Origin: Candidatus Solirubrobacter pratensis
Lineage (GTDB): Bacteria; Actinomycetota; Thermoleophilia; Solirubrobacterales; Solirubrobacteraceae
Direction: 5' to 3'
Assembly: GCF_000425945.1 (NCBI RefSeq)
Contig: NZ_AUEK01000003.1
Coordinates: 310,001 to 374,000, forward strand
DNA: 64,000 nucleotides
Shown here: positions 1 through 64,000 of the stretch, piece by piece
How positions within the stretch are numbered: position 1 is the first letter of the stretch
Layout: the number at the start of each line of letters is the position of its first letter
The notes under the pieces: model-generated
Seen by the model: only the letters and a program-made list of their open reading frames with translations
What the model was told of the DNA's origin: nothing
The model's database searches: none
Position numbers and translations under genes: made by a program

Positions 1-7451: not shown

Positions 7452-7964
7452 ATGAGCTTCCCCGCCTTCCTCCGCCCCCTTGGCGCGGCCGTCCTCGGCT
7501 GCCTGCTGACCGCCCCCGCCGCGTTCGCGGCCGACGGCGAGAACACCCCGCTCAACCTTCCCGCCGACACCGGCAAGGCAGCGTCGTCGGCCGGCGGACC
7601 GGGCGGCGGCTCGATCGTGCGCACGATCGTCGGCCTCGCGGTCGTGATCGGCGTCATCTACGGCCTCACCTGGGTGCTCAAGCAGGTCAAGGCGTCCAAG
7701 TCCGGCGCCCCCGCCGGCAGCGGGCTCGAGACGCTCGCGACGCTGCCGCTCGGCACCAACCGGACGCTGCACCTGGTGCGCGCCGGGCAGGAGATCGTGC
7801 TGCTCGGCTCCGGCGAGGCCGGCGTGACGCCGATCCGCACCTACACCGAGCAGCAGGCGCTCGAGCTCGGCCTGATCGAGCACGAGACGATCGAGATCGT
7901 CGCCGAGCCGGCGCTCACCGGGTCTCTGCTGGACAAGCTGCGCTCGCGGACGGTCGTGAAGTGA
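7452..7964 (+). CDS. fliO: Flagellar biosynthesis protein FliO
   Basis: A 170-residue protein with a hydrophobic N-terminus that resembles a signal sequence ending near AFAA, a second membrane helix at about residues 52-73 (IVRTIVGLAVVIGVIYGLTW), then a basic stretch and a FliO domain (ETLATLPLGTNRTLHLVRAGQEIVLLG). FliO assists assembly of FliP in the export gate. I prefer ATG 7452; GTG 7416, in frame and 12 bases from the start of the upstream CCGATA box, would add 12 residues and would fit a leaderless start. The stop overlaps the fliP start. Confidence 0.8.
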   Translation: MSFPAFLRPLGAAVLGCLLTAPAAFAADGENTPLNLPADTGKAASSAGGPGGGSIVRTIVGLAVVIGVIYGLTWVLKQVKASKSGAPAGSGLETLATLPLGTNRTLHLVRAGQEIVLLGSGEAGVTPIRTYTEQQALELGLIEHETIEIVAEPALTGSLLDKLRSRTVVK

Positions 7965-8599
7965 AGACCGACTCCTCCAACGCCGTCCAGCTGCTGCTGC
8001 TGGTCGGCGGCATCTCGCTGGTCCCGGCGCTGCTCTTCACGGTCACCGGCTTCTCGCGCATCCTGATCGTCCTCGGCTTCATCCGCACCGGCCTCGGCAC
8101 GCCGACGGCGCCGCCGAACCAGGTGCTCGTCGGCATCGCGTTCTTCCTGACGCTGTTCGTCATGAGCCCGACGCTGACGAAGATCAAGAAGGACGCCTAC
8201 GACCCGCTCCAGCGCGGCGCGATCACCCAGACGGTCGCGCTCAAGCGCGCCGAGGAGCCGATGCGCGAGTTCATGTTCGACCAGACGCGCGAGAAGGACC
8301 TGGCCCTGTTCGTCAAGCTCGCGAAGATCAAGAACGTCAAGACGCGCGCGGACATCCCGACGCAGGTGCTGATCCCCGCGTTCACGATCTCCGAGCTCAA
8401 GACGGCGTTCCAGATCGGCTTCCTGATCTTCCTGCCGTTCCTGATCATCGACCTGGTCATCAGCTCGACGCTGATGTCGATGGGGATGATGATGCTCCCG
8501 CCGATCTTCATCTCGCTGCCGTTCAAGATCCTGCTGTTCGTCCTCGTGGACGGCTGGAACCTGGTCACGCAGTCCCTCGTCCAGTCCTTCCACACATGA
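7961..8599 (+). CDS. fliP: Flagellar export gate protein FliP
   Basis: A 212-residue polytopic protein matching FliP/SpaP: FTVTGFSRILIVLGFIRTGLGTPTAPPNQVLVGIAFFLTLFVM, then EEPMREFMFDQTREKDLALF and the C-terminal ELKTAFQIGFLIFLPFLIIDLVISSTLMSMGMMMLPP. It builds the core of the flagellar type III export gate with FliQ and FliR. It lacks the cleaved N-terminal extension of enterobacterial FliP (about 245 residues), the usual state in Gram-positives. GTG 7961 overlaps the fliO stop; the stop overlaps the fliQ start (ATGA). Confidence 0.95.
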   Translation: MKTDSSNAVQLLLLVGGISLVPALLFTVTGFSRILIVLGFIRTGLGTPTAPPNQVLVGIAFFLTLFVMSPTLTKIKKDAYDPLQRGAITQTVALKRAEEPMREFMFDQTREKDLALFVKLAKIKNVKTRADIPTQVLIPAFTISELKTAFQIGFLIFLPFLIIDLVISSTLMSMGMMMLPPIFISLPFKILLFVLVDGWNLVTQSLVQSFHT

Positions 8600-8865
8600 A
8601 CCAGGACACCGTCGTCAGCCTCGTCGTGGACGCGATGTCCGTGGCGCTGAAGATCGCGATGCCGCTGCTGCTGGCCGCGCTGGTCGTCGGCCTCGCCGTG
8701 TCGATCTTCCAGGCCGTCACGCAGATCCAGGAGCAGACGCTGTCGTTCATCCCGAAGGTGATCGGCGTCGTCGCCGTCGTGCTGATCGCCGGCCCGTGGA
8801 TGCTCGGCCAGATCGTGACCTACACGCAGCAGCTCTACGAGCAGATCCCGAGCCTGATCGGATGA
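8596..8865 (+). CDS. fliQ: Flagellar export gate protein FliQ
   Basis: An 89-residue protein with two membrane helices and the typical FliQ layout: MPLLLAALVVGLAVSIFQAVTQIQEQTLSFIPKV between and across the helices. It packs around FliP/FliR in the export gate. It overlaps fliP by 4 bases and fliR by 4 bases, so the three gate subunits are translationally coupled. Confidence 0.95.
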   Translation: MNQDTVVSLVVDAMSVALKIAMPLLLAALVVGLAVSIFQAVTQIQEQTLSFIPKVIGVVAVVLIAGPWMLGQIVTYTQQLYEQIPSLIG

Positions 8866-9659
8866 TCGACGTCAACGAGATCCTCGCGCAGTTCTCCGAG
8901 CAGCAGGTCGCCGGCTTCCTGCTCGTGCTCGGCCGGATCTCGCCGCTCTTCCTGCTCGCGCCGCTCTTCTCCAACAAGCTGATCCCGGCGCGCGCCAAGA
9001 CGATCATCGCCGTCGCGCTCGCGGTCGGGATCTGGCCGATCGCCGCGCACGCGGGCACCAGGCACCACATCGACCTCGACGCGCTGCCGTTCGCGGCCCT
9101 GATGCTCAAGGAGGTGCTCGTCGGCGTCGTCTTCGCGCTCGTGCTGGCGGCGCTGACGGCCGCGCTGGCGACCGCCGGCTCGCTGGCGGACACGATCATC
9201 GGCTTCTCGTTCGGCTCGCTCGTGGACCCGGTCAGCGGCAACAACTCCTCGCTGCTCTCGAACCTGTACTCGATGCTGGCGATCGCCGTGTTCGTCGCGA
9301 TCGGCGGCGACAGCTGGGTGATCCAGGGGCTCGCGCGCACCTACGACGTCGTGCCGCTGCTGGCGTCGCCGAGCATCGCCACGGCGACGCAGGGCGTGCA
9401 GGTGGCGTTCTCGGGCATCCTGCCGGCGGCGCTGATGGTCGCGGCGCCGGTGCTGCTCGCCGTGATCCTCACCGACGCCGCCCTCGGCGTCGTCACGCGC
9501 GTCGTGCCGTCGCTGAACGTGTTCTCGATCGGCTTTCCCGCCAAGATCGCCGTCGGGCTGACCGTCATGGCCGCGTCGCTTCCGTTCGTCGCCGGCTGGG
9601 TCGGCGATCAGCTCCAGCAGTCCGTGTCCGCCGCGCTGCATTCGCTGAAGGTCGCCTGA
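8862..9659 (+). CDS. fliR: Flagellar export gate protein FliR
   Basis: A 265-residue polytopic protein of the FliR/SpaR family, with about six membrane segments; recognisable are RISPLFLLAPLFSNKLIPARAK near the N-terminus and SLVDPVSGNNSSLLSNLYSMLA in the middle. It completes the FliP5-FliQ4-FliR1 gate. I used ATG 8862, which overlaps the fliQ stop; an upstream in-frame start at 8796 would run inside fliQ. The stop codon overlaps the flhB start. Confidence 0.94.
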   Translation: MIDVNEILAQFSEQQVAGFLLVLGRISPLFLLAPLFSNKLIPARAKTIIAVALAVGIWPIAAHAGTRHHIDLDALPFAALMLKEVLVGVVFALVLAALTAALATAGSLADTIIGFSFGSLVDPVSGNNSSLLSNLYSMLAIAVFVAIGGDSWVIQGLARTYDVVPLLASPSIATATQGVQVAFSGILPAALMVAAPVLLAVILTDAALGVVTRVVPSLNVFSIGFPAKIAVGLTVMAASLPFVAGWVGDQLQQSVSAALHSLKVA

Positions 9660-10726
9660 TGGCCGGCGAGAAGACCGAGAAGGCAACACCCAAGAAGCGC
9701 GGCAAGGCGCAGGAGAAGGGCCAGGTCGCACGCTCGACGGACCTCAACGGCGCGGTCGTGCTGCTGGCCGCGCTGCTCGCGCTGTCGGCGTTCGGGTCGA
9801 AGATGCTCGGGCGCATGGAGGACGCGACGGTCACCCTCCTCTCGATGACGACCAACCCCGAGGTCGTCGACCGGCGCGGCATCGGCTCGCTGTTCGTCTA
9901 CGCCGGGCAGCAGATCGGCTTCGCCGCCGCGCCCGTCGTGCTCGTGTGCCTGCTCGCGGGCGTCGCGATCAACGTCGTGCAGGTCGGCTTCAAGCCGGCG
10001 CGCAAGGCGATCCGCCCCGACTTCAAGAAGCTCAACCCGATCAGCGGTGCCAAGCAGCTGGTGTCGCCCAACTCGCTCGTCGAGCTGCTGAAGAACCTGC
10101 TCAAGGTCGGCCTGGTCGGCGCGATCGTCGCGCTGACGCTGCTGCCGAAGCTCGACACGCTCGGCTCGATGGTCGGCACGCCCGGCTCCGACCTGCTGGC
10201 GATGCTGGCCAAGGAGATCTTCTCGATCGCCCAGCGCGCCGCCCTGATCTACCTCGCGATCGGCGCCGCCGACGTCTTCTACCAGCGCTGGCGCTTCGAG
10301 AAGTCGCTGAAGATGGACAAGCAGGAGGTCAAGGACGAGCACAAGCAGACCGAGATGCCGGCGGAGGTCAGGAACGCCCGCCGCCGCAAGGCCTTCGAGC
10401 TCGCCGCCCAGCGCATGATGGACGCCGTCCCGACCGCCGACGTCGTGGTCGTCAACCCGACGCACTTCTCGGTCGCGCTCAAGTACGACGCCGGCCATCC
10501 CGCGCCGGTGGTCGTCGCCAAGGGCGTCGACAGCCTGGCGCTGCGGATCCGGGAGCTGGCCCGCGATGCCGACGTCGCCATCGTGCCCGACCCGCCGCTC
10601 GCCCGCACGCTCTACGCCACCGTCGACATCGGGAAGATGATCCCCGAGGACCTCTTCCACGCCGTCGCCCAGCTGCTCGCCTACGTCTACCGCGTCGCCG
10701 GCGCGAGAAGGACTGCCGTCGCATGA
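9659..10726 (+). CDS. flhB: Flagellar export switch protein FlhB
   Basis: A 355-residue protein: a basic N-terminus (KTEKATPKKRGKAQEKGQV), four membrane helices across about residues 30-210, then the cytoplasmic domain with the autocleavage site NPTH at residues 266-269 followed by FSVALKYD. Cleavage between Asn and Pro lets FliK switch the export substrate from hook to filament proteins. The start overlaps the fliR stop and the stop overlaps the flhA start. Length matches the family. Confidence 0.96.
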   Translation: MAGEKTEKATPKKRGKAQEKGQVARSTDLNGAVVLLAALLALSAFGSKMLGRMEDATVTLLSMTTNPEVVDRRGIGSLFVYAGQQIGFAAAPVVLVCLLAGVAINVVQVGFKPARKAIRPDFKKLNPISGAKQLVSPNSLVELLKNLLKVGLVGAIVALTLLPKLDTLGSMVGTPGSDLLAMLAKEIFSIAQRAALIYLAIGAADVFYQRWRFEKSLKMDKQEVKDEHKQTEMPAEVRNARRRKAFELAAQRMMDAVPTADVVVVNPTHFSVALKYDAGHPAPVVVAKGVDSLALRIRELARDADVAIVPDPPLARTLYATVDIGKMIPEDLFHAVAQLLAYVYRVAGARRTAVA

Positions 10727-12807
10727 ACGGGTTCCTGAAGCGTGCCGGCAGGCACGCCGACCTCGCCGCCGCCGGGGCCGTCGTGCTCGTCGTGGCGATG
10801 ATGATCATCCCGCTGCCGTCGGCGCTGCTGGACTTCTTCATCACGATCAACATCGCGACCGCGCTGATGATCGTCGTCGCGACGCTCTACGTCCCGCGGG
10901 CGCTGGACTTCTCGTCGTTCCCGAGCCTGCTGCTGCTGACGACGCTGTTCCGGCTCGCGATCAACATCTCGGTGACGCGCCTGATCCTGCTGCACGGCGA
11001 CGCCGGGCACGTCGTCGAGGCGTTCGGCAACTTCGTCGTCGGCGGCAACGTGATCGTCGGCCTCGTGATCTTCCTGATCCTGATCGTGATCCAGCTGACG
11101 GTCATCACCAACGGCGCCGGCCGCGTCGCCGAGGTGGGCGCGCGCTTCACCCTCGACGCCATGCCCGGCAAGCAGATGGCGATCGACGCCGACCTCAACA
11201 CGGGCCTGATCACCGACGAGGAGGCCAAGCGCCGCCGCGCGGAGATCTCGCGCGAGGCCGACTTCTTCGGCGCGATGGACGGCGCCTCGAAGTTCGTCAA
11301 GGGCGACGCGATGGCCGGCATCCTGATCACCGGCATCAACCTGCTCGGCGGCATCGTGATCGGCGTCGTGCAGCAGAAGATGGCGTTCTCCGAGGCCGGC
11401 CAGCACTTCTCGCTGCTGTCGGTCGGCGATGGCCTGTGCGCGCAGATCCCGGCGCTCCTGATCTCGGTCGCGACCGGCATCCTGGTCACGCGCTCCGGCG
11501 ACAACTCCGACCTCGGTACGACCGTCACCGGCCAGATCCTCGAGCAGCGCCGCGCGCCGCTCGTGGCGGGCGTCGTCGTCTGCGTCTTCGGCCTCGTCCC
11601 CGGCCTGCCGAAGATCCCGTTCTTCCTCGTCGGCGCGCTGTTGATCGCGGTCGGATACGCGCTCAAGAACGAGCCCACGCGCGCCGAGCGCGAGGAGCAG
11701 GAGAAGGCGCTGGCGGCGGCCGCCGCGACCCCCGAGCAGCTCCCCGCCCCGCGCGACGCGGCGCTCGAGGCGCTGGCGCTGGACCCGCTCGAGCTGGCGA
11801 TCGGCTTCGGCCTGGTCCCGCTGGTGGACCAGGGCGCGGGCGGCACGCTGCTCGGCCGCGTCGGCACGATCCGCCGCCAGATCGCGTCCGAGCTCGGCAT
11901 GGTCATCCCGCCCGTGCGCATCCGCGACGACGTCCAGCTGGACTCGCACGAGTACGTGATGCGCGTGCGCGGCACAGAAGTTGCGCGCGGCGGCATCATG
12001 GCGGGGCATCATCTGGCCATGGACCCGGGCGACGCCATGGGACAGCTGCCGGGGATCGCCACCACGGAGCCCGCCTTCGGCCTGCCCGCGGTCTGGATCC
12101 CGGAGGGCAACCGCGCCGAGGCCGAGGCGCTCGGCTGGACCGTCGTGGACCCCGAGTCGGTCGTCATCACCCACCTGACCGAGACGATCCGCGCCAACGC
12201 CTCTGAGCTGCTGACCCGTCAGGAGACGCGCCAGCTGCTGGACAAGCTCAAGGAGGTCAACGCGGCGGTCGTCGACGAGGTCGTGCCGGACGTGCTGTCG
12301 CTCGGCGAGATCCAGCGCGTGCTGCAGGCGCTGCTGCGCGAGAACGTCTCGATCCGCGACCTCGGCGCCGTAATCGAGGCGGTCGGCGACAAGGCGCGGC
12401 TCACGCGCGACCCCGCGATGCTGGCCGAGTACGCGCGCCAGGCGCTCGGGCGCACGATCGTCGCGCCGTACCTCGACGCCGACGCGACCCTGCACGCGAT
12501 CGCGCTCGACCCCGCGTTCGAGCAGGAGCTGGCCGAGGCGCTCGTGCAGACCGCCGACGGCGAGTTCCTGGCGATCGACCCGGCGCGCGCGCAAGGCCTC
12601 GTGCAGGCGTGCGCCGTGCAGGTCGAGCACTCGCTCGCGCAGGGCGGGCGCCCGGTGCTGCTGTGCTCGGCGCGCGTGCGCCGGCACCTGCGCCGCCTGG
12701 TCGAGCAGCGGCTCCCGCAGCTCGCCGTCTGCTCCTACAACGAGGTGGCGCCCGGCGTCGGCGTGGAGACCGTCGCCGTCCTGGGCTCCGCCGTGCCCGT
12801 TGCCTGA
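10723..12807 (+). CDS. flhA: Flagellar export protein FlhA
   Basis: A 694-residue protein of the FHIPEP family. About eight membrane helices fill residues 1-320, including the motif YVPRALDFSSFPSLLLLTTLFRLAIN and the FHIPEP-region stretch RVAEVGARFTLDAMPGKQMAIDADLNTG. The cytoplasmic C-terminal half (about 345-694) docks export chaperones and substrates. ATG 10723 overlaps the flhB stop (ATGA). It is the largest gene of the flagellar cluster, followed 33 bases later by flhF. Confidence 0.96.
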   Translation: MNGFLKRAGRHADLAAAGAVVLVVAMMIIPLPSALLDFFITINIATALMIVVATLYVPRALDFSSFPSLLLLTTLFRLAINISVTRLILLHGDAGHVVEAFGNFVVGGNVIVGLVIFLILIVIQLTVITNGAGRVAEVGARFTLDAMPGKQMAIDADLNTGLITDEEAKRRRAEISREADFFGAMDGASKFVKGDAMAGILITGINLLGGIVIGVVQQKMAFSEAGQHFSLLSVGDGLCAQIPALLISVATGILVTRSGDNSDLGTTVTGQILEQRRAPLVAGVVVCVFGLVPGLPKIPFFLVGALLIAVGYALKNEPTRAEREEQEKALAAAAATPEQLPAPRDAALEALALDPLELAIGFGLVPLVDQGAGGTLLGRVGTIRRQIASELGMVIPPVRIRDDVQLDSHEYVMRVRGTEVARGGIMAGHHLAMDPGDAMGQLPGIATTEPAFGLPAVWIPEGNRAEAEALGWTVVDPESVVITHLTETIRANASELLTRQETRQLLDKLKEVNAAVVDEVVPDVLSLGEIQRVLQALLRENVSIRDLGAVIEAVGDKARLTRDPAMLAEYARQALGRTIVAPYLDADATLHAIALDPAFEQELAEALVQTADGEFLAIDPARAQGLVQACAVQVEHSLAQGGRPVLLCSARVRRHLRRLVEQRLPQLAVCSYNEVAPGVGVETVAVLGSAVPVA

Positions 12808-12840
12808 CCCTGACGCTTTGGAACCGACGTCCGCTTGCCG

Positions 12841-14073
12841 ATGACCACTCGTGAGATGGATATGACCCCTTCCGACGTGCAGACGTTCCGCGGCAAGTCG
12901 CTGGAGGAGGTGCTCCCGCAGGTGCGGGAGGCGCTCGGGCCCGATGCGGTCGTGCTGCGCCGCCGCGAGGGCCTCGTGGGCGGCGTCGCGGGGTTCTTCC
13001 AGCGTCCGTTCGTCGAGGTCGACGCGCGCAAGCCGCTGCCCGACGAGGTCGATCCCGTGCCCCGCAACGACCGCGCCACCGAGGAGGGCCTCAGCTCGCC
13101 CGTCGTGCGCGCGCTGGTGGAGCAGGCGAGCCCGTTCGCGGACGCGCTTGCCCGTGCCGAGCGCGGCATCGGCACGCGCGCCGAGGAGTTCCTGGCGTCC
13201 GAGGCGGTCGACGCCGGCCTCTACGGGCCGCAGCCGAACCGCGAGGCCGCGGCGCCGTCGCGCGCCGAGGCGCCCGTCTTCGAGCCCGCCGCGCCGGGCC
13301 CGGCCGCCGATGAGCCGGTCGGCCCCCAGGTGCCGCCCTCGGCCGCCGGCATCGAGAAGAGCCTGATCACGCACGGCCTCTCGCCCGCCCTGGCCGCCGA
13401 CGTCGTCGGCGAGGCGGTCGCGCACGGGCTCCCGTTCGCGACCCCGCGCGCGCTCAAGAAGCTCGTCCGCCAGGCGCTGGCGCGCCGCATCGCGTCGCTC
13501 TCGCGCCCCGGCAGCAAGCCGCCGCGGATCGCGTTCGTCGGCGCCGGCGGCGCCGGCAAGACGACCGCCGTCGCGCACCTCGCGCAGGCCTACGCCGCCG
13601 CGCACGCGGACGTCGTCGTGGTCGCGCTGCGCACGTCCGACGGCGGCGCCGACCTCTCCGCCACGCTCGAGCCGCTCGGAATCGCCGTCATCGCCGCGGC
13701 CGACGCGGCTGACGCCAAGCGCCGGCTCGGCCGGCGCAAGGCCGCGATCGTCTTCATCGACACGCCGCCGATCGGCCTCGGCGACCGCCAGGCCGCGGTC
13801 GCGCTGTCGGGCGAGCTGCGCGCGCTGGAGGCCGACGAGGTCCACTTCGCGCTGCCGGCGACGCTGTCGGCCGGCGCGGCCGACGAGCAGTACGCCGCGC
13901 TCGCGCCGCTCGCGGTCACCGACCTCGCGCTCACGCACGCCGACGGCACGACCCGCCCGGGCGCGCCGATCGAGCTCGCGATCACGGCCCACCGGCCGGT
14001 CTCCTACTTCTGCACCCGCGACGGCGTCGACCCCGCGGATCCCGCCGACCTCGCCCAGCGCCTGTTGCCCTGA
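12841..14073 (+). CDS. flhF: FlhF-like SRP-type GTPase, divergent G domain
   Basis: A 410-residue protein. The N-terminus (MTPSDVQTFRGKSLEEVLPQVREALGPDAVVLRRREG) matches the FlhF B domain. After an Ala/Pro-rich linker comes an N domain (about 165-225) and a G domain with P-loop GAGGAGKTT from Gly234. The later GTPase motifs look weak: DTPP (Asp307) stands where the family has DTAGR, and LTHADG where TKLD is usual. FlhF sets flagellar site and number at the pole. Starts at ATG 12841, 12856 and 12862 are possible; I use the first. No fliH-like ParA partner (FlhG) follows. Confidence 0.78.
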   Translation: MTTREMDMTPSDVQTFRGKSLEEVLPQVREALGPDAVVLRRREGLVGGVAGFFQRPFVEVDARKPLPDEVDPVPRNDRATEEGLSSPVVRALVEQASPFADALARAERGIGTRAEEFLASEAVDAGLYGPQPNREAAAPSRAEAPVFEPAAPGPAADEPVGPQVPPSAAGIEKSLITHGLSPALAADVVGEAVAHGLPFATPRALKKLVRQALARRIASLSRPGSKPPRIAFVGAGGAGKTTAVAHLAQAYAAAHADVVVVALRTSDGGADLSATLEPLGIAVIAAADAADAKRRLGRRKAAIVFIDTPPIGLGDRQAAVALSGELRALEADEVHFALPATLSAGAADEQYAALAPLAVTDLALTHADGTTRPGAPIELAITAHRPVSYFCTRDGVDPADPADLAQRLLP

Positions 14074-14079
14074 CCGACC

Positions 14080-14709
14080 ATGGCCGCAACCGTGTCTACG
14101 CCGCTGCTCGAAGCCGGTGAGCAGGTCTCGGTCGTGCTGCCGCACGTCGGCGGCCTGCCGGCGACGGTCGAGGGAATCCAGGGCTCCTCGGTCAAGCTCG
14201 TGCTCGCCGTCCCCGACGATCGCGTCAAGCGCCTCGGCGGCCAGCAGGTGGCGATCGAGAAGACCTCCGGCCGAGGCATCCAGCGCTACACCGGCGTCCT
14301 GTCGGTCGGCGGCGCCAAGGGGGAGCTGCTCACGGTCACGCTGCAGGGCGACGCCGAGCGCGTGCAGCGGCGCAGCTTCGTGCGCGTCCCCGCGATCCTG
14401 CCGATCAACGTGATCTCGCTCGAGAACGGCGTGAGCGCCGGCGAGACGACGACGCTCAACGTCTCGGGCAGCGGCGTCCTGATCAAGGACAAGTGGCGCC
14501 TGCCGCTCGGCATCGACGTCCGCATCGAGCTGCGGCTGGAGCCCGAGGGCGAGCCGCTGCGGGCGCTCGGCCGCGTCGTGCGGTTCTCCTCCGACGAGGA
14601 GAAGGGCATCCGCATCGAGGACATCGCCCGCACCGACGAGGACCGCCTGATCAAGTTCATCCGCGAGCGCGAGCGCGCGGAGCTGCGACTGGCGCGTGGA
14701 ACGACATGA
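14080..14709 (+). CDS. YcgR-like PilZ protein, c-di-GMP flagellar brake
   Basis: A 209-residue protein. Residues about 8-90 form a YcgR-type N-terminal beta domain; residues 96-200 form a PilZ domain with the c-di-GMP-binding RxxxR motif (Arg98 to Arg102) and the NVSGSG motif at 127-132. By analogy with YcgR/DgrA it would slow the motor when c-di-GMP is high, and its place 6 bases after flhF fits. The helical C-terminal end (RLIKFIRERERAEL) is also typical. The stop overlaps the next start. Confidence 0.87.
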   Translation: MAATVSTPLLEAGEQVSVVLPHVGGLPATVEGIQGSSVKLVLAVPDDRVKRLGGQQVAIEKTSGRGIQRYTGVLSVGGAKGELLTVTLQGDAERVQRRSFVRVPAILPINVISLENGVSAGETTTLNVSGSGVLIKDKWRLPLGIDVRIELRLEPEGEPLRALGRVVRFSSDEEKGIRIEDIARTDEDRLIKFIRERERAELRLARGTT

Positions 14710-15113
14710 GCAAGCGCGAGAAGGACGAGGGCGACGCCGTCGCCGACGAGCACGTCCGCCTCAGCACGCATCCCGAGGCGGTCGCGTCCGTCAAGCGCAT
14801 GCGCGCCCGCTGCGGGCTGGCCGGCTTCGCGGTCGTCCTCGTGCTGTGCCTGATGGCCGGCGTCCCGGCGTTCGACGCCACCTTCCGCGCCTTGATCGCC
14901 GGCGTGGTGGCGCACCTCGCCGGCTGGTACGTCTCGATCGCCGTCTGGCGGCAGGTGATCCGCCAGCAGGCCTCGCAGGCCGCCGAGGCCTACAACGCGC
15001 GCATCCGCAAGGCCCGCCAGGACGCCGCCGACCGCGCCGCCGCCGCGCTCAGCGCGCAGCAGGCCGCCGAGGCCGAGGCCCAGGCGTCGTGGTCGGCCAC
15101 GATCGGCCGCTGA
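14706..15113 (+). CDS. Small membrane protein, unknown
   Basis: A 135-residue protein of no recognised family. Residues 1-35 are charged; two membrane helices lie at about 38-56 and 58-80; the C-terminal 55 residues are an Ala/Gln/Arg-rich helix that could form a coiled coil. ATG 14706 overlaps the PilZ gene stop, so the two are translationally coupled, which suggests a flagellar or motor-related role (inference only). Confidence 0.65.
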   Translation: MSKREKDEGDAVADEHVRLSTHPEAVASVKRMRARCGLAGFAVVLVLCLMAGVPAFDATFRALIAGVVAHLAGWYVSIAVWRQVIRQQASQAAEAYNARIRKARQDAADRAAAALSAQQAAEAEAQASWSATIGR

Positions 15114-15121
15114 GGCTCTCG

Positions 15122-15310
15122 ATGGACCCGCTGCAGCGCATCGACGTGCGGCTCCGCCGAGAGGTGGACCCGGTCAAGGCGCCCGTGCGCCTGACGCCCG
15201 TCGAGCGCGACGAGGCGCGCGAGCGCCGCGAGCAGGCGCGCAAGAAGCGCCGCCAGGCGGCCCAGACGCCGCCCGAGCCCGGCGACGGGCACATCGATCT
15301 GCGGGCCTGA
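15122..15310 (+). CDS. Small basic protein, unknown
   Basis: A 62-residue protein, rich in Arg, Glu and Pro, starting at ATG 15122, 8 bases after the previous gene. Its middle (VERDEARERREQARKKRRQ) is one strongly charged helix. It is the last gene of the flagellar operon before the flagellin promoter. It is probably real given spacing and frame continuity, but it has no recognisable domain; homology to small flagellar chaperones cannot be judged by eye. Confidence 0.5.
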   Translation: MDPLQRIDVRLRREVDPVKAPVRLTPVERDEARERREQARKKRRQAAQTPPEPGDGHIDLRA

Positions 15311-15320
15311 GGAAAAGTTC

Positions 15321-15348
15321 CTCAAGTCTGCCCGGCAGGCGCCGATCA
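15321..15348 (+). promoter_or_regulatory. Sigma28 promoter of flagellin
   Basis: TCAAGTCT at 15322-15329, an 11-base spacer, then GCCGATCA at 15341-15348. Against the enterobacterial FliA consensus TAAAGTTT-N11-GCCGATAA this matches 6 of 8 and 7 of 8 with the exact spacing. The predicted start near 15355 leaves a leader of about 60 bases with a ribosome site AAGGAGAG close to 15400. Confidence 0.8.
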
Positions 15349-15414
15349 CTCCGTTTGAACAGGGGCGACATGGAGTTGCCCTAAGGCCCAAATCCATCAT
15401 CAAGGAGAGATGAC

Positions 15415-16272
15415 ATGAGCCTTCGTATCCAGAACAACGTTGAGGCGTTCAACGCCCACCGTCAGCTTTCCGGCACGGCTGCCAAGGCGGCCAAGGCCAT
15501 GGAGAAGCTCTCGTCCGGCTACCGCATCAACCGTGCGGCCGACGACGCCGCCGGCCTCGCCATCTCCGAGAAGATGCGCTCCCAGATCGGCGGCCTGGAC
15601 CAGGCGCAGCGCAACGCGCAGGACGGCGTCTCGCTGGTGCAGACGGGGGAAGGCGCCCTCAACGAGGTCCACTCGATGCTGCAGCGCGTCCGTGACCTGA
15701 AGGTGCAGTACTCCAACGGCACGCTCGACAACGACGACAAGTCGGCGATCTCCGCCGAGGTCCAGCAGCTGGGCAAGGAGATCTCGGACATCACGAAGAA
15801 CACCGAGTTCAACGGCATCAAGCTGCTGAGCGGCGGTGGCGACGTGACGCTGCAGGTCGGCGCGGGCAGCGCCGACACGATCACGCTGACCGCGACCGAG
15901 ATGTCCGGCGCGGTGGGCACGGCCGGCACCGGCGGTCTGCAGGAGATCACCGACATCGGCTCGGCCGGCACCGTGGCGGCCGCCGACACGGCGTTCGCCG
16001 CCCTGTCGCTCGACAACATCGACGACGCGATCAAGAACGTCTCGTCCGCGCGTTCGACGTTCGGTGCCGTCCAGAACCGCCTGGAGCACCGTCTCAACAA
16101 CCTCTCGACCTACCAGGAGAACCTGGTCGCGTCGGAGAGCAGGATCCGCGACGTGGACATGGCCAGCGAGATGGTCAACTTCACGAAGCTCAACATCCTG
16201 CAGCAGGCCGGCACGAGCATGCTCTCGCAGGCCAACCAGGCCCCGCAGAACGTCCTTTCGCTCCTGCGCTAG
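15415..16272 (+). CDS. fliC: Flagellin
   Basis: A 285-residue filament subunit. The N-terminal D0/D1 part (SLRIQNNVEAFNAHRQLSGTA, then LSSGYRINRAADDAAGLAISEKMR) and the C-terminal part (ESRIRDVDMASEMVNFTKLNILQQAGTSMLSQANQ) are complete and typical. The central domain is small, about 65 residues, rich in Thr, Ser, Gly and Ala, and would offer sites for O-linked glycans. Its own sigma28 promoter and a good ribosome site precede it; a hairpin terminator follows. The glycosyltransferase island directly downstream suggests that this flagellin is glycosylated (inference). Confidence 0.96.
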   Translation: MSLRIQNNVEAFNAHRQLSGTAAKAAKAMEKLSSGYRINRAADDAAGLAISEKMRSQIGGLDQAQRNAQDGVSLVQTGEGALNEVHSMLQRVRDLKVQYSNGTLDNDDKSAISAEVQQLGKEISDITKNTEFNGIKLLSGGGDVTLQVGAGSADTITLTATEMSGAVGTAGTGGLQEITDIGSAGTVAAADTAFAALSLDNIDDAIKNVSSARSTFGAVQNRLEHRLNNLSTYQENLVASESRIRDVDMASEMVNFTKLNILQQAGTSMLSQANQAPQNVLSLLR

Positions 16273-16305
16273 GCCACACATAACCCCACCGAGGGACGGA
16301 TCGGG

Positions 16306-16331
16306 ACGAGCGGCTCTTCGGGGCCGCTCGT
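16306..16331 (+). terminator. Flagellin terminator hairpin
   Basis: A perfect 9-bp stem, ACGAGCGGC with GCCGCTCGT, around an 8-base loop, followed by TCTCGTT. It lies 34 bases after the flagellin stop and directly before the next promoter-like sequence. Confidence 0.75.
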
Positions 16332-16340
16332 TCTCGTTAA

Positions 16341-16368
16341 CTCAAGGATCCGGGGCGCGAGTCGACAA
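16341..16368 (+). promoter_or_regulatory. Sigma28-like promoter of glycosyltransferase gene
   Basis: CTCAAG at 16341-16346, 15-base spacer, then TCGACAA at 16362-16368 (3 of 5 matches to CCGAT). It is the weakest -10 of the plus-strand set but has the standard spacing, and the box lies 15 bases before the GTG start at 16377, as in the other leaderless cases. Confidence 0.4.
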
Positions 16369-16376
16369 CGGTTGGT

Positions 16377-17177
16377 GTGAGCCCGATCCGTCCCACGCTC
16401 TGCATCGTCCCGACGTTCCTGCGCAGCGAGGACGAGCTCGAGGTGCTGCTCAAGTGCCTCGTCTCGCTGTCCGCCACCGCGCCGGACGCCGAGGTGATGG
16501 TGGTCGACGACCACAGCCCCGAGCGGGGGCTGGTCGCGACCCTCGCCCTGATCTGCGAGGAGCTCGGGTTCGAGCTCGTCGCCCAGCCGGAGAACGCCGG
16601 CTTCTCGCGGACCGTCAACGTCGGCCTGCGCCACGCGCTGGTGCGCGGCTACGACGCCGCGCTCGTCAACGCCGACATCGAGTTCATCGACCACGGCTGG
16701 CTCGACCGCATGCGCGAGCGCACCGACGTCCAGGGCCGTCCCGCGGCCGTCGTCGGCGCGCGCCTGCTGTACCCCAACGGGCTGATCCAGCACGCCGGCG
16801 TCTTCCTCTCGCTGCTCAACCGCAGCTGGCTGCACCGCTTCCAGTACGGCCCCGCCGACCTCCCGGAGGCGCTCGTCGCCTGCCGCTGCCCGGTCACCGC
16901 CGCACTGCAGTTCATCCGCCACGAGACGCTCGTCGAGGTCGGCCTCTACGACGAGGAGTACCGGATGAGCTTCGAGGACGTCGACTACTGCCTGCGAGTG
17001 TTCGAGGCGGGCCTCGAGTGCATCTACGAGCCGTCCGTGCGCGCGTGGCACCTGGAGTCGTTCTTCCGCGCCAAGCCGAGCCCGAAGATCCGTAAGTGGA
17101 CGCTCGACTCGGTCGACCGGATGCGCCGGACCTGGGGCGCGAAGGACATGTCCCGCTGGGTCCCGGAGGTGCTCTGA
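16377..17177 (+). CDS. Glycosyltransferase family 2
   Basis: A 266-residue GT-A enzyme. It shows the GT2 pattern: IVPTFLRSEDELEVLLKCLVSL, the nucleotide-binding VVDDHSP, the PENAGFSRTVNVGLRHA motif typical of rhamnosyl/WcaE-like transferases, NADIEF in place of the usual DxD, and FEDVDYCLRVFEAG near the end. It would transfer a nucleotide-activated sugar in the cytoplasm. GTG 16377 has no ribosome site and lies just after a sigma28-like box. It overlaps the next gene (TGATG). Flagellin is the likely target pathway by position. Confidence 0.85.
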   Translation: MSPIRPTLCIVPTFLRSEDELEVLLKCLVSLSATAPDAEVMVVDDHSPERGLVATLALICEELGFELVAQPENAGFSRTVNVGLRHALVRGYDAALVNADIEFIDHGWLDRMRERTDVQGRPAAVVGARLLYPNGLIQHAGVFLSLLNRSWLHRFQYGPADLPEALVACRCPVTAALQFIRHETLVEVGLYDEEYRMSFEDVDYCLRVFEAGLECIYEPSVRAWHLESFFRAKPSPKIRKWTLDSVDRMRRTWGAKDMSRWVPEVL

Positions 17178-18217
17178 TGGGCGCTCGCACGCTGTTCCTC
17201 TCGCGCGGCCTGAAGGCGCCCGGCTGGTACCGCTGCGCGCTGCCCGCGCTGGCGCTCGGCTGCGACTGGGTCGCCTACGGGGGCGAGCCGCCCGATCTCG
17301 AGGTGGGCTACGGCCGCTCGCAGCGCGAGTTGAGCGTCGCCGACCTCGCGGCCTACGACGTGATCGTCGTCCAGCAGCCCGCCGGCACCGGCTGGCTGGG
17401 GCTGATCCGCGAGTGGCAGCGCAAGGGCATCGTGGTGCTCGCCGACATCGACGACTACCTGCGCGGCGTGAGCAAGCGCACCGACCACGACTTCGCCGGG
17501 AAGTACACGAAGTCGCGGCTGGAGGAGTACGAGCTGTGCCTGCGCGCCGTCGACGGCGTGATCTGCTCGACGCCGTGGCTCGCGCAGCGCTACCGCTCCT
17601 TGAACCCGGCGACCTACGTGTGCCAGAACGGCCTCGACCTCAAGCGCTACGCGCTCACGCGTCCCGAGCGCTCCCACGTCGGCGTCGGCTGGTCCGGCGC
17701 AACCGGCCACACGAAGGCGATCGTGCCGTGGCTGCGCGAGCTGCAGGCGCTCATGCGCGAGCGCGAGGACGTGCACTTCATCAGCGTCGGCCAGGGCTTC
17801 GCCACGATGTTCGAGGCGGAGTTCGGGCGCCGCGCGCTGACCGTGCCGTTCGCCGCGCTGGAGGTCTATCCGTCGGCGATGACGCTGTTCGACGTCGCGC
17901 TCGCGCCCGCGGGCGCCAACAACTTCTTCCGCGGCAAGAGCGACCTGCGCTGGCTCGAGGCGTCGGCCCTCGGCATCCCCACGATCGCCGACCCGGTCGT
18001 CTACCCCGAGATCGAGCACGGCGTCACGGGCTTCCACGCCTCGAGGCCGGCCGAGATGCGCGAGATCCTCGCCGAGCTCGTCGCCGACGAGGACCTGCGC
18101 CGCCGCGTCGGCGCGGCCGCGAAGGCGGACGTGAGCGAGCGGCGCAGCTTCCAGGTCACCTCCCGTCAGTGGGTTGACGTCCTCCAGGCGGTGGGTGCCG
18201 CCGCAGCCGCCGCGTGA
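17177..18217 (+). CDS. Glycosyltransferase, GT-B fold
   Basis: A 346-residue protein. It begins MGARTLFLSRGLKAPGWYRC and carries LADIDDYLR, an SNxxL-like VCQNGLDLKRY motif and a C-terminal nucleotide-binding half (VGVGWSGATGHTKAI, KSDLRWLEASALGIPTIAD, VTGFHAS) typical of GT4-type retaining transferases. ATG 17177 overlaps the previous stop, so it is coupled to the GT2 gene. It probably acts after that enzyme in building the same glycan (inference). A hairpin-rich gap follows. Confidence 0.82.
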   Translation: MGARTLFLSRGLKAPGWYRCALPALALGCDWVAYGGEPPDLEVGYGRSQRELSVADLAAYDVIVVQQPAGTGWLGLIREWQRKGIVVLADIDDYLRGVSKRTDHDFAGKYTKSRLEEYELCLRAVDGVICSTPWLAQRYRSLNPATYVCQNGLDLKRYALTRPERSHVGVGWSGATGHTKAIVPWLRELQALMREREDVHFISVGQGFATMFEAEFGRRALTVPFAALEVYPSAMTLFDVALAPAGANNFFRGKSDLRWLEASALGIPTIADPVVYPEIEHGVTGFHASRPAEMREILAELVADEDLRRRVGAAAKADVSERRSFQVTSRQWVDVLQAVGAAAAAA

Positions 18218-18239
18218 GAGGCAACGGCTCGCCCAGAGG

Positions 18240-18275
18240 GCTCGCGTTGCTGCGAGCGATCGCCCCGGGGGCGAT
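18240..18275 (+). other. Two hairpins before the CHAP hydrolase gene
   Basis: GCTCGC (18240-18245) pairs with GCGAGC (18252-18257) around 6 bases; directly after, ATCGCC (18259-18264) pairs with GGCGAT (18270-18275). They could end transcription of the glycosyltransferase pair or sit in the leader of the hydrolase gene. No T-run follows. Confidence 0.45.
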
Positions 18276-18298
18276 TCTCGCGGTTGCGGAGGTTCGCG

Positions 18299-18952
18299 GT
18301 GTCGGTTGACGCCGTCATCGCGCGCGTCGCGCACCTGAGCTCGCTGCTGGCGCCCCAGCCCGTCGCGGCTCCGGCGGCGACGGCCGTGAGCACGCCGCTC
18401 GCGACCGGCGCCGGCGCGTCGTTCGCCGGCCTCATGGGCCAGGCGGCGGGCACGGCGGCGCCGGCGGCCGCGCCCGCGGCGGGAGGCACCCCGGCCGGGC
18501 AGGCGATGGTCGACCTCGCCTCGCGGGAGGTCGGCGTGGCCGAGCAGCCGCCGGGCTCCAACGACTCTCCGCGCATCGCCCAATACCGCCAGGCCACGGC
18601 CGGCTCCGGCGTCGGCCCATGGTGCGGGTACTTCGTCTCCTGGGCGGCCCGCAACGCGGGCGTCCCGCTCGGCGACCAGGGCCAGGGCTTCGGCGCGGTG
18701 TCGGACGTGTGGGCGTGGGCCGAGCGCTCCGGCAAGGCGATCCAGCCCGGCACCGGGCCCTCCGGCGCACCCACTCAGCCGCCCCAGGCCGGGGACCTGA
18801 TCGTCTGGGGCGGCCGCCACATCGGGCTCGTCGAGTCCGTCGACGCGAACGGCTCGATCCACACGATCGAGGGCAACTCCTCGAATCAGGTCTCGCGCCG
18901 CACGTACGGGCCGGACGGCGGCGGCGCAACGGGCTTCGTCCGCCTCGGCTAG
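18299..18952 (+). CDS. CHAP-domain peptidoglycan hydrolase
   Basis: A 217-residue protein. Residues about 70-215 form a CHAP/NlpC-like amidase or endopeptidase domain: Cys109 in PWCGYFVSWAARNAG, His174 in GRHIGLVES and an IEGNSSNQ motif. It should cut peptide cross-links of peptidoglycan. GTG 18299 is chosen because GGAGG lies about 6 bases upstream; a TTG at 18284 would precede it. There is no signal peptide. The first 18 residues resemble those of the transglycosylase at 276, hinting at a shared export or targeting signal. Its place in the sigma28-type island suggests a flagellar role. Confidence 0.8.
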   Translation: MSVDAVIARVAHLSSLLAPQPVAAPAATAVSTPLATGAGASFAGLMGQAAGTAAPAAAPAAGGTPAGQAMVDLASREVGVAEQPPGSNDSPRIAQYRQATAGSGVGPWCGYFVSWAARNAGVPLGDQGQGFGAVSDVWAWAERSGKAIQPGTGPSGAPTQPPQAGDLIVWGGRHIGLVESVDANGSIHTIEGNSSNQVSRRTYGPDGGGATGFVRLG

Positions 18953-18964
18953 CGCTTGAGCGCG

Positions 18965-18993
18965 CTCAACCAGCGTGGACGAAGTGCCGATAG
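18965..18993 (+). promoter_or_regulatory. Sigma28-like promoter of methyltransferase gene
   Basis: CTCAAC at 18965-18970, 16-base spacer, then CCGATAG at 18987-18993. The CCGAT box lies 14 bases before the GTG at 19001, which decides that start over an upstream in-frame one at 18956, lying inside the promoter. Confidence 0.55.
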
Positions 18994-19000
18994 CCAGAGG

Positions 19001-21046
19001 GTGACCGCCCGTTCAGAGTCCCCCGCGCGCCATCGGCTCTCCGACTACCGCCCGCACGCCGCGACCGGCATCCGCGTCGCTCCCGACACGGCCGCGAAGG
19101 CCGGCTACCTCGACGGCGCCGAGGCCTACCTGCTCGAGTCCGTCTCGCGCGCGGAGGATCGCAGTACCGGGTCGCCCGAGCTGGCGGCGCTGGAGCGCGA
19201 CTGGCCGAGCCAGTACCACCTGACGCCGCTGCGCACCACGCTCTTCGACGCGTTCGGCTTCGCCGCCGGCGACGCCCGCGTGCTCGAGCTGGGCGCCGGC
19301 CTCGGCGCGATCACGCGCTGGCTCGGCGAGCACTGCGGCGAGGTCCACGCCGTCGAGGGCGACCTCGCGCGCGCCCACGTCGCCCGCGCGCGCACCGCCG
19401 ACCTGGACAACGTCACGATCTACTCCGGCAACTACTCGCAGCTCGACGAGCGCGAGGCGTTCGACGTGGTGACGCTGATCGGGGTGCTCGAGTACTCGCA
19501 CCTCTACCACCCTGAGCACAAGCACGACCCCGAGGCCGCCGCGCTCGCGAACCTGCGCGTCGCGCGCCGCGCGCTCAAGCCGGACGGCGTGCTCGTGCTG
19601 GCGATCGAGAACCGGCTCGGCCTCAAGTACATCGCCGGCGCGCGCGAGGACCACACGGGCCGCCGCTATGAGTCGCTGCACGGGTACCCGGACCCCACGG
19701 TGCCGGTCACGTGGAGCCGCCGCGATCTCGAGCGGCTCGTGCGCGAGGCCGGCTTCGAGGCCTCCGAGCTCTACCTCCCGTTCCCGGACTACAAGCTGGC
19801 GACGACGATCGTCAACGCGCAGCGCGCGACCGCCGAGCACCACCTGCACAACTGGACCGACACCCCGGCGCCGGACCGCGGCGCCGAGCGGATCGCGCCG
19901 CCGTTCAGCGAGACGCTCGCCCAGCGCGAGGCGTTCCGCGCCGGCCTCGCGGCCGACCTCTCCAACTCGCACCTCGTGCTCGCCTACGCGGGCGGCCGCG
20001 ACGCCGCCGTCGAGCGCCTGGGCCTCGACACCGACTGGGTCGCGCGCCACTGGTCGCGCGGGCGCCGCTCCTGCTTCGCCAAGCGCGTCACGCTGCGCGA
20101 GACCGCCGCGGGCCCCGTCGCGGTCAACGACCGGCCGGGCTGGGTCGGCGCGGGCGCCGGCGAGCTCGCGCGCGAGCTCGGCGAGCGCTACGGCGTCGGC
20201 CAGCGGCTGGCCGACGAGCCCTACCTCGCGGGCGACCTGCTGATCTTCGACGTCCTCTCCGACGTGTCGCGGCACGGGCTCGGCGCGAGCTTCACCGCGC
20301 ACGTCGCGCGCTTCGACGCGTGGCTGGACGAGCGGTTCGGGATCCCCGGCCTGCCCGGCCGCGTGCGCGGCGAGGCGCTCGACGCGACCTGGTGGAACGT
20401 CGTCGTCGACCCGGCCGACGGCGCCTGGAGCGCGATCGACCTCGAGTGGCGGGTCGCCAAGCCGCTGCGACGCGACTTCGTCCTCTGGCGCATGCTGTCG
20501 AACTTCGCGATGCGCTACGGGCTCGAGCTCCAGCACCCGTTCGCCCACGCCCAGCCGGCCGCGTTCGCGCAGCTGCTGCTGGAGCAGCTCGGCCGTACCG
20601 GCTTCGAGGCGTTCGGCGTGCTCGAGCAGGAGCTGCAGGCCATCATCGCCGGCCCGCAGGAGCCGGCCCACGCGTTCTCGCCGACGCTCGAGCCCGAGGT
20701 CCCGTTCGTGCTGTGCATGGCCGAGCAGGCCGACGCCGACGCGCTGCGCACCTGGGCCGGCGCCGTCGCCCCCGGCGAGGCGTCGCTCGTGCTCTACGGC
20801 CCTGGCGCGGACGAGCGCGCGCTGGTCGGCGCGATCGAGGCCGCGATCGCCGCCGCCGAGGTCGACCTCGAGCAGCACGACCTCGTCCTGATGGCACCCG
20901 CCGCGGCGCCGGACGCCGACGCGGCGGTGCGCGAGCTCGCGTGCGCCGTGCTGACGCCGGGCGCCCCAGCGGGCCCGTTCGCCGGCCTGCCGAGCTTCGG
21001 CCCGGGCGACATCGCCGGGCTGCGCCGGTTCCTCACGGGCGCCTGA
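19001..21046 (+). CDS. Multidomain SAM methyltransferase with accessory domain
   Basis: A 681-residue protein. Residues about 55-260 form a class I SAM-dependent methyltransferase, with the LELGAGLGAITRWL glycine loop, a VEGDLA acidic end and VVTLIGVLEY. Residues 260-560 are an unrecognised region with a WWNVVVDP and IDLEW motif that recalls the end of kinase-like or LPS-type proteins. Residues about 567-681 are the accessory domain shared by five proteins of this island (FVLCMAEQ, then ASLVLYGPGAD). GTG 19001 is set by the promoter. It may methylate a glycan or flagellin (inference). A convergent glycosyltransferase gene follows after 18 bases. Confidence 0.78.
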   Translation: MTARSESPARHRLSDYRPHAATGIRVAPDTAAKAGYLDGAEAYLLESVSRAEDRSTGSPELAALERDWPSQYHLTPLRTTLFDAFGFAAGDARVLELGAGLGAITRWLGEHCGEVHAVEGDLARAHVARARTADLDNVTIYSGNYSQLDEREAFDVVTLIGVLEYSHLYHPEHKHDPEAAALANLRVARRALKPDGVLVLAIENRLGLKYIAGAREDHTGRRYESLHGYPDPTVPVTWSRRDLERLVREAGFEASELYLPFPDYKLATTIVNAQRATAEHHLHNWTDTPAPDRGAERIAPPFSETLAQREAFRAGLAADLSNSHLVLAYAGGRDAAVERLGLDTDWVARHWSRGRRSCFAKRVTLRETAAGPVAVNDRPGWVGAGAGELARELGERYGVGQRLADEPYLAGDLLIFDVLSDVSRHGLGASFTAHVARFDAWLDERFGIPGLPGRVRGEALDATWWNVVVDPADGAWSAIDLEWRVAKPLRRDFVLWRMLSNFAMRYGLELQHPFAHAQPAAFAQLLLEQLGRTGFEAFGVLEQELQAIIAGPQEPAHAFSPTLEPEVPFVLCMAEQADADALRTWAGAVAPGEASLVLYGPGADERALVGAIEAAIAAAEVDLEQHDLVLMAPAAAPDADAAVRELACAVLTPGAPAGPFAGLPSFGPGDIAGLRRFLTGA

Positions 21047-21064
21047 CGCGCGCGCCGGGCCGCG

Positions 21065-23107
21065 CTAGGCGGTCCAGGCGCGCTCGGCGCGCCGGCGCAG
21101 GCCGTCGAGCTGCTCGGCGCCGGTCAGCGTCGCGTGCCAGGCCGTCGCGTCGAGCTCGCCCGCCGGGCAGGTCAGCGCGAGGATGTCCGGCGCGTCGTGC
21201 GGGGCGACGCCGGCGCGGTCGAGCAGGCCGAGCAGGCTCCGGTTGAGCGCGTCGGGCTCGGCGGCCGGCGCATGGACGACGAGCGTGGCGTCGTCGCCGG
21301 CGCCGAAGCGGCGGACGTAGCCCGCCATCAGCTCCGGGTCGCGAAGGAGGTCGTCGATCGCCGCGAGCGTGACGAACGAGCGCAGGCCGCTGTCCTCCGG
21401 CGCAAGCGCGCGCTCGAGCGCGGCGAGCCCGGCGCCGGCGGGGCGCCCCGCGAGCCGCGCGTGAGCGCGCTGCGCGCGCGCCTCGATCAGCGCCAGCGCG
21501 AGGGCGTCCGGGCCGGCGTGCGGCGGCCGGCCGAACGCGGAGGGCTCGAGCGGCGCCGTGAGCGCGAGCGCGCGGGTGGCGAACGCGGCGGTCGCGCCCG
21601 GCGGCACGCGCAGGCCGAGCAGCAGGTCGCGGGCGGCACGCGCGAGCAGCGCCGCCGGCGTGGCGTCGTCGTAGCGCGCCAGCGGGCCGCTCGGCGCTCC
21701 GGCCGGATAGCTGCGCGCGAGGAACGGCATCGGCGACACGCGCCGGCCGCAGAAGAAGGCCTCGCCGCCGGCGTCGGCGAGCCGGACGCGCACGCCGGTT
21801 CGCTTCCAGGCGGTGATCGCCGGGCGCTCGGCGCGCTCGTAGGCGCGGAACCGGGCGCGCGGGTCGCCCGCGGCCGGCGCGGAGCCGGTGGGGAAGCGCA
21901 GCGTCTCGAACGCGACCGCGTTGTCGCCGAGCGCGTCGACGAAGCCGAGCGCCTCGGCGAGCGGAAGGTCGGGCCACGGGCTCTCGCGGAACTCGTCGCC
22001 CCACTGCAGCAGCTGCCAGTCGGCGTGCGACGCGGCGGCGAGCTCCTCCGCGCGGCGCAGGGCCGCGCGCAGGTCGCCGGCGCGCTCGACGCGCGGGGCG
22101 CTCCGGTGCGCTTGCGCGAGCGCGGCGGTGGCATCACAGGAGCCGAGGTCGAGCACCGTCACGGCCGCGCCGCTCGCGGCGAGATCGTCGAGCACGTGGG
22201 CGATCGTCGCGGCGTGGTCGAGCGCGAGCACGGTCGCCGCGAGCGTGCGCGGGGCGACGGGCTCGGCGCCCGGGCGGTACGCGCCGGCGAGCGCCGCCCC
22301 CTGCTCGGCCGTCGGGCCGTCGCCGGCGAAGGCCGGGACCGCCCCGCGCGGCTCGCCGAGCGAGAGGCAGTGCGGGTCGCCGGCGAGCACGCCGCGCGCC
22401 CACGCGAGCTGCTTGGAGCTGTAGAGCGCGGGGCGGCGCAGGACGATGCGCGCCTTGGTGACCTTGTCGCGGCTCGCGTCGCCGACGTGGCGGCCGCCGT
22501 CGAGCACGCGGTAGTGGAAGAGCGCGCCGCGGGCCTTCACGCCGGGCCAGCCCGCGACGGCGAAGCCGATCCACAGGTCCCAGTCCTCGTAGCCGAGGTC
22601 GGGTACGTAGCCGCCGACGGCGTCGAACGCCTCCTTGCGGAAGACGGCGCAGTTGCTGAAGAAGCCGCCGTGGATCAGCCGGTCGAAGTCGAACTCGGCG
22701 CACGTGACGCGGCGGTCGACGGCGCCGAAATGGTGCTGGTCGGAGTAGGCGACGCCGGCCAGCGGGTTCGCGCGCAGCGCCGCGATGCAGCGCTCCAGGA
22801 ACTCGCGGTCCAGCAGGTCGTCGCCGTCGAGGTTGGCGACCAGCTCGGCGCGCGCGGCGGCGATGCCGGCGTTGCGCGTCAGCGCCGGCTCGCCGGTGTG
22901 CTCGAGCCGCAGCAGCCGGATGCAGGCGCCGGGGTGCTCGGCGGCGAACGCGTCGACGATCGCGCACGAGTCGTCTGTGCTGCCGTCGTCGGCGACGACG
23001 ATCTCGTAGTCGCGGAACGTCTGGGCGAGCACGCTGTCCAGCGCCTCGCGCAGGTACGGCCCGTTGTTGTAGTTGGCGACGACGACGGAGACCGCTGGAC
23101 GGATCAT
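21065..23107 (-). CDS. Large glycosyltransferase family 2 with accessory domain
   Basis: A 680-residue protein. Residues 1-230 are a complete GT2 domain: VSVVVANYNNGPYLREALDSVL, VVADDGSTDDS, the metal-binding LDGDDLLD and GYEDWDLWIGFAVAG. Residues about 300-400 look like a second, degenerate GT-A-type half (VLALDHAATIAHVLDDL, LDLGSCDATAAL, QWGDEF). Residues 578-680 are the shared accessory domain (FVTLAAIDDLLRDPELM, DDATLVVHAP). ATG 23107 follows a sigma28-like box by 15 bases; longer versions would run through the promoter. It is transcribed against the rest of the island. Confidence 0.82.
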   Translation of the reverse strand: MIRPAVSVVVANYNNGPYLREALDSVLAQTFRDYEIVVADDGSTDDSCAIVDAFAAEHPGACIRLLRLEHTGEPALTRNAGIAAARAELVANLDGDDLLDREFLERCIAALRANPLAGVAYSDQHHFGAVDRRVTCAEFDFDRLIHGGFFSNCAVFRKEAFDAVGGYVPDLGYEDWDLWIGFAVAGWPGVKARGALFHYRVLDGGRHVGDASRDKVTKARIVLRRPALYSSKQLAWARGVLAGDPHCLSLGEPRGAVPAFAGDGPTAEQGAALAGAYRPGAEPVAPRTLAATVLALDHAATIAHVLDDLAASGAAVTVLDLGSCDATAALAQAHRSAPRVERAGDLRAALRRAEELAAASHADWQLLQWGDEFRESPWPDLPLAEALGFVDALGDNAVAFETLRFPTGSAPAAGDPRARFRAYERAERPAITAWKRTGVRVRLADAGGEAFFCGRRVSPMPFLARSYPAGAPSGPLARYDDATPAALLARAARDLLLGLRVPPGATAAFATRALALTAPLEPSAFGRPPHAGPDALALALIEARAQRAHARLAGRPAGAGLAALERALAPEDSGLRSFVTLAAIDDLLRDPELMAGYVRRFGAGDDATLVVHAPAAEPDALNRSLLGLLDRAGVAPHDAPDILALTCPAGELDATAWHATLTGAEQLDGLRRRAERAWTA

Positions 23108-23115
23108 CGCTCCCG

Positions 23116-23143
23116 TAGTCGGCGCGCGCGTCGGGCGCTTGAG
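23116..23143 (-). promoter_or_regulatory. Sigma28-like promoter of large GT2 gene
   Basis: Read on the minus strand: CTCAAG (complement of 23143-23138), 15-base spacer, then CCGACTA (complement of 23122-23116). The box lies 15 bases before ATG 23107, so a leaderless or nearly leaderless transcript is expected. Confidence 0.55.
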
Positions 23144-23150
23144 CGGAGGG

Positions 23151-23178
23151 CTAAAGCCCGGGCCGCCGGCGGACGACG
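23151..23178 (+). promoter_or_regulatory. Possible sigma28-like promoter of GT92-like gene
   Basis: CTAAAG at 23151-23156, 16 bases, then ACGACG at 23173-23178. The -35 half is close to the TAAAG of sigma28 consensus, the -10 half matches poorly (3 of 5). The position, 14 bases before ATG 23187, repeats the spacing of the other leaderless genes, which is the main support. GGGC-TAAA-GCCC at 23148-23159 could also fold. Confidence 0.3.
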
Positions 23179-23186
23179 AATGGACT

Positions 23187-24434
23187 ATGGCCGTACGCCC
23201 GCCCTTCACCGTGCTCGCGTTCGCCGACGAGGCGATCGCCGACCCGTCCGTGCTGCGGGCCTGGGGCGCGAGCTTCCGCGCCGCCGACGACGCGACGCTC
23301 GCCGTCTACGCCCCGGGCTGGGACGGCAACGCGCTGCTCGCCGCGCTCTCGCCGCCCTACGCGGCCGCGGGTTTGGACCGCGACGGCGCGCCGGACGTCG
23401 TCGCGCTGCCCGTGACGCCGTCGGCCGACCAGGCCGTCGAGCTGGCCGGGACGGTCTCCGCCGTGCTCTCGCGCCGCCCCGCGGCCGGCGTCTTCGGCTT
23501 CGTCCCCTGGTTCGCGCCGGAGGCCGGCGCGCAGCTGCGGGCCGCGGCGACGGCGCCCGCGCCGCCGGCGCGCACGCGCCGCCACGCGCTCGCGATCTGC
23601 TCGGTCGTCTGCCAGGAGGGCCCGTACCTGCGCGAGTTCGTCGAGTTCCACCGGCTCGTCGGCGTCGAGCACTTCTACCTCTACGACAACGGCTCGACCG
23701 ACGAGACGCACGAGGTGCTCGCGCCGTACGTCGACCAGGGCGCCGTCACGCTGATCGAATTCCCCGGCCCGGTCGTCCAGCTCGCCGCGTACAACCACTG
23801 CGCGAGCACGTTCCGCGACGAGGCGGAGTGGATCGCGTTCATGGACGCCGACGAGTTCTTCTTCGCGCCGGGCGGCGGTGACCTGCGCGACGCGCTGCGC
23901 GAGTTCGAGGGCTACGGCGGCGTGCACGTCAACTACGCCAACTACGGCACGTCGGGCCACGAGACGCGCCCCGGCGGGCCGCTGATCGAGGCGTACACGC
24001 TGCGCGCGCGCGACGACGCCGCGGTGCCGTACCCGCATCTGCTCAAGGCGCCCGGGTTGGACCCCGCCGACCCGGGCAGCTACCACGCGCTCAACGCGCA
24101 CGTCTCGAGCGTGATCCGCCCGGACCGCGTGGAGCGCTGCGTCTCGCCGCACCACTGGCGCTACCGCCCGGGCTGGTTCGCCGTGACCGAGAACCACGAG
24201 CGCCACGAGGGCCCGATCACCGCCCGCGTGAGCATGTCGAAGCTGCGCATGAACCACTACTGGACCAAGTCGGCCGAGGAGTGCCGGCGCAAGTTCGAGC
24301 GCGGCCTCGCCGACCAGGAGCGCCGGCGCGCGTGGCCGGAGGAGTTCCTGCGCCGCAACACGGTGCTCAACGACGTCGCCGACCATGAGATCCTCGTGCA
24401 CGCGGACCGGCTCAGGACCGTCCTGGCGTACTAG
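23187..24434 (+). CDS. GT92/GT2-like glycosyltransferase with N-terminal accessory domain
   Basis: A 415-residue protein. Residues 7-100 are the shared accessory domain, here at the N-terminus (FTVLAFADEAIADPSVL, DDATLAVYAPGWD). Residues about 125-400 are a glycosyltransferase of the GT92/DUF23 type: SVVCQEGPYLREFVEFHRLVGVEHFYLYDNGSTDET, the acidic FMDADEFFF motif, VNYANYGTSGH and SKLRMNHYWTKS. It should add a sugar to a glycan in the cytoplasm. ATG 23187 is chosen; the frame is open further upstream but that would cross the divergent promoter region. Confidence 0.8.
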   Translation: MAVRPPFTVLAFADEAIADPSVLRAWGASFRAADDATLAVYAPGWDGNALLAALSPPYAAAGLDRDGAPDVVALPVTPSADQAVELAGTVSAVLSRRPAAGVFGFVPWFAPEAGAQLRAAATAPAPPARTRRHALAICSVVCQEGPYLREFVEFHRLVGVEHFYLYDNGSTDETHEVLAPYVDQGAVTLIEFPGPVVQLAAYNHCASTFRDEAEWIAFMDADEFFFAPGGGDLRDALREFEGYGGVHVNYANYGTSGHETRPGGPLIEAYTLRARDDAAVPYPHLLKAPGLDPADPGSYHALNAHVSSVIRPDRVERCVSPHHWRYRPGWFAVTENHERHEGPITARVSMSKLRMNHYWTKSAEECRRKFERGLADQERRRAWPEEFLRRNTVLNDVADHEILVHADRLRTVLAY

Positions 24435-24444
24435 CCTGGGCGGC

Positions 24445-24624
24445 GTGGGCGAGGACACCGAGGCACACGAGCTGCGGGTCGAGGAGGCGCGCCGCGAGCG
24501 CGAGGAGCGCCGGCTGGCCGAGGACGGCGATCCGGAGGAGGCGCGTGCGCACGAGCGCCGCGCCGACAAGCACTCCTACCTGCGCGAGAAGCTCGCCGAC
24601 CGCGAGCGCTCCGAGAACGACTAG
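24445..24624 (+). CDS. Small charged protein, unknown
   Basis: A 59-residue protein, about half of it Glu, Arg, Asp or Lys, predicted to be one long helix; GTG 24445 follows the previous stop by 10 bases. It resembles in size and composition the protein at 28872, though clear sequence identity is not visible. Its TAG stop lies inside a CTAG shared with the stop of the convergent gene at 24621. No function can be given. Confidence 0.5.
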   Translation: MGEDTEAHELRVEEARREREERRLAEDGDPEEARAHERRADKHSYLREKLADRERSEND

Positions 24625-26522
24625 AAGAGCGCCCGCAGGCTCGCGGCGTCGGCGTGGCGCGGCAGCGGCGTGGGGCGCTCGAGGCGCGTGTACACGGCCA
24701 GCAGCGGGTCCGGCCCGGTGTCGGGCGCGCTGACGGCGAGCAGGTCGGCCGATCCCTCGGCGTCGAGGCCGGCGGCGGCGACCGCGCGCAGCAGCGCGTC
24801 GACGGACGTGTCGCCGAGCTCGATCACGAGCGTGGCCGGGTCGGCACCGCTGAACGCGCGCCCGTAGCCGGCGAGCAGCGAGGGATCGCGCACGAGCTCG
24901 TCCGCGTACGCGAGCGCGGCGAAGCGCGCCGGTGCGGGGCGCAGATCGCCGTAGGCGGCCGCCTCGTCGATCGTCAGCGCCCACGCGCCGAGGTCGGCTC
25001 GGCGCGCGCCGAGCAGCCATATCGACCGCACCAGCACGCCGAGCTCGCGCGCGGCGCTCAGGCGCGCCTCGAAGGGCGCGGGGGCGGCGGCGAGGCGCTC
25101 GAAGGCGGCGGCCGCGTCGAGCTCGCCGCGCGCGCCGGCGAGCGCGGCGGCCACGACCTGCGCGGAGGCGACCGCCTGCTGCCGGAGGGCGTCGGGCGGT
25201 GGGTCGCCGAAGCCGGCGCGGACGTGAGGGATGATCAGCCCGTGGCGCAGGACGCGCCGCAGCAGCCAGCCCTCGTTCAGGCGGGCGGGGTCGATGCGGT
25301 GCCCCATCACGGCCCCCGCGGCGTACCCGAAGCGGCCGAGCCCGCGCCGGCGGACCTCGAACTCGGCGGCGCTCTCCTCGCCCGGCAGCGAGCCGAAGCG
25401 GCCGGCGCCCCAGCGGTCGTCGAAGCCGCCGATGGCCTCCAGCACGTCGCGCCGGATCGCCCAGTTGGCGCCGTAGAAGCTGCAGTCGTCGGCCGCGAAG
25501 TCGGCGTCGCCGCGCGTCAGCAGGCTGTAGTAGCCCGCGAACGCGGCCGGCGGGCGCCACGCGGGCGCCTCGGGCCAGAGCGCGTGGATCGGGCCGCCGC
25601 CGATCGCGACCTCCGGGTCGGCGAACGCGCCGCGGATGCTCTCCAGCCAGCCCGGGCCGGGGCGCGCGTCGTCGTCGACGAAGCAGAGCACGCCGTGCGC
25701 GGCGGCGGCGGCGCCGGCCATGCGGGCGCACGAGAGACCGCGCACGTCCTCGCGGACGACCGTCACCCCCGGATGGCGGCGCGCGAGCTCGCGCGCGACG
25801 GCCGGCGTCGCGTCTGCCGAGCCGCTGTCGACGATCACGATCTCGCAGCCGGAGGCGAGCGTCCCGTGGGCGACGAGCGCGTCGACGCAGCCCGCCAGCT
25901 CCTCGGCGCGGTCCTGGGTGCACACCACGACGCTCACCAGCGGACCCTCGCCGGCGCGCGCCACGCGCGCGGAGGCCACCACGGCAAGCGGGCCGGCGGC
26001 GCGGGCGAGCTGGAGCTCGTAGGTGCCGGCGAGCGGGTCCGTGGCAGGCAGGCCGGCGCGCCAGAACGAGCGCGGCGCAGCGAGGCAGTCGAGCGCCGGC
26101 GCGTCGGGCGCGCCCGGCGCCGTGAGCGGCAGCAGGCTGCCGTCGCCTGCGTCCGCGTATCCGTATACGGCGCCGGCCGCCGTCTCGAGCACGGGCGCGG
26201 CGAGCGCGGCGCCGTGCACGATCGCGTCGGCCAGCGGGGCGGCGAAGCCCGCGCGCGGACGGGCGAGCGGGCCGAGCGCGATGCAGACGTGCCCCGTGGC
26301 GCGGGCGGCCGCGAGCGACAGCGCGGCGCGGCGGCCGGCGCCCGCGGCCGCGTCGCAGCGGACGAGCGCGAGGCCCGCCGGTGCGGGCAGCTCCCGCTCC
26401 GCCGGCGCGGCGACCACCGTCTCGACGCCGCACGCGGCGAGCGCCTCGAGCTGCGCGGCGAGGCCTGCGCCGCCGCCGGAGGTCGCGTCGACGAGGACGC
26501 TCACGGGCACGCGGAAGCTCAC
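24621..26522 (-). CDS. Large glycosyltransferase family 2, two-domain, with accessory domain
   Basis: A 633-residue protein. Residues 1-190 look like a degenerate GT-A half without a DxD motif. Residues about 192-440 are a complete GT2 domain: VSVVVCTQDRAEELAGCVDAL, IVIVDSGSADAT, CFVDDDARPGPGW and GANWAIRRDVLEAIGGFDDRWG. Residues 534-633 are the shared accessory domain (FAALAYADELVRDPSLLAGY). The GTG start at 26522 lies 14 bases after a sigma28-like CCGAT box on this strand, indicating a leaderless transcript. It is divergent from the FkbM-type gene at 26654. Confidence 0.82.
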   Translation of the reverse strand: MSFRVPVSVLVDATSGGGAGLAAQLEALAACGVETVVAAPAERELPAPAGLALVRCDAAAGAGRRAALSLAAARATGHVCIALGPLARPRAGFAAPLADAIVHGAALAAPVLETAAGAVYGYADAGDGSLLPLTAPGAPDAPALDCLAAPRSFWRAGLPATDPLAGTYELQLARAAGPLAVVASARVARAGEGPLVSVVVCTQDRAEELAGCVDALVAHGTLASGCEIVIVDSGSADATPAVARELARRHPGVTVVREDVRGLSCARMAGAAAAAHGVLCFVDDDARPGPGWLESIRGAFADPEVAIGGGPIHALWPEAPAWRPPAAFAGYYSLLTRGDADFAADDCSFYGANWAIRRDVLEAIGGFDDRWGAGRFGSLPGEESAAEFEVRRRGLGRFGYAAGAVMGHRIDPARLNEGWLLRRVLRHGLIIPHVRAGFGDPPPDALRQQAVASAQVVAAALAGARGELDAAAAFERLAAAPAPFEARLSAARELGVLVRSIWLLGARRADLGAWALTIDEAAAYGDLRPAPARFAALAYADELVRDPSLLAGYGRAFSGADPATLVIELGDTSVDALLRAVAAAGLDAEGSADLLAVSAPDTGPDPLLAVYTRLERPTPLPRHADAASLRALF

Positions 26523-26530
26523 GCCGCAGG

Positions 26531-26558
26531 GATCGGTCCGCCCGCGCGGGAACTTGAG
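26531..26558 (-). promoter_or_regulatory. Sigma28-like promoter of two-domain GT2 gene
   Basis: On the minus strand: CTCAAG (complement of 26558-26553), 16-base spacer, CCGAT (complement of 26536-26532). The box starts 14 bases before the GTG start codon. It is back to back with the promoter at 26564. Confidence 0.55.
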
Positions 26559-26563
26559 CCCCG

Positions 26564-26592
26564 CTCAAGCGGCGGCGCGGATCGGCCGATGG
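26564..26592 (+). promoter_or_regulatory. Sigma28-like promoter of methyltransferase fusion gene
   Basis: CTCAAG at 26564-26569, 16-base spacer, CCGATGG at 26586-26592. Unlike most of the set it lies 68 bases before its gene (26654), leaving a normal leader of about 55 bases. Confidence 0.5.
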
Positions 26593-26653
26593 CGCACGCA
26601 ACGGACCTCTCGCCCGGTCCCTCTCGCCACTCCGATCCCCCGGAACCGCCTCT

Positions 26654-28834
26654 ATGCCGCCAAGCACCGCCACGCCGTACGCCCGTGACTTCTATGAAGC
26701 GCAGGAGCCCGGCTCGCTGCGCTCCGCCCGCGCCGTCCTGCCGAACGTCATCGACGCGACCGCTCCGTCCTCGGTCCTCGACGTCGGCTGCGGCACCGGC
26801 ACCTGGCTCGCCGCCGTGCGCGAGCTCGGCATCGAAGACGTCATCGGCGTGGACGGCGACTACGTCGAGCGCCGCCGGCTCTCGATCCCGGAGGACGTGT
26901 TCGTCGCCGCCGACCTCGAGCAGCGGCTCGACCTCGGGCGGCGCTTCGACCTGGCGATGTCGCTGGAGGTCGCCGAGCATCTCGCGCCGCACGCGGCCGA
27001 CACGTTTGTGGGCACGCTCACGCGCCATGCGGACGTCGTGCTCTTCTCCGCCGCCCAGCCCGAGCAGGGCGGGACCAGCCACGTCAACGAGCAGTGGCCG
27101 GCCTACTGGGCGGCGCGCTTCGCGGCCCGCGGCTACGTCGCAACCGACCCGTTCCGCGCGCGCTTCTGGCTCGATCCCGCGGTCGAGCCGTGGTATTCGC
27201 AGAACATCCTCGCGTTCGTCCGCGCCGAGCGCCTCGGCGACTTCCCGGTGCTCGCGTCGGCCGTCGTGCCGGGCGGCGTCCCGCTGCCGCTCGTGCATCC
27301 GGAGCTGCAGGCGATGGCGCTGCGCCGCGCCGGGGCGCCGTCGCCGCGCTCGGTCTCCGCGCCCGCCCCGGCGCCGGCCCCTGCCCCGGCCCCTGAGCCG
27401 GAGGCCACCGGGCCCGAGCTGGGCTCGTTCGTCGCCGTCATGCACGTCGACGAGGTCGCGCAGGACCCCGAGCTGCTGGCCGCCTACGCGCGCCGCTTCA
27501 GCATCGCCGACGACGCGACGCTCGTGCTCTACGCCCCGGGCGCGGATCCCGACCGCGTCGGCGACGTCCTCGGCGACGCGCTGGTGGACGCCGGGATGCA
27601 CGAGGATCGTGCGCCGCACGCCACGCTCGTGCTCGAGCCGGCGCACGAGGCCGGGCCGATGCTCAACGCCCGCGCCGCGATCGTGCTCAGTCGCCGTGCC
27701 GCGCGCCCCGGCCTGGCGTCCATCACCCACTGCGGCCCGGACGCGATCGTGCTGCTCCACGCGCTCGCCGCGGGCCGGCTGCCGCGCCTGTCGCGCACCG
27801 GCGGGCTGGGCACCGCGCTCGTCGGCGGGGTGATCCTGGCGGCCGGTGGCCCCGACGTCGAGGACAACGTCGATCACCTGCGCTACGTCAACGGCCAGCC
27901 GGCTCCCGCGCCCGAGGCCTGGCCCGGCCTGCTCGCCGCCCAGCTCGCGAACGCGGACGCGCTCGAGCCGCTGTGGGACGTCCTCGACGAAGGCTCGCGC
28001 GAGGTGCTCGTCGCGCTGCTCTCCTACAAGGTGCTCGGCAACCGCAAGGTGCGCATGCCGGTCGGCCCCTACAGCACGCTGCGGCGCAGCGCGCAGGAGA
28101 TCCAGGACCGCATGCTCGTCGAGGCCGAGACGGACGACCCCGAGTTCCTCGGCTGGATCCTCGGCCGCTACGACCTGGCCGCGCTCGGGCTGCCGATCGA
28201 GCTGCACTCGCACCCGCGGCTGATCATCAACGAGTTCATGCTCGAGCAGTACCGCGCGCCGGCGCCCGTCGACGTGTCGGTGCGCCCGGGCGACGTCGTC
28301 GTCGACGGCGGCGGCTGCTGGGGCGAGTCGGCGCTGCACTTCGCGCACCTGTCCGGTCCCGGCGGGCGCGTGGAGACGTTCGAGTTCGAGCCCGGCAACC
28401 TGCGCCGCCTGCACCGCAACCTCGAGCTCAACCCGCGGCTCGCGGAGCGCATCTCCGTCAACGAGCGTCCGCTCTGGCGCGCCGCGGACGAGCGCATGAG
28501 CTTCCGCTCCGACGGGCCGGCGACGCGGCTCGACGGCGGCGCCGCGGACGGCGTGCTCACAGGCTCGATCGACGCGCTCGTCGCGTCCGGGCAGGTCGAC
28601 CGCGTCGACTTCGTCAAGCTCGACATCGAGGGCAGCGAGCTGGCCGCGCTCGAGGGCGCCGCCGAGACGCTGCGACGCTTCCGGCCGCGCCTGGCGATCG
28701 CCGCCTACCACCGCGCCGACGACCTGCTCGAGCTGCCGGCGTTCATCGCCGGCCTCGGCCTCGGCTACCGCTTCGCGATCGGGCATTACACGATGTCCGA
28801 CGAGGAGACCGTGCTGTTCGCCTGGTGCGACTGA
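26654..28834 (+). CDS. Methyltransferase / accessory domain / FkbM methyltransferase fusion
   Basis: A 726-residue protein of three parts. Residues about 8-215: class I SAM methyltransferase with VLDVGCGTGTW at 41-51 and SLEVAEHLAP. A Pro/Ala linker follows, then residues 259-355: the shared accessory domain (DEVAQDPELLAAYARRF, DDATLVLYAPGAD). Residues about 535-726: an FkbM-type methyltransferase (VVVDGGGCWGESALHFAHL, VETFEFEPGNLRRL, VDFVKLDIEGSELAALEGA). FkbM enzymes often O-methylate sugars, so this protein probably finishes the flagellin glycan (inference). ATG 26654 is used; no strong ribosome site is seen. Confidence 0.85.
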   Translation: MPPSTATPYARDFYEAQEPGSLRSARAVLPNVIDATAPSSVLDVGCGTGTWLAAVRELGIEDVIGVDGDYVERRRLSIPEDVFVAADLEQRLDLGRRFDLAMSLEVAEHLAPHAADTFVGTLTRHADVVLFSAAQPEQGGTSHVNEQWPAYWAARFAARGYVATDPFRARFWLDPAVEPWYSQNILAFVRAERLGDFPVLASAVVPGGVPLPLVHPELQAMALRRAGAPSPRSVSAPAPAPAPAPAPEPEATGPELGSFVAVMHVDEVAQDPELLAAYARRFSIADDATLVLYAPGADPDRVGDVLGDALVDAGMHEDRAPHATLVLEPAHEAGPMLNARAAIVLSRRAARPGLASITHCGPDAIVLLHALAAGRLPRLSRTGGLGTALVGGVILAAGGPDVEDNVDHLRYVNGQPAPAPEAWPGLLAAQLANADALEPLWDVLDEGSREVLVALLSYKVLGNRKVRMPVGPYSTLRRSAQEIQDRMLVEAETDDPEFLGWILGRYDLAALGLPIELHSHPRLIINEFMLEQYRAPAPVDVSVRPGDVVVDGGGCWGESALHFAHLSGPGGRVETFEFEPGNLRRLHRNLELNPRLAERISVNERPLWRAADERMSFRSDGPATRLDGGAADGVLTGSIDALVASGQVDRVDFVKLDIEGSELAALEGAAETLRRFRPRLAIAAYHRADDLLELPAFIAGLGLGYRFAIGHYTMSDEETVLFAWCD

Positions 28835-28845
28835 TTTCGCCAGGT

Positions 28846-28871
28846 CGTGGGGCGGGTACCACCGCCCCACG
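28846..28871 (+). terminator. Perfect hairpin abutting a start codon
   Basis: A 10-bp perfect stem, CGTGGGGCGG with CCGCCCCACG, and a 6-base loop. It lies 11 bases after the FkbM-fusion stop and ends exactly where ATG 28872 begins. It may terminate the upstream transcript; if transcription passes, it would hide the ribosome site of the next gene. Confidence 0.55.
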
Positions 28872-29141
28872 ATGAGCGAGCACGAGAAGGCGGCCGAGCG
28901 GATGGAGCGCGAGGCCGAGGACATGGAGCACCGGTCCGAGCAGGTCGGCGAGGACATCGCCGATGCGCGCGAGGACTGGGAGCGCAAGAAGGCCGACGAC
29001 AAGGTCCCGGGCGCGGGCGGCGACCCGCAGCGCGCCGAGGGCGGCCTGCCGCCGGAGGCCAACTACACGACGTCGGGCGACGAGCCGCCTGAGGATGGGG
29101 GCAGCAGGCTGCCGCCGCCCGAGCCGGACGAGACGGACTAG
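28872..29141 (+). CDS. Small acidic, charged protein, unknown
   Basis: An 89-residue hydrophilic protein starting at ATG 28872. The first 45 residues form one charged helix (EKAAERMEREAEDMEHRSEQVGEDI), the rest is Gly/Pro/Glu-rich and probably disordered. Nothing about it indicates a known family; composition recalls small stress-type proteins. It overlaps the end of purM on the other strand by 4 bases (shared CTAG). Confidence 0.55.
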   Translation: MSEHEKAAERMEREAEDMEHRSEQVGEDIADAREDWERKKADDKVPGAGGDPQRAEGGLPPEANYTTSGDEPPEDGGSRLPPPEPDETD

Positions 29142-30163
29142 GTGTAGCTCAGGCCGGCGACGGTCACGCCGGGCGTGTCCGTCGCGGTGCCGATCCGGCG
29201 CGCGCCGGGGTGGTGCCCGGCGAGGATCGCCGCGGCGGCGTCCGCGTGCTCCGGCGCGACGACGGCGACGAAGCCGCAGCCCATGTTGAAGACCTCCCAC
29301 GCCTCCTGGGCGGAGACGCCGGCGCGCTCGATCACGAGCTCGATCACCGGGGGGACCGGCAGCGGGTCCTCGAGTGCGAAGCCCGCGGTCTCGCTCAGCC
29401 GCAGCAGGTTGCGCACGCCGCCGCCGGTGATGTGCGCGAGGCCGTGGACCGGGATGTCCGAGCGCAGCAGCTCGAGCACCGCGCGCACGTAGATCACCGT
29501 GGGCTCCAGCAGCGCGAGGCCGACCGTCGTGTCGCCGAGGGGCTCCTCGAGGTCGGGCAGCGCCTGGCGGGCGAGCGAGTAGGAGTTCGAGTGCAGGCCG
29601 CTGCTCGGGAGCCCGATCAGCGCGTCGCCGGGCGCGATCCGCTCGCCGGTGATCACCGCATCGAGCGCGACGGTCCCGAAGCATGTCGCCGTGAGGTCGA
29701 ACCCGTGCGGCGACGGATGGCCGCGGATCAGCTCCGGCAGGATCGCGACCTCGCCGCCGGGGATCTCCACGCCGGCCTCCTCGGCGCCCTTCTTGAGGCC
29801 CTCGCCGATCGCGGCGAGGACGTCCGGATCGGCCTGCTCGACGGCGAGATAGTCGAGCACGGCGATCGGCTCGGCGCCGACGCAGACGACGTCGTTGACG
29901 TTCATCGCGATGCAGTCGACGCCGACGGTGTCGTAGCGGCCCAGGCGCTCCGCGACGATCAGCTTGGAGCCGACGCCGTCGGTCCCGACCGCGATGCCGA
30001 GGTTCGGCGCCACCTCGAGGATCGCGGCGTAGTGGCCGGACGCGAGGACCGAGCGGCTCGCGCGGCCCGTGTCGATCGTCTTCAGGACCCCGACGAGCGC
30101 CGCGACGGCGCGGTCGGCGGCGCTCTGGTCCACGCCGGACCGGGCGTACGCGTCGGTGCTCAC
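29138..30163 (-). CDS. purM: Phosphoribosylformylglycinamidine cyclo-ligase PurM
   Basis: A 341-residue enzyme of purine synthesis that closes the imidazole ring (FGAM to AIR, using ATP). Family motifs are clear: YARSGVDQSAADRAV at the N-terminus, AVGTDGVGSKL, DCIAMNVNDVVCVGAEPIAVLDYLAV, GLPSSGLHSNSYSLAR, AHITGGGVRNLLR and EVFNMGCGFVAVV. Length matches (about 345). The GTG start at 30163 overlaps the stop of the UppP-like gene as GTGA, and no other purine gene is nearby, so it is apparently read from that upstream operon. Confidence 0.95.
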   Translation of the reverse strand: MSTDAYARSGVDQSAADRAVAALVGVLKTIDTGRASRSVLASGHYAAILEVAPNLGIAVGTDGVGSKLIVAERLGRYDTVGVDCIAMNVNDVVCVGAEPIAVLDYLAVEQADPDVLAAIGEGLKKGAEEAGVEIPGGEVAILPELIRGHPSPHGFDLTATCFGTVALDAVITGERIAPGDALIGLPSSGLHSNSYSLARQALPDLEEPLGDTTVGLALLEPTVIYVRAVLELLRSDIPVHGLAHITGGGVRNLLRLSETAGFALEDPLPVPPVIELVIERAGVSAQEAWEVFNMGCGFVAVVAPEHADAAAAILAGHHPGARRIGTATDTPGVTVAGLSYT

Positions 30164-30972
30164 TTCGCCCGACGGTAGCGCACGGCGAGGATGCCGCCCG
30201 CGAGCGCCGCGCGCTCGGCGGCGTACGGCCAGAGCGGCCTTGTCCGCCGCGTGCCGAGGACGCGGACGGCCGCCGCCGTCGCCGCGAACGCCGACAGCGC
30301 GGCGATCGCCGCCGGGCCGCGATGCCCGCGCGGCGCGGCCCGCAGCCGCCACGCCTTCAGCGCCGTGGCTCCCACCAGCACCGGCCCGGCGACGCCGAAC
30401 GAGAGCGCCGAAGCCTCCTCTCGCGCGAACCCGCGCGCGCGAGCGGCGGCCAGCGTCGCGCCGGTGCGCGACACACCCGGAGCGAGCGCGACCGCCTGGG
30501 CCAGCCCGAGGGCGAGGCCGTCGGCGGCCGACGGCGACTTGAATCCCTCAGAGGCCTTCAGGTCGGCCGCCGCCAGCGCGAGCGCCCCCGCCAGCAGCCC
30601 GCCCGCGATCGCCGCCGGCCCGCCGAGCCGCGTCTGGATCCGCTCCTCCAGCAGGTACCCGGCGATCACCGGGGGCGCGAGCGAGAGCGCGAGCGTGCGC
30701 AGGTCCGGCCGCCCGCGCCACAGCGCCGGCGCCAGCGCCAGCCCGGCGCCGCAGTGCAGCGCGACCTCGAGCTCCTTGCGGCGCGCGGGCGGCCACGCCG
30801 CCACCTCCCACCCGAGCAGCCACGGGATCATCGCCACGTGCGCCGAGGACGACACGGGCAGCAGCTCCGCGGCGCCCTGGATCAGCCCGAGGGCGGCCGC
30901 CTCTAGGGTCCGTCTAAGAAGATCCGGCGCACCGGGATTCTTCGACGGGCCCTTAAGCGCCGGTGGTGGCAT
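30160..30972 (-). CDS. uppP: Undecaprenyl-diphosphatase-like protein (UppP/BacA)
   Basis: A 270-residue polytopic membrane protein of UppP length. Both active-site motifs are seen: GAAELLPVSSSAHVA near residue 35 (family GxxEFLPISSSAH) and APGVSRTGAT near residue 165 (family PGxSRSGAT). It would dephosphorylate undecaprenyl diphosphate to recycle the lipid carrier for peptidoglycan and polysaccharide. The sequence is Ala-rich and diverges elsewhere, so it could be a paralogue with another lipid phosphate substrate. ATG 30972 overlaps the DedA gene end by 20 bases; the stop overlaps purM. Confidence 0.78.
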   Translation of the reverse strand: MPPPALKGPSKNPGAPDLLRRTLEAAALGLIQGAAELLPVSSSAHVAMIPWLLGWEVAAWPPARRKELEVALHCGAGLALAPALWRGRPDLRTLALSLAPPVIAGYLLEERIQTRLGGPAAIAGGLLAGALALAAADLKASEGFKSPSAADGLALGLAQAVALAPGVSRTGATLAAARARGFAREEASALSFGVAGPVLVGATALKAWRLRAAPRGHRGPAAIAALSAFAATAAAVRVLGTRRTRPLWPYAAERAALAGGILAVRYRRAK

Positions 30973-31606
30973 CCGCCGCGGCGCTCTGGCCGCGGCGCCG
31001 GCGGTAGCGCAGGTACAGCCACACGGCGCCGGCCACGATCAGCACGACGACCGCGTAGTCGACGTAGTGCAGGTTGTCCTTCCAGGTCTCCCAGCGGTCG
31101 CCGGCCTGCTGGCCGACGAACGCCAGCAGGAACACCCACGGCACGCAGCCCGCGACGGTCAGCAGCGTGAAGCGCCAGAACGGCATCTTCGCGACGCCCG
31201 CCGGCAGCGAGATGAACGTCCGGATGACCGGCAGCATGCGCGAGAAGAACACCGTCGCGTCGCCGTAGCGGTCGAACCAGCGGTCGGCCCACGCCAGGTG
31301 GTGCGGCTTGATGCCGACCTTGCGGCCGTGCTTCTCGAGCAGGTCGATGCGGCCGAAGTAGCCGACGGCGTACGCGATCCAGGAGCCGGCGACGTTCGCG
31401 GCCACGCCGACGGCGGTCGCCGCGAACAGCGAGTACTCGCCGTTGGCGACGTTGAAGCCGGCGAACAGCATCGTCGCCTCGGACGGGATCGGCAGGCACG
31501 CGCTCTCGCCCACCATCAAGAGGAAGACGCCGGGAAGCCCGAGCTTGTCGATCACGTCGACGGCGAACTGGACCAGAGGATCCGTGATGGAGGCCTGGAG
31601 CAGCAA
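30953..31606 (-). CDS. DedA family membrane protein
   Basis: About 217 residues, with motifs of the DedA/SNARE-associated family: GVFLLMVGESACLPIPSEATMLFAGF, AGSWIAYAVGYFGR, the DRYGDATVFFSRMLPVIRTFISLPAGVAKM signature, and four to five membrane helices. DedA proteins are thought to flip undecaprenyl phosphate or other phospholipids, which fits its coupling to a UppP-like gene. I suggest TTG 31606, because the GTG at 31630 lies inside the outer stem of the structured element at 31620; the GTG start would add 8 residues and cannot be excluded. Confidence 0.85.
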   Translation of the reverse strand: MLLQASITDPLVQFAVDVIDKLGLPGVFLLMVGESACLPIPSEATMLFAGFNVANGEYSLFAATAVGVAANVAGSWIAYAVGYFGRIDLLEKHGRKVGIKPHHLAWADRWFDRYGDATVFFSRMLPVIRTFISLPAGVAKMPFWRFTLLTVAGCVPWVFLLAFVGQQAGDRWETWKDNLHYVDYAVVVLIVAGAVWLYLRYRRRRGQSAAADATTGA

Positions 31607-31619
31607 GCGGTGACCAGGG

Positions 31620-31702
31620 TAACGTCGCACGCAGGTGGAAGGCCCGCCGGTGCCCGGCGATGCGGCCGGCGCCCGCGACGGCCGACACCGGAGGGCGAAA
31701 CC
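31620..31702. repeat. Structured intergenic element, copy A
   Basis: On the + strand TAACG, then outer arm TCGCAC (31625-31630) facing GGGCGA (31693-31698) with one mismatch, inner stem GGTG (31634-31637) with CACC (31686-31689), the conserved GGA, and the end AACC. The 48-base insert is GC-rich and can fold further. Read on the minus strand it lies in the leader of the DedA gene. Confidence 0.55.
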
Positions 31703-31705
31703 GAT

Positions 31706-32188
31706 CTACGCCGGTGCGGGGGGTTCGATCCTGGGCAGCGTCAGCGACGAGATGCGCTGCTTGGTCCGCTGCGGCGGGCGACGGATGTCGGTCTTCGGCC
31801 GCAGCATCTTCAAGATCATCACGGCCTGGTCGACGTTGGCGGCGACCGCGGGGCGGTGCGCGACGTCGTAGGCGGCGAGCCGCTGTGCGACCGGCGCGGC
31901 GGCGCCCGCGACGATCAGCTCGCCCTTGCGGGCGCGCAGCGCGGCGGCGGCGTGGACCAGCGAGCCGAGCACGCCGTCCGAGACCTCGGTCGCCTCGGCG
32001 AGGTCGAGGATCAGCCAGCGCACCCCGCCGCCGAGGGCGGCGTCGACGCGCCGCCCGAGCTCCGCGGACGCGCCGTCGCCGAGCGTCCCGCTGACGTCGA
32101 TCTGGTGCACGACGTCGTCGAGCCGGTGCTCACGGAAGGCCACCGTGCCGGGCTTGACGACGGCGCGCAGGGATTGCGAGGTGAACAT
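31706..32188 (-). CDS. STAS-domain protein (anti-anti-sigma type)
   Basis: A 160-residue protein. Residues about 25-120 form a STAS fold: VVHQIDVSGTLGDGASAEL, then WLILDLAEATEVSDGVLGSLVHAAAALRARKGELIVAG. The Ser in EVSDGVLGSL lies where SpoIIAA-like antagonists are phosphorylated. Such proteins bind anti-sigma kinases or act in stress signalling. The C-terminal 40 residues are basic and unusual. ATG 32188 follows a 13-bp hairpin and, further up, a copy of the structured element, so its expression may be controlled in the leader. Confidence 0.82.
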   Translation of the reverse strand: MFTSQSLRAVVKPGTVAFREHRLDDVVHQIDVSGTLGDGASAELGRRVDAALGGGVRWLILDLAEATEVSDGVLGSLVHAAAALRARKGELIVAGAAAPVAQRLAAYDVAHRPAVAANVDQAVMILKMLRPKTDIRRPPQRTKQRISSLTLPRIEPPAPA

Positions 32189-32200
32189 GGCTCAGACGGA

Positions 32201-32231
32201 CCTCACGGCAGCGTATTTCGCTGCCGTGAGG
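32201..32231 (-). promoter_or_regulatory. 13-bp perfect hairpin in the STAS gene leader
   Basis: CCTCACGGCAGCG (32201-32213) pairs perfectly with CGCTGCCGTGAGG (32219-32231) around a 5-base AT loop. On the minus strand it ends 12 bases before ATG 32188 and lies between that start and structured element B. Possible roles are translational control, an operator for a dimeric protein, or an attenuator. Confidence 0.6.
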
Positions 32232-32246
32232 CCAGTCAACCCCACG

Positions 32247-32291
32247 TATCGTCGCCCGACGTCCGAACTTGAGAGGACGGAGGGCGAAACC
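32247..32291. repeat. Structured intergenic element, copy B
   Basis: Outer stem TCGCCC (32252-32257) with GGGCGA (32282-32287); inner stem GTCC (32261-32264) with GGAC (32275-32278); 10-base loop; GGA on the 3' side of the internal loop; AACC at the end. This is the compact form, almost identical to copy C. On the minus strand it lies about 60 bases before the STAS gene. Confidence 0.65.
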
Positions 32292-32310
32292 GGTGTCCGT
32301 CTTCCGGCGG

Positions 32311-33126
32311 CTACGCCCCGATCAGAGAGCCGGTGAACGCCTTCGTGCCGGTCGCGAGCGTCACGTCCGGCCCGCCGTGGGACTTCATGTACGCGAGCAT
32401 CCGCGACAGGTCGCTCACGCCGTTGGCCGCCGGCAGCGGCGCGATCTGCAGCGTCGAGAGCACGCCGAAGGCCTTCCCGGTCGCGTCCATGAACCCGGAG
32501 CCGGAGTCGCCGGGGATGCCGGGCGTGACCGTGTAGACCTGGTGCGTCCAGCCGTTGCCCGCCGTCCCGAGGCTCTTGCCGCGCTTGGGCGACAGCTGCG
32601 TGATGCCCAGGCGCAGCGACGAGTTGCCGTAGGAGTAGACGTCGTCGCCGGCCGCCGTCGAGTCGGCGATGCCGGTCGGGCCGCCGAGCGTCGGGACCGA
32701 CGGGTTGACGCTCGCGTAGTCGGCGGGGTCGAGCTTGATCAGCGAGATGTCGTTGTACGCGCACGCGTCGGCGTTCGTCTCCCCGGCGGCCTGCATCGCG
32801 GCCCACGACGAGTAGGCGAGCGTGCCGGGCTTGGACGCGCCGTCGACGGTGACCGGCGTGCCGAGCGGCAGGCTCGGCGTCGTGCAGCCGTCGGTGTCGG
32901 TGTTGGAGCCGGTCCCGGCACAGTGCGCCGCCTGCCCGAGGTAGATCGCGTTGGAGCCGTCGTAGAAGACGAAGTTCGATGTGCATTGCGCGCCGTCGGT
33001 CACGGTCTGGACGCCTGGATGGACGGCGGCGCTTGCGGCGGGAGCCCACGTGGGGGCGGCGGAGGCCGACGCGGCGAGCACGAGCGATGCCGACGCGACG
33101 GCGAGAGCGGACAATGTCTTGTGCAT
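32311..33126 (-). CDS. Secreted trypsin-like serine protease
   Basis: A 271-residue protein with a clear signal peptide (cut near ASA at about residue 23). The chymotrypsin-fold catalytic triad can be assigned as His68 (QAAHC), Asp126 (YNDISLIKLD) and Ser208 (PGIPGDSGSGF). Four Cys residues (48, 69, 81, 122) could form two disulfides. It is therefore an extracellular S1-type peptidase of unknown target. The start ATG 33126 lies 8 bases after the end of structured element C on this strand. Confidence 0.85.
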   Translation of the reverse strand: MHKTLSALAVASASLVLAASASAAPTWAPAASAAVHPGVQTVTDGAQCTSNFVFYDGSNAIYLGQAAHCAGTGSNTDTDGCTTPSLPLGTPVTVDGASKPGTLAYSSWAAMQAAGETNADACAYNDISLIKLDPADYASVNPSVPTLGGPTGIADSTAAGDDVYSYGNSSLRLGITQLSPKRGKSLGTAGNGWTHQVYTVTPGIPGDSGSGFMDATGKAFGVLSTLQIAPLPAANGVSDLSRMLAYMKSHGGPDVTLATGTKAFTGSLIGA

Positions 33127-33134
33127 GTCCGCTG

Positions 33135-33179
33135 TAACGTCGCCCGGGGTCCGAACTTGTGGGGACGGAGGGCGAAACC
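33135..33179. repeat. Structured intergenic element, copy C
   Basis: TAACG, outer stem TCGCCC (33140-33145) with GGGCGA (33170-33175), 3-base bulge, inner stem GTCC (33149-33152) with GGAC (33163-33166), loop of 10, GGA, AACC. It lies between the divergent protease (start 33126) and DUF354 gene (start 33225); on the minus strand it ends 8 bases from the protease start codon. Confidence 0.65.
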
Positions 33180-33224
33180 GCTTTCTCTCGCGACGAACTT
33201 GCGGCTATCGTGCCGCGGCCACTG

Positions 33225-34211
33225 ATGCGCGTCTGGGTCGACCTCACGAACTCGCCGCACGTGCTCGTGATGCGCCCGGTGATCGAGACGCTGCGCCGGC
33301 GCGGGGCCGAGGTGCACGTGACGGCGCGCGACTTCGCGCAGACGCTCGGCCTGCTCGAGCGCTTCCGGATCGACCACACGGCGATCGGCCGCCACCGCGG
33401 CGGGAACGTCGCCGCCAAGGCGCTCGGCCTCGGCCGGCGCTCCGGCGCGCTGGTGCGCTGGGCGCGCGGGCGCGGCTTCGATCTCGCGCTCGGCCACGGC
33501 TCCAACGACGTCTCCGTCGCCGCCGCGCTGCTGGGCATCCCGTCGGCGACGTCGTTCGACTACGAGTTCGCCAAGGTCCAGCACGCGATCAACTGCCGGC
33601 TCGCGCGCCGGATCGTGGTGCCGGAGGCGATCCCGGCGCAGCGGCTCGCGCGGTACGGGGCGACGCCGGCCAAGCTGCAGCGCTACGCGGGGCTCAAGGA
33701 GGAGTACTACCTGGCCGACTTCGAGCCCGACCCCGCGGTGCTCGGCGAGCTCGGCCTCGACCCCGCCGAGCCGCTCGCCGTCGTTCGCACGCCGCCGGCG
33801 GTCAGCCTCTACCACCGCTTCGAGGCGCCGCTCTTCGGCCAGGTGCTCGACCGCCTGCGCGGACACCAGGTCGTCGTGCTCCCGCGCGTCGAGTCCCAGC
33901 GCGCCGAGCTCGGCGGCTTCATCGTCCCGGAGCGTGCCGTCGACGCCCAGTCGCTGATCGCGTTCGCCGACCTCGTGATCTCCGCGGGCGGCACGATGAA
34001 CCGCGAGGCCGTCGCGCTCGGGACGCCGGTGTGGACGACGTTCGAGGGCCGCCTGGGCGCGGTCGACGAGCGGCTGATCGCCGAAAGGCGGCTGCGCCGG
34101 CTCGAGCGCGCCGAGGACGTCGTGCTCGAGAAGCGCTCCGCCGCGGGCGTCGCCGCGCGCGTCCGCCGCGACCCCGAAGCCTTCACCGACCTGTTCGTGA
34201 AGGACGGTTAG
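33225..34211 (+). CDS. DUF354 family protein, glycosyltransferase-like
   Basis: A 328-residue protein of the DUF354 family, which has a GT-B-like fold: MRVWVDLTNSPHVLVMRPVIETLRRRGAEVHVTAR at the N-terminus, LGHGSNDVSVAAALLGIPSATSFDYEFA, and a C-terminal FADLVISAGGTMNREAVALGTPVWTTF motif like the UDP-binding part of MurG/WecB enzymes. Archaeal and bacterial members lie in polysaccharide loci, as here, directly before a sugar dehydratase gene. ATG 33225 is chosen because the family begins at this MRVW motif; earlier in-frame codons run into element C. Confidence 0.83.
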   Translation: MRVWVDLTNSPHVLVMRPVIETLRRRGAEVHVTARDFAQTLGLLERFRIDHTAIGRHRGGNVAAKALGLGRRSGALVRWARGRGFDLALGHGSNDVSVAAALLGIPSATSFDYEFAKVQHAINCRLARRIVVPEAIPAQRLARYGATPAKLQRYAGLKEEYYLADFEPDPAVLGELGLDPAEPLAVVRTPPAVSLYHRFEAPLFGQVLDRLRGHQVVVLPRVESQRAELGGFIVPERAVDAQSLIAFADLVISAGGTMNREAVALGTPVWTTFEGRLGAVDERLIAERRLRRLERAEDVVLEKRSAAGVAARVRRDPEAFTDLFVKDG

Positions 34212-34254
34212 TCGCGGGTCTTCGCTCCGGCGCGGTCAATACACTGGCCGTCGC

Positions 34255-36246
34255 ATGCGCCGCCGGATCCGCTCCGCGGCCGCCTTTCCGATCCATCGCC
34301 ACGCCCTTCCTCAGGTCGCGCTGGATGCGGGGTTGGTCGCGCTGGCTTACTACCTGGCCTATCGGCTCCGGTTCGACGAGGGCATCCCGCCGCAGTACCA
34401 CGATCTCTTCACGCGCACGATCACGTTCGCGATCATCGGCTCGCTGGCCGCCTTCGGGGTCGTCGGCAGCTACCGGCACTGGATGCGCTACTCGTCCCAG
34501 CGCGAGTACCTGAAGATCGCCGAAGGCGCGCTGCTGGCCGTCTTCCTGTTGATCGGCTACGTGACCGCGGTGCAGCCGAAGCTCGTGATCGCCCCGACCG
34601 GCCTGCTCTCGCTCCAAGTGCCCACGGGCGTGCTCGTCCTGTGGGGCCTGCTGATGGGCTTCTTCCTGGCCGGCGCGCGCTTCCTCGTCCACCTCGTCTA
34701 CGAGCGCCCGCTGCGAGGCTACGGCTCCCTGCGCAACGCGCGCCGCGTGCTGATCGTCGGGGCGGGCGACGGCGGGCGGCTGCTGCTGCGCGAGCTGCTC
34801 CGCAACCCCGACCTCGGCCTGCGCCCCGTCGGCTTCGTCGACGACGATCCGCGCAAGCGCGGCATGCGCGTGGATCGCGGGCTCGCGGTGCTGGGCACGA
34901 CGCAGGACCTCGGCGACGTGCTCGAGGACGTCGAGCCCGACGAGGTGCTGATCGCGATCCCGTCGGCGCCCGGCACGCTGCGCGCGCACGTGGTCAGCGC
35001 CTGCCGCGAGCGCGGCGTTCCGGTCCGGACGATGCCGACCGTCTTCGAGCTGCTGCAGAACAACGGCTCCACGCGGCTCATGGGGCAGATCCGCGAGGTC
35101 CGCGTCGAGGACGTGCTCGGGCGCGAGCCCGTGCGCGTGGAGGTCGAGCACGTCGGCGGCTACCTTACCGACCGCATCGTGATGGTCACCGGCGCCGGGG
35201 GCTCGATCGGCGCGGAGCTGTGCCGTCAGATCGCGCGCGTGGGCCCGAGCCGGCTGGTGCTCGTCGATCACGCGGAGGACAACCTGTTCGAGATCGAGCG
35301 CGAATTGGTCGACGACCGGCACGTGCTCAACGCCGCCGCCGTGCTCGCGGATTGCCGCGAAGAGGAGCGGATGCGGGAGGTGTTCGCCGGGCACAGGCCG
35401 AATGTGGTCTTCCATGCGGCCGCCTACAAGCACGTCGCGCTGATGGAGGGCAATCCCGTCGAGGCCGTGCGCAACAACGCGCTCGCGACCGAGGTGATGA
35501 CGCGCGTCGCCGGCGATTGCGGCGTCGGCGCGTTCGTCCTGGTCTCCACCGACAAGGCGGTCGAGCCCGCCACGGTCATGGGCGCGTCCAAGGCGCTCGC
35601 CGAGTGGGCCGTCGAGGCCGCCGACCAGCGCTACCCGCGCACCGCGTTCTCGGCGGTGCGGTTCGGCAACGTGCTCGGCTCCTCGGGCTCCGTCGTCCCG
35701 ATCTTCCGCCGCCAGATCGCGCAGGGCGGGCCGGTCACCGTCACAGACGCGCAGATGACGCGCTACTTCATGACGATCCCGGAGGCGGTCCAGCTCGTGA
35801 TCCGCGCGGGCTCGCTGGCCGCCGGCGGTGAGTTGTTCGCGCTCGAGATGGGCGAGCCGGTGTCGATCCTCGAGCTCGCCGAGGATATGATCCGCTTCTC
35901 CGGCCTGGAGCCGGGGCGCGACATCGCGATCGAGATCATCGGCCCGCGCCCGGGCGAGAAGCTGCACGAGCAGCTGTTCAACGCCTACGAGCGCGCCGAG
36001 CAGACGCCCGCGCAGAAGATCATGCGCGCCGTCCGCACGCCGGTCGATCCGTCGTGGGTCGAGCACGTGTTCGACAAGGTCGAGCTGCTGGTCGCCGACG
36101 GCGACGCGGCGGGGCTGGCGGCGCTCGTGGTGGAGCTCGGGGCGGCCCGCGGCGGCGTCGCGAACCGCCCGCGCATGGCCGGCGCGATGAGCGAGGTTGT
36201 CCCCGATACGCCCACGGCGGGGTACACCGCCCGCCCGGGCTCCTAG
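34255..36246 (+). CDS. Membrane-bound nucleotide-sugar 4,6-dehydratase (WbpM/PglF/CapD type)
   Basis: A 663-residue protein. Four membrane helices at about residues 15-150, a first Rossmann region (RRVLIVGAGDGGRLLLREL, about 160-290), then a full SDR-extended domain (VMVTGAGGSIGAELCRQIARVGPSRLVLVDHAEDNLFEIE, FHAAAYKHVALME, VLVSTDKAVEPATVMGASKALAE, ending FSGLEPGRDIAIEIIGPRPGEKLHEQLF). The ST-DK-K pattern in place of SYK is typical of UDP-GlcNAc 4,6-dehydratases. It makes a deoxy-keto sugar precursor for capsule or for flagellin glycans. It starts at ATG 34255, 44 bases after the DUF354 gene. Confidence 0.92.
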   Translation: MRRRIRSAAAFPIHRHALPQVALDAGLVALAYYLAYRLRFDEGIPPQYHDLFTRTITFAIIGSLAAFGVVGSYRHWMRYSSQREYLKIAEGALLAVFLLIGYVTAVQPKLVIAPTGLLSLQVPTGVLVLWGLLMGFFLAGARFLVHLVYERPLRGYGSLRNARRVLIVGAGDGGRLLLRELLRNPDLGLRPVGFVDDDPRKRGMRVDRGLAVLGTTQDLGDVLEDVEPDEVLIAIPSAPGTLRAHVVSACRERGVPVRTMPTVFELLQNNGSTRLMGQIREVRVEDVLGREPVRVEVEHVGGYLTDRIVMVTGAGGSIGAELCRQIARVGPSRLVLVDHAEDNLFEIERELVDDRHVLNAAAVLADCREEERMREVFAGHRPNVVFHAAAYKHVALMEGNPVEAVRNNALATEVMTRVAGDCGVGAFVLVSTDKAVEPATVMGASKALAEWAVEAADQRYPRTAFSAVRFGNVLGSSGSVVPIFRRQIAQGGPVTVTDAQMTRYFMTIPEAVQLVIRAGSLAAGGELFALEMGEPVSILELAEDMIRFSGLEPGRDIAIEIIGPRPGEKLHEQLFNAYERAEQTPAQKIMRAVRTPVDPSWVEHVFDKVELLVADGDAAGLAALVVELGAARGGVANRPRMAGAMSEVVPDTPTAGYTARPGS

Positions 36247-36264
36247 AATCGGCGGGTCTGATCC

Positions 36265-37404
36265 ATGGTCGTCCTCGCGTTCTCGCTTCAGGATCAGGTG
36301 GAGAAGTACGGCGCCTACGTGGGCATCGCGAGCTTCTTCGGCCTGGCCGTGCTCTCACTGCTCTACTTCGCCCAAGCGCGCGAGGTGCGCCGCCTGCGCG
36401 ATTGGGCGGGGCGCTCGCCTGAGCGCGCGCAGGAGCTCGAGGAGCGCGTGGTCGCGCAAGCCGAGTCGGTGCGCCGCGTGCCCCAGCCCGCCGCCGTGCG
36501 CCCGCAGCCGGCGGTCGCCCCGCGGCCCGCTGAGCTTCGCAATACCGCGCCCGCCGCCAACGGCTCGCACAAGCTCAAGCCCGAGCAGGTCGCCGCGCTC
36601 GCCTTCGCGCGCGCCGCCGGCGTCGCCGAGCCGCCGCATCCGCCCCGCCCCGCGCCGGTGCCGGCGCCGCAGCCGGTCGCGGTCGGCGCCGAGGCGACGG
36701 TCGCCGCGCCGCCGGCCGCCCCGCAGACCGGCATCGAGCCGGTGCCGGCGAACGGCAACGGCCACGGCCGCGACGGCGACGTCCCCGCCCCCGCGACGCC
36801 CGCCGCCCGCCGCGTCCCGTCCGCGACGCCGCCGCCTCCGCGCCGCCCTGCCCCCGAGCGCCGCGCGCCGTCCGGCCCGCCGCCGCGGCGCGAGACGTCG
36901 ACGCGCTCGGTCGTCCTCACCTCGGTGATCGGCGTGATCGTGCTCGCGGCCCTCATCTTCGCGGCGACGCAGCTGTTCGGCGGCAGCGACAAGCCGCAGG
37001 CGCCGGCGAGCAAGTCGAACCCGGTCGTGCCGCCGGGCGGCACCCCGGCGGCGGGCAACGGGTCCAACAAGCCCAAGCCGACGCCGACGCCGGCGCGTGC
37101 GACGACGACGGTGACCGTCCTCAACGGGACGCCGTCGGACGGGCTCGCGGCCAACCTGAAGGACCGCCTGACGACCGCGGGCTACGCCGACGACCACGTC
37201 GACGCCGGCAACGACCCGCAGGGCAAGGGGCGGCAGACGTCGCAGGTCCTCTACAAGCGCGGCGCCTCCGCCCAGGCGAAGGACGTCGCCCGCGTGCTCG
37301 ACATCCAAACCGGCCAGATCAAGCAGATCGACGCCCAGACGCAGGCGATCGCGCCGGACAAGAGCGTCGTCGTCGAGGTCGGCGCGGACAAGAGCGGCAA
37401 CTGA
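36265..37404 (+). CDS. LytR C-terminal domain protein
   Basis: A 379-residue membrane protein. Residues about 12-35 and 213-235 are hydrophobic helices; between them is a Pro/Ala-rich disordered region of some 170 residues. Residues about 278-375 form a LytR_C domain (TTVTVLNGTPSDGLAANLKDRLTTAGY, VLYKRGASAQAKDVARVL). The domain is found at the end of LytR-CpsA-Psr proteins, which attach glycopolymers to the wall, but the catalytic LCP domain is absent here. It may help anchor or organise the polymer of this locus (inference). Confidence 0.8.
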   Translation: MVVLAFSLQDQVEKYGAYVGIASFFGLAVLSLLYFAQAREVRRLRDWAGRSPERAQELEERVVAQAESVRRVPQPAAVRPQPAVAPRPAELRNTAPAANGSHKLKPEQVAALAFARAAGVAEPPHPPRPAPVPAPQPVAVGAEATVAAPPAAPQTGIEPVPANGNGHGRDGDVPAPATPAARRVPSATPPPPRRPAPERRAPSGPPPRRETSTRSVVLTSVIGVIVLAALIFAATQLFGGSDKPQAPASKSNPVVPPGGTPAAGNGSNKPKPTPTPARATTTVTVLNGTPSDGLAANLKDRLTTAGYADDHVDAGNDPQGKGRQTSQVLYKRGASAQAKDVARVLDIQTGQIKQIDAQTQAIAPDKSVVVEVGADKSGN

Positions 37405-37417
37405 ACGGGGTCACCCG

Positions 37418-39271
37418 GTGACGCTGGTCGCCCGGATCACCTTCCTGGTGCTGGTGGGCGCGACGTTCGCCGCGTTCTTCGTCGCCCAGCGGCTCAAGAG
37501 CTCGCCGCCGGTCATCCGCGTCGCCAAGCTCGACCGCGCGTTCTCGCCGGCGCGGCGCCCGAACCGGTTCTCGGTCACGCTGAAGGTCGCCGACGACGTG
37601 ACGGTCGACGTCGTCAACCTCGAAGGCGATCGCATCAAGCGCCTCACCGACGCGGTCCCGGTCCCCGCCCACCGGCCGCTGCGGCTCGAGTGGAACGGTA
37701 CGACCGACCAGGGCGCCCGCGCGCCGGACGGCCAGTACCGCGTGCGCGTCTCGCTGCGCAACGAGGGCCGCTCGTCGGTGATCCAGCGCACGATGACGCT
37801 CGACACCAAGCCGCCGACCCCCGAGGTCTGCGTCGGGTCGCCGTGCAGGGTCAAGCCGGACGGCAACATCATCGCGCCGTCGCATGGGCCGCTGAAGATC
37901 TACGTCACGGGCGTCTCGACCGCCTACCGCACGCAGTTCCGGGTCTTCCGCACCGACGCCGGCAAGCCGAAGCAGGTCGCGCAGTTCCAGCTCCAGCGCG
38001 GCGCGCACCTGATGCGGTGGGGCGAGAGCAGCGCGCTCGCGCCGGGCATCTACGTGGTCCAGGCGTCGGTGCGCGACCGCGCCGGCAACTGGGGCACCGT
38101 GCCGGCCGCGTTCGAGGTCGGCGCCGTGCCCGGCCGGCCGGGGATCACGGTCCGCGGGCTCGCCGTGCAGCCGCCGCTGCGGCCGGTGACGGCCGGCCAG
38201 CGGGTGGACTTCAACGTCGACTCGCGCGGCGCGGCGTACCACTGGCGCGTGCGCCGGGTCGGCGAGAGCGCGGTCCGCAAGCGCGGGCGCGGCGACAGCC
38301 CGAGCCTCACGTTCCGCGCGCCCGGCGGCGCGTCGGGCGCGTACCTGCTCGAGGTGACTGCGGGCCGCTGGCACACGACGGTCCCGTTCCTCGTGCAGGC
38401 CGAGCGGCGCTCGAGCGTGCTCGTCGTCGTGCCGGCGCTCAGCTGGCTCGGCACCGACACCGTCGACGACCCGCCGTTCGACGGCCTGGCGAACACGCTC
38501 ACCGACGGCGCCGCGGTGCACTGGCCGCGCGTCTTCACCGGATTGCCCACGCAGTTCTCCGACGATGTGGCGAAGCTCTTGATCTTCCTCGACCGCCGCC
38601 GCATCCGGTACGACCTCACGAGTGACCTGGACCTCGACCTGTCGCGCAGCCCGCGCGCGAGCGACCGCACCGGCGTCCTGCTCGCCGGGCCGGAGACGTG
38701 GGTCACGCAGTCGCTGGCCAAGCGCCTGCGCCGCTACGTGCTCGACGGTGGGCGGGTCGCGTCGTTCGGCGCCGACACGCTGCGCCGCGGCGTGGCGATG
38801 CGGACGAGCGAGAGCGGCGACACCGGCGTGCTGACCAGCCCGACGCAGCCGACGAGCACCGACCCGTTCGGGGCGCACCTGGCGAAGCTGCGCACGCTGA
38901 GCAAGCCGGCGACGCTGATCCAGCTCGACGGCGCCGAACAGCAGCTCATGACGGGCGTCGTGCCGGGCCTTCCCGGCTTCACGCAGCTCGAGGAGTCGCT
39001 TCCGCCCGCCGGGGAGCGCAAGCTGCTCGCGGGCGTCGGGCAGGAGCTGACGCCGGAGGAGACCGCCTCCGCCGAGCAGTCCGGCAAGGACCCGCGCGAG
39101 CTGCGCCCGGCGCTGTCGGCCGTGCAGGTGGGGAGCAAGGGCGGCCTCGTGATCCGCGTCGGGCTGCCGGAGTGGTACGGGAAGCTGGGCGAGCCGCAGG
39201 TGGCGCAGGCGACGCGCAACATCGTCGACCTGCTGCGCAAGGTCACGCCGAAGATCAGGTCGGAGGGATGA
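37418..39271 (+). CDS. Large anchored extracytoplasmic protein with Ig-like domains
   Basis: A 617-residue protein starting at GTG 37418. A signal anchor at residues 4-24 is followed by beta-rich regions; residues about 55-135 contain a FlgD-like Ig fold (RLEWNGTTDQGARAPDGQYRVRVSL), and about 225-320 hold two more short Ig-like stretches. From about residue 325 (SSVLVVVPALSWLGTD) the protein resembles the amidotransferase-like C-terminal domain seen with dimethylformamidase-type proteins, without an obvious catalytic Cys. It is coupled to the polymerase gene by an ATGA overlap, suggesting a role in polymer handling. Function unknown. Confidence 0.65.
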   Translation: MTLVARITFLVLVGATFAAFFVAQRLKSSPPVIRVAKLDRAFSPARRPNRFSVTLKVADDVTVDVVNLEGDRIKRLTDAVPVPAHRPLRLEWNGTTDQGARAPDGQYRVRVSLRNEGRSSVIQRTMTLDTKPPTPEVCVGSPCRVKPDGNIIAPSHGPLKIYVTGVSTAYRTQFRVFRTDAGKPKQVAQFQLQRGAHLMRWGESSALAPGIYVVQASVRDRAGNWGTVPAAFEVGAVPGRPGITVRGLAVQPPLRPVTAGQRVDFNVDSRGAAYHWRVRRVGESAVRKRGRGDSPSLTFRAPGGASGAYLLEVTAGRWHTTVPFLVQAERRSSVLVVVPALSWLGTDTVDDPPFDGLANTLTDGAAVHWPRVFTGLPTQFSDDVAKLLIFLDRRRIRYDLTSDLDLDLSRSPRASDRTGVLLAGPETWVTQSLAKRLRRYVLDGGRVASFGADTLRRGVAMRTSESGDTGVLTSPTQPTSTDPFGAHLAKLRTLSKPATLIQLDGAEQQLMTGVVPGLPGFTQLEESLPPAGERKLLAGVGQELTPEETASAEQSGKDPRELRPALSAVQVGSKGGLVIRVGLPEWYGKLGEPQVAQATRNIVDLLRKVTPKIRSEG

Positions 39272-40821
39272 GCGACACCGCCGCGCTCCCCCAGGGCGTC
39301 CTGGTCGCGGGCATGGTGCTCGCCGCCGCGCTCGCCGCCGGGGCCGTGCTCGGGCGCACCGTGCGCGGGCGCGCGTACGCGATGCTCGGCGCGCTCCTGC
39401 TGACGCCGGTCCTGCTCGTCGGCGAGATCTGGCACTCGCCGCAGCTGCACACCGCGCGCGCGCATCCGGTGCTCGCCGTGGCCGCCGCGGTGATCGCCGT
39501 GGCGGCCCTGGCCGCACTGGCCCTGTTGCTCTCGCGCCGTCCCGGCCTGCTGTGCGTGCTCGCGCTCGCTGCGCTGCCGTTCCGGATCCCCGTGCAGGCC
39601 GGCGGCAGCACGGCGAACCTGCTCGTGCCGCTGTACGCGGTGATCGGGGCGGGCGCGCTGGCGTGGCTGGTCCCGCGGCTGTCGCCGCGCCATCAGGGCG
39701 AGCCGGCGCCCAGGCCCGGTGCGCTGGAGTGGCTGCTGCTCGGCGGCGTCGTGCTCTACGCGCTGCAGGCGGTCTACTCCTCGGCGACGTCGGACGCGCT
39801 GCAGCAGGTCGTCTTCTTCTACGTCCCGTTCGCGCTGCTGTTCGCGCTGCTGCGCGGGCTCGAGTGGACCCCGCCGCGGTTGGCGTGGGGCGGCGGCGTG
39901 CTCACCGGCCTCGCGCTCGTGTTCGCGGCGATCGGCTTCTGGGAGTTCCAGACGCGGCGGCTGCTGCTGAACCCCAAGGTGATCGCGTCCAACCAGGTCG
40001 AGGAGTACTTCCGCGTCAACTCGCTGTTCTTCGACCCGAACATCTACGGGCGCTTTCTCGCGCTGGTGATGATCGGGCTCGCGGGCGTGCTCCTGTGGCG
40101 CGGGCGGCCGCGCGACGTCTGGATCGCCGTCGCCGCGCTCGCCGTCCTCTGGGGCGGCCTGCTGACGACGCTGTCGCAGTCGAGCTTCGCGGCGCTGCTG
40201 CTCGGGCTGTTCGTGCTCGCCTGGCTGCGCTTCGGAGGCCGCGTCGTGGCGGCTCCGGCGGTCGCCGTCGCCGCCGCCGCGCTGGTGCTCGTGCTCGCGT
40301 TCCCCGGCGCGCTGCGGCTCAACCTCAGCTCCGAGGACTCGATCAGCAAGGCGACGTCCGGCCGCGCCGACCTGATCCAGGGCGGCGTGAACCTCGCGCG
40401 CGAGCGCCCGCTGGCGGGGTGGGGCTCGGGCAGCTTCCAGCGCGAGTACCGCCGCCACGAGCACTCCTCGGGCCGCGAGGCCACGTCCGCGTCGCACACG
40501 ATCCCCATCACCGTCGCCGCCGAGCAGGGCCTCGTCGGCTTCGCCGTCTACGTCGCGCTGCTCGTGCTCGCGCTGCGGCGGCTGCTGCGCGGTGCCCGCG
40601 GCGAGCCCGTGCGCGCCGTCGTGGCGGCGTGCTTCGCCGCGCTGCTGCTGCACACGTGGGTCTACGCGGCGTTCCTCGAGGATCCGATGACCTGGACGCT
40701 GCTCGCGCTCGGCACGGCGCTGGCCGCCCCGCGAGCTGCCGCCCGCGTCTCGCCGGCCGAGTCGGGGTCGCGCAACGGCCGGCCGCAAGAGCCGGTCGTC
40801 GCCGCCCAGACGGCGCCCTGA
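39268..40821 (+). CDS. O-antigen ligase/polymerase family protein (Wzy-like)
   Basis: A 517-residue polytopic protein with about 12 membrane segments. The Wzy_C/O-antigen ligase region holds NLARERPLAGWGSGSFQREYRRHEHSS, with the family GxGxGxF-type motif and a His-rich periplasmic loop, followed by HTIPITVAAEQGLVGF. It would polymerise or ligate lipid-linked oligosaccharide on the outer face of the membrane. ATG 39268 has GGAGGG just upstream and overlaps the previous stop; the frame is open further upstream but that lies inside the preceding gene. Confidence 0.85.
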   Translation: MSDTAALPQGVLVAGMVLAAALAAGAVLGRTVRGRAYAMLGALLLTPVLLVGEIWHSPQLHTARAHPVLAVAAAVIAVAALAALALLLSRRPGLLCVLALAALPFRIPVQAGGSTANLLVPLYAVIGAGALAWLVPRLSPRHQGEPAPRPGALEWLLLGGVVLYALQAVYSSATSDALQQVVFFYVPFALLFALLRGLEWTPPRLAWGGGVLTGLALVFAAIGFWEFQTRRLLLNPKVIASNQVEEYFRVNSLFFDPNIYGRFLALVMIGLAGVLLWRGRPRDVWIAVAALAVLWGGLLTTLSQSSFAALLLGLFVLAWLRFGGRVVAAPAVAVAAAALVLVLAFPGALRLNLSSEDSISKATSGRADLIQGGVNLARERPLAGWGSGSFQREYRRHEHSSGREATSASHTIPITVAAEQGLVGFAVYVALLVLALRRLLRGARGEPVRAVVAACFAALLLHTWVYAAFLEDPMTWTLLALGTALAAPRAAARVSPAESGSRNGRPQEPVVAAQTAP

Positions 40822-40845
40822 GCGCGTGAGTTCGCGAGGCTGTTC

Positions 40846-42354
40846 GTGCCCGGTCCACTCCTGTCGAGCTCGCCGAAGAATCGCCCCCTGGGCGATTCGG
40901 CCGTGACGGCGCTCGCCGCTCCTTCGCGCGCGGTCGCGGGGAGCCGCTTCCCCGTCGCGGCCGAGCGCGCTGCTGCTGCCGTGGTGCTCGTCGCCGCGGT
41001 CGTCGTGTGGGCCGTCACGCGTACCTATCCCAACTACGACTCCTACTACCACCTCGTGTGGGGACGCGAGCTGCTGCACGGGGTCGCGCCGACGTTCGAG
41101 GCCTACGCCGCCCCGACCCAGCACCCGCTCTACGTCGCGCTGTGCGCCGTGCTCGGCGGGGTCTTCGGCGAGTCGGGCGACCGCGCGCTCGTGCTCGTCT
41201 GCCTGCTCTCGCACGGGCTCCTGGTGATCGGGACCTACCGGCTCGGCGCCGCCGTGTTCGGGCGCTGGAGCGGGCTGCTGGGGGCGCTGTTCGTCGGCGC
41301 GAGCGCGTCGTTGTTGCTCTACGCGGCGCGCGGCTACGTCGACTCGCCGTTCCTCGCCCTCGTCATCTGGGCGGCCGTCTTCGAGGCCGAGCGCGGCGCG
41401 GACCGCGGGCCGTGGCGGCCGCTCGTCCTGCTGCTGCTCGCGGGACTGCTGCGTCCCGAGGCGTGGGTCCTCGCCGGACTCGCATGGCTGTGGTGGCTCC
41501 CGCGCGAGCGGCGGCGAGTGCTGCTCACCGCGGGGGTGGCCTTCGCCCCGCTCGCGTGGGCGCTCGTCGACCTGCTCTCGACCGGCGACCCGCTGCACTC
41601 GCTGCACGCGACGTCGGAGCTCGCCGACGACCTCGGGCGCGTGCGCGGGGTCGGCCACGTCCCCGGCTCGTTCGCCTCGTTCGTGTCCTCGACGGTCCGT
41701 CCGCCGGTCGCCGCGCTCGCCTTGGCGGGCGCGATCCTCGCCTGGCGCGTGGCGGGATGGCGTGCGATCCGCGTGCCGCTGGCGCTGTTCGCGGCCGGCG
41801 TGATCACGTTCGTCGGGACCGGCGTCCTGGGCCTCTCGATCCTGCCCCGCTACCTGACGGTCCCGTCGGTGGCGCTGTGCGTCGTCGCCGGCTACGCGCT
41901 GGCCGGATTCACGGCGCTGGCGGCGGAGCACCCGTGGCGGCGGCTGTGGATGCGAGGGTCGGTCGCCGCCGCGGTCGCCGGCACGATCGGCCTCACGATC
42001 CTCGCGCCGTCGCTGACCAACGTGCGCGACGAGGTGCGCTTCATCCGCGCCACGCACGACAGCCTGATCGCGCTGCTCGACGACCCGAAGGTCGTCGCGG
42101 CGCGCCGCTGCGGCGCGCTGACGTTCCCGACCTACCGGCTGGTCCCGGATTCGCGCTGGCACCGCGACGGGCGGATCGGCGCCCGCAGCGCGCGCAGACG
42201 GGCGACCGGCGTCGAGGTCTTCGCGCTCACGCAGAAGGCGCTGCGCCGCTACGGCTTCGCCGCGGGCACCTCGCCACTCGTCAACCTTCCGGATCCGGGC
42301 TACGCACCGCTTGCGCGGCACGGGCTGCTGAGTGCGTACTCGCGCTGCCGATGA
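40846..42354 (+). CDS. GT39-like membrane glycosyltransferase
   Basis: A 502-residue protein with about ten membrane helices after a 45-residue cytoplasmic start. The first extracytoplasmic loop carries YPNYDSYYHLVWGRELLHGVAPTFEAYAAPTQHPLYVALC, with the acidic Asp expected at the active site of GT-C (PMT/ArnT-like) enzymes that use lipid-linked sugars. The GTG 40846 start is uncertain; later starts would shorten only the soluble tail. Its last 74 bases overlap the end of the convergent gene at 42281. Confidence 0.78.
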   Translation: MPGPLLSSSPKNRPLGDSAVTALAAPSRAVAGSRFPVAAERAAAAVVLVAAVVVWAVTRTYPNYDSYYHLVWGRELLHGVAPTFEAYAAPTQHPLYVALCAVLGGVFGESGDRALVLVCLLSHGLLVIGTYRLGAAVFGRWSGLLGALFVGASASLLLYAARGYVDSPFLALVIWAAVFEAERGADRGPWRPLVLLLLAGLLRPEAWVLAGLAWLWWLPRERRRVLLTAGVAFAPLAWALVDLLSTGDPLHSLHATSELADDLGRVRGVGHVPGSFASFVSSTVRPPVAALALAGAILAWRVAGWRAIRVPLALFAAGVITFVGTGVLGLSILPRYLTVPSVALCVVAGYALAGFTALAAEHPWRRLWMRGSVAAAVAGTIGLTILAPSLTNVRDEVRFIRATHDSLIALLDDPKVVAARRCGALTFPTYRLVPDSRWHRDGRIGARSARRRATGVEVFALTQKALRRYGFAAGTSPLVNLPDPGYAPLARHGLLSAYSRCR

Positions 42355-43513
42355 CCTCGACACGTTCGGAGCCGAGCCGCCCCGACTCGATCCCCAGCGC
42401 CTCCATCCGCTCCCACAGCGGCGTGTTCTGGGCGTGCGCGGTCTGGGCGAGCGCCCATTCGCGCAGGCCGGCGTCCGGTCTCGTCCGCGCGCCCGCCTGA
42501 GCGCGCAGCGCGGCGATCCACGCCTCCGGCGTGTCGACCGTGATCACGGCGCGGCCCCAGGTCGCGACGCCCGCCAGCGGAGGCGAGATCGTGCGGCGCC
42601 CGAGCCGTGCGTACTTGAGGATCCGGTAGGGCAGCGCGGTCTCGTTGAACTCCGAGCGCTCGAACGGCACGATGCCGACGTCCGCGCAGGCGATCAGCCG
42701 CGCCGCCTCCTCGTCGGAGCGGCGGCCGAGCCAGACGAGGTTCGGCGCCTCCCGGCACGCGCGGAAGCCGGGATCGGCGCCTGACTCGTCCTCGTGCCAC
42801 TCGCCGATCAGCAGCAGCACGAGCTCCGGCATCCCCTCGGCGATCGCGCGCAACAGCGCCCAGTCGGTGCGATGGCCGAGGTGGCCGAGCGAGACGGCGA
42901 CGACCGTCGCGCCGGGATCGGGCGCCGGGAACGTGTCGGCGGCGAGCGGGACCAGCACCGCCTCGCGGCCCTCCTCGCGCTCGAGCTCGCCGAGCGCGTC
43001 GGAGACCACGATCGTCAGCGCGGAGCGATGGACGGCGCTGTCGTGCAGCTCCTCGAGGCGCTCGCGGCGGCGCCTGGAGGCGTCGTAGGCGACCTCGTAG
43101 CGGTCCCAGCGCCAGTACCACAGCTCGGCATCCGGGTGCTCGGAGATCAGCGCGCGCGCGAGCGGGTACTGCAGCGGGTGGAAGATCACGATCGCGGCCG
43201 GCCTTCCCGGCAGCTTGAGGCGGCGCGCCTGCGTCGCCGCGAGCCCGTCGGCGACGGCGGCCGGAAGGCGCAGGTAGGCGCCGTACGGGACGCGCGCGGG
43301 CTCGATCGCGACCACGCCGGGCGCGGTCAGGAGATCCTCGGCCTGGTCGCGCAGGATGAACTCCTCGAGCTCGCGCGGGAGCAGCAGGACGCACAGCGGG
43401 GGCGGGTCGCCGCCGGCCTTGGCCGCGCGCGCCGCCAGGCCGCGCAGGCCGTAGGGGCTCGCCCCAGGGCGCTCGCCCGTCCTCCATCCGTAACCGCCGC
43501 CTGGATCGGTCAT
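42281..43513 (-). CDS. Glycosyltransferase, GT-B (family 4-like)
   Basis: A 410-residue protein. The N-terminal half binds an acceptor (LCVLLLPRELEEFILRDQ, IVIFHPLQYPLA, LWYWRWDRYEVAYD); the C-terminal half has AVSLGHLGHRTDWALLRAIAEGMPELVLLLIGEW, NLVWLGRRSDEEAARLIACADVGIVPF and a FNETALPYRILKYARLGRRTI motif, as in GT4 enzymes and TuaH-like transferases. ATG 43513 is preferred to GTG 43525. The C-terminal 25 residues overlap the convergent GT39-like gene, an unusually long tail-to-tail overlap. Confidence 0.8.
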   Translation of the reverse strand: MTDPGGGYGWRTGERPGASPYGLRGLAARAAKAGGDPPPLCVLLLPRELEEFILRDQAEDLLTAPGVVAIEPARVPYGAYLRLPAAVADGLAATQARRLKLPGRPAAIVIFHPLQYPLARALISEHPDAELWYWRWDRYEVAYDASRRRRERLEELHDSAVHRSALTIVVSDALGELEREEGREAVLVPLAADTFPAPDPGATVVAVSLGHLGHRTDWALLRAIAEGMPELVLLLIGEWHEDESGADPGFRACREAPNLVWLGRRSDEEAARLIACADVGIVPFERSEFNETALPYRILKYARLGRRTISPPLAGVATWGRAVITVDTPEAWIAALRAQAGARTRPDAGLREWALAQTAHAQNTPLWERMEALGIESGRLGSERVEVIGSASTHSAARAAQAVRSPDPEG

Positions 43514-43621
43514 CGCCCGTCCCACGCTACCGCGCGCGTTCGCGCGGCATCGCGATCCCGTGCCGCCCGGTCGAGCTCGCGCACATCGCGTCGGCCTGGT
43601 GAGGCGCTAGCTTCATCGGCT

Positions 43622-45103
43622 GTGACCGGCTACCTGAAGCGCCTGCTCACGACGGGCGCCGCATACCAGGTCGCCGACGCGGTCTCGAAGCTGATCGCGC
43701 TCGCGCTGCTGCCGGTCTACACGAACCACCTGCGCCCGCAGGACTACGGCACCGCCGAGCTGCTGCTCACCACGATCATCCTCGTCTCGATCATCGTGCG
43801 GGCGGGGCTGGGCGAGGCGCTCGTCCGCTTCCACTTCCTCGACGCCGACCCGGAGCGCCGGCGCCGGCTCGCGCGCACGGCGACGGGCTCGCTCTTCATC
43901 CTCACGACGCTCGCCGCCGGGGCGGCCGCGCTCGCCGCCGCCCCGCTCTCCAAGGCGCTGCTCGGGGCGTCGCACCCCGACGAGCTGCGCGCCGCCGCGC
44001 TCGGGCTGTGGGCGTTCACCAACCTCGAGCTCGCGTACGCACTGCTGCGCGTGGAGGAGCGCGCGCGCGCCTTCGCCGCGGCGTCGCTGGCCAACGTCCT
44101 CCTCACCGTCGCGCTCACCGTCTACCTCGTGGTGGTCCGCGAGCAGGGCGCGCTCGGGCTCCTGCTCGGCAACTACATCGCGTCCGCCGCCGTCGTCATC
44201 GGGCTGTGGATCGCCCAGCGCGACGCGTTCGGGCTGCGCCCCGGCGGCATCGACCGGGCGCAGCTCGGCCCGATGCTGCGCTTCGGGCTGCCGACCGTCC
44301 CGGCGGAGGTCTCCGTCTTCGCCCTGTTCTTCGTCGACCGCCTGTGGCTGTATCGCTTCGAGAGCGAGGACGCCGCCGGCCTGTACTCGCTGTCGGTCAA
44401 GCTGGCGGGCGTCGTCGTGTTCACCGTGCGCGCGTTCCAGTACGCCTGGCCGCCGCTGGCGTACTCGATCGAGAGCGACGAGGAGGCCGCTCGCGTGTAC
44501 GCCCGGATCACGACCTACTACGTCCTCTTCACGGGGCTCGTCGTGGCCGGGCTCGCCCTGCTCGGCCGCTGGCTGGTGCGGATCTTCGCCGCCCCGAGCT
44601 ACTTCGCGGCCCACGAGGCGCTGACGTGGGTCGCGCTCGGGTGGGCGCTCTACGGCCTCTTCCTCGTCCTCGTCGCGATGGCGGGCCGCGCGCGGGTCAC
44701 GGTCCGCAACGCGCCCGCGGCGCTCTGCGGGCTGGTCGTCAACATCGCGCTGCTGGCGGCGCTCGTCCCGCCGCTCGGGATCGCCGGCGCGGGCCTCGCG
44801 CTCGTCGGTGCCTACGTCGTGATGCTCGTCGCGATGTGGCTGCTCACGCGCGGCCTCTTCCAGGTCGCATTCGAGTGGGCGCGGCTGGCGCTCGTCGTGG
44901 CGGTCGCGGGCGGGCTGACGACCGTGGGCGAGCTGCTGCTGCCCGACACGGGCGCGACGGGCTTCGTCACGCGCGCGCTCGTGCTGGCGGCGATCGTCCC
45001 CGCGCTGTGGGGCGCGGGCTTCTTCCGCGCCGGCGAGGTCGCGGCCGCCCGTGGCCTGCTCAGGCGGACCCGTCCGGCGGCGGCCGCATCAGGCGGCGGT
45101 TGA
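43622..45103 (+). CDS. Polysaccharide flippase (Wzx/MOP superfamily)
   Basis: A 493-residue protein with about 12-14 membrane helices. The N-terminus GYLKRLLTTGAAYQVADAVSKLIALALLPVYTNHLRPQDYGTAELLLT is a classic Polysacc_synt/MatE start. It would flip the lipid-linked repeat unit to the outer face before polymerisation. GTG 43622 is chosen because the family begins here; the frame stays open far upstream only because of the high GC content. The last 44 bases overlap the convergent GT2 gene. Confidence 0.9.
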   Translation: MTGYLKRLLTTGAAYQVADAVSKLIALALLPVYTNHLRPQDYGTAELLLTTIILVSIIVRAGLGEALVRFHFLDADPERRRRLARTATGSLFILTTLAAGAAALAAAPLSKALLGASHPDELRAAALGLWAFTNLELAYALLRVEERARAFAAASLANVLLTVALTVYLVVVREQGALGLLLGNYIASAAVVIGLWIAQRDAFGLRPGGIDRAQLGPMLRFGLPTVPAEVSVFALFFVDRLWLYRFESEDAAGLYSLSVKLAGVVVFTVRAFQYAWPPLAYSIESDEEAARVYARITTYYVLFTGLVVAGLALLGRWLVRIFAAPSYFAAHEALTWVALGWALYGLFLVLVAMAGRARVTVRNAPAALCGLVVNIALLAALVPPLGIAGAGLALVGAYVVMLVAMWLLTRGLFQVAFEWARLALVVAVAGGLTTVGELLLPDTGATGFVTRALVLAAIVPALWGAGFFRAGEVAAARGLLRRTRPAAAASGGG

Positions 45104-46016
45104 ACTCCTCCGCCGCCTCGGCGAGTCCCTCGCCGCGGCGCGGGAACAGCGTCGCGCCGACGTGCTTGGCGTAGCGCTTGGCGTCGTGTCCGGGCAGGAG
45201 CAGCGCGCCGGCCGCGCGCACGGCGTAGGTCCAGGCGGTGAGCCAGCGCACCAGCGCGGCCGAGACCGCGGTGTGGTGCTTGCGCATGTAGCGATCGCGG
45301 TTGCGCGAGAACTCGACGATCCGCCGCGCCGGCACGCTGCCGGTGACGAGCTGCTCGTGATGGACCGCGCGCGCCTCGGGGACGTAGAGCGTGTGCCAGC
45401 CGGCGTCGGCGAGCCGGCGGCAGAAGTCGACCTCGTCGGAGTAGACGAAGAAGGCAGGATCGAAGTAGCCGACCTCCGCCGCCGCGGCGCGCCGGACGAG
45501 CAGCGCGGCGGACTGGCTCCAGTCGACGCGGCGAACGGCGTCGCCGCGGCTCTGGACCACGAGCCGGCGGTGCAGGCACAACGCGGTCAGCAGCGCGCTC
45601 CACGGGGAGGGGAAGCGCCACGCCGACGGCTGCTGCACGCCGTCGGGGCGCACGAGCATGGCGCCCGCCGCGCCGGCCTGCTCGTCGGCCGCGAGCGCGG
45701 CGTGCAGCGCGACCGTGGCGCCGGGCTCCAGCTCGGAGTCCTCGTTGAGCAGCAGGCAGAACCTGCCGCGCGCGCGCCGCAGCAGCGCCGAGTCGTTCTC
45801 GGACTTGCCCCGGCGCTCTCGGAGCGCGATCACCTCCGTCGTCACCGGGTGGCGCGCCGCGGCCTCGGCCGATCCGTCCTCGGAGGCGTTGTCGAGCACC
45901 AGCACCTCGGTCTCGAAGTCGACCGTCGCGAGCTCGCGCGCGATCGCATCGAGGCAATAGCGCAGGAGTCCGCGCTGCTCGGTGTTCACGACGCAGAAGC
46001 TCAGCTCGACGGGCAC
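45060..46016 (-). CDS. Glycosyltransferase family 2 (rhamnosyltransferase-like)
   Basis: A 318-residue GT2 protein: ELSFCVVNTEQRGLLRYCLDAIAREL, VLVLDNASEDGSAEAA, LLLNEDSELEPGAT at the metal-binding site, SAALLVRRAAAAEVGYFDPAFFVYSDEVDFCRRLADAGW. This pattern matches the WbbL/rhamnosyltransferase group. The C-terminal 60 residues hold a hydrophobic stretch (about 245-262) that may sit on the membrane. GTG 46016 is the start; a divergent glycosyltransferase gene starts at 46144, with a 127-base gap between that holds no clear regulatory motif. Confidence 0.88.
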   Translation of the reverse strand: MPVELSFCVVNTEQRGLLRYCLDAIARELATVDFETEVLVLDNASEDGSAEAAARHPVTTEVIALRERRGKSENDSALLRRARGRFCLLLNEDSELEPGATVALHAALAADEQAGAAGAMLVRPDGVQQPSAWRFPSPWSALLTALCLHRRLVVQSRGDAVRRVDWSQSAALLVRRAAAAEVGYFDPAFFVYSDEVDFCRRLADAGWHTLYVPEARAVHHEQLVTGSVPARRIVEFSRNRDRYMRKHHTAVSAALVRWLTAWTYAVRAAGALLLPGHDAKRYAKHVGATLFPRRGEGLAEAAEEFNRRLMRPPPDGSA

Positions 46017-46143
46017 GGCCCTGCATACTGCCCTGCGCGCCGGTCAACTGGCGCGCGGCTGCGGCCAGCCGGCCCGGTTTCGCGGGTTCGACCACGCCGG
46101 CATCGACGCGCCCGCCCGGCTCGCGCCGACCATACTCATCGCC

Positions 46144-47217
46144 GTGCGCGTCCACCTGGTCGACCCGGCGGCCTTCACGCCGCCCTACGACCGGGCGCTC
46201 GCGGCGGCGCTCGCCGGGCGGGGCGCGGACGTCGAGCTGTGGACGAGCGCGTTCGGCTACGGCGACGTGCCGGATGCGCCCGGCGTGCGTATGCGGGAGG
46301 CGTTCTACCGCTGGGCGCCGGGGCGCGGCCGCCGCGGCGCCCGGCTCGCGCAGCACGTGCCGGACATGCTGCGCTACGCCCGGGCGGCGCGGGCGGCCGA
46401 TGTCGTGCACTTCCAGTGGCTGCCGGTCCAGCATCTCGACGGGCTGCTGCTCCCGCGCGTGCACCCGCGGCTGCTGACCGCGCACGACGTGCTGCCGCGC
46501 GAGCCGCGCCCCGGACAGCTCGCCGGGCAGCGGCGGCTGTACGAGCGCATGGACGCGATCGTCGTGCACTCCGAGCACGGCGCCGCCCGCCTGCGCGACG
46601 AGCTGCGGCTCGACCCCGCGCGCATCCACGTGATCCCGCACGGCCCGCTGACCGACCTGACGCGCCAGTCCGACGGCGCGGCTCCGCCGCCGGAGCTGCG
46701 GCGGGGGGACGGACCCGTGGTCCTGTTCTTCGGTCTCATCCGCCCGTACAAGGGCGTCGACGTGCTGCTCGACGCCTGGGGCCGCGCGGAGCGCCCGCCC
46801 GGCGCCCGCCTGTGGATCGCCGGCATGCCGCGGATGCCGATCTCGATCGACGCGCCCGACGCCGACGCGGCCCTGCGCTTCGTCTCCGGCGCCGAGCTGG
46901 CGGGCGCCTTCCGGGCCGCCGACCTCGTCGTCCTCCCCTACCGGGAGATCGACCAGTCCGGCGTCCTGTACACGGCGCTCGCGTTCGGCAAGCCGCTGCT
47001 CCTCAGCGCGGTCGGCGGCTTCCCCGAGGTCGCTGCGAGCGGCGCGGCCGAGTTGGTCCCGCCCGGGGACGCCGCGGCGCTCGCGGACGCGCTCAGCGCG
47101 CTGCTCGGCGATCCGGCGAAGCTCGCGCGCATGGCCGCGGCGACGGCGAGCGCCGCGCCGTCGTGGGACGCGATCGCGCGCCGGACGCTCGAGCTCTATG
47201 AGGCCCTGCGGGCGTAG
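46144..47217 (+). CDS. Glycosyltransferase family 4
   Basis: A 357-residue GT-B enzyme: MRVHLVDPAAFTPPYDRALAAALAGRGADVELWTSAF at the N-terminus, VHFQWLPVQHLD and LLTAHDVLPREP in the acceptor half, and VIPHGPLTDL, VVLFFGLIRPYKGVDVLLDAWGR, LVVLPYREIDQSGVLYTALAFGKPLLLSAVGGFPEV in the nucleotide-sugar half, with the E/Q-containing EX7E-like region. GTG 46144 matches the family start; an earlier in-frame start at 45982 would run into the divergent promoter area. The next gene follows after 10 bases. Confidence 0.9.
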   Translation: MRVHLVDPAAFTPPYDRALAAALAGRGADVELWTSAFGYGDVPDAPGVRMREAFYRWAPGRGRRGARLAQHVPDMLRYARAARAADVVHFQWLPVQHLDGLLLPRVHPRLLTAHDVLPREPRPGQLAGQRRLYERMDAIVVHSEHGAARLRDELRLDPARIHVIPHGPLTDLTRQSDGAAPPPELRRGDGPVVLFFGLIRPYKGVDVLLDAWGRAERPPGARLWIAGMPRMPISIDAPDADAALRFVSGAELAGAFRAADLVVLPYREIDQSGVLYTALAFGKPLLLSAVGGFPEVAASGAAELVPPGDAAALADALSALLGDPAKLARMAAATASAAPSWDAIARRTLELYEALRA

Positions 47218-47227
47218 ACCTGCCAGC

Positions 47228-48361
47228 ATGGCCGCCGCCGTGCGGCCGCTGTTCTGGATCTCGACGTCTCTGCTCGCCTGGACGCAGGCGCTCTACGCGC
47301 CGGCGCTCGCCGCCCTGCGCCGCGCAACGGGCTCCCCGCCGCCTGCGCCCCGCGCCGCGTTGCCCGTGCCGGCGCCGCGGGTCTCGCTGATCGTCGCCGC
47401 GTATCGCGAGGAGGCGGTGATCGCCGCCAAGGTCGCCAACGCGCTCGCGCTCGACTACCCACGCGAGCGGCTCGAGCTGATCGTGGCCGTCGACGGCGGC
47501 GGCGACGCGACGGCCGAGCGCGCCCGCGCGGCCGGCGCCGATCTCGTGCTCGAGCTGCCGCGCGGCGGGAAGATCCGCGCGCAGGACGCCGCCGTGCGCG
47601 CCGCCGCGGGCGAGATCGTCGCGTTCTCGGACGCCAACGCGCTGTGGGAGCCCGACGCGCTGGCGAAGCTCGCCGCCGTGTTCGGTGACCCGCGCGTCGG
47701 CTACGTCTGCGGCCAGGTGCGCTTCGTCAACGACGCCGGCACCAACCAGGAGGGGCTGTACTGGCGCTACGAGATGTGGCTGCGCGAGCAGGAGTCGGCG
47801 CTGGCGTCGGTCACCGGCGGCAACGGCGCGATCTACGCCGTGCGCCGGGAGGCCTACGTCGAGGTCGACCCGATCATGGGCCACGACCTGAGCTTCCCGT
47901 TCCGGATGGTCAAGAACGGCTGGCGCGCGGTCTATGAGCCGCAGGCGCGCGCGACCGAGAAGATGGTCCCGTCGATCGAGGGCGAGTGGGCGCGCAAGCG
48001 GCGCATGATGTCCCACGGCTGGCCGATCGTCGTCAAAGGCGGCCTGCTCGACCCGCGCGGCTACTCGCCGCTGTACGCGCTGATGATCGCCAGCCACCGC
48101 CTGCTGCGCTACGGCACGCCGCTGCTGCATGTGCTCGCGGCCGCCGCGACGCTCGCGCTGTTGCCGCGCGGCCGCGTCTACGCGCTCGCCGCAGCGGCCC
48201 AGGCCGCGCTGCTCGCGGCCGCTTTCACACCTGTCAAGGCACGCCCGTTCCTCGTGGCCCGGTACTACGTGCTCACGACCGCCGCGCTCGCCGCCGGCCT
48301 GTACGACTGGCTGCGCCACGGCACCGAGGCGGGCTGGGAAGCGCCGGAGGGGACGCGGTGA
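47228..48361 (+). CDS. Membrane glycosyltransferase family 2
   Basis: A 377-residue protein with an N-terminal membrane helix (residues 6-26), a GT2 domain (SLIVAAYREEAVIAAKVANALALDYPRERLELIVAVDGGGD, FSDANALWEPDAL, TGGNGAIYAVRREAYVEVDPIMGHDLSFPFRMVKNG) and C-terminal helices at about 290-350. The EVDPIMGHDLSFPFR segment followed by KRRMMSHGW is the QxxRW-like region of processive or membrane-bound synthases. It overlaps the sugar-phosphate transferase gene (GTGA). Confidence 0.87.
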   Translation: MAAAVRPLFWISTSLLAWTQALYAPALAALRRATGSPPPAPRAALPVPAPRVSLIVAAYREEAVIAAKVANALALDYPRERLELIVAVDGGGDATAERARAAGADLVLELPRGGKIRAQDAAVRAAAGEIVAFSDANALWEPDALAKLAAVFGDPRVGYVCGQVRFVNDAGTNQEGLYWRYEMWLREQESALASVTGGNGAIYAVRREAYVEVDPIMGHDLSFPFRMVKNGWRAVYEPQARATEKMVPSIEGEWARKRRMMSHGWPIVVKGGLLDPRGYSPLYALMIASHRLLRYGTPLLHVLAAAATLALLPRGRVYALAAAAQAALLAAAFTPVKARPFLVARYYVLTTAALAAGLYDWLRHGTEAGWEAPEGTR

Positions 48362-49017
48362 CGAATCCCTACCTGCACTCGCGCCGCAAGCGCGCGCTGG
48401 ACCTCGCGGTCGCCGGCACGCTCGCCGTCGTCTCGGCGCCGGTCGTGGCGCTCGCCGCCGCGATCGTCCGGCTCGAGTCGCACGGGCACCCGATCTACCG
48501 CCAGCGCCGCGTCGGCTATCGCGGGCATCAGTTCGAGGTCTACAAGCTGCGAACGATGGTCTCCGGCGCCGAGCACATGGGCGCGGGACTGGCGATCGAC
48601 GAGGGCGACAGCCGCATCACGCGCGTCGGCGCGCTCCTGCGGCGCACCTCCATCGACGAGCTGCCGAACCTCGTCAACGTGTTGCGCGGCGAGATGTCGC
48701 TCGTCGGGCCGCGGCCGACGCTCCAGGTGCAGGTCGACCGGTACACCGACCGCCAGCGGCGGCGGCTCGACGCGCGTCCGGGGCTGACGGGCTGGGCGCA
48801 GGTCAACGGCCGGGCGTCGCTGCCGTGGCCCGAGCGCATCGAGCTCGACATCTGGTACCTCGAGCACGCGTCGCTGCGGCTCGACCTGCGCATCCTCGTC
48901 CTCAGCGCCCGCATGGCGATCACCGGCCACGGGCTCTACCGCGGCGAGACAGGCGGATGGCAGTCGAATCCCCCGGCGGGCGATTCTCCACGGAGCTCCG
49001 CCGGTGGGAGCGAGTGA
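48358..49017 (+). CDS. Initiating sugar-phosphate transferase (WcaJ/PglC type)
   Basis: A 219-residue bacterial sugar transferase. One N-terminal membrane helix (about 12-38) precedes the catalytic core: HPIYRQRRVGYRGHQFEVYKLRTMV, GDSRITRVGALLRRTSIDELPNLVNVLRGEMSLVGPRPTL, RLDARPGLTGWAQVNGR and WYLEHASLRLDLRIL. It transfers a sugar phosphate to undecaprenyl phosphate, the first step of the polymer repeat unit. GTG 48358 overlaps the previous stop. It closes the polysaccharide locus. Confidence 0.94.
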   Translation: MTNPYLHSRRKRALDLAVAGTLAVVSAPVVALAAAIVRLESHGHPIYRQRRVGYRGHQFEVYKLRTMVSGAEHMGAGLAIDEGDSRITRVGALLRRTSIDELPNLVNVLRGEMSLVGPRPTLQVQVDRYTDRQRRRLDARPGLTGWAQVNGRASLPWPERIELDIWYLEHASLRLDLRILVLSARMAITGHGLYRGETGGWQSNPPAGDSPRSSAGGSE

Positions 49018-49020
49018 CCG

Positions 49021-49722
49021 CTAGGGGACGATCTCGGGACCCTTGTCGATGTAGGACTCGCGGAACGCCCGCAGCGCGTCGAACACCTTCGGGTTCATGG
49101 TCGTGCAGCCGACGAGGTGCCCCCAGGCGGTCGCGGCGACGGCGTAGGGCATGTTCGTCGTGTTCTCGAACAGCAGCATGTGGTAGCCGCTGCTGGACTG
49201 GTTGAACAGCGTGCGCAGCTGCTTGACCGTCTGGTCCGACGAGCCCTTCTTGTACTGCAGCTCGATCCGGCCGTGCTCGAGCGGATGCACGAGCATGCCG
49301 AGCCGCGGCGTGTCGCCGGGGTTGTACTCGCCGTCCTGGTACCAGGTCGGGTTGTGGTTGCCAGACGTCGGCGGGTTGGTCTTGTAGTCCGACGGCTTGA
49401 AGGCCTTGTCCTCATGCGTGTTGCCCTCGATCGGGGCGTCCTTGAGCTCGCAGCTCGCGGCGGCCGCCGCCTTCTTGAGGTCGGTCTCCTTCACGCCGGG
49501 GATGTCCGCGCCCCCGGTCGGCGGATCGCTCGGGGACCCCGAGCCGCCGCCGGTGAAGGCGCCGGCCGCGAGCGCGGCCACGCCGGCGATCACCAGCACC
49601 GAGAGCAGGCCGCCGAAGACGTACTGGAGCCGCTTGCGGCGCGACTGCGTCGCCCGCTCGGCCTGCTCGCGCTCCTCGCGCTCGCGGCGGCGGCGCTCCT
49701 TTTCTTCCTGGCGGCTCGACAT
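49021..49722 (-). CDS. DUF3105 family membrane-anchored protein
   Basis: A 233-residue protein: a strongly charged N-terminus (QEEKERRRREREEREQAER), a membrane helix at about 40-60, a Gly/Ser-rich linker and then a DUF3105 domain of about 140 residues with HEDKAFKPSDYKTNPPTSGNHNP, YQDGEYNPGDTPRLGMLVHPLEHGRIELQY and AWGHLVGC. The conserved His and Asp residues suggest metal binding, but the family has no known function. ATG 49722 is the natural start; a longer frame to 49815 adds residues unlike the family. Confidence 0.83.
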   Translation of the reverse strand: MSSRQEEKERRRREREEREQAERATQSRRKRLQYVFGGLLSVLVIAGVAALAAGAFTGGGSGSPSDPPTGGADIPGVKETDLKKAAAAASCELKDAPIEGNTHEDKAFKPSDYKTNPPTSGNHNPTWYQDGEYNPGDTPRLGMLVHPLEHGRIELQYKKGSSDQTVKQLRTLFNQSSSGYHMLLFENTTNMPYAVAATAWGHLVGCTTMNPKVFDALRAFRESYIDKGPEIVP

Positions 49723-49971
49723 GAGACGCGTGAGGGTAGCGGTCCAGGGGCCGTTTAGGACGCGCGCGTCCGCATGCGCGTGAGGCTCCTGGCCCAGCAC
49801 GCTTCTGGCGATCACGCTCGATCACCGGGACGGGCGAGTTCGCGCGCAACCGATCATCGCCGCGCGCACAGGACCGGATCGATCACGCGGCCTCGCGAAC
49901 CGGGCAGGCAGACCAGCCGCCGGCCGTCGAGGGTGAAGGTCGGCACAGCGGGCGATCGTAGGCTGTCGGGC

Positions 49972-50817
49972 ATGATCCGCCCGATGCGACTCGAGGACGC
50001 CGGCGCGGCGCACGCCCTCGCCGTCGAGACGTTCGAGGCCTATGCCCGCAGCCGCAACGAGGCGCCCGAGCCGCGCCCGGACCCCGTCGCGGTCCGTCCC
50101 CGCTACGAGCGCCTGGCGCGCAGCGATCCGGGCGGTGCCTGGGTGGCGGAGGAAGGCGGCCGCCTCACCGGGTGCGCGATCTCGATCCTGCGCGAGGGCG
50201 TGTGGGGCCTGTCGCTGTTCATCGTGCACCCCGAGCGGCAGTCGGCCGGCCTCGGGCGCGAGCTGCTGCGGCGGGCGCACGACTACGCCGACGGCGCCCG
50301 CGGGCGCATCATCCTGTCCTCGCGCGATCCGCGGGCGCTGCGGGCATATGCGGGGCTCGGCCTGACGGGGCATCCCGCGTTCTGGGCCTCGGGCATCGCC
50401 CGCGACGTCGCCGAGCCCGAGGGGGTCCGCGAGGCGACGCCGGACGACCTGCCGTTCCTCGACGACGTCTCGCGTCACGCGCGCGGCGCGGCGCACGGCG
50501 ACGACCTGCGGACGCTGTGGGAGATGGGGGCGACGATCCTGCTTGCCGAGGGGCGCGGTTTCGCGGTCACGCGCGGCGGCGGGCCGGTCCGCCTGCTCGC
50601 CGCCTACGACGACGCGGGCGCGCAGGATGTGCTGCGCGCGGTGCTCGCGCGCTCGCAGGGGCACGTCGCCGTCGAGTGGCTGACCGCCAAGCAGGCGTGG
50701 GCTGTGCCGGTCTGCCTCGAGGCGGGGCTTGAGCTGCGGACCGACACCGGCCCGGTCTTCACGGGCGGCGACGTCGGGCCGTTCGCGCCGTATCTGCCGA
50801 GCGGCGCCTTCCTGTGA
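49972..50817 (+). CDS. GNAT family acetyltransferase
   Basis: A 281-residue protein. Residues about 1-130 form a GNAT fold starting IRPMRLEDAGAAHALAVETF, with LSLFIVHPERQSAGLGRELLRRAHDYA as the acetyl-CoA-binding R/QxxGxG/A motif. Residues 140-281 look like a second, degenerate acetyltransferase-like half (VREATPDDLPFLDDVSRHARG), so it may be a tandem GNAT protein. ATG 49972 is well placed. The 249 bases before it, after the DUF3105 start, show no gene or clear regulatory motif. Confidence 0.82.
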   Translation: MIRPMRLEDAGAAHALAVETFEAYARSRNEAPEPRPDPVAVRPRYERLARSDPGGAWVAEEGGRLTGCAISILREGVWGLSLFIVHPERQSAGLGRELLRRAHDYADGARGRIILSSRDPRALRAYAGLGLTGHPAFWASGIARDVAEPEGVREATPDDLPFLDDVSRHARGAAHGDDLRTLWEMGATILLAEGRGFAVTRGGGPVRLLAAYDDAGAQDVLRAVLARSQGHVAVEWLTAKQAWAVPVCLEAGLELRTDTGPVFTGGDVGPFAPYLPSGAFL

Positions 50818-50864
50818 GACTTCTCACCCTGGGCTCTAGCCTGCTCCATGCCTACGCTTCAGAA

Positions 50865-50878
50865 GTCAAACTATTGAC
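50865..50878. promoter_or_regulatory. Palindromic operator candidate before SDR gene
   Basis: GTCAA-ACTA-TTGAC, a perfect 5-bp inverted repeat with a 4-base spacer in an unusually AT-rich patch, 31 bases before ATG 50909. Its half-sites resemble those bound by TetR or MarR-type repressors. TTGACA inside it could also be a -35 box, but no matching -10 was seen. Confidence 0.4.
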
Positions 50879-50908
50879 ATTGCGTCCAGGAACGAGGAGA
50901 AGCTCCCC

Positions 50909-51784
50909 ATGGCCAAGAATCCGCGCTCGCTGAACGGCAAGGTCGCTGTCGTCACGGGCGGCGCCCGCGGCATCGGCAACGCGATCGCTCATGCACTCGC
51001 GCGCGAGGGGGCCGTGGTGGCCATCGGCGACTTGGACCGCGCGGCAGCCGAGGCCGCCGCGGCACAGCTGGGCGGCCGCTCGCTGGGCCTCGCGCTGGAC
51101 GTCACCGACCGGCCGGGCTTCACGGCGTTCCTGGATGCCGTCGAGCAGCGCCTCGGGCCGCTGGACATCGTCGTCAACAACGCCGGCATCATGCCGGTGC
51201 AGCCGCTCGAGCAGGAGTCGGACGCGAGCATCACGCGGCAGCTGGAGATCAACCTGCACGCGGTGATACACGGGACGCAGGAGGCGATGCGCCGCATGCG
51301 GCCGCGCCGCACGGGCCACATCGTCAACGTCGCGTCGCTCGCCGGTCGCGCCGCCGCGCCCGGCCTGGCGACTTACGTCGCCACCAAGCACGGCGTGATC
51401 GGGCTCTCGGAGGCCGTGCGCGCCGAGCTGCGCGGCTCCGGCGTCGAGGTCACTGTTGTGATGCCGGGCTTCGCCCGCACCGAGCTCGCCGGCGGCGTGC
51501 CGGATCTGCGTGGCGTCAGGCGCGTGACGCCCGAGGAGATCGCGGCGGCCACGATCGATGCGCTCAAGGTCCCGCGCTTCGACGTCTGGGTACCGCGCCG
51601 GCTCGGCCCCCTGGTCGCGTTCGGCGCGATCCTGCCCCGCAGCTGGCGCGAGGCGGTCTCCCGCGCGATGAACTCCTCCGCGGTCGCCCACACCGACCCA
51701 GGCGCCCGCGCGGCCTACGAGGCGCGCGCCGCGGAGAGCGCCCCCGCCGTCGAGGCCGAGGCTGAAGAGGCGCAGGCGGCGTAG
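50909..51784 (+). CDS. Short-chain dehydrogenase/reductase
   Basis: A 291-residue SDR. The cofactor-binding motif TGGARGIG is at about residues 17-24, NNAG at about 90, catalytic Ser in NVASLAGRAA and YVATKHG (Tyr and Lys) follow at the right spacing. The C-terminal extension of about 40 residues beyond the classic fold is acidic. Substrate unknown. GGAGAAG lies about 8 bases before ATG 50909. Two hairpins follow the stop; the next gene is convergent. Confidence 0.92.
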   Translation: MAKNPRSLNGKVAVVTGGARGIGNAIAHALAREGAVVAIGDLDRAAAEAAAAQLGGRSLGLALDVTDRPGFTAFLDAVEQRLGPLDIVVNNAGIMPVQPLEQESDASITRQLEINLHAVIHGTQEAMRRMRPRRTGHIVNVASLAGRAAAPGLATYVATKHGVIGLSEAVRAELRGSGVEVTVVMPGFARTELAGGVPDLRGVRRVTPEEIAAATIDALKVPRFDVWVPRRLGPLVAFGAILPRSWREAVSRAMNSSAVAHTDPGARAAYEARAAESAPAVEAEAEEAQAA

Positions 51785-51876
51785 CCGGCTTCTGAGACGG
51801 ACGTCTCAAGGACGATCCGCTCGGTCGCGGGTCCTGTCCTCGCGGGACCCGGGTCGTCGGTCGACCCGACGCCCGC

Positions 51877-51900
51877 GCGGCAGGCGCTGTCGCCTGCCGC
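51877..51900 (+). terminator. Hairpin terminator after SDR gene
   Basis: A perfect 10-bp stem, GCGGCAGGCG with CGCCTGCCGC, and a 4-base CTGT loop. It lies 93 bases after the SDR stop in the 208-base gap between two convergent genes; it could serve either strand. Confidence 0.65.
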
Positions 51901-51948
51901 GGTCGACGCGCCGACCCCCGCACGCCCACGAGGCCACTCGCGAGTGAT

Positions 51949-51967
51949 GCGGCTGCGACGCAGCCGC
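51949..51967 (-). terminator. Hairpin terminator of dehalogenase operon
   Basis: GCGGCTGC (51949-51956) pairs with GCAGCCGC (51960-51967) around GAC. It lies 26 bases after the stop of the minus-strand dehalogenase-like gene; an adjoining CACTCGCGAGTG palindrome is at 51936-51947. Confidence 0.55.
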
Positions 51968-51992
51968 GTGGCCACCGGGCGGCCCGGCTCGC

Positions 51993-52874
51993 TCAGCTCG
52001 ACTGGAGCCAGTCGGCGATCGTGGTGCCGACGAGCTCGCCGCGGTCTTCCTGGAGGTAGTGCCCGGCGCCGCGCACGAGCGTGGGCGCCGGGCGGCCGAG
52101 CGCGCTCGCGAACGCCTCGCCGGCGCTCGGCGGCAGCGGCTGGTCCTCTTCGCCCCAGAGCATCAGGAGCGGGCGGCGGTCCTCGCGCAGCGCGGCCAGC
52201 ACGCGCGCGCCCTCGGCCGCGCCCGGGTCACCGGGGTCCTGTGGCAGGATCGCCGGAAACGCCCGGGCGCCCGCCTTGCTCGCCTCGTTCGGGAACGGGG
52301 CGTCGTAGGCGGCGGCGACCTCGTCGCCGGGATCGCTCGCGCAGCCGCGCCGCACGAGGAAGCCGATCGGCAGCTCCTCCGCGCGCTCGACGAACGCGGC
52401 GAAGCGCTGCCAGGCCGGGCTCATCGGCTGGCGCCCCGTGAACAGCCCCGTGTCCATCAGCACCAGCCGCGCGACCCGCTCGGGCTGTTCGACGGCGACC
52501 CGGAGGCCGATCGGCCCGCCCCAGTCGTGCAGTACGAACGTCGCGTCGCGCACGTCGAGGTCCTCGAGCAGCGCGGCGAGCAGATGCACGTGGCGGTCGT
52601 AGGAGTACCAGTCGCGGTCGATCGGCTTGTCCGAGCGGCCGAAGCCCGGCAGGTCGGGCAGGATCACGCGGCGCCCCGCCTCCAGCAGCGGCGGGACGAC
52701 CTTGCGCCACAGGAAGCTCCACGTCGGCTCGCCGTGGAGCATCAGGACCGGCGCTCCTTCGCCCTCGTCGATGTGGGCGAGGCGCAGGCCGTCGTAGGCG
52801 CGGAACCTCGTCTCCCACGGGAAGCCGGGAAGCCCGTCGAGCAGCACGTCGGGGGTGCGGATCGCGTCGGTCAT
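51993..52874 (-). CDS. Haloalkane dehalogenase-like alpha/beta hydrolase
   Basis: A 293-residue alpha/beta hydrolase. LMLHGEPTWSFLWRKVVPPLLEAGRRVILPDLPGFGRSDKP is very close to the DhlA-type start. The nucleophile is Asp117 in LHDWGG, with Trp118 beside it as the halide-binding residue; Asp244 (GEEDQP) and His272 (GAGHYL) complete the triad. An Asp nucleophile means dehalogenase or epoxide hydrolase chemistry; the HDWG motif with Trp favours haloalkane dehalogenase. ATG 52874 overlaps the stop of the upstream transglycosylase gene (ATGA), so the two are coupled, an unexpected pairing. Confidence 0.85.
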   Translation of the reverse strand: MTDAIRTPDVLLDGLPGFPWETRFRAYDGLRLAHIDEGEGAPVLMLHGEPTWSFLWRKVVPPLLEAGRRVILPDLPGFGRSDKPIDRDWYSYDRHVHLLAALLEDLDVRDATFVLHDWGGPIGLRVAVEQPERVARLVLMDTGLFTGRQPMSPAWQRFAAFVERAEELPIGFLVRRGCASDPGDEVAAAYDAPFPNEASKAGARAFPAILPQDPGDPGAAEGARVLAALREDRRPLLMLWGEEDQPLPPSAGEAFASALGRPAPTLVRGAGHYLQEDRGELVGTTIADWLQSS

Positions 52875-54106
52875 CGCTTCAGCAGCGGCTCCAGCCTCGC
52901 CGCGTCCTTGGAGACGGTGATATGGATCGAGCGTGCATCGCGCCACCACTGGATCGCGCCGAGCACGCGCAGCCGGTCCAGAACGTACTGGAACGCCACC
53001 GCCTGCGCCGGCGAGGCGTAGCGGCGGGAGACGTCCAGCCGCCCGCCCGCTGTGCCCGTCACGTTGAGCGACGGCGCGCCCGAGATCGTCTTGACCAGCG
53101 CGCCGGCGTAGAGCGCGAGCGCGGCCGCCTCGCTGCGCAGCCGCGCGCCGGGCGGAAAGCGCATCCCCGAGGCGCTCCGCACCGCCACCAGGTCGCCGTC
53201 CGCGGCAGGGGGCGCGGGTGCCTCGAGCAGCGCCGATTGGCGCGCGAGCCGCGCCGGGTCGGTGCGCATCAGCCGCATGATCGCCTCGGCGGCGCCGATC
53301 TTCCAGAAGTAGTTCGAGGAGTCGTCGCCGAAGCCGGACAGCTTCGCGTAGGCCGCGGCGTGGCGCAGCGGCGTCGAGTCGAAGTACAGCTGCGCATACG
53401 GCACCGGGCCCTTGCCGTAGGCCTTCAGGACGCCGTCCAGGTTGCCCATGCCCATGTGGTAGGAGACGAACGCGAGATCCTCGCGGCCGAACTTGTTCTT
53501 GGCCATGGCGAGGTAACGCGCCGTCGCGGCGAGCGCCTTGCCCGGGTCGAAGCGCTCGTCGACGCGGGCCCGGGCGCGCTCCAGCGCCGCCACCCGGCGG
53601 GCGCCGGCGGCGCGCGCGATCCGGCGCGTGTAGCTCGCGCTGCGCGCCGTATCGATCTTCATCCCGAGCAGGTCCTGTCCCGTCTCGGCGAGGATCTGGG
53701 TGAGCCCCGCGGCGCTTTGAACGCCGCCCGCCGTCGCGTCCGGCCGGCCGGCGCTCTCGAGGAACACGAGGCCCTCCAGCCGGTCGGCGCGGACGCCGGC
53801 CGCCTTGGCCGCCCGCTCGATCTGCGGGCGGAAGCGGGCGACCCGCGCGGCGCTGACCGCGACGCCGCCGGGCGACAGCTCGTACAGCGCGCCGGCCGTG
53901 CCCGCCGCGGCGCGGCGCGAGAAGTCGGCGGAGCGGTCCGGCGCCCACGCGTACGGATCGGCGAGCGGCTTGACGCCCTTGGGCGCCGGGACGGTCGGGA
54001 CCGCCACCGTCCGGCCGTGGTCCTTGCGCAGGGCGAAGGCGATCGAGACGACGACGATCAGCGCGCCGGCGACGAGCGCCAGGCGCGAGCGGCGGGGACG
54101 GACCAC
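52871..54106 (-). CDS. Membrane-anchored lytic transglycosylase
   Basis: A 411-residue protein with a signal anchor at about residues 8-26. Residues about 85-260 resemble the SLT transglycosylase fold: GLVFLESAGRPDA with the catalytic Glu, SAAGLTQILAETGQDLLG, a helical insert, then AATARYLAMAKNKFGREDLAFVSYHMGMGNLDGVLKAYG in place of the AYNAG motif. The insert (RRIARAAGARRVAALERARARVDERFD) is longer than usual. It likely cuts or remodels peptidoglycan outside the membrane. The C-terminal 110 residues are a separate domain of unknown type. Confidence 0.8.
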   Translation of the reverse strand: MVRPRRSRLALVAGALIVVVSIAFALRKDHGRTVAVPTVPAPKGVKPLADPYAWAPDRSADFSRRAAAGTAGALYELSPGGVAVSAARVARFRPQIERAAKAAGVRADRLEGLVFLESAGRPDATAGGVQSAAGLTQILAETGQDLLGMKIDTARSASYTRRIARAAGARRVAALERARARVDERFDPGKALAATARYLAMAKNKFGREDLAFVSYHMGMGNLDGVLKAYGKGPVPYAQLYFDSTPLRHAAAYAKLSGFGDDSSNYFWKIGAAEAIMRLMRTDPARLARQSALLEAPAPPAADGDLVAVRSASGMRFPPGARLRSEAAALALYAGALVKTISGAPSLNVTGTAGGRLDVSRRYASPAQAVAFQYVLDRLRVLGAIQWWRDARSIHITVSKDAARLEPLLKR

Positions 54107-54246
54107 GCATCCCAGGGTGGCAGGATGCGGCGCATGAGACGGCAGGCGGTCCTCGCGTGGCGGATGCGCCGCCGCCGAGGCCGAGGCCGCCCGCCTTCAC
54201 GCTTCCCGCGTGACGTGGGGCTAATCTGCGCGCCACGCCCGCGCTC

Positions 54247-54840
54247 GTGACCCTCTCCGCCTCCTTCGGAGCCGGCGGCAGCCGGGTGGGTCCTGCCGTG
54301 GCCGAACGGCTGGGCGTCGAGCTGCTCGACCGCGCGATCCCCGTGCGGGTGGCGGAGCGCCTCGCGGTCCCGCTCGACGACGCGCTCGCGCACGATGAGT
54401 CGCTCGGCGACGCGATCGGGCGGCTCGCGTCCTCGTTCGCGCTGCTGCCCGAGCTCGCCGGAGCGATGGTGCAGGCGGGCGTGCTGGCGGGCGAGGACTA
54501 CCGGCGCGAGACGGAGCGCATCATCCTCGAGCACGCGCCGCGCGGCGAGGTCGTGCTCGGGCGCGGCGGCGCGATCGTCCTGCGCGAGCACCCGGAGGCG
54601 CTGCACGTGCGCCTCGACGGCCCGCAGGAGCGCCGGATCGAGCAGGCGATGCGGCTCGGCGACCTGGAGCGCGCGGACGCGCAGCGGCTGCTGCGCGACA
54701 GCGACCGCGCGCGCGAGGCGTATGTGCGCCACTTCTACGCCGCCGACGCACGCGACCCGTCGCTCTATCACCTGGTGATCGACTCGACGGCGCTTCCGCT
54801 GGACACCGTGGTCGACGTGATCGTCGCCGCCGCGCGGTGA
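54247..54840 (+). CDS. Cytidylate kinase-like family protein
   Basis: A 197-residue protein of the cytidylate kinase-like family: TLSASFGAGGSRVGPAVAERLGVELLDRAIP holds the P-loop-type GAGGSRVG, VVLGRGGAIVLREHPEALHVRLDGP follows, and the end has VRHFYAADARDPSLYHLVIDSTALPLDTVV. These match small P-loop kinases annotated as cytidylate kinase-like; the true substrate is not known. GTG 54247 is the start. It overlaps the next gene by 4 bases and opens a three-gene operon. Confidence 0.85.
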   Translation: MTLSASFGAGGSRVGPAVAERLGVELLDRAIPVRVAERLAVPLDDALAHDESLGDAIGRLASSFALLPELAGAMVQAGVLAGEDYRRETERIILEHAPRGEVVLGRGGAIVLREHPEALHVRLDGPQERRIEQAMRLGDLERADAQRLLRDSDRAREAYVRHFYAADARDPSLYHLVIDSTALPLDTVVDVIVAAAR

Positions 54841-55856
54841 CGCGGACGCTCACGCAGCTCGAGCTCAACCGCGCGGTGCTCGCGCGGCAGGGCCTGCTCG
54901 AGCGCTTCGACGCGCCGCTCCCCGGCGTTCTGGAGCGGATCGGCGGGATCCAGGCGCAGTACGCGCCGTCGATGTACATCGGACTCTGGTCACGTGTCAA
55001 CGACCTCGAGCGCGATGCCGTGACCGACGGGCTGGAGCGGCGCGGCATCGTCCAGGCGACGCTGATGCGTTCGACGATCCACCTCGTCTCGAAGGCCGAC
55101 TACTGGCCGCTCGCCCTTGCGATCCGCGGGGCTCGGCGCGTCTCGTGGCGGCGCGCGACCAAGAGCACCGCCGACATGGATGCGGCGGCGGCGACGGCGC
55201 GCGAGGCGCTGCGCGGCCGCCATCTGCGCCGCGCGGAGCTCGAGCAGCTCGTCGGCAAGGAGGCCTTTCACGGGCTCGGGCTGTGGCTCGACATGGTCCG
55301 CGTGCCGCCGTCGGGGACGTGGGAGCGCCGCCGCGCGGACCTCTACGGCCTCGCGGAGGAGTGGGTCGGCGCCCCCGGGGACGCCGGCGACGCGCACGCG
55401 ACGCTGGTCCGCCGCTACCTGCAGGGCTTCGGTCCGGCGACCCGCAACGAGATCGCCAACTTCGCCGGGCTGCGCGTGAGCGACCTCGAGCTCGACGGCC
55501 TGGACCTGTGCCGCTTCGCCGCCGAGGACGGCGCGGAGCTGCTCGACCTCCCCGGTGCCCCGCTCCCGGGCGCGGACACGCCTGCGCCGCCGAGCTTCCT
55601 GCCGACGTGGGACGCGACGCTGCTGGGCCACGCGCGCCGCGCGCTGATCATCCGCGAAGAGGATCGCCCGCGGATCTTCAGCTCGAAGACCCCGCAGTCG
55701 TTCCCGACGTTCCTCGCCGGCGGCACCGTCGCCGGGACGTGGCGCTTCGCGGACGGCGAGGTGATCCTGGACCCCTGGCGCCCGCTGCCCGCCGCCGACC
55801 TGCGGGCGCTCGAGGAGGAGGGCGAGGCGCTCGCCCGGTACCTTGGGGGCCAGTGA
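54837..55856 (+). CDS. Winged-helix DNA-binding protein (HTH_42, YcaQ-like)
   Basis: A 339-residue protein matching the HTH_42 family: NRAVLARQGLLERFDAPLPGVLERIGGIQAQYAPSMYIGLWSRV at the N-terminus, LMRSTIHLVSKADYWPL, RRYLQGFGPATRNEIANFAGL and LPTWDATLLGH. Related AlkZ/YcaQ proteins are DNA glycosylases that act on interstrand crosslinks; the catalytic QxQ/QxD motif of that group corresponds to the GIQAQYAPS region here (Gln-Ala-Gln), so a glycosylase role is possible. GTG 54837 overlaps the previous stop. Confidence 0.85.
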   Translation: MTRTLTQLELNRAVLARQGLLERFDAPLPGVLERIGGIQAQYAPSMYIGLWSRVNDLERDAVTDGLERRGIVQATLMRSTIHLVSKADYWPLALAIRGARRVSWRRATKSTADMDAAAATAREALRGRHLRRAELEQLVGKEAFHGLGLWLDMVRVPPSGTWERRRADLYGLAEEWVGAPGDAGDAHATLVRRYLQGFGPATRNEIANFAGLRVSDLELDGLDLCRFAAEDGAELLDLPGAPLPGADTPAPPSFLPTWDATLLGHARRALIIREEDRPRIFSSKTPQSFPTFLAGGTVAGTWRFADGEVILDPWRPLPAADLRALEEEGEALARYLGGQ

Positions 55857-56335
55857 GCAGCCCGCACGCCGGCCCGTTCGCCGTCTTCGCCGAAGAGGCC
55901 CACGAGGACTCGGCCGATCTGTTGTTCCTGCCCGAGGCGACGGCGTCGGACTGGGCCGTGGTGTTCTCGCACGCCGAGGTCCTTCGCGTCGCCGCGGGGC
56001 TCGCGCTCGTCCAGGCCGGCGAGGAGGACCGCGCGCTCTACCTCATCACCGAGGGCAGCGTCGGCGTCCGCCTGCCGCGCGACGAGAGCGCCTTCAAGGT
56101 CATCGACGCGCCGTCCGTCGTCGGCGAGCTGGCGTTCTTCGACGGCCGACCGCGCTCGGCGACGCTGGACGCGGTGACCGACGTCGAGGTCGTGCGGCTG
56201 GATCAGGAGGGCTTCGCGCGCTTGACCGAGGCGGCCCCTGAGCTCGCGCACGCGATGCTGCGCGACCTCGCGCGCATCCTCGCCCTACGCCTTCGTATGG
56301 CTTCCGAGGTCATCGCGAACCTCCGCAGCGCTTAG
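55853..56335 (+). CDS. Cyclic nucleotide-binding domain protein without DNA-binding domain
   Basis: A 160-residue protein. Residues about 35-145 form a cNMP-binding/CRP-like beta roll: LVQAGEEDRALYLITEGSVGVRLP, PSVVGELAFFDGRPRSATLDAVTDVEVVRLDQEGFARL. The GELAFFDGRPRSA motif fits the phosphate-binding cassette. A short helix ends the protein; no helix-turn-helix follows, so it is not a complete transcription factor. The GTG 55853 start overlaps the HTH_42 stop. It may bind a nucleotide made or sensed in the same operon (inference). Confidence 0.82.
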   Translation: MSSPHAGPFAVFAEEAHEDSADLLFLPEATASDWAVVFSHAEVLRVAAGLALVQAGEEDRALYLITEGSVGVRLPRDESAFKVIDAPSVVGELAFFDGRPRSATLDAVTDVEVVRLDQEGFARLTEAAPELAHAMLRDLARILALRLRMASEVIANLRSA

Positions 56336-56371
56336 ACTCCGGCGCGCCGGGTCAAGGAGGAGGAGAGAGAG

Positions 56372-58606
56372 ATGCGCAGCAGGATGCTCGCGCTGGCCGC
56401 GGTCGCGGCCAGCTTCGTCGTTCCGTCGGCGGCGCAGGCCGCGATACCGAGCGTGTTCGGGGGTGCCGTCGCCTGCACGGTCCAACCCAACGGGCAGCGG
56501 TTCTGCGGCACAGGCGCCGCGACGATCCCCAGCTTCGACGGCAGTCCGGTCGACGTCTCGGCGGCGTTCCCGCCGGCGCCCGCGTCGGGTCCCGACGGCC
56601 CGTACCCGGTGATCGGCGTCTACCACGGCTGGGGCGGGTCGAAGCTGGCGCTCAGCGGCGCCGACGCCCAGCGCGCGCTCGCGCGCGGCTACGCCGTGTT
56701 CACGATGACCGATCGCGGCTGGGGACGCTCGTGCGGGACCGCGCCGCGCGCCGCGGAGTGCGCCGGCAAGGGCTACATCCACCTGATGCACGACGCCTAC
56801 GAGGTGCGCGACGCGCAGTACGCGCTCGGTCTGCTCGCCGACGACGGGGTGATCGACCCGCAGCGGATCGGCGCGACCGGCGGCTCCTACGGCGGCGCGA
56901 TGGCGATCGCGCTCGGCGCGCTGCGCAACCGCATCCAGCGCCCGGACGGCACGCTCGCGCCGTGGACGAGCCCGCTCGGCAAGGCGATGCAGATCGCCGC
57001 GACGGCGCCGCAGTACACCTGGAGCGACCTCGACACCGCGCTGATGCCGAACGGCTCGAGCCTCGACTACGTCGCCAACGGCACCTACCGCGGCCCGCTC
57101 GGCGACCGCCGCATCGGCGTCCAGAAGCAGAGCTGGAACGCCAGCCTCTTCCTCGCCGGCCAGGTGCTCGGCTTCTACGCGCCGGCCGGAACCGACGCGT
57201 CGGCGGACCTCGTCGGCTGGAAGGCGACGACCGACTCGGGCGGCCCGTTCGACGCCAACGCCGCCGCCCAGGCGATGACCGACGAGCTGGCCGCCGACCA
57301 CTCGGCGGTCTACATCGACGACTCCGTTGCGCCGGCGCCGGCGCTGCTGGCGAACGGCTGGAACGACGACCTCTTCCCGGTCGACGAGGCGATCCGCTAC
57401 TACAACAAGGTCCGCGCGCGCCGGCCGGAGCAGCCGATCACGATGTTCCACCTCGACTTCGGCCACAACCCGCGCGCCGGCACGGTCTCCGCGGCCGACG
57501 GCGCGGCGCTCACGGCGGCCGTGAACGCCTGGTTCGACTACTACCTCAAGGGCGTCGGGCCCGAGCCCGCCGACGCCCGCGGCGGCGTCGACATCCTCAC
57601 GAGCAAGTGCCCCGTGAGCGGCGCCGGAACGCACTTCCACGCGGCGAGCTGGCCGCAGCTCGCGCCGGGCGAGATCCGGCTGAGCACGACCGGGACGCTG
57701 ACGGCCGCGCCCGGCACGGCGCCGTCGAACGCGTTCACGTCCGGCGATGTGTGCGCGACCACGAGCAGCGCGGACAACCCGTCGGCCGCGACGTACACCG
57801 TCCCCGCCGCGAGCTCGGCGTACACGCTCGCCGGCTCCGCCACGATCGTCGCCAAGCTCGCGACTGCGGGCGCGAACGACTTCGTCGCGGCGCGCCTCTA
57901 CGACGTGGACGGCGCGACGGAGCGGCTGATCGCGCGCGGCGTCCAGCGCCCGGTCGGCGTCGGCGCGGGGCCGGTCGAGCAGGTGTTCCAGCTGCATCCG
58001 CAGGCTTGGACCGTCCAGCCCGGGCACGCGCTCAAGCTCGAGCTGCTCGCGCAGGACTCGCCGTACCTGCGCACGTCCTCGGCCGTCGCGCCGCAGCAGC
58101 CCGTCGGCGTGACCGACCTGCAGCTGCGGCTACCGGTCGTGAACGCCCCCGGAACCGATCTCGGCAACGGCGTCACGGTGGCGGCGCCGGTGGCCAAGGT
58201 CGTGCCGCCCGGCTACAAGCTCGCGCCGGGCTGGGCGACCTACGCGGACGGGACCGCGGGCGGGACGGTCCCCGCGACGCTCGCGCTCAGCCTCGGCGGC
58301 CCGGCGAGCTTCGGGGCGTTCCGGCCGGGCGGGCAGGACGAGTACACGGCGCAGACCACGGCGACCGTGACATCCACCGCAGGCGAGGCGACCCTGACCG
58401 CGTCGGGACCCGTCCAGCTCCGCAACGGCGCGTTCAGCCTGCCGCAGCCGCTGCGGACCGAGATCGCGCCCGGGAGCTGGTCCGGGCCCGTGTCCAACGG
58501 CACGGCGGCGATCACGTTCCGGCAGGCGATCGGTGCGACGGATGCGCTGCGAACCGGCGCCTACGCGGCGACGGTGACGTTCTCGCTGTCGACGACGAAC
58601 CCCTAG
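56372..58606 (+). CDS. Secreted CocE/X-Pro dipeptidyl-peptidase-type hydrolase
   Basis: A 744-residue protein with a signal peptide (cut near AQA at residue 24). The alpha/beta hydrolase domain has Ser172 in TGGSYGGA, Asp333 in NGWNDDLF and His365 in FGHNP as likely triad. The C-terminal part (about 400-744) is beta-rich, with a jelly-roll region like PepX_C/CocE enzymes and a further beta domain. It should cleave esters or peptides outside the cell. AAGGAGGAGGAG lies shortly before ATG 56372. The last 95 bases overlap the convergent membrane protein gene. Confidence 0.85.
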   Translation: MRSRMLALAAVAASFVVPSAAQAAIPSVFGGAVACTVQPNGQRFCGTGAATIPSFDGSPVDVSAAFPPAPASGPDGPYPVIGVYHGWGGSKLALSGADAQRALARGYAVFTMTDRGWGRSCGTAPRAAECAGKGYIHLMHDAYEVRDAQYALGLLADDGVIDPQRIGATGGSYGGAMAIALGALRNRIQRPDGTLAPWTSPLGKAMQIAATAPQYTWSDLDTALMPNGSSLDYVANGTYRGPLGDRRIGVQKQSWNASLFLAGQVLGFYAPAGTDASADLVGWKATTDSGGPFDANAAAQAMTDELAADHSAVYIDDSVAPAPALLANGWNDDLFPVDEAIRYYNKVRARRPEQPITMFHLDFGHNPRAGTVSAADGAALTAAVNAWFDYYLKGVGPEPADARGGVDILTSKCPVSGAGTHFHAASWPQLAPGEIRLSTTGTLTAAPGTAPSNAFTSGDVCATTSSADNPSAATYTVPAASSAYTLAGSATIVAKLATAGANDFVAARLYDVDGATERLIARGVQRPVGVGAGPVEQVFQLHPQAWTVQPGHALKLELLAQDSPYLRTSSAVAPQQPVGVTDLQLRLPVVNAPGTDLGNGVTVAAPVAKVVPPGYKLAPGWATYADGTAGGTVPATLALSLGGPASFGAFRPGGQDEYTAQTTATVTSTAGEATLTASGPVQLRNGAFSLPQPLRTEIAPGSWSGPVSNGTAAITFRQAIGATDALRTGAYAATVTFSLSTTNP

Positions 58607-60212
58607 CGAAGCGGTCGACGCCCCAGCCGAGCAGTCCGAGGAACCCGAGGCCCAGCACCAGGACCACGAGCGAGGCCGACGTCCACAGCCAGGCCGGGAC
58701 GTCCGGCCTGCGCTCGCGCTGCAGCAGGTCGCGCGTCTTCTCCAGCGGGCGCGTGACCCGCGCGCGGGCGGGGACCTCGCGCACGGGGATGGCGGAATCG
58801 GCCGGCTCGTAGACCGGCGCGGCGACGAGCGCGCGGCCGCTGTCGATCAGGACGAGCGACTTCCAGTCGCCGCGCGCCGGCACGGCGTCGCCGGTGCGGT
58901 AGACGCCCGGCGCGAGGCGGCGCAGCGTCGCCTCCCGCCGCGGCGGCCCGCCCTGCCATGCGACGTAGCGCACCGATGCGGCGTCGTCGGCGAGCGCGGC
59001 GGGCTCGACGCGCACCGTCATCCCGGCGCCGTCGCGCACGATCGTCGCGCGCGCACCGGCCGGGGTGTGCTCCACCAGGCCGTCGGCGATCACGGCCGCG
59101 AACGCGGCGAGCGCGGCGGTGGCGAGCCATCGGCGGGGTGGCTCGCGCCGCAGCGCGCCGCCGAGCTGGCCGCCGATCACGGCGCCCGCGACGCCCGCCA
59201 CGACCGCCATGATCGCCGCCTCGGGCAGCAGCGCGGGCGTCCAGGCGATCGGCATCGCCGCCTGCGTCCACGCCCACTCGCCGGCGAGGCCGACCGTCGC
59301 CGTCAGCGCGCCCGCCGTGACCGGGCCGCGGCGCGCGAGGAAGGCGAGCTCGACGGCGATGCCCCCGGGGAGGAAGAGCGGCATCAGCGGCATCGCCTCG
59401 CCGGCGAGCTTGACCGTGAGCGCGGTCGCCAGCGCCATGGCGAGCGCGAGCCCCGACGCCGCCAGGGCGCCGCCGGGGCCCGCCCAGCGCCGGGCCGCGA
59501 CGAGGGCGACGCCGCTCGCGAACGCGATCAGCGCCGGCTGCAGCACGAGCCGGAACTGGGGCACGCTGAAGTCGAACTCGCCCATGAAGGCCGACAGGCC
59601 GACGAGCAGCGTCGCGCAGGCGAGCACGCGCGCGAAGCACAGCCGCGAGCCCGACTCCGCGAGCAGCACGGCGACCCCGACGATCGAGAGCACGCCGCCG
59701 CCCATCATGATCAGGTGCGTCGGGCCCCAGAGCGTCACGTCCTGCCCGAACAGCCGGTGCCAGACGTCGTCGAGCGGGAAGCCGGCGAGCGCGAACGTCC
59801 CCGCCGCAGCCAGCAGGATGCCGCCGGTCGGCCGGCGTCCCGGGGTGCCCAGCGCCAGTGCCAGGAACCCCGCCGCGAAGATCCCGTAGAGGCCGAGGAG
59901 GATCAGGTAGTGCGCCGGGTTCGCCAGCGGCCCGGGGTCGCGGCCCTTGTCGATGTGCAGCGACATGTCCCACATCAGCCCGAGGTAGACGGTCACGAGC
60001 GAGACGCTGACCACGCCGAGCGGGAGCCCCGCCCACGGCGGGATGCGCTGCCAGGCGCCGATGCGCTCGGCGAGGGCGCCGATCCGCGTCGGCCGGCCCG
60101 CGCGGTGCGCGAGGGCGAACGCGAACAGGAACGCGTAGGCGACGCTCACGAAGCCGACCACGATCGCGATCTGGCCGAGCTCCGCTCCTCCAGCGGGAGC
60201 GGCGGCGGACAT
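58512..60212 (-). CDS. Polytopic membrane protein, unknown
   Basis: A 566-residue protein with about 11 hydrophobic segments across residues 15-370, an extracytoplasmic beta-rich domain (about 375-495, ATIVRDGAGMTVRVEPAALAD) and one last helix (about 515-537), followed by a Ser/Arg-rich tail. DMSLHIDKGRDPGPLANPAHYLILLGLYG and WGPTHLIMMGGG contain His and Asp in membrane segments, which might bind metal or haem. No family is recognised. ATG 60212 is chosen. The gene is divergent from a TetR regulator and likely its target. Confidence 0.7.
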   Translation of the reverse strand: MSAAAPAGGAELGQIAIVVGFVSVAYAFLFAFALAHRAGRPTRIGALAERIGAWQRIPPWAGLPLGVVSVSLVTVYLGLMWDMSLHIDKGRDPGPLANPAHYLILLGLYGIFAAGFLALALGTPGRRPTGGILLAAAGTFALAGFPLDDVWHRLFGQDVTLWGPTHLIMMGGGVLSIVGVAVLLAESGSRLCFARVLACATLLVGLSAFMGEFDFSVPQFRLVLQPALIAFASGVALVAARRWAGPGGALAASGLALAMALATALTVKLAGEAMPLMPLFLPGGIAVELAFLARRGPVTAGALTATVGLAGEWAWTQAAMPIAWTPALLPEAAIMAVVAGVAGAVIGGQLGGALRREPPRRWLATAALAAFAAVIADGLVEHTPAGARATIVRDGAGMTVRVEPAALADDAASVRYVAWQGGPPRREATLRRLAPGVYRTGDAVPARGDWKSLVLIDSGRALVAAPVYEPADSAIPVREVPARARVTRPLEKTRDLLQRERRPDVPAWLWTSASLVVLVLGLGFLGLLGWGVDRFARGSSSTARTSPSPRRRRFAAHPSHRSPAGT

Positions 60213-60217
60213 CCTGG

Positions 60218-60231
60218 GTACGCTAGCGTAC
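60218..60231. promoter_or_regulatory. 14-bp perfect palindrome, TetR operator candidate
   Basis: GTACGCTAGCGTAC, a perfect palindrome, lies 6 bases before the start of the membrane protein gene and 31 bases before the TetR-family gene, in their shared 50-base divergent gap. Position and symmetry are those of an autoregulatory TetR operator. Confidence 0.65.
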
Positions 60232-60262
60232 ATACGGCACCGTAGGTTGCGGTTCCTCACAC

Positions 60263-60850
60263 ATGGCCCCAAGCACCGCCCCACGCCGCCGCGCTCCGCG
60301 GCTCCCGATCGAGGTCCGCCGCGAGCAGGTGCTCGACGCCGCGCTGCGGATCATCTGCGCACGCGGCTACGGCGCCGCCAACATGGAGGCGATCGCGCGC
60401 GAGACGGGCGTCGCCAAGACGGTCGTCTACGAGGCCTTCGGCGGGCGCGGACCGCTCCTGCGCGCGCTGCTCGAGCGCGAGGAGCGCCGCATCCTCCCGA
60501 CGCTCGCGGCGGTGTCCCCGCCGGAGGGCGACCCGCGCGAGGTCCTGGTCGCCTGGGTCGAGCGCGGCCTGCGCGCCGTGCGCGAGAGCCCCGCCGAGTG
60601 GCGCCTGCTGCTGGCGCCCGCCGTCGAGACGCCGGAACTGGTGCGCGAGCACGTCGAGGCCGGCCGTGCGGTCGTGCTGGAGCAGCTGCGCGCGCTGCTG
60701 CGTCCGCTACGCCCGGCCGATCTCGAGCTCACCGCGCGCGCCGTCCTGGCCGTCGCCGAGCGCGCGGCGCTCGACGTCCTCGACGGCGACGCCGAGCCCG
60801 ACCGCTACATCGCCTTCGCACGGGCCACATTCGCGGCGCTCACCGGCTGA
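60263..60850 (+). CDS. TetR/AcrR family transcriptional regulator
   Basis: A 195-residue protein. Residues about 15-65 form the TetR helix-turn-helix: RREQVLDAALRIICARGYGAANMEAIARETGVAKTVVYEAFGGRGPLLRALLEREE. The rest is helical ligand-binding domain. As usual it should bind as a dimer and repress until a ligand binds; the palindrome at 60218 and the divergent membrane gene are the likely operator and target. ATG 60263 is the start. Confidence 0.92.
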   Translation: MAPSTAPRRRAPRLPIEVRREQVLDAALRIICARGYGAANMEAIARETGVAKTVVYEAFGGRGPLLRALLEREERRILPTLAAVSPPEGDPREVLVAWVERGLRAVRESPAEWRLLLAPAVETPELVREHVEAGRAVVLEQLRALLRPLRPADLELTARAVLAVAERAALDVLDGDAEPDRYIAFARATFAALTG

Positions 60851-60926
60851 TCCGCCGCCGTCCGCCGGCCGCTCGGGCGGCGAGGCCCCGGTGTAACCGC
60901 CGGCGCCACCGGGAAGGCGCCTGGAA

Positions 60927-63509
60927 GTGAACGGCCTCTTGGTCGGGCTCCTCGCCGCCGCCGCGGCACCTGGTCCCTCGCTCCCCGTGGGCGGGAGCCT
61001 GATGCGCGCCGACGGCGCCGTCGTCGAGCAGCGCACGGTCACCGTCGATCCCGTCCGGGCGCCGGACGTGCGCTCGCTGACGCTCTCCGTGGACGGGCGC
61101 CGCGTGGCGGGGGGCCCGCCGTGGAGCGTGGCGACGCGCGAGTACGGCGACGGGCCGCACCGCGTGGAAGTCACCGCGACCGACGCGGCGGGCCGCGCGA
61201 CGACCGAGACCGCCGAGGTGCGCTTCGCACGTGCCGGCCCGCTGCCGCCCGATGCGCCCGCGGGGACGACCTTGCTGCGCGGCGCGCGGCCGGGCGACGC
61301 GCTCGGAAGCGCGGTCGCGAACGTCGGCGACGTCGACGGCGACGGGAGCGAGGACGTGCTGGCCGGCGCTCCCGGCGCCCGTACCGCCTACCTCGTCCTG
61401 CGCGGCCGCGTGCTGCGCTTCCGCGGCGACGCCGGGACCGGACGCGCCGTCGCGGCGGGCGGCGACGTCAACGGCGACGGCTATCGCGACCTCGTCATCG
61501 GCTCCGCGCGGCGGACGTACGTCGCCTTCGGCGGACCGGCGCTGCGCTCGCTCGACCTGCGCCGGCTGGGCCGGCGTGGCCTGACGATCCCCGCCGCGGG
61601 CGCGCTCGCATCGCGCCGGCTGGGTGACTTCGCGGTCGACGGCGACGTCGACGGCGACGGGCTCGACGACGTGGCGATCGGCGAGGGCGAGACGACCGCC
61701 GTCGCGCGAGGCCGCCGGTCCGCAGGTTTGACACCTGTCACATACCGGATCCAAGGCGCCGGGCGGTCCGTCGCGTTCCCGGGTGACGTGAACCACGACG
61801 GGCGCGCCGACCTGCTCGCCGTGGGCGACGGCGGCGCTGACGTGGTCTATGGCGGCGGCGGCGGCGGGTTCCGCGTCCGCGGCGACGTGACGTCCGCCGG
61901 CACGGTCGGCGACGTCGACGGCGACTCCACCCCTGACCTCCTCCTCGGCGGCCCGAGCGCCGCCTACGTGGTGTTCGCCCAGCCCGGCGGCGACATCGAC
62001 CTGCGTGGCGACTTCCCCGGGTTCCGGATCGACGCGCCGCCCGGCGCCGGGCCGGCGACGGTGATGGGCACAGGCGACCTCGACGGCGACTACGCGCCCG
62101 ACGTCGCCGTCGGCCTTCGCGGCGCGGCCTACGTCGTCTTCAGCCCGCTCGCGCAGAAGGTCGTCTCGCTCGCGGACCTGCCGGGCGAGCTGGGAGCGCG
62201 GATCGGCTCCGGGCCCGCCGTCGACGGCCTCGACGCGTTCGGAGCCGGCGTGCCGGCCGCGATCGCCGGCGACCCGCGCGGGGCCGGCAGCGTGGCGGTC
62301 GTCTCCGGGTTCTCGGGCGCGGACGCAACCGGATGCCTGCCGGACGCGCTCTGGAGCTTCCCGCTCTCCGCCGATCACGTCCTACCGCGCTGCCGCCGCG
62401 CGTCGCGCCTGGTCGACTCGCCGGCGTTCAACCCCGGTCCCGATGCCGGCCAGATCGGCCGCTTCAACCCCGCGCCGGCCTGCGGCGCGCCGTCGCGCAC
62501 GTGCCAGCCGACCGCCTACCGGAGCGGCAACGCGCGCATCCACGGGCCCGGCGTCGGCCCCGCGACCGGCGCGATCGTCGACCTGGTCGACTCCTACGGC
62601 GCGCGGTTGGCCGCGGTCCAGCGCGCCGGCCCGGACTGCTTCACCGTCTTCGACCGCGACCTCACGCGCGTCGGCGCCACGTGCGATCCCACCGGCGATC
62701 CGCGCGTCCCGCATCCGATGGAGGTCCAGGTCCAGGGCCGCGCGTGCATGGCGACCGATGCGCTCGAGCAGTCGCACTACCTCGTGCGCCTGCTCGACCC
62801 CAGCGGACCGCCCGCCGGCGCCTACCGCGAGCTGCAGGGCTTCGTCCGCCGCGACCAGGTCACGCTCGGGTCCGAGCAGACCACCGTCGGCGGCGCGACG
62901 TACAGCCCGCAGGAGCTCGCCGAGGCCGCGTACTCCGGCTGCGGTCCGGCGCCGCCGAAGCGCCGGGCCGTGCCCATCCCGTTCATCGCGCTGCCGGGGC
63001 TGCCGTCCGGCGACCGCCTGTTCGGCTTCGAGGACCGCTACGTCTCCAACGCCTCGTTCGCGGACTGCGAGGGTCATGCGCCGCCGCCCGACCTGCGGCC
63101 GGGCTGCTACGGCCCGTACGCGAACTACCAGGTCCCGACGCTCGCGGCCAAGGACCCGCAGGTGGCGACCGGCGATCCCCGCGCGGGCGCCGACTGGGCC
63201 GCGCTGACGGTCTCGAGCACCGGCGTCAGCGGCTCCGGTTACCCCGCGCACCCGCAGGACGGGCAGGACGTCGACGCCGCAGGCGGCGGTCTCGTGCGCG
63301 CGATCGTGCCGCGCGGCCGCCCGTTCACCGCCCTGGACGCCTTCGCCTACGCCGACCCGAACGTCCCGTGCGACACGCCGCGCGTCGCGCGCTGGGCGTA
63401 CGGCTTCGCGGTCCCGCGGCCGGGCGAGCGCGCGATCTACGGGTGGACGCCGTTCCGCGAACCGCAGGGGGTGCGCGAGCGCAACGGGCTCTCGCCGGCG
63501 TGCCCGTGA
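60927..63509 (+). CDS. Secreted FG-GAP repeat protein (integrin alpha-like)
   Basis: An 860-residue protein starting at GTG 60927 with a hydrophobic, rather weak signal region (residues 1-17). Residues about 110-480 contain six or seven FG-GAP repeats, with calcium-binding motifs of type DVDGDGSED, DVNGDGYRD, DVDGDGLDD, DVNHDGRAD, DVDGDSTPD and DLDGDYAPD at nearly regular spacing; they would fold as a beta-propeller. Residues 480-860 are unrecognised, with about 13 Cys residues that suggest disulfides outside the cell. Likely a surface or adhesion-type protein. The end overlaps a convergent frame by 73 bases. Confidence 0.82.
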   Translation: MNGLLVGLLAAAAAPGPSLPVGGSLMRADGAVVEQRTVTVDPVRAPDVRSLTLSVDGRRVAGGPPWSVATREYGDGPHRVEVTATDAAGRATTETAEVRFARAGPLPPDAPAGTTLLRGARPGDALGSAVANVGDVDGDGSEDVLAGAPGARTAYLVLRGRVLRFRGDAGTGRAVAAGGDVNGDGYRDLVIGSARRTYVAFGGPALRSLDLRRLGRRGLTIPAAGALASRRLGDFAVDGDVDGDGLDDVAIGEGETTAVARGRRSAGLTPVTYRIQGAGRSVAFPGDVNHDGRADLLAVGDGGADVVYGGGGGGFRVRGDVTSAGTVGDVDGDSTPDLLLGGPSAAYVVFAQPGGDIDLRGDFPGFRIDAPPGAGPATVMGTGDLDGDYAPDVAVGLRGAAYVVFSPLAQKVVSLADLPGELGARIGSGPAVDGLDAFGAGVPAAIAGDPRGAGSVAVVSGFSGADATGCLPDALWSFPLSADHVLPRCRRASRLVDSPAFNPGPDAGQIGRFNPAPACGAPSRTCQPTAYRSGNARIHGPGVGPATGAIVDLVDSYGARLAAVQRAGPDCFTVFDRDLTRVGATCDPTGDPRVPHPMEVQVQGRACMATDALEQSHYLVRLLDPSGPPAGAYRELQGFVRRDQVTLGSEQTTVGGATYSPQELAEAAYSGCGPAPPKRRAVPIPFIALPGLPSGDRLFGFEDRYVSNASFADCEGHAPPPDLRPGCYGPYANYQVPTLAAKDPQVATGDPRAGADWAALTVSSTGVSGSGYPAHPQDGQDVDAAGGGLVRAIVPRGRPFTALDAFAYADPNVPCDTPRVARWAYGFAVPRPGERAIYGWTPFREPQGVRERNGLSPACP

Positions 63510-64000
63510 GATGCCACGAGCCCGATCGCAAGGCCCACGAGCCCGCCGCTGCGGCGCCGCTCGCGGCGGACGGACAGCTGCGACGCGTCCCAGGTCGGGA
63601 CGCTGGGCACGGGCGTCCCGGGACGCGTGGGCGGCGGCGGGGGTGGAGGCGGCGGGGGCGCGGGGCGCGGTGCCGCCGCGACGAGCGAGAGCTGCGCGGA
63701 AGGATGCGGCGGCCCGTCGAGGCCCAGCTCGAGCTGGCCTTCGCACTGGCGGGCGAACCGCGGGGGGCGCTCGACGTCGAGCAGGAACGCGAGCTGCGGC
63801 CGCGATTCGTCGGCCGCGGCGCCGGCCGATGCGGGGACGAGCGCCAGCGCGAGCTGCTCGAGCGGGTGGCCCTCCGCCTCCGGCTCGGGCTCGGGCTCGG
63901 CCGGCGCGGCGGCGCCGACCGCGGCGGCGACCGCGAGCTGGATCTGGCCGGGCAGCCGCTCGAGGTGCTCGTTGAACGCCGCGGTCACGAGCTGAAGCTG
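63437..64000 (-). CDS. Hypothetical Pro-rich protein, possibly 5'-truncated by window edge
   Basis: An open frame ending at 63437 and still open at the right edge; GTG 63988 could start a 183-residue protein. It has Ala/Glu/Pro-rich segments (EPEPEPEAE), a run of ten or more prolines around residue 110, and a moderately hydrophobic stretch near residue 155. Reading-frame length alone is weak evidence in such GC-rich DNA, and a + frame at 63627 is also open. I place it on the minus strand because its sequence extends smoothly beyond the window and the other genes here favour tail-to-tail overlap. Confidence 0.35.
   Translation of the reverse strand, partial: QLQLVTAAFNEHLERLPGQIQLAVAAAVGAAAPAEPEPEPEAEGHPLEQLALALVPASAGAAADESRPQLAFLLDVERPPRFARQCEGQLELGLDGPPHPSAQLSLVAAAPRPAPPPPPPPPPPTRPGTPVPSVPTWDASQLSVRRERRRSGGLVGLAIGLVASHGHAGESPLRSRTPCGSRNGVHP

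Follow-up and report, generated by a model that had tools for sequence, protein, structure and literature searches.

A recurrent hairpin in four gaps of the window

The window, which is the whole 64,000-nucleotide stretch of the Candidatus Solirubrobacter pratensis genome that was analysed, contains four copies (A to D) of a short palindromic element, all on the + strand and all at the places where a sequence-only reading had located them. Copy D, a long form (3521–3604), begins directly behind the TAG stop codon of flgE (3518–3520), in agreement with its description as a copy that follows flgE. Its outer arms, TCGTCC and GGACGA (3526–3531 and 3595–3600), enclose a GGA/GGA loop, the inner arms GGTCG and CGACC, and a variable terminal stem, with TAACG at the 5′ end and AACC at the 3′ end. 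The T-rich stretch CGTTCTCC (3605–3612) lies 3′ of its AAACC, and most copies have a similar stretch.

Copy A, also a long form (31620–31702), occupies the gap between a STAS-domain gene and a DedA-like gene, both on the − strand; its outer arms are TCGCAC and GGGCGA, with one A.G mismatch, and its inner arms are GGTG and CACC. Copies B and C are short forms with the outer arms TCGCCC/GGGCGA and the inner arms GTCC/GGAC. The former (32247–32291), which starts with TATCG, lies between a protease-like gene and the STAS-domain gene, both on the − strand, and the latter (33135–33179), which starts with TAACG, is found in the divergent gap between the protease-like gene (−) and a gene starting at 33225 (+). 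A perfect 13-bp inverted repeat with a 5-base loop (CCTCACGGCAGCG / CGCTGCCGTGAGG, 32201–32231), seen by eye, sits between the start of the STAS gene and copy B.

The outer arms of all four copies, including the single A.G mismatch, are as the sequence-only reading gave them. What it described as a 3-base bulge is a symmetric GNA/GNA internal loop. When folded as single sequences, two of the four window copies are far stabler than their shuffles (z of −4.6 and −4.1), and the remaining two have a z of only about −1.6. Throughout, genes were called by a codon-usage script trained on the window instead of being taken from an annotation, and gene names (flgE, clpP, priA, rplL, atpG, hemB, lon, etc.) were assigned by eye from translations, some of them being those of the sequence-only reading.

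Copy number, anatomy and covariation

The 6.64-Mb genome has the pattern GGAGGRCGAAACC at 16 places (13 on the + and 3 on the − strand) and the reversed control pattern at 2, and the whole element is present at 14 of the 16. A covariance model, R1, built from these 14 whole-element copies, matches the genome 40 times at E ≤ 1. With the limit at E < 1e-3, 34 matches are left, and four of these are extra units of tandem arrays. With the five places added by a second model, R2, built from 22 short-form copies, the genome holds at least 39 model matches, the four tandem-array units included. The covariance-model search that had been proposed as a check has thus found many further copies, not few, and the element is recurrent, as had been claimed.

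Outside this genome, the element is patchily distributed. In the R1 search of 61 relatives, the own genome has at least 33 matches, G011 at least 23 and G033 at least 13, and the others listed have 6 or fewer; 24 of the 61 genomes have something at E ≤ 0.1, several of these matches being weak. Under strict filters, matches at E ≤ 1e-4 occur in at least 12 of the 299 genomes of the class, all belonging to the own family. A gapped short-form pattern gave 30 matches in 84,980 species genomes, all traceable to Solirubrobacterales: 27 are from Solirubrobacteraceae, Candidatus Siliceabacter or Svornostia (the last placed by NCBI in Baekduiaceae, order Solirubrobacterales), one is from Solirubrobacterales, and two are from Actinomycetota bacterium SZAS-16, which is assigned to the own family. 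The same pattern had no match in viral contigs, and carriage by phages was rejected on this ground. As the sequence-only reading had proposed, the element fits no known riboswitch: the whole window has no Rfam match at gathering thresholds, and positions 31500–33300 have none at E ≤ 1.

The consensus runs, from 5′ to 3′, through GTRACG, an outer 6-bp stem that starts with TCG/CGA, the GNA/GNA internal loop and an inner stem of 4–8 bp, which is closed either by a CTTG loop or by a long variable stem; the 3′ side ends with AAACC, followed by the T-rich stretch. In the short form the core is mostly 45–48 nt long, and in the long form, with its variable terminal stem, about 73–87 nt. Pairs were also counted without an alignment in those 55 of 115 copies (the set described in the next section) whose core is exactly 47 nt. 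In both GNA triplets, the outer G and A are conserved in 54–55 of these 55, and the middle base can be any of the four letters. At the two innermost positions, G.A plus A.G are found in 28 of 55, and the rest are mostly Watson-Crick pairs. In 28 of 55 copies, a mismatch (A.G, T.C or G.A) stands at one outer pair, and G.T pairs fill 15 of the 770 cells.

In several copies, the inner unit is tandemly repeated behind one 5′ end. Such tandem partial units, seen behind the copies of L030 (1501–1914), L023/L046, L047, L049 and L073, lack the 5′ TRACGTCGCC and start at CGNAGG directly 3′ of the T-rich stretch.

Covariation of the stems was examined at several levels. In the alignment of the 14 copies, both partners vary in 6 of 11 pairs, the observed score is reached by none of 500 shuffles, and sliding the stem partners lowers it. 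Two-sided changes are found in 7 of 14 pairs among the 22 short-form copies and in 8 of 11 pairs among 52 distinct copies, where 46 two-sided cells compare with 8.3 after shuffling; three of the alignments used, that of the 52 copies included, were fitted to the models. The picture changes for copies that share a locus within a genus: six copy pairs have 12 base pairs lost or gained and not one two-sided change. These six come from ten within-genus pairs seen, and three of them share one locus. L053/L129, which has one two-sided change, was set aside, since only one flank matches and the junction differs, and L251/L258, L135/L267 and L048/L054 were left out because their cores have other lengths. 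Between genera, same-locus pairs have 1–5 two-sided changes, and repeated insertion is possible there.

The argument that paired changes reflect selection on structure therefore stands in part: the stems do covary among copies, but the same-locus pairs show pairs lost or gained and no compensation. Because compensatory change is absent from the six same-locus pairs, a small sample, it is apparently the spreading family as a whole, and not each locus, that maintains the structure. This shows that stem covariation among copies in one genome need not mean a regulatory RNA.

Gene ends, stop codons and empty sites

The genomic context was counted for 115 full copies from 18 genomes, 30 of them from the own genome, after 15 of the 130 model matches in the fetched loci had been dropped as partial, tandem or irregular. 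The left gene is on the + strand, pointing into the element, in 85 of the 115 copies and on the − strand in 29. In 40 copies, the left gene has the TRA or TAG of the element as its stop codon (20 TGA, 16 TAA and 4 TAG), and in another 26 the element starts 0–10 nt behind the stop codon, so that 66 of the 115 copies either supply the stop codon or have it at most 10 nt upstream. The element provides an in-frame stop 40 times and is read through 8 times (P about 1e-12 if a third were expected), and departures from the trinucleotide, TAT (3) and CAA (1), occur only where it is not used as a stop. The flanking gene pairs are co-directional in 53 (++) and 16 (−−) copies, convergent in 30, divergent in 11 and undefined in 5. 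The bias toward gene ends is weaker in the own genome alone, where the left gene is + in 15 of 30 copies and the stop is supplied in 8 of 30.

Within the class of 26 copies at 0–10 nt, the distances 2, 5 and 8 are absent; modulo 3, the remainder is 1 in 18 copies, 0 in 8 and never 2, some of these copies being orthologous. Some copies lie in reading frames. Two genera carry the element within lon, in antisense orientation and in frame (L259, which is G000:C6:47139-47203 on the − strand, and L057, 1505–1551 on the + strand). It adds about 20 residues just before the Walker A motif there, and more in L057, where a second partial unit is present. At L274 (G251:C26:150304-150368, −), translation of the upstream gene continues into the element in a different frame, so that the element encodes a C-terminal tail, SVTSPEGLRSR, which is absent in the genus mates.

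Most orthologous gene ends in relatives are empty. The element behind flgE is absent, as the model confirms, in 15 of 15 relatives examined, of which G001 and G006 are not independent because their flgE flanks look identical. For nine other copies of the own genome, 44 of 45 gene ends in five genus mates have no element, as checked with the model; the exception is clpP of G003 (L227), which has a full copy in the orientation opposite to that in the own genome (G000). Eight copies of G251 gave 16 of 16 model-checked gene ends without the element in two genus mates, and the overall count is 75 empty sites of 76. Sister species could also have lost copies instead of never having had them.

The gap between atpG and atpD, in contrast, is a hot spot for the element. 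The gene is present in 54 of 61 genomes, and 10 of 30 fetched loci (L311–L340) are occupied, with differing stems; in a single genus, G224 is empty and its mates G027 and G251 carry the element. Some sites have thus been occupied repeatedly, once, at clpP, in opposite orientations. In the occupied atpG–atpD loci, the C-terminus of AtpG is as long as in most empty relatives, and the TRA of the element stands at the native AtpG stop position in 6 of 10, in G134 by means of a degenerate first unit. At clpP, L029, L036 and L273, however, the protein stops at the element and is shorter by between a few and about ten residues. Because the stop is native at some loci and the protein is shortened at others, the TRA may be either the target or a part of the element.

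The empty genomes G224, G000 and G002 have GGAG directly 3′ of the atpG stop codon, which implies that in occupied ones everything from CGTCG/CATCG through the T-rich tail must be inserted. At L021, in contrast to atpG–atpD, the T-rich tail stretch looks like native flank. A MITE derived from a DDE transposon would have terminal inverted repeats and a target-site duplication; by eye, pairs of empty and occupied sites show no consistent duplication, though the relatives compared are diverged. The exact ends of the element, the right end included, are uncertain, as the insertion junctions are seen between species only.

These observations do not support the proposal of a regulator in gene leaders. 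The element is anchored to gene ends and not to gene starts, its neighbours are unrelated, and the same sites are empty in relatives; copies scattered without regard to gene starts are what the sequence-only reading itself had associated with a mobile palindromic repeat. The impression of leaders arose because the copies at 31620–33179 have the minority arrangement, with the left gene on the − strand. The unrelated genes, the empty orthologous sites and the lack of any Rfam match likewise speak against a riboswitch or leader RNA.

A broader alternative is a cis-acting RNA (intercistronic, 3′-UTR or leader) that is selected for its effects on neighbouring genes, such as ribosome stalling near the stop codon. 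The covarying stems, the RNA-typical CTTG loop with some G.T pairs, the many copies that supply or closely follow a stop codon and the occupation of atpG–atpD in several genera are all compatible with it, and ribosome stalling is reported for REPs that lie no more than 15 nt from a stop codon (PMC12306157, citing its ref. 17). This explanation is nevertheless quite unlikely given the unrelated neighbouring genes, the 75 empty sites, the two orientations at clpP, the antisense in-frame copies inside lon, the six within-genus pairs without a compensatory change and the absence of Rfam matches.

Proposed mode of spread and comparison with known repeats

The element is a real structured repeat that gathers at stop codons, and not a leader RNA. 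It is probably a dispersed, non-autonomous, REP-like palindrome of one Solirubrobacterales group, which belongs to the soil actinobacteria. Of the options named by the sequence-only reading, a REP-like palindromic repeat is the one favoured by the many copies, the placement at 3′ ends and the patchy presence between close relatives.

Such an element would spread in the form of a single-stranded DNA hairpin that a trans-acting enzyme recognises, presumably by its stems, its GNA/GNA loop and its unpaired flanks, GTRACG and AAACC. The hairpin would join next to a TRA trinucleotide, often a stop codon, and the upstream gene would hardly be harmed, because the TRA of the element would then serve as its stop or lie just behind it. 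The inserted copy may be transcribed as a hairpin abutting the stop codon and then decay slowly; effects on the neighbours, such as 3′-end stabilisation or ribosome stalling, would be secondary.

Concerning the enzyme, a more specific proposal is possible though rather doubtful, namely that the hairpin family owes its movement to a so far unrecognised recombinase or nuclease of single-stranded DNA, distinct from Y1 and IntI, which recognises the GNA/GNA-loop hairpin and inserts it directly 3′ of TRA, with stop codons as natural landing sites. An unlikely explanation is that the element is a classical REP whose Y1 transposase (RAYT/TnpAREP) has meanwhile disappeared from most carriers or has diverged beyond recognition. 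The kind of place, the use of stop codons, the stem with a mismatch zone and the TAG that ends the 5′ tag in 5 of 115 copies would suit it, and Y1 genes are present in two of the 14 carriers (G014 and G032). In the other 12 of 14, which include the own genome and the one-contig genome G036, no Y1 (REP/IS200) transposase was detected at E ≤ 0.01, while all six genus mates have 1–3 Y1 genes each and few detected copies or none (these being lower bounds, with at least two copies in G003). In a survey, the Y1 enzymes of Actinobacteridae are reported to belong to the IS200 subclass alone (PMC6006769). The tag, moreover, is GTRA and not GTAG. A reverse transcriptase was rejected as mobiliser, RVT_1 being absent from 7 of 14 carriers.

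Integron attC sites are folded hairpins with two stems, an unpaired spacer and a variable terminal structure. The element has this geometry, and at 31620–33179 single genes are flanked by three copies, as they would be if it were an attC-like site that is recombined as a folded single strand with two boxes. This identity is very improbable: no integron integrase exceeded the cut-off in any of 28 genomes, no core sites or cassettes were seen, the right end of the aligned elements lacks a GTT core, and most copies are single and stand beside resident genes. The weak integrase matches, which occur in all 28 genomes and in all 14 control genomes, are presumably ordinary tyrosine recombinases. BOX is a modular repeat with variable, tandem inner units, and the element resembles it in having its inner unit in tandem behind a single 5′ end, but the sequence and the hosts are unrelated.

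The closest parallels are with REPs, which are described as lying in convergent and co-directional gaps, in most cases under 20 bp away from 3′ ends; their GTAG ends often provide TAG stop codons, and intragenic copies occur (Di Nocera et al., 2013; PMC3733652). The element likewise is a short, imperfect palindrome with many dispersed copies, mostly in convergent or co-directional gaps near 3′ ends, and shares with the GTAG and CGTC superfamilies, as they are described there, a tag at one end, intragenic copies and alternative complementary stems, and with the GTAG REPs the stop codon at the tag end. Unlike in those superfamilies, its tag is GTRACG, an internal GNA/GNA loop interrupts the stem, a long form with a variable terminal stem exists, and tandem partial units take the place of head-to-head dimers. 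It is not a GTAG-tagged REP in the strict sense, since GTRA is the rule instead of an unpaired GTAG end and most carriers have no associated RAYT (Y1) transposase. The CGTC class, which has no transposase gene attached, is defined by an unpaired CGTC followed by an 8–9 bp stem that starts with complementary A/T bases (PMC3733652); in the element CGTC is present, but its TC is paired inside the stem and the next bases are G and C. With the E. coli REP, whose stem mismatch is needed by TnpAREP (PMC8266576), it has in common a hairpin with a conserved mismatch zone and an unpaired tetranucleotide at the 5′ foot, but the mismatch is a symmetric GNA/GNA loop instead of AA-GC, and the carriers mostly have no Y1 transposase.

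No earlier report of the element in the Solirubrobacterales group was found in a literature search that lay mostly outside subscription journals, and a term search of the REP article returned no mention of Actinobacteria (PMC3733652). REPs are widespread small repeats, and the spread of the transposase-less CGTC class has no accepted explanation. A REP-like family in Thermoleophilia, with mostly Y1-less carriers, empty sites and a sharp preference for stop codons, makes the search for the missing mobiliser tractable. The element shares the behaviour of REPs, but not the exact tags and stems of those known.
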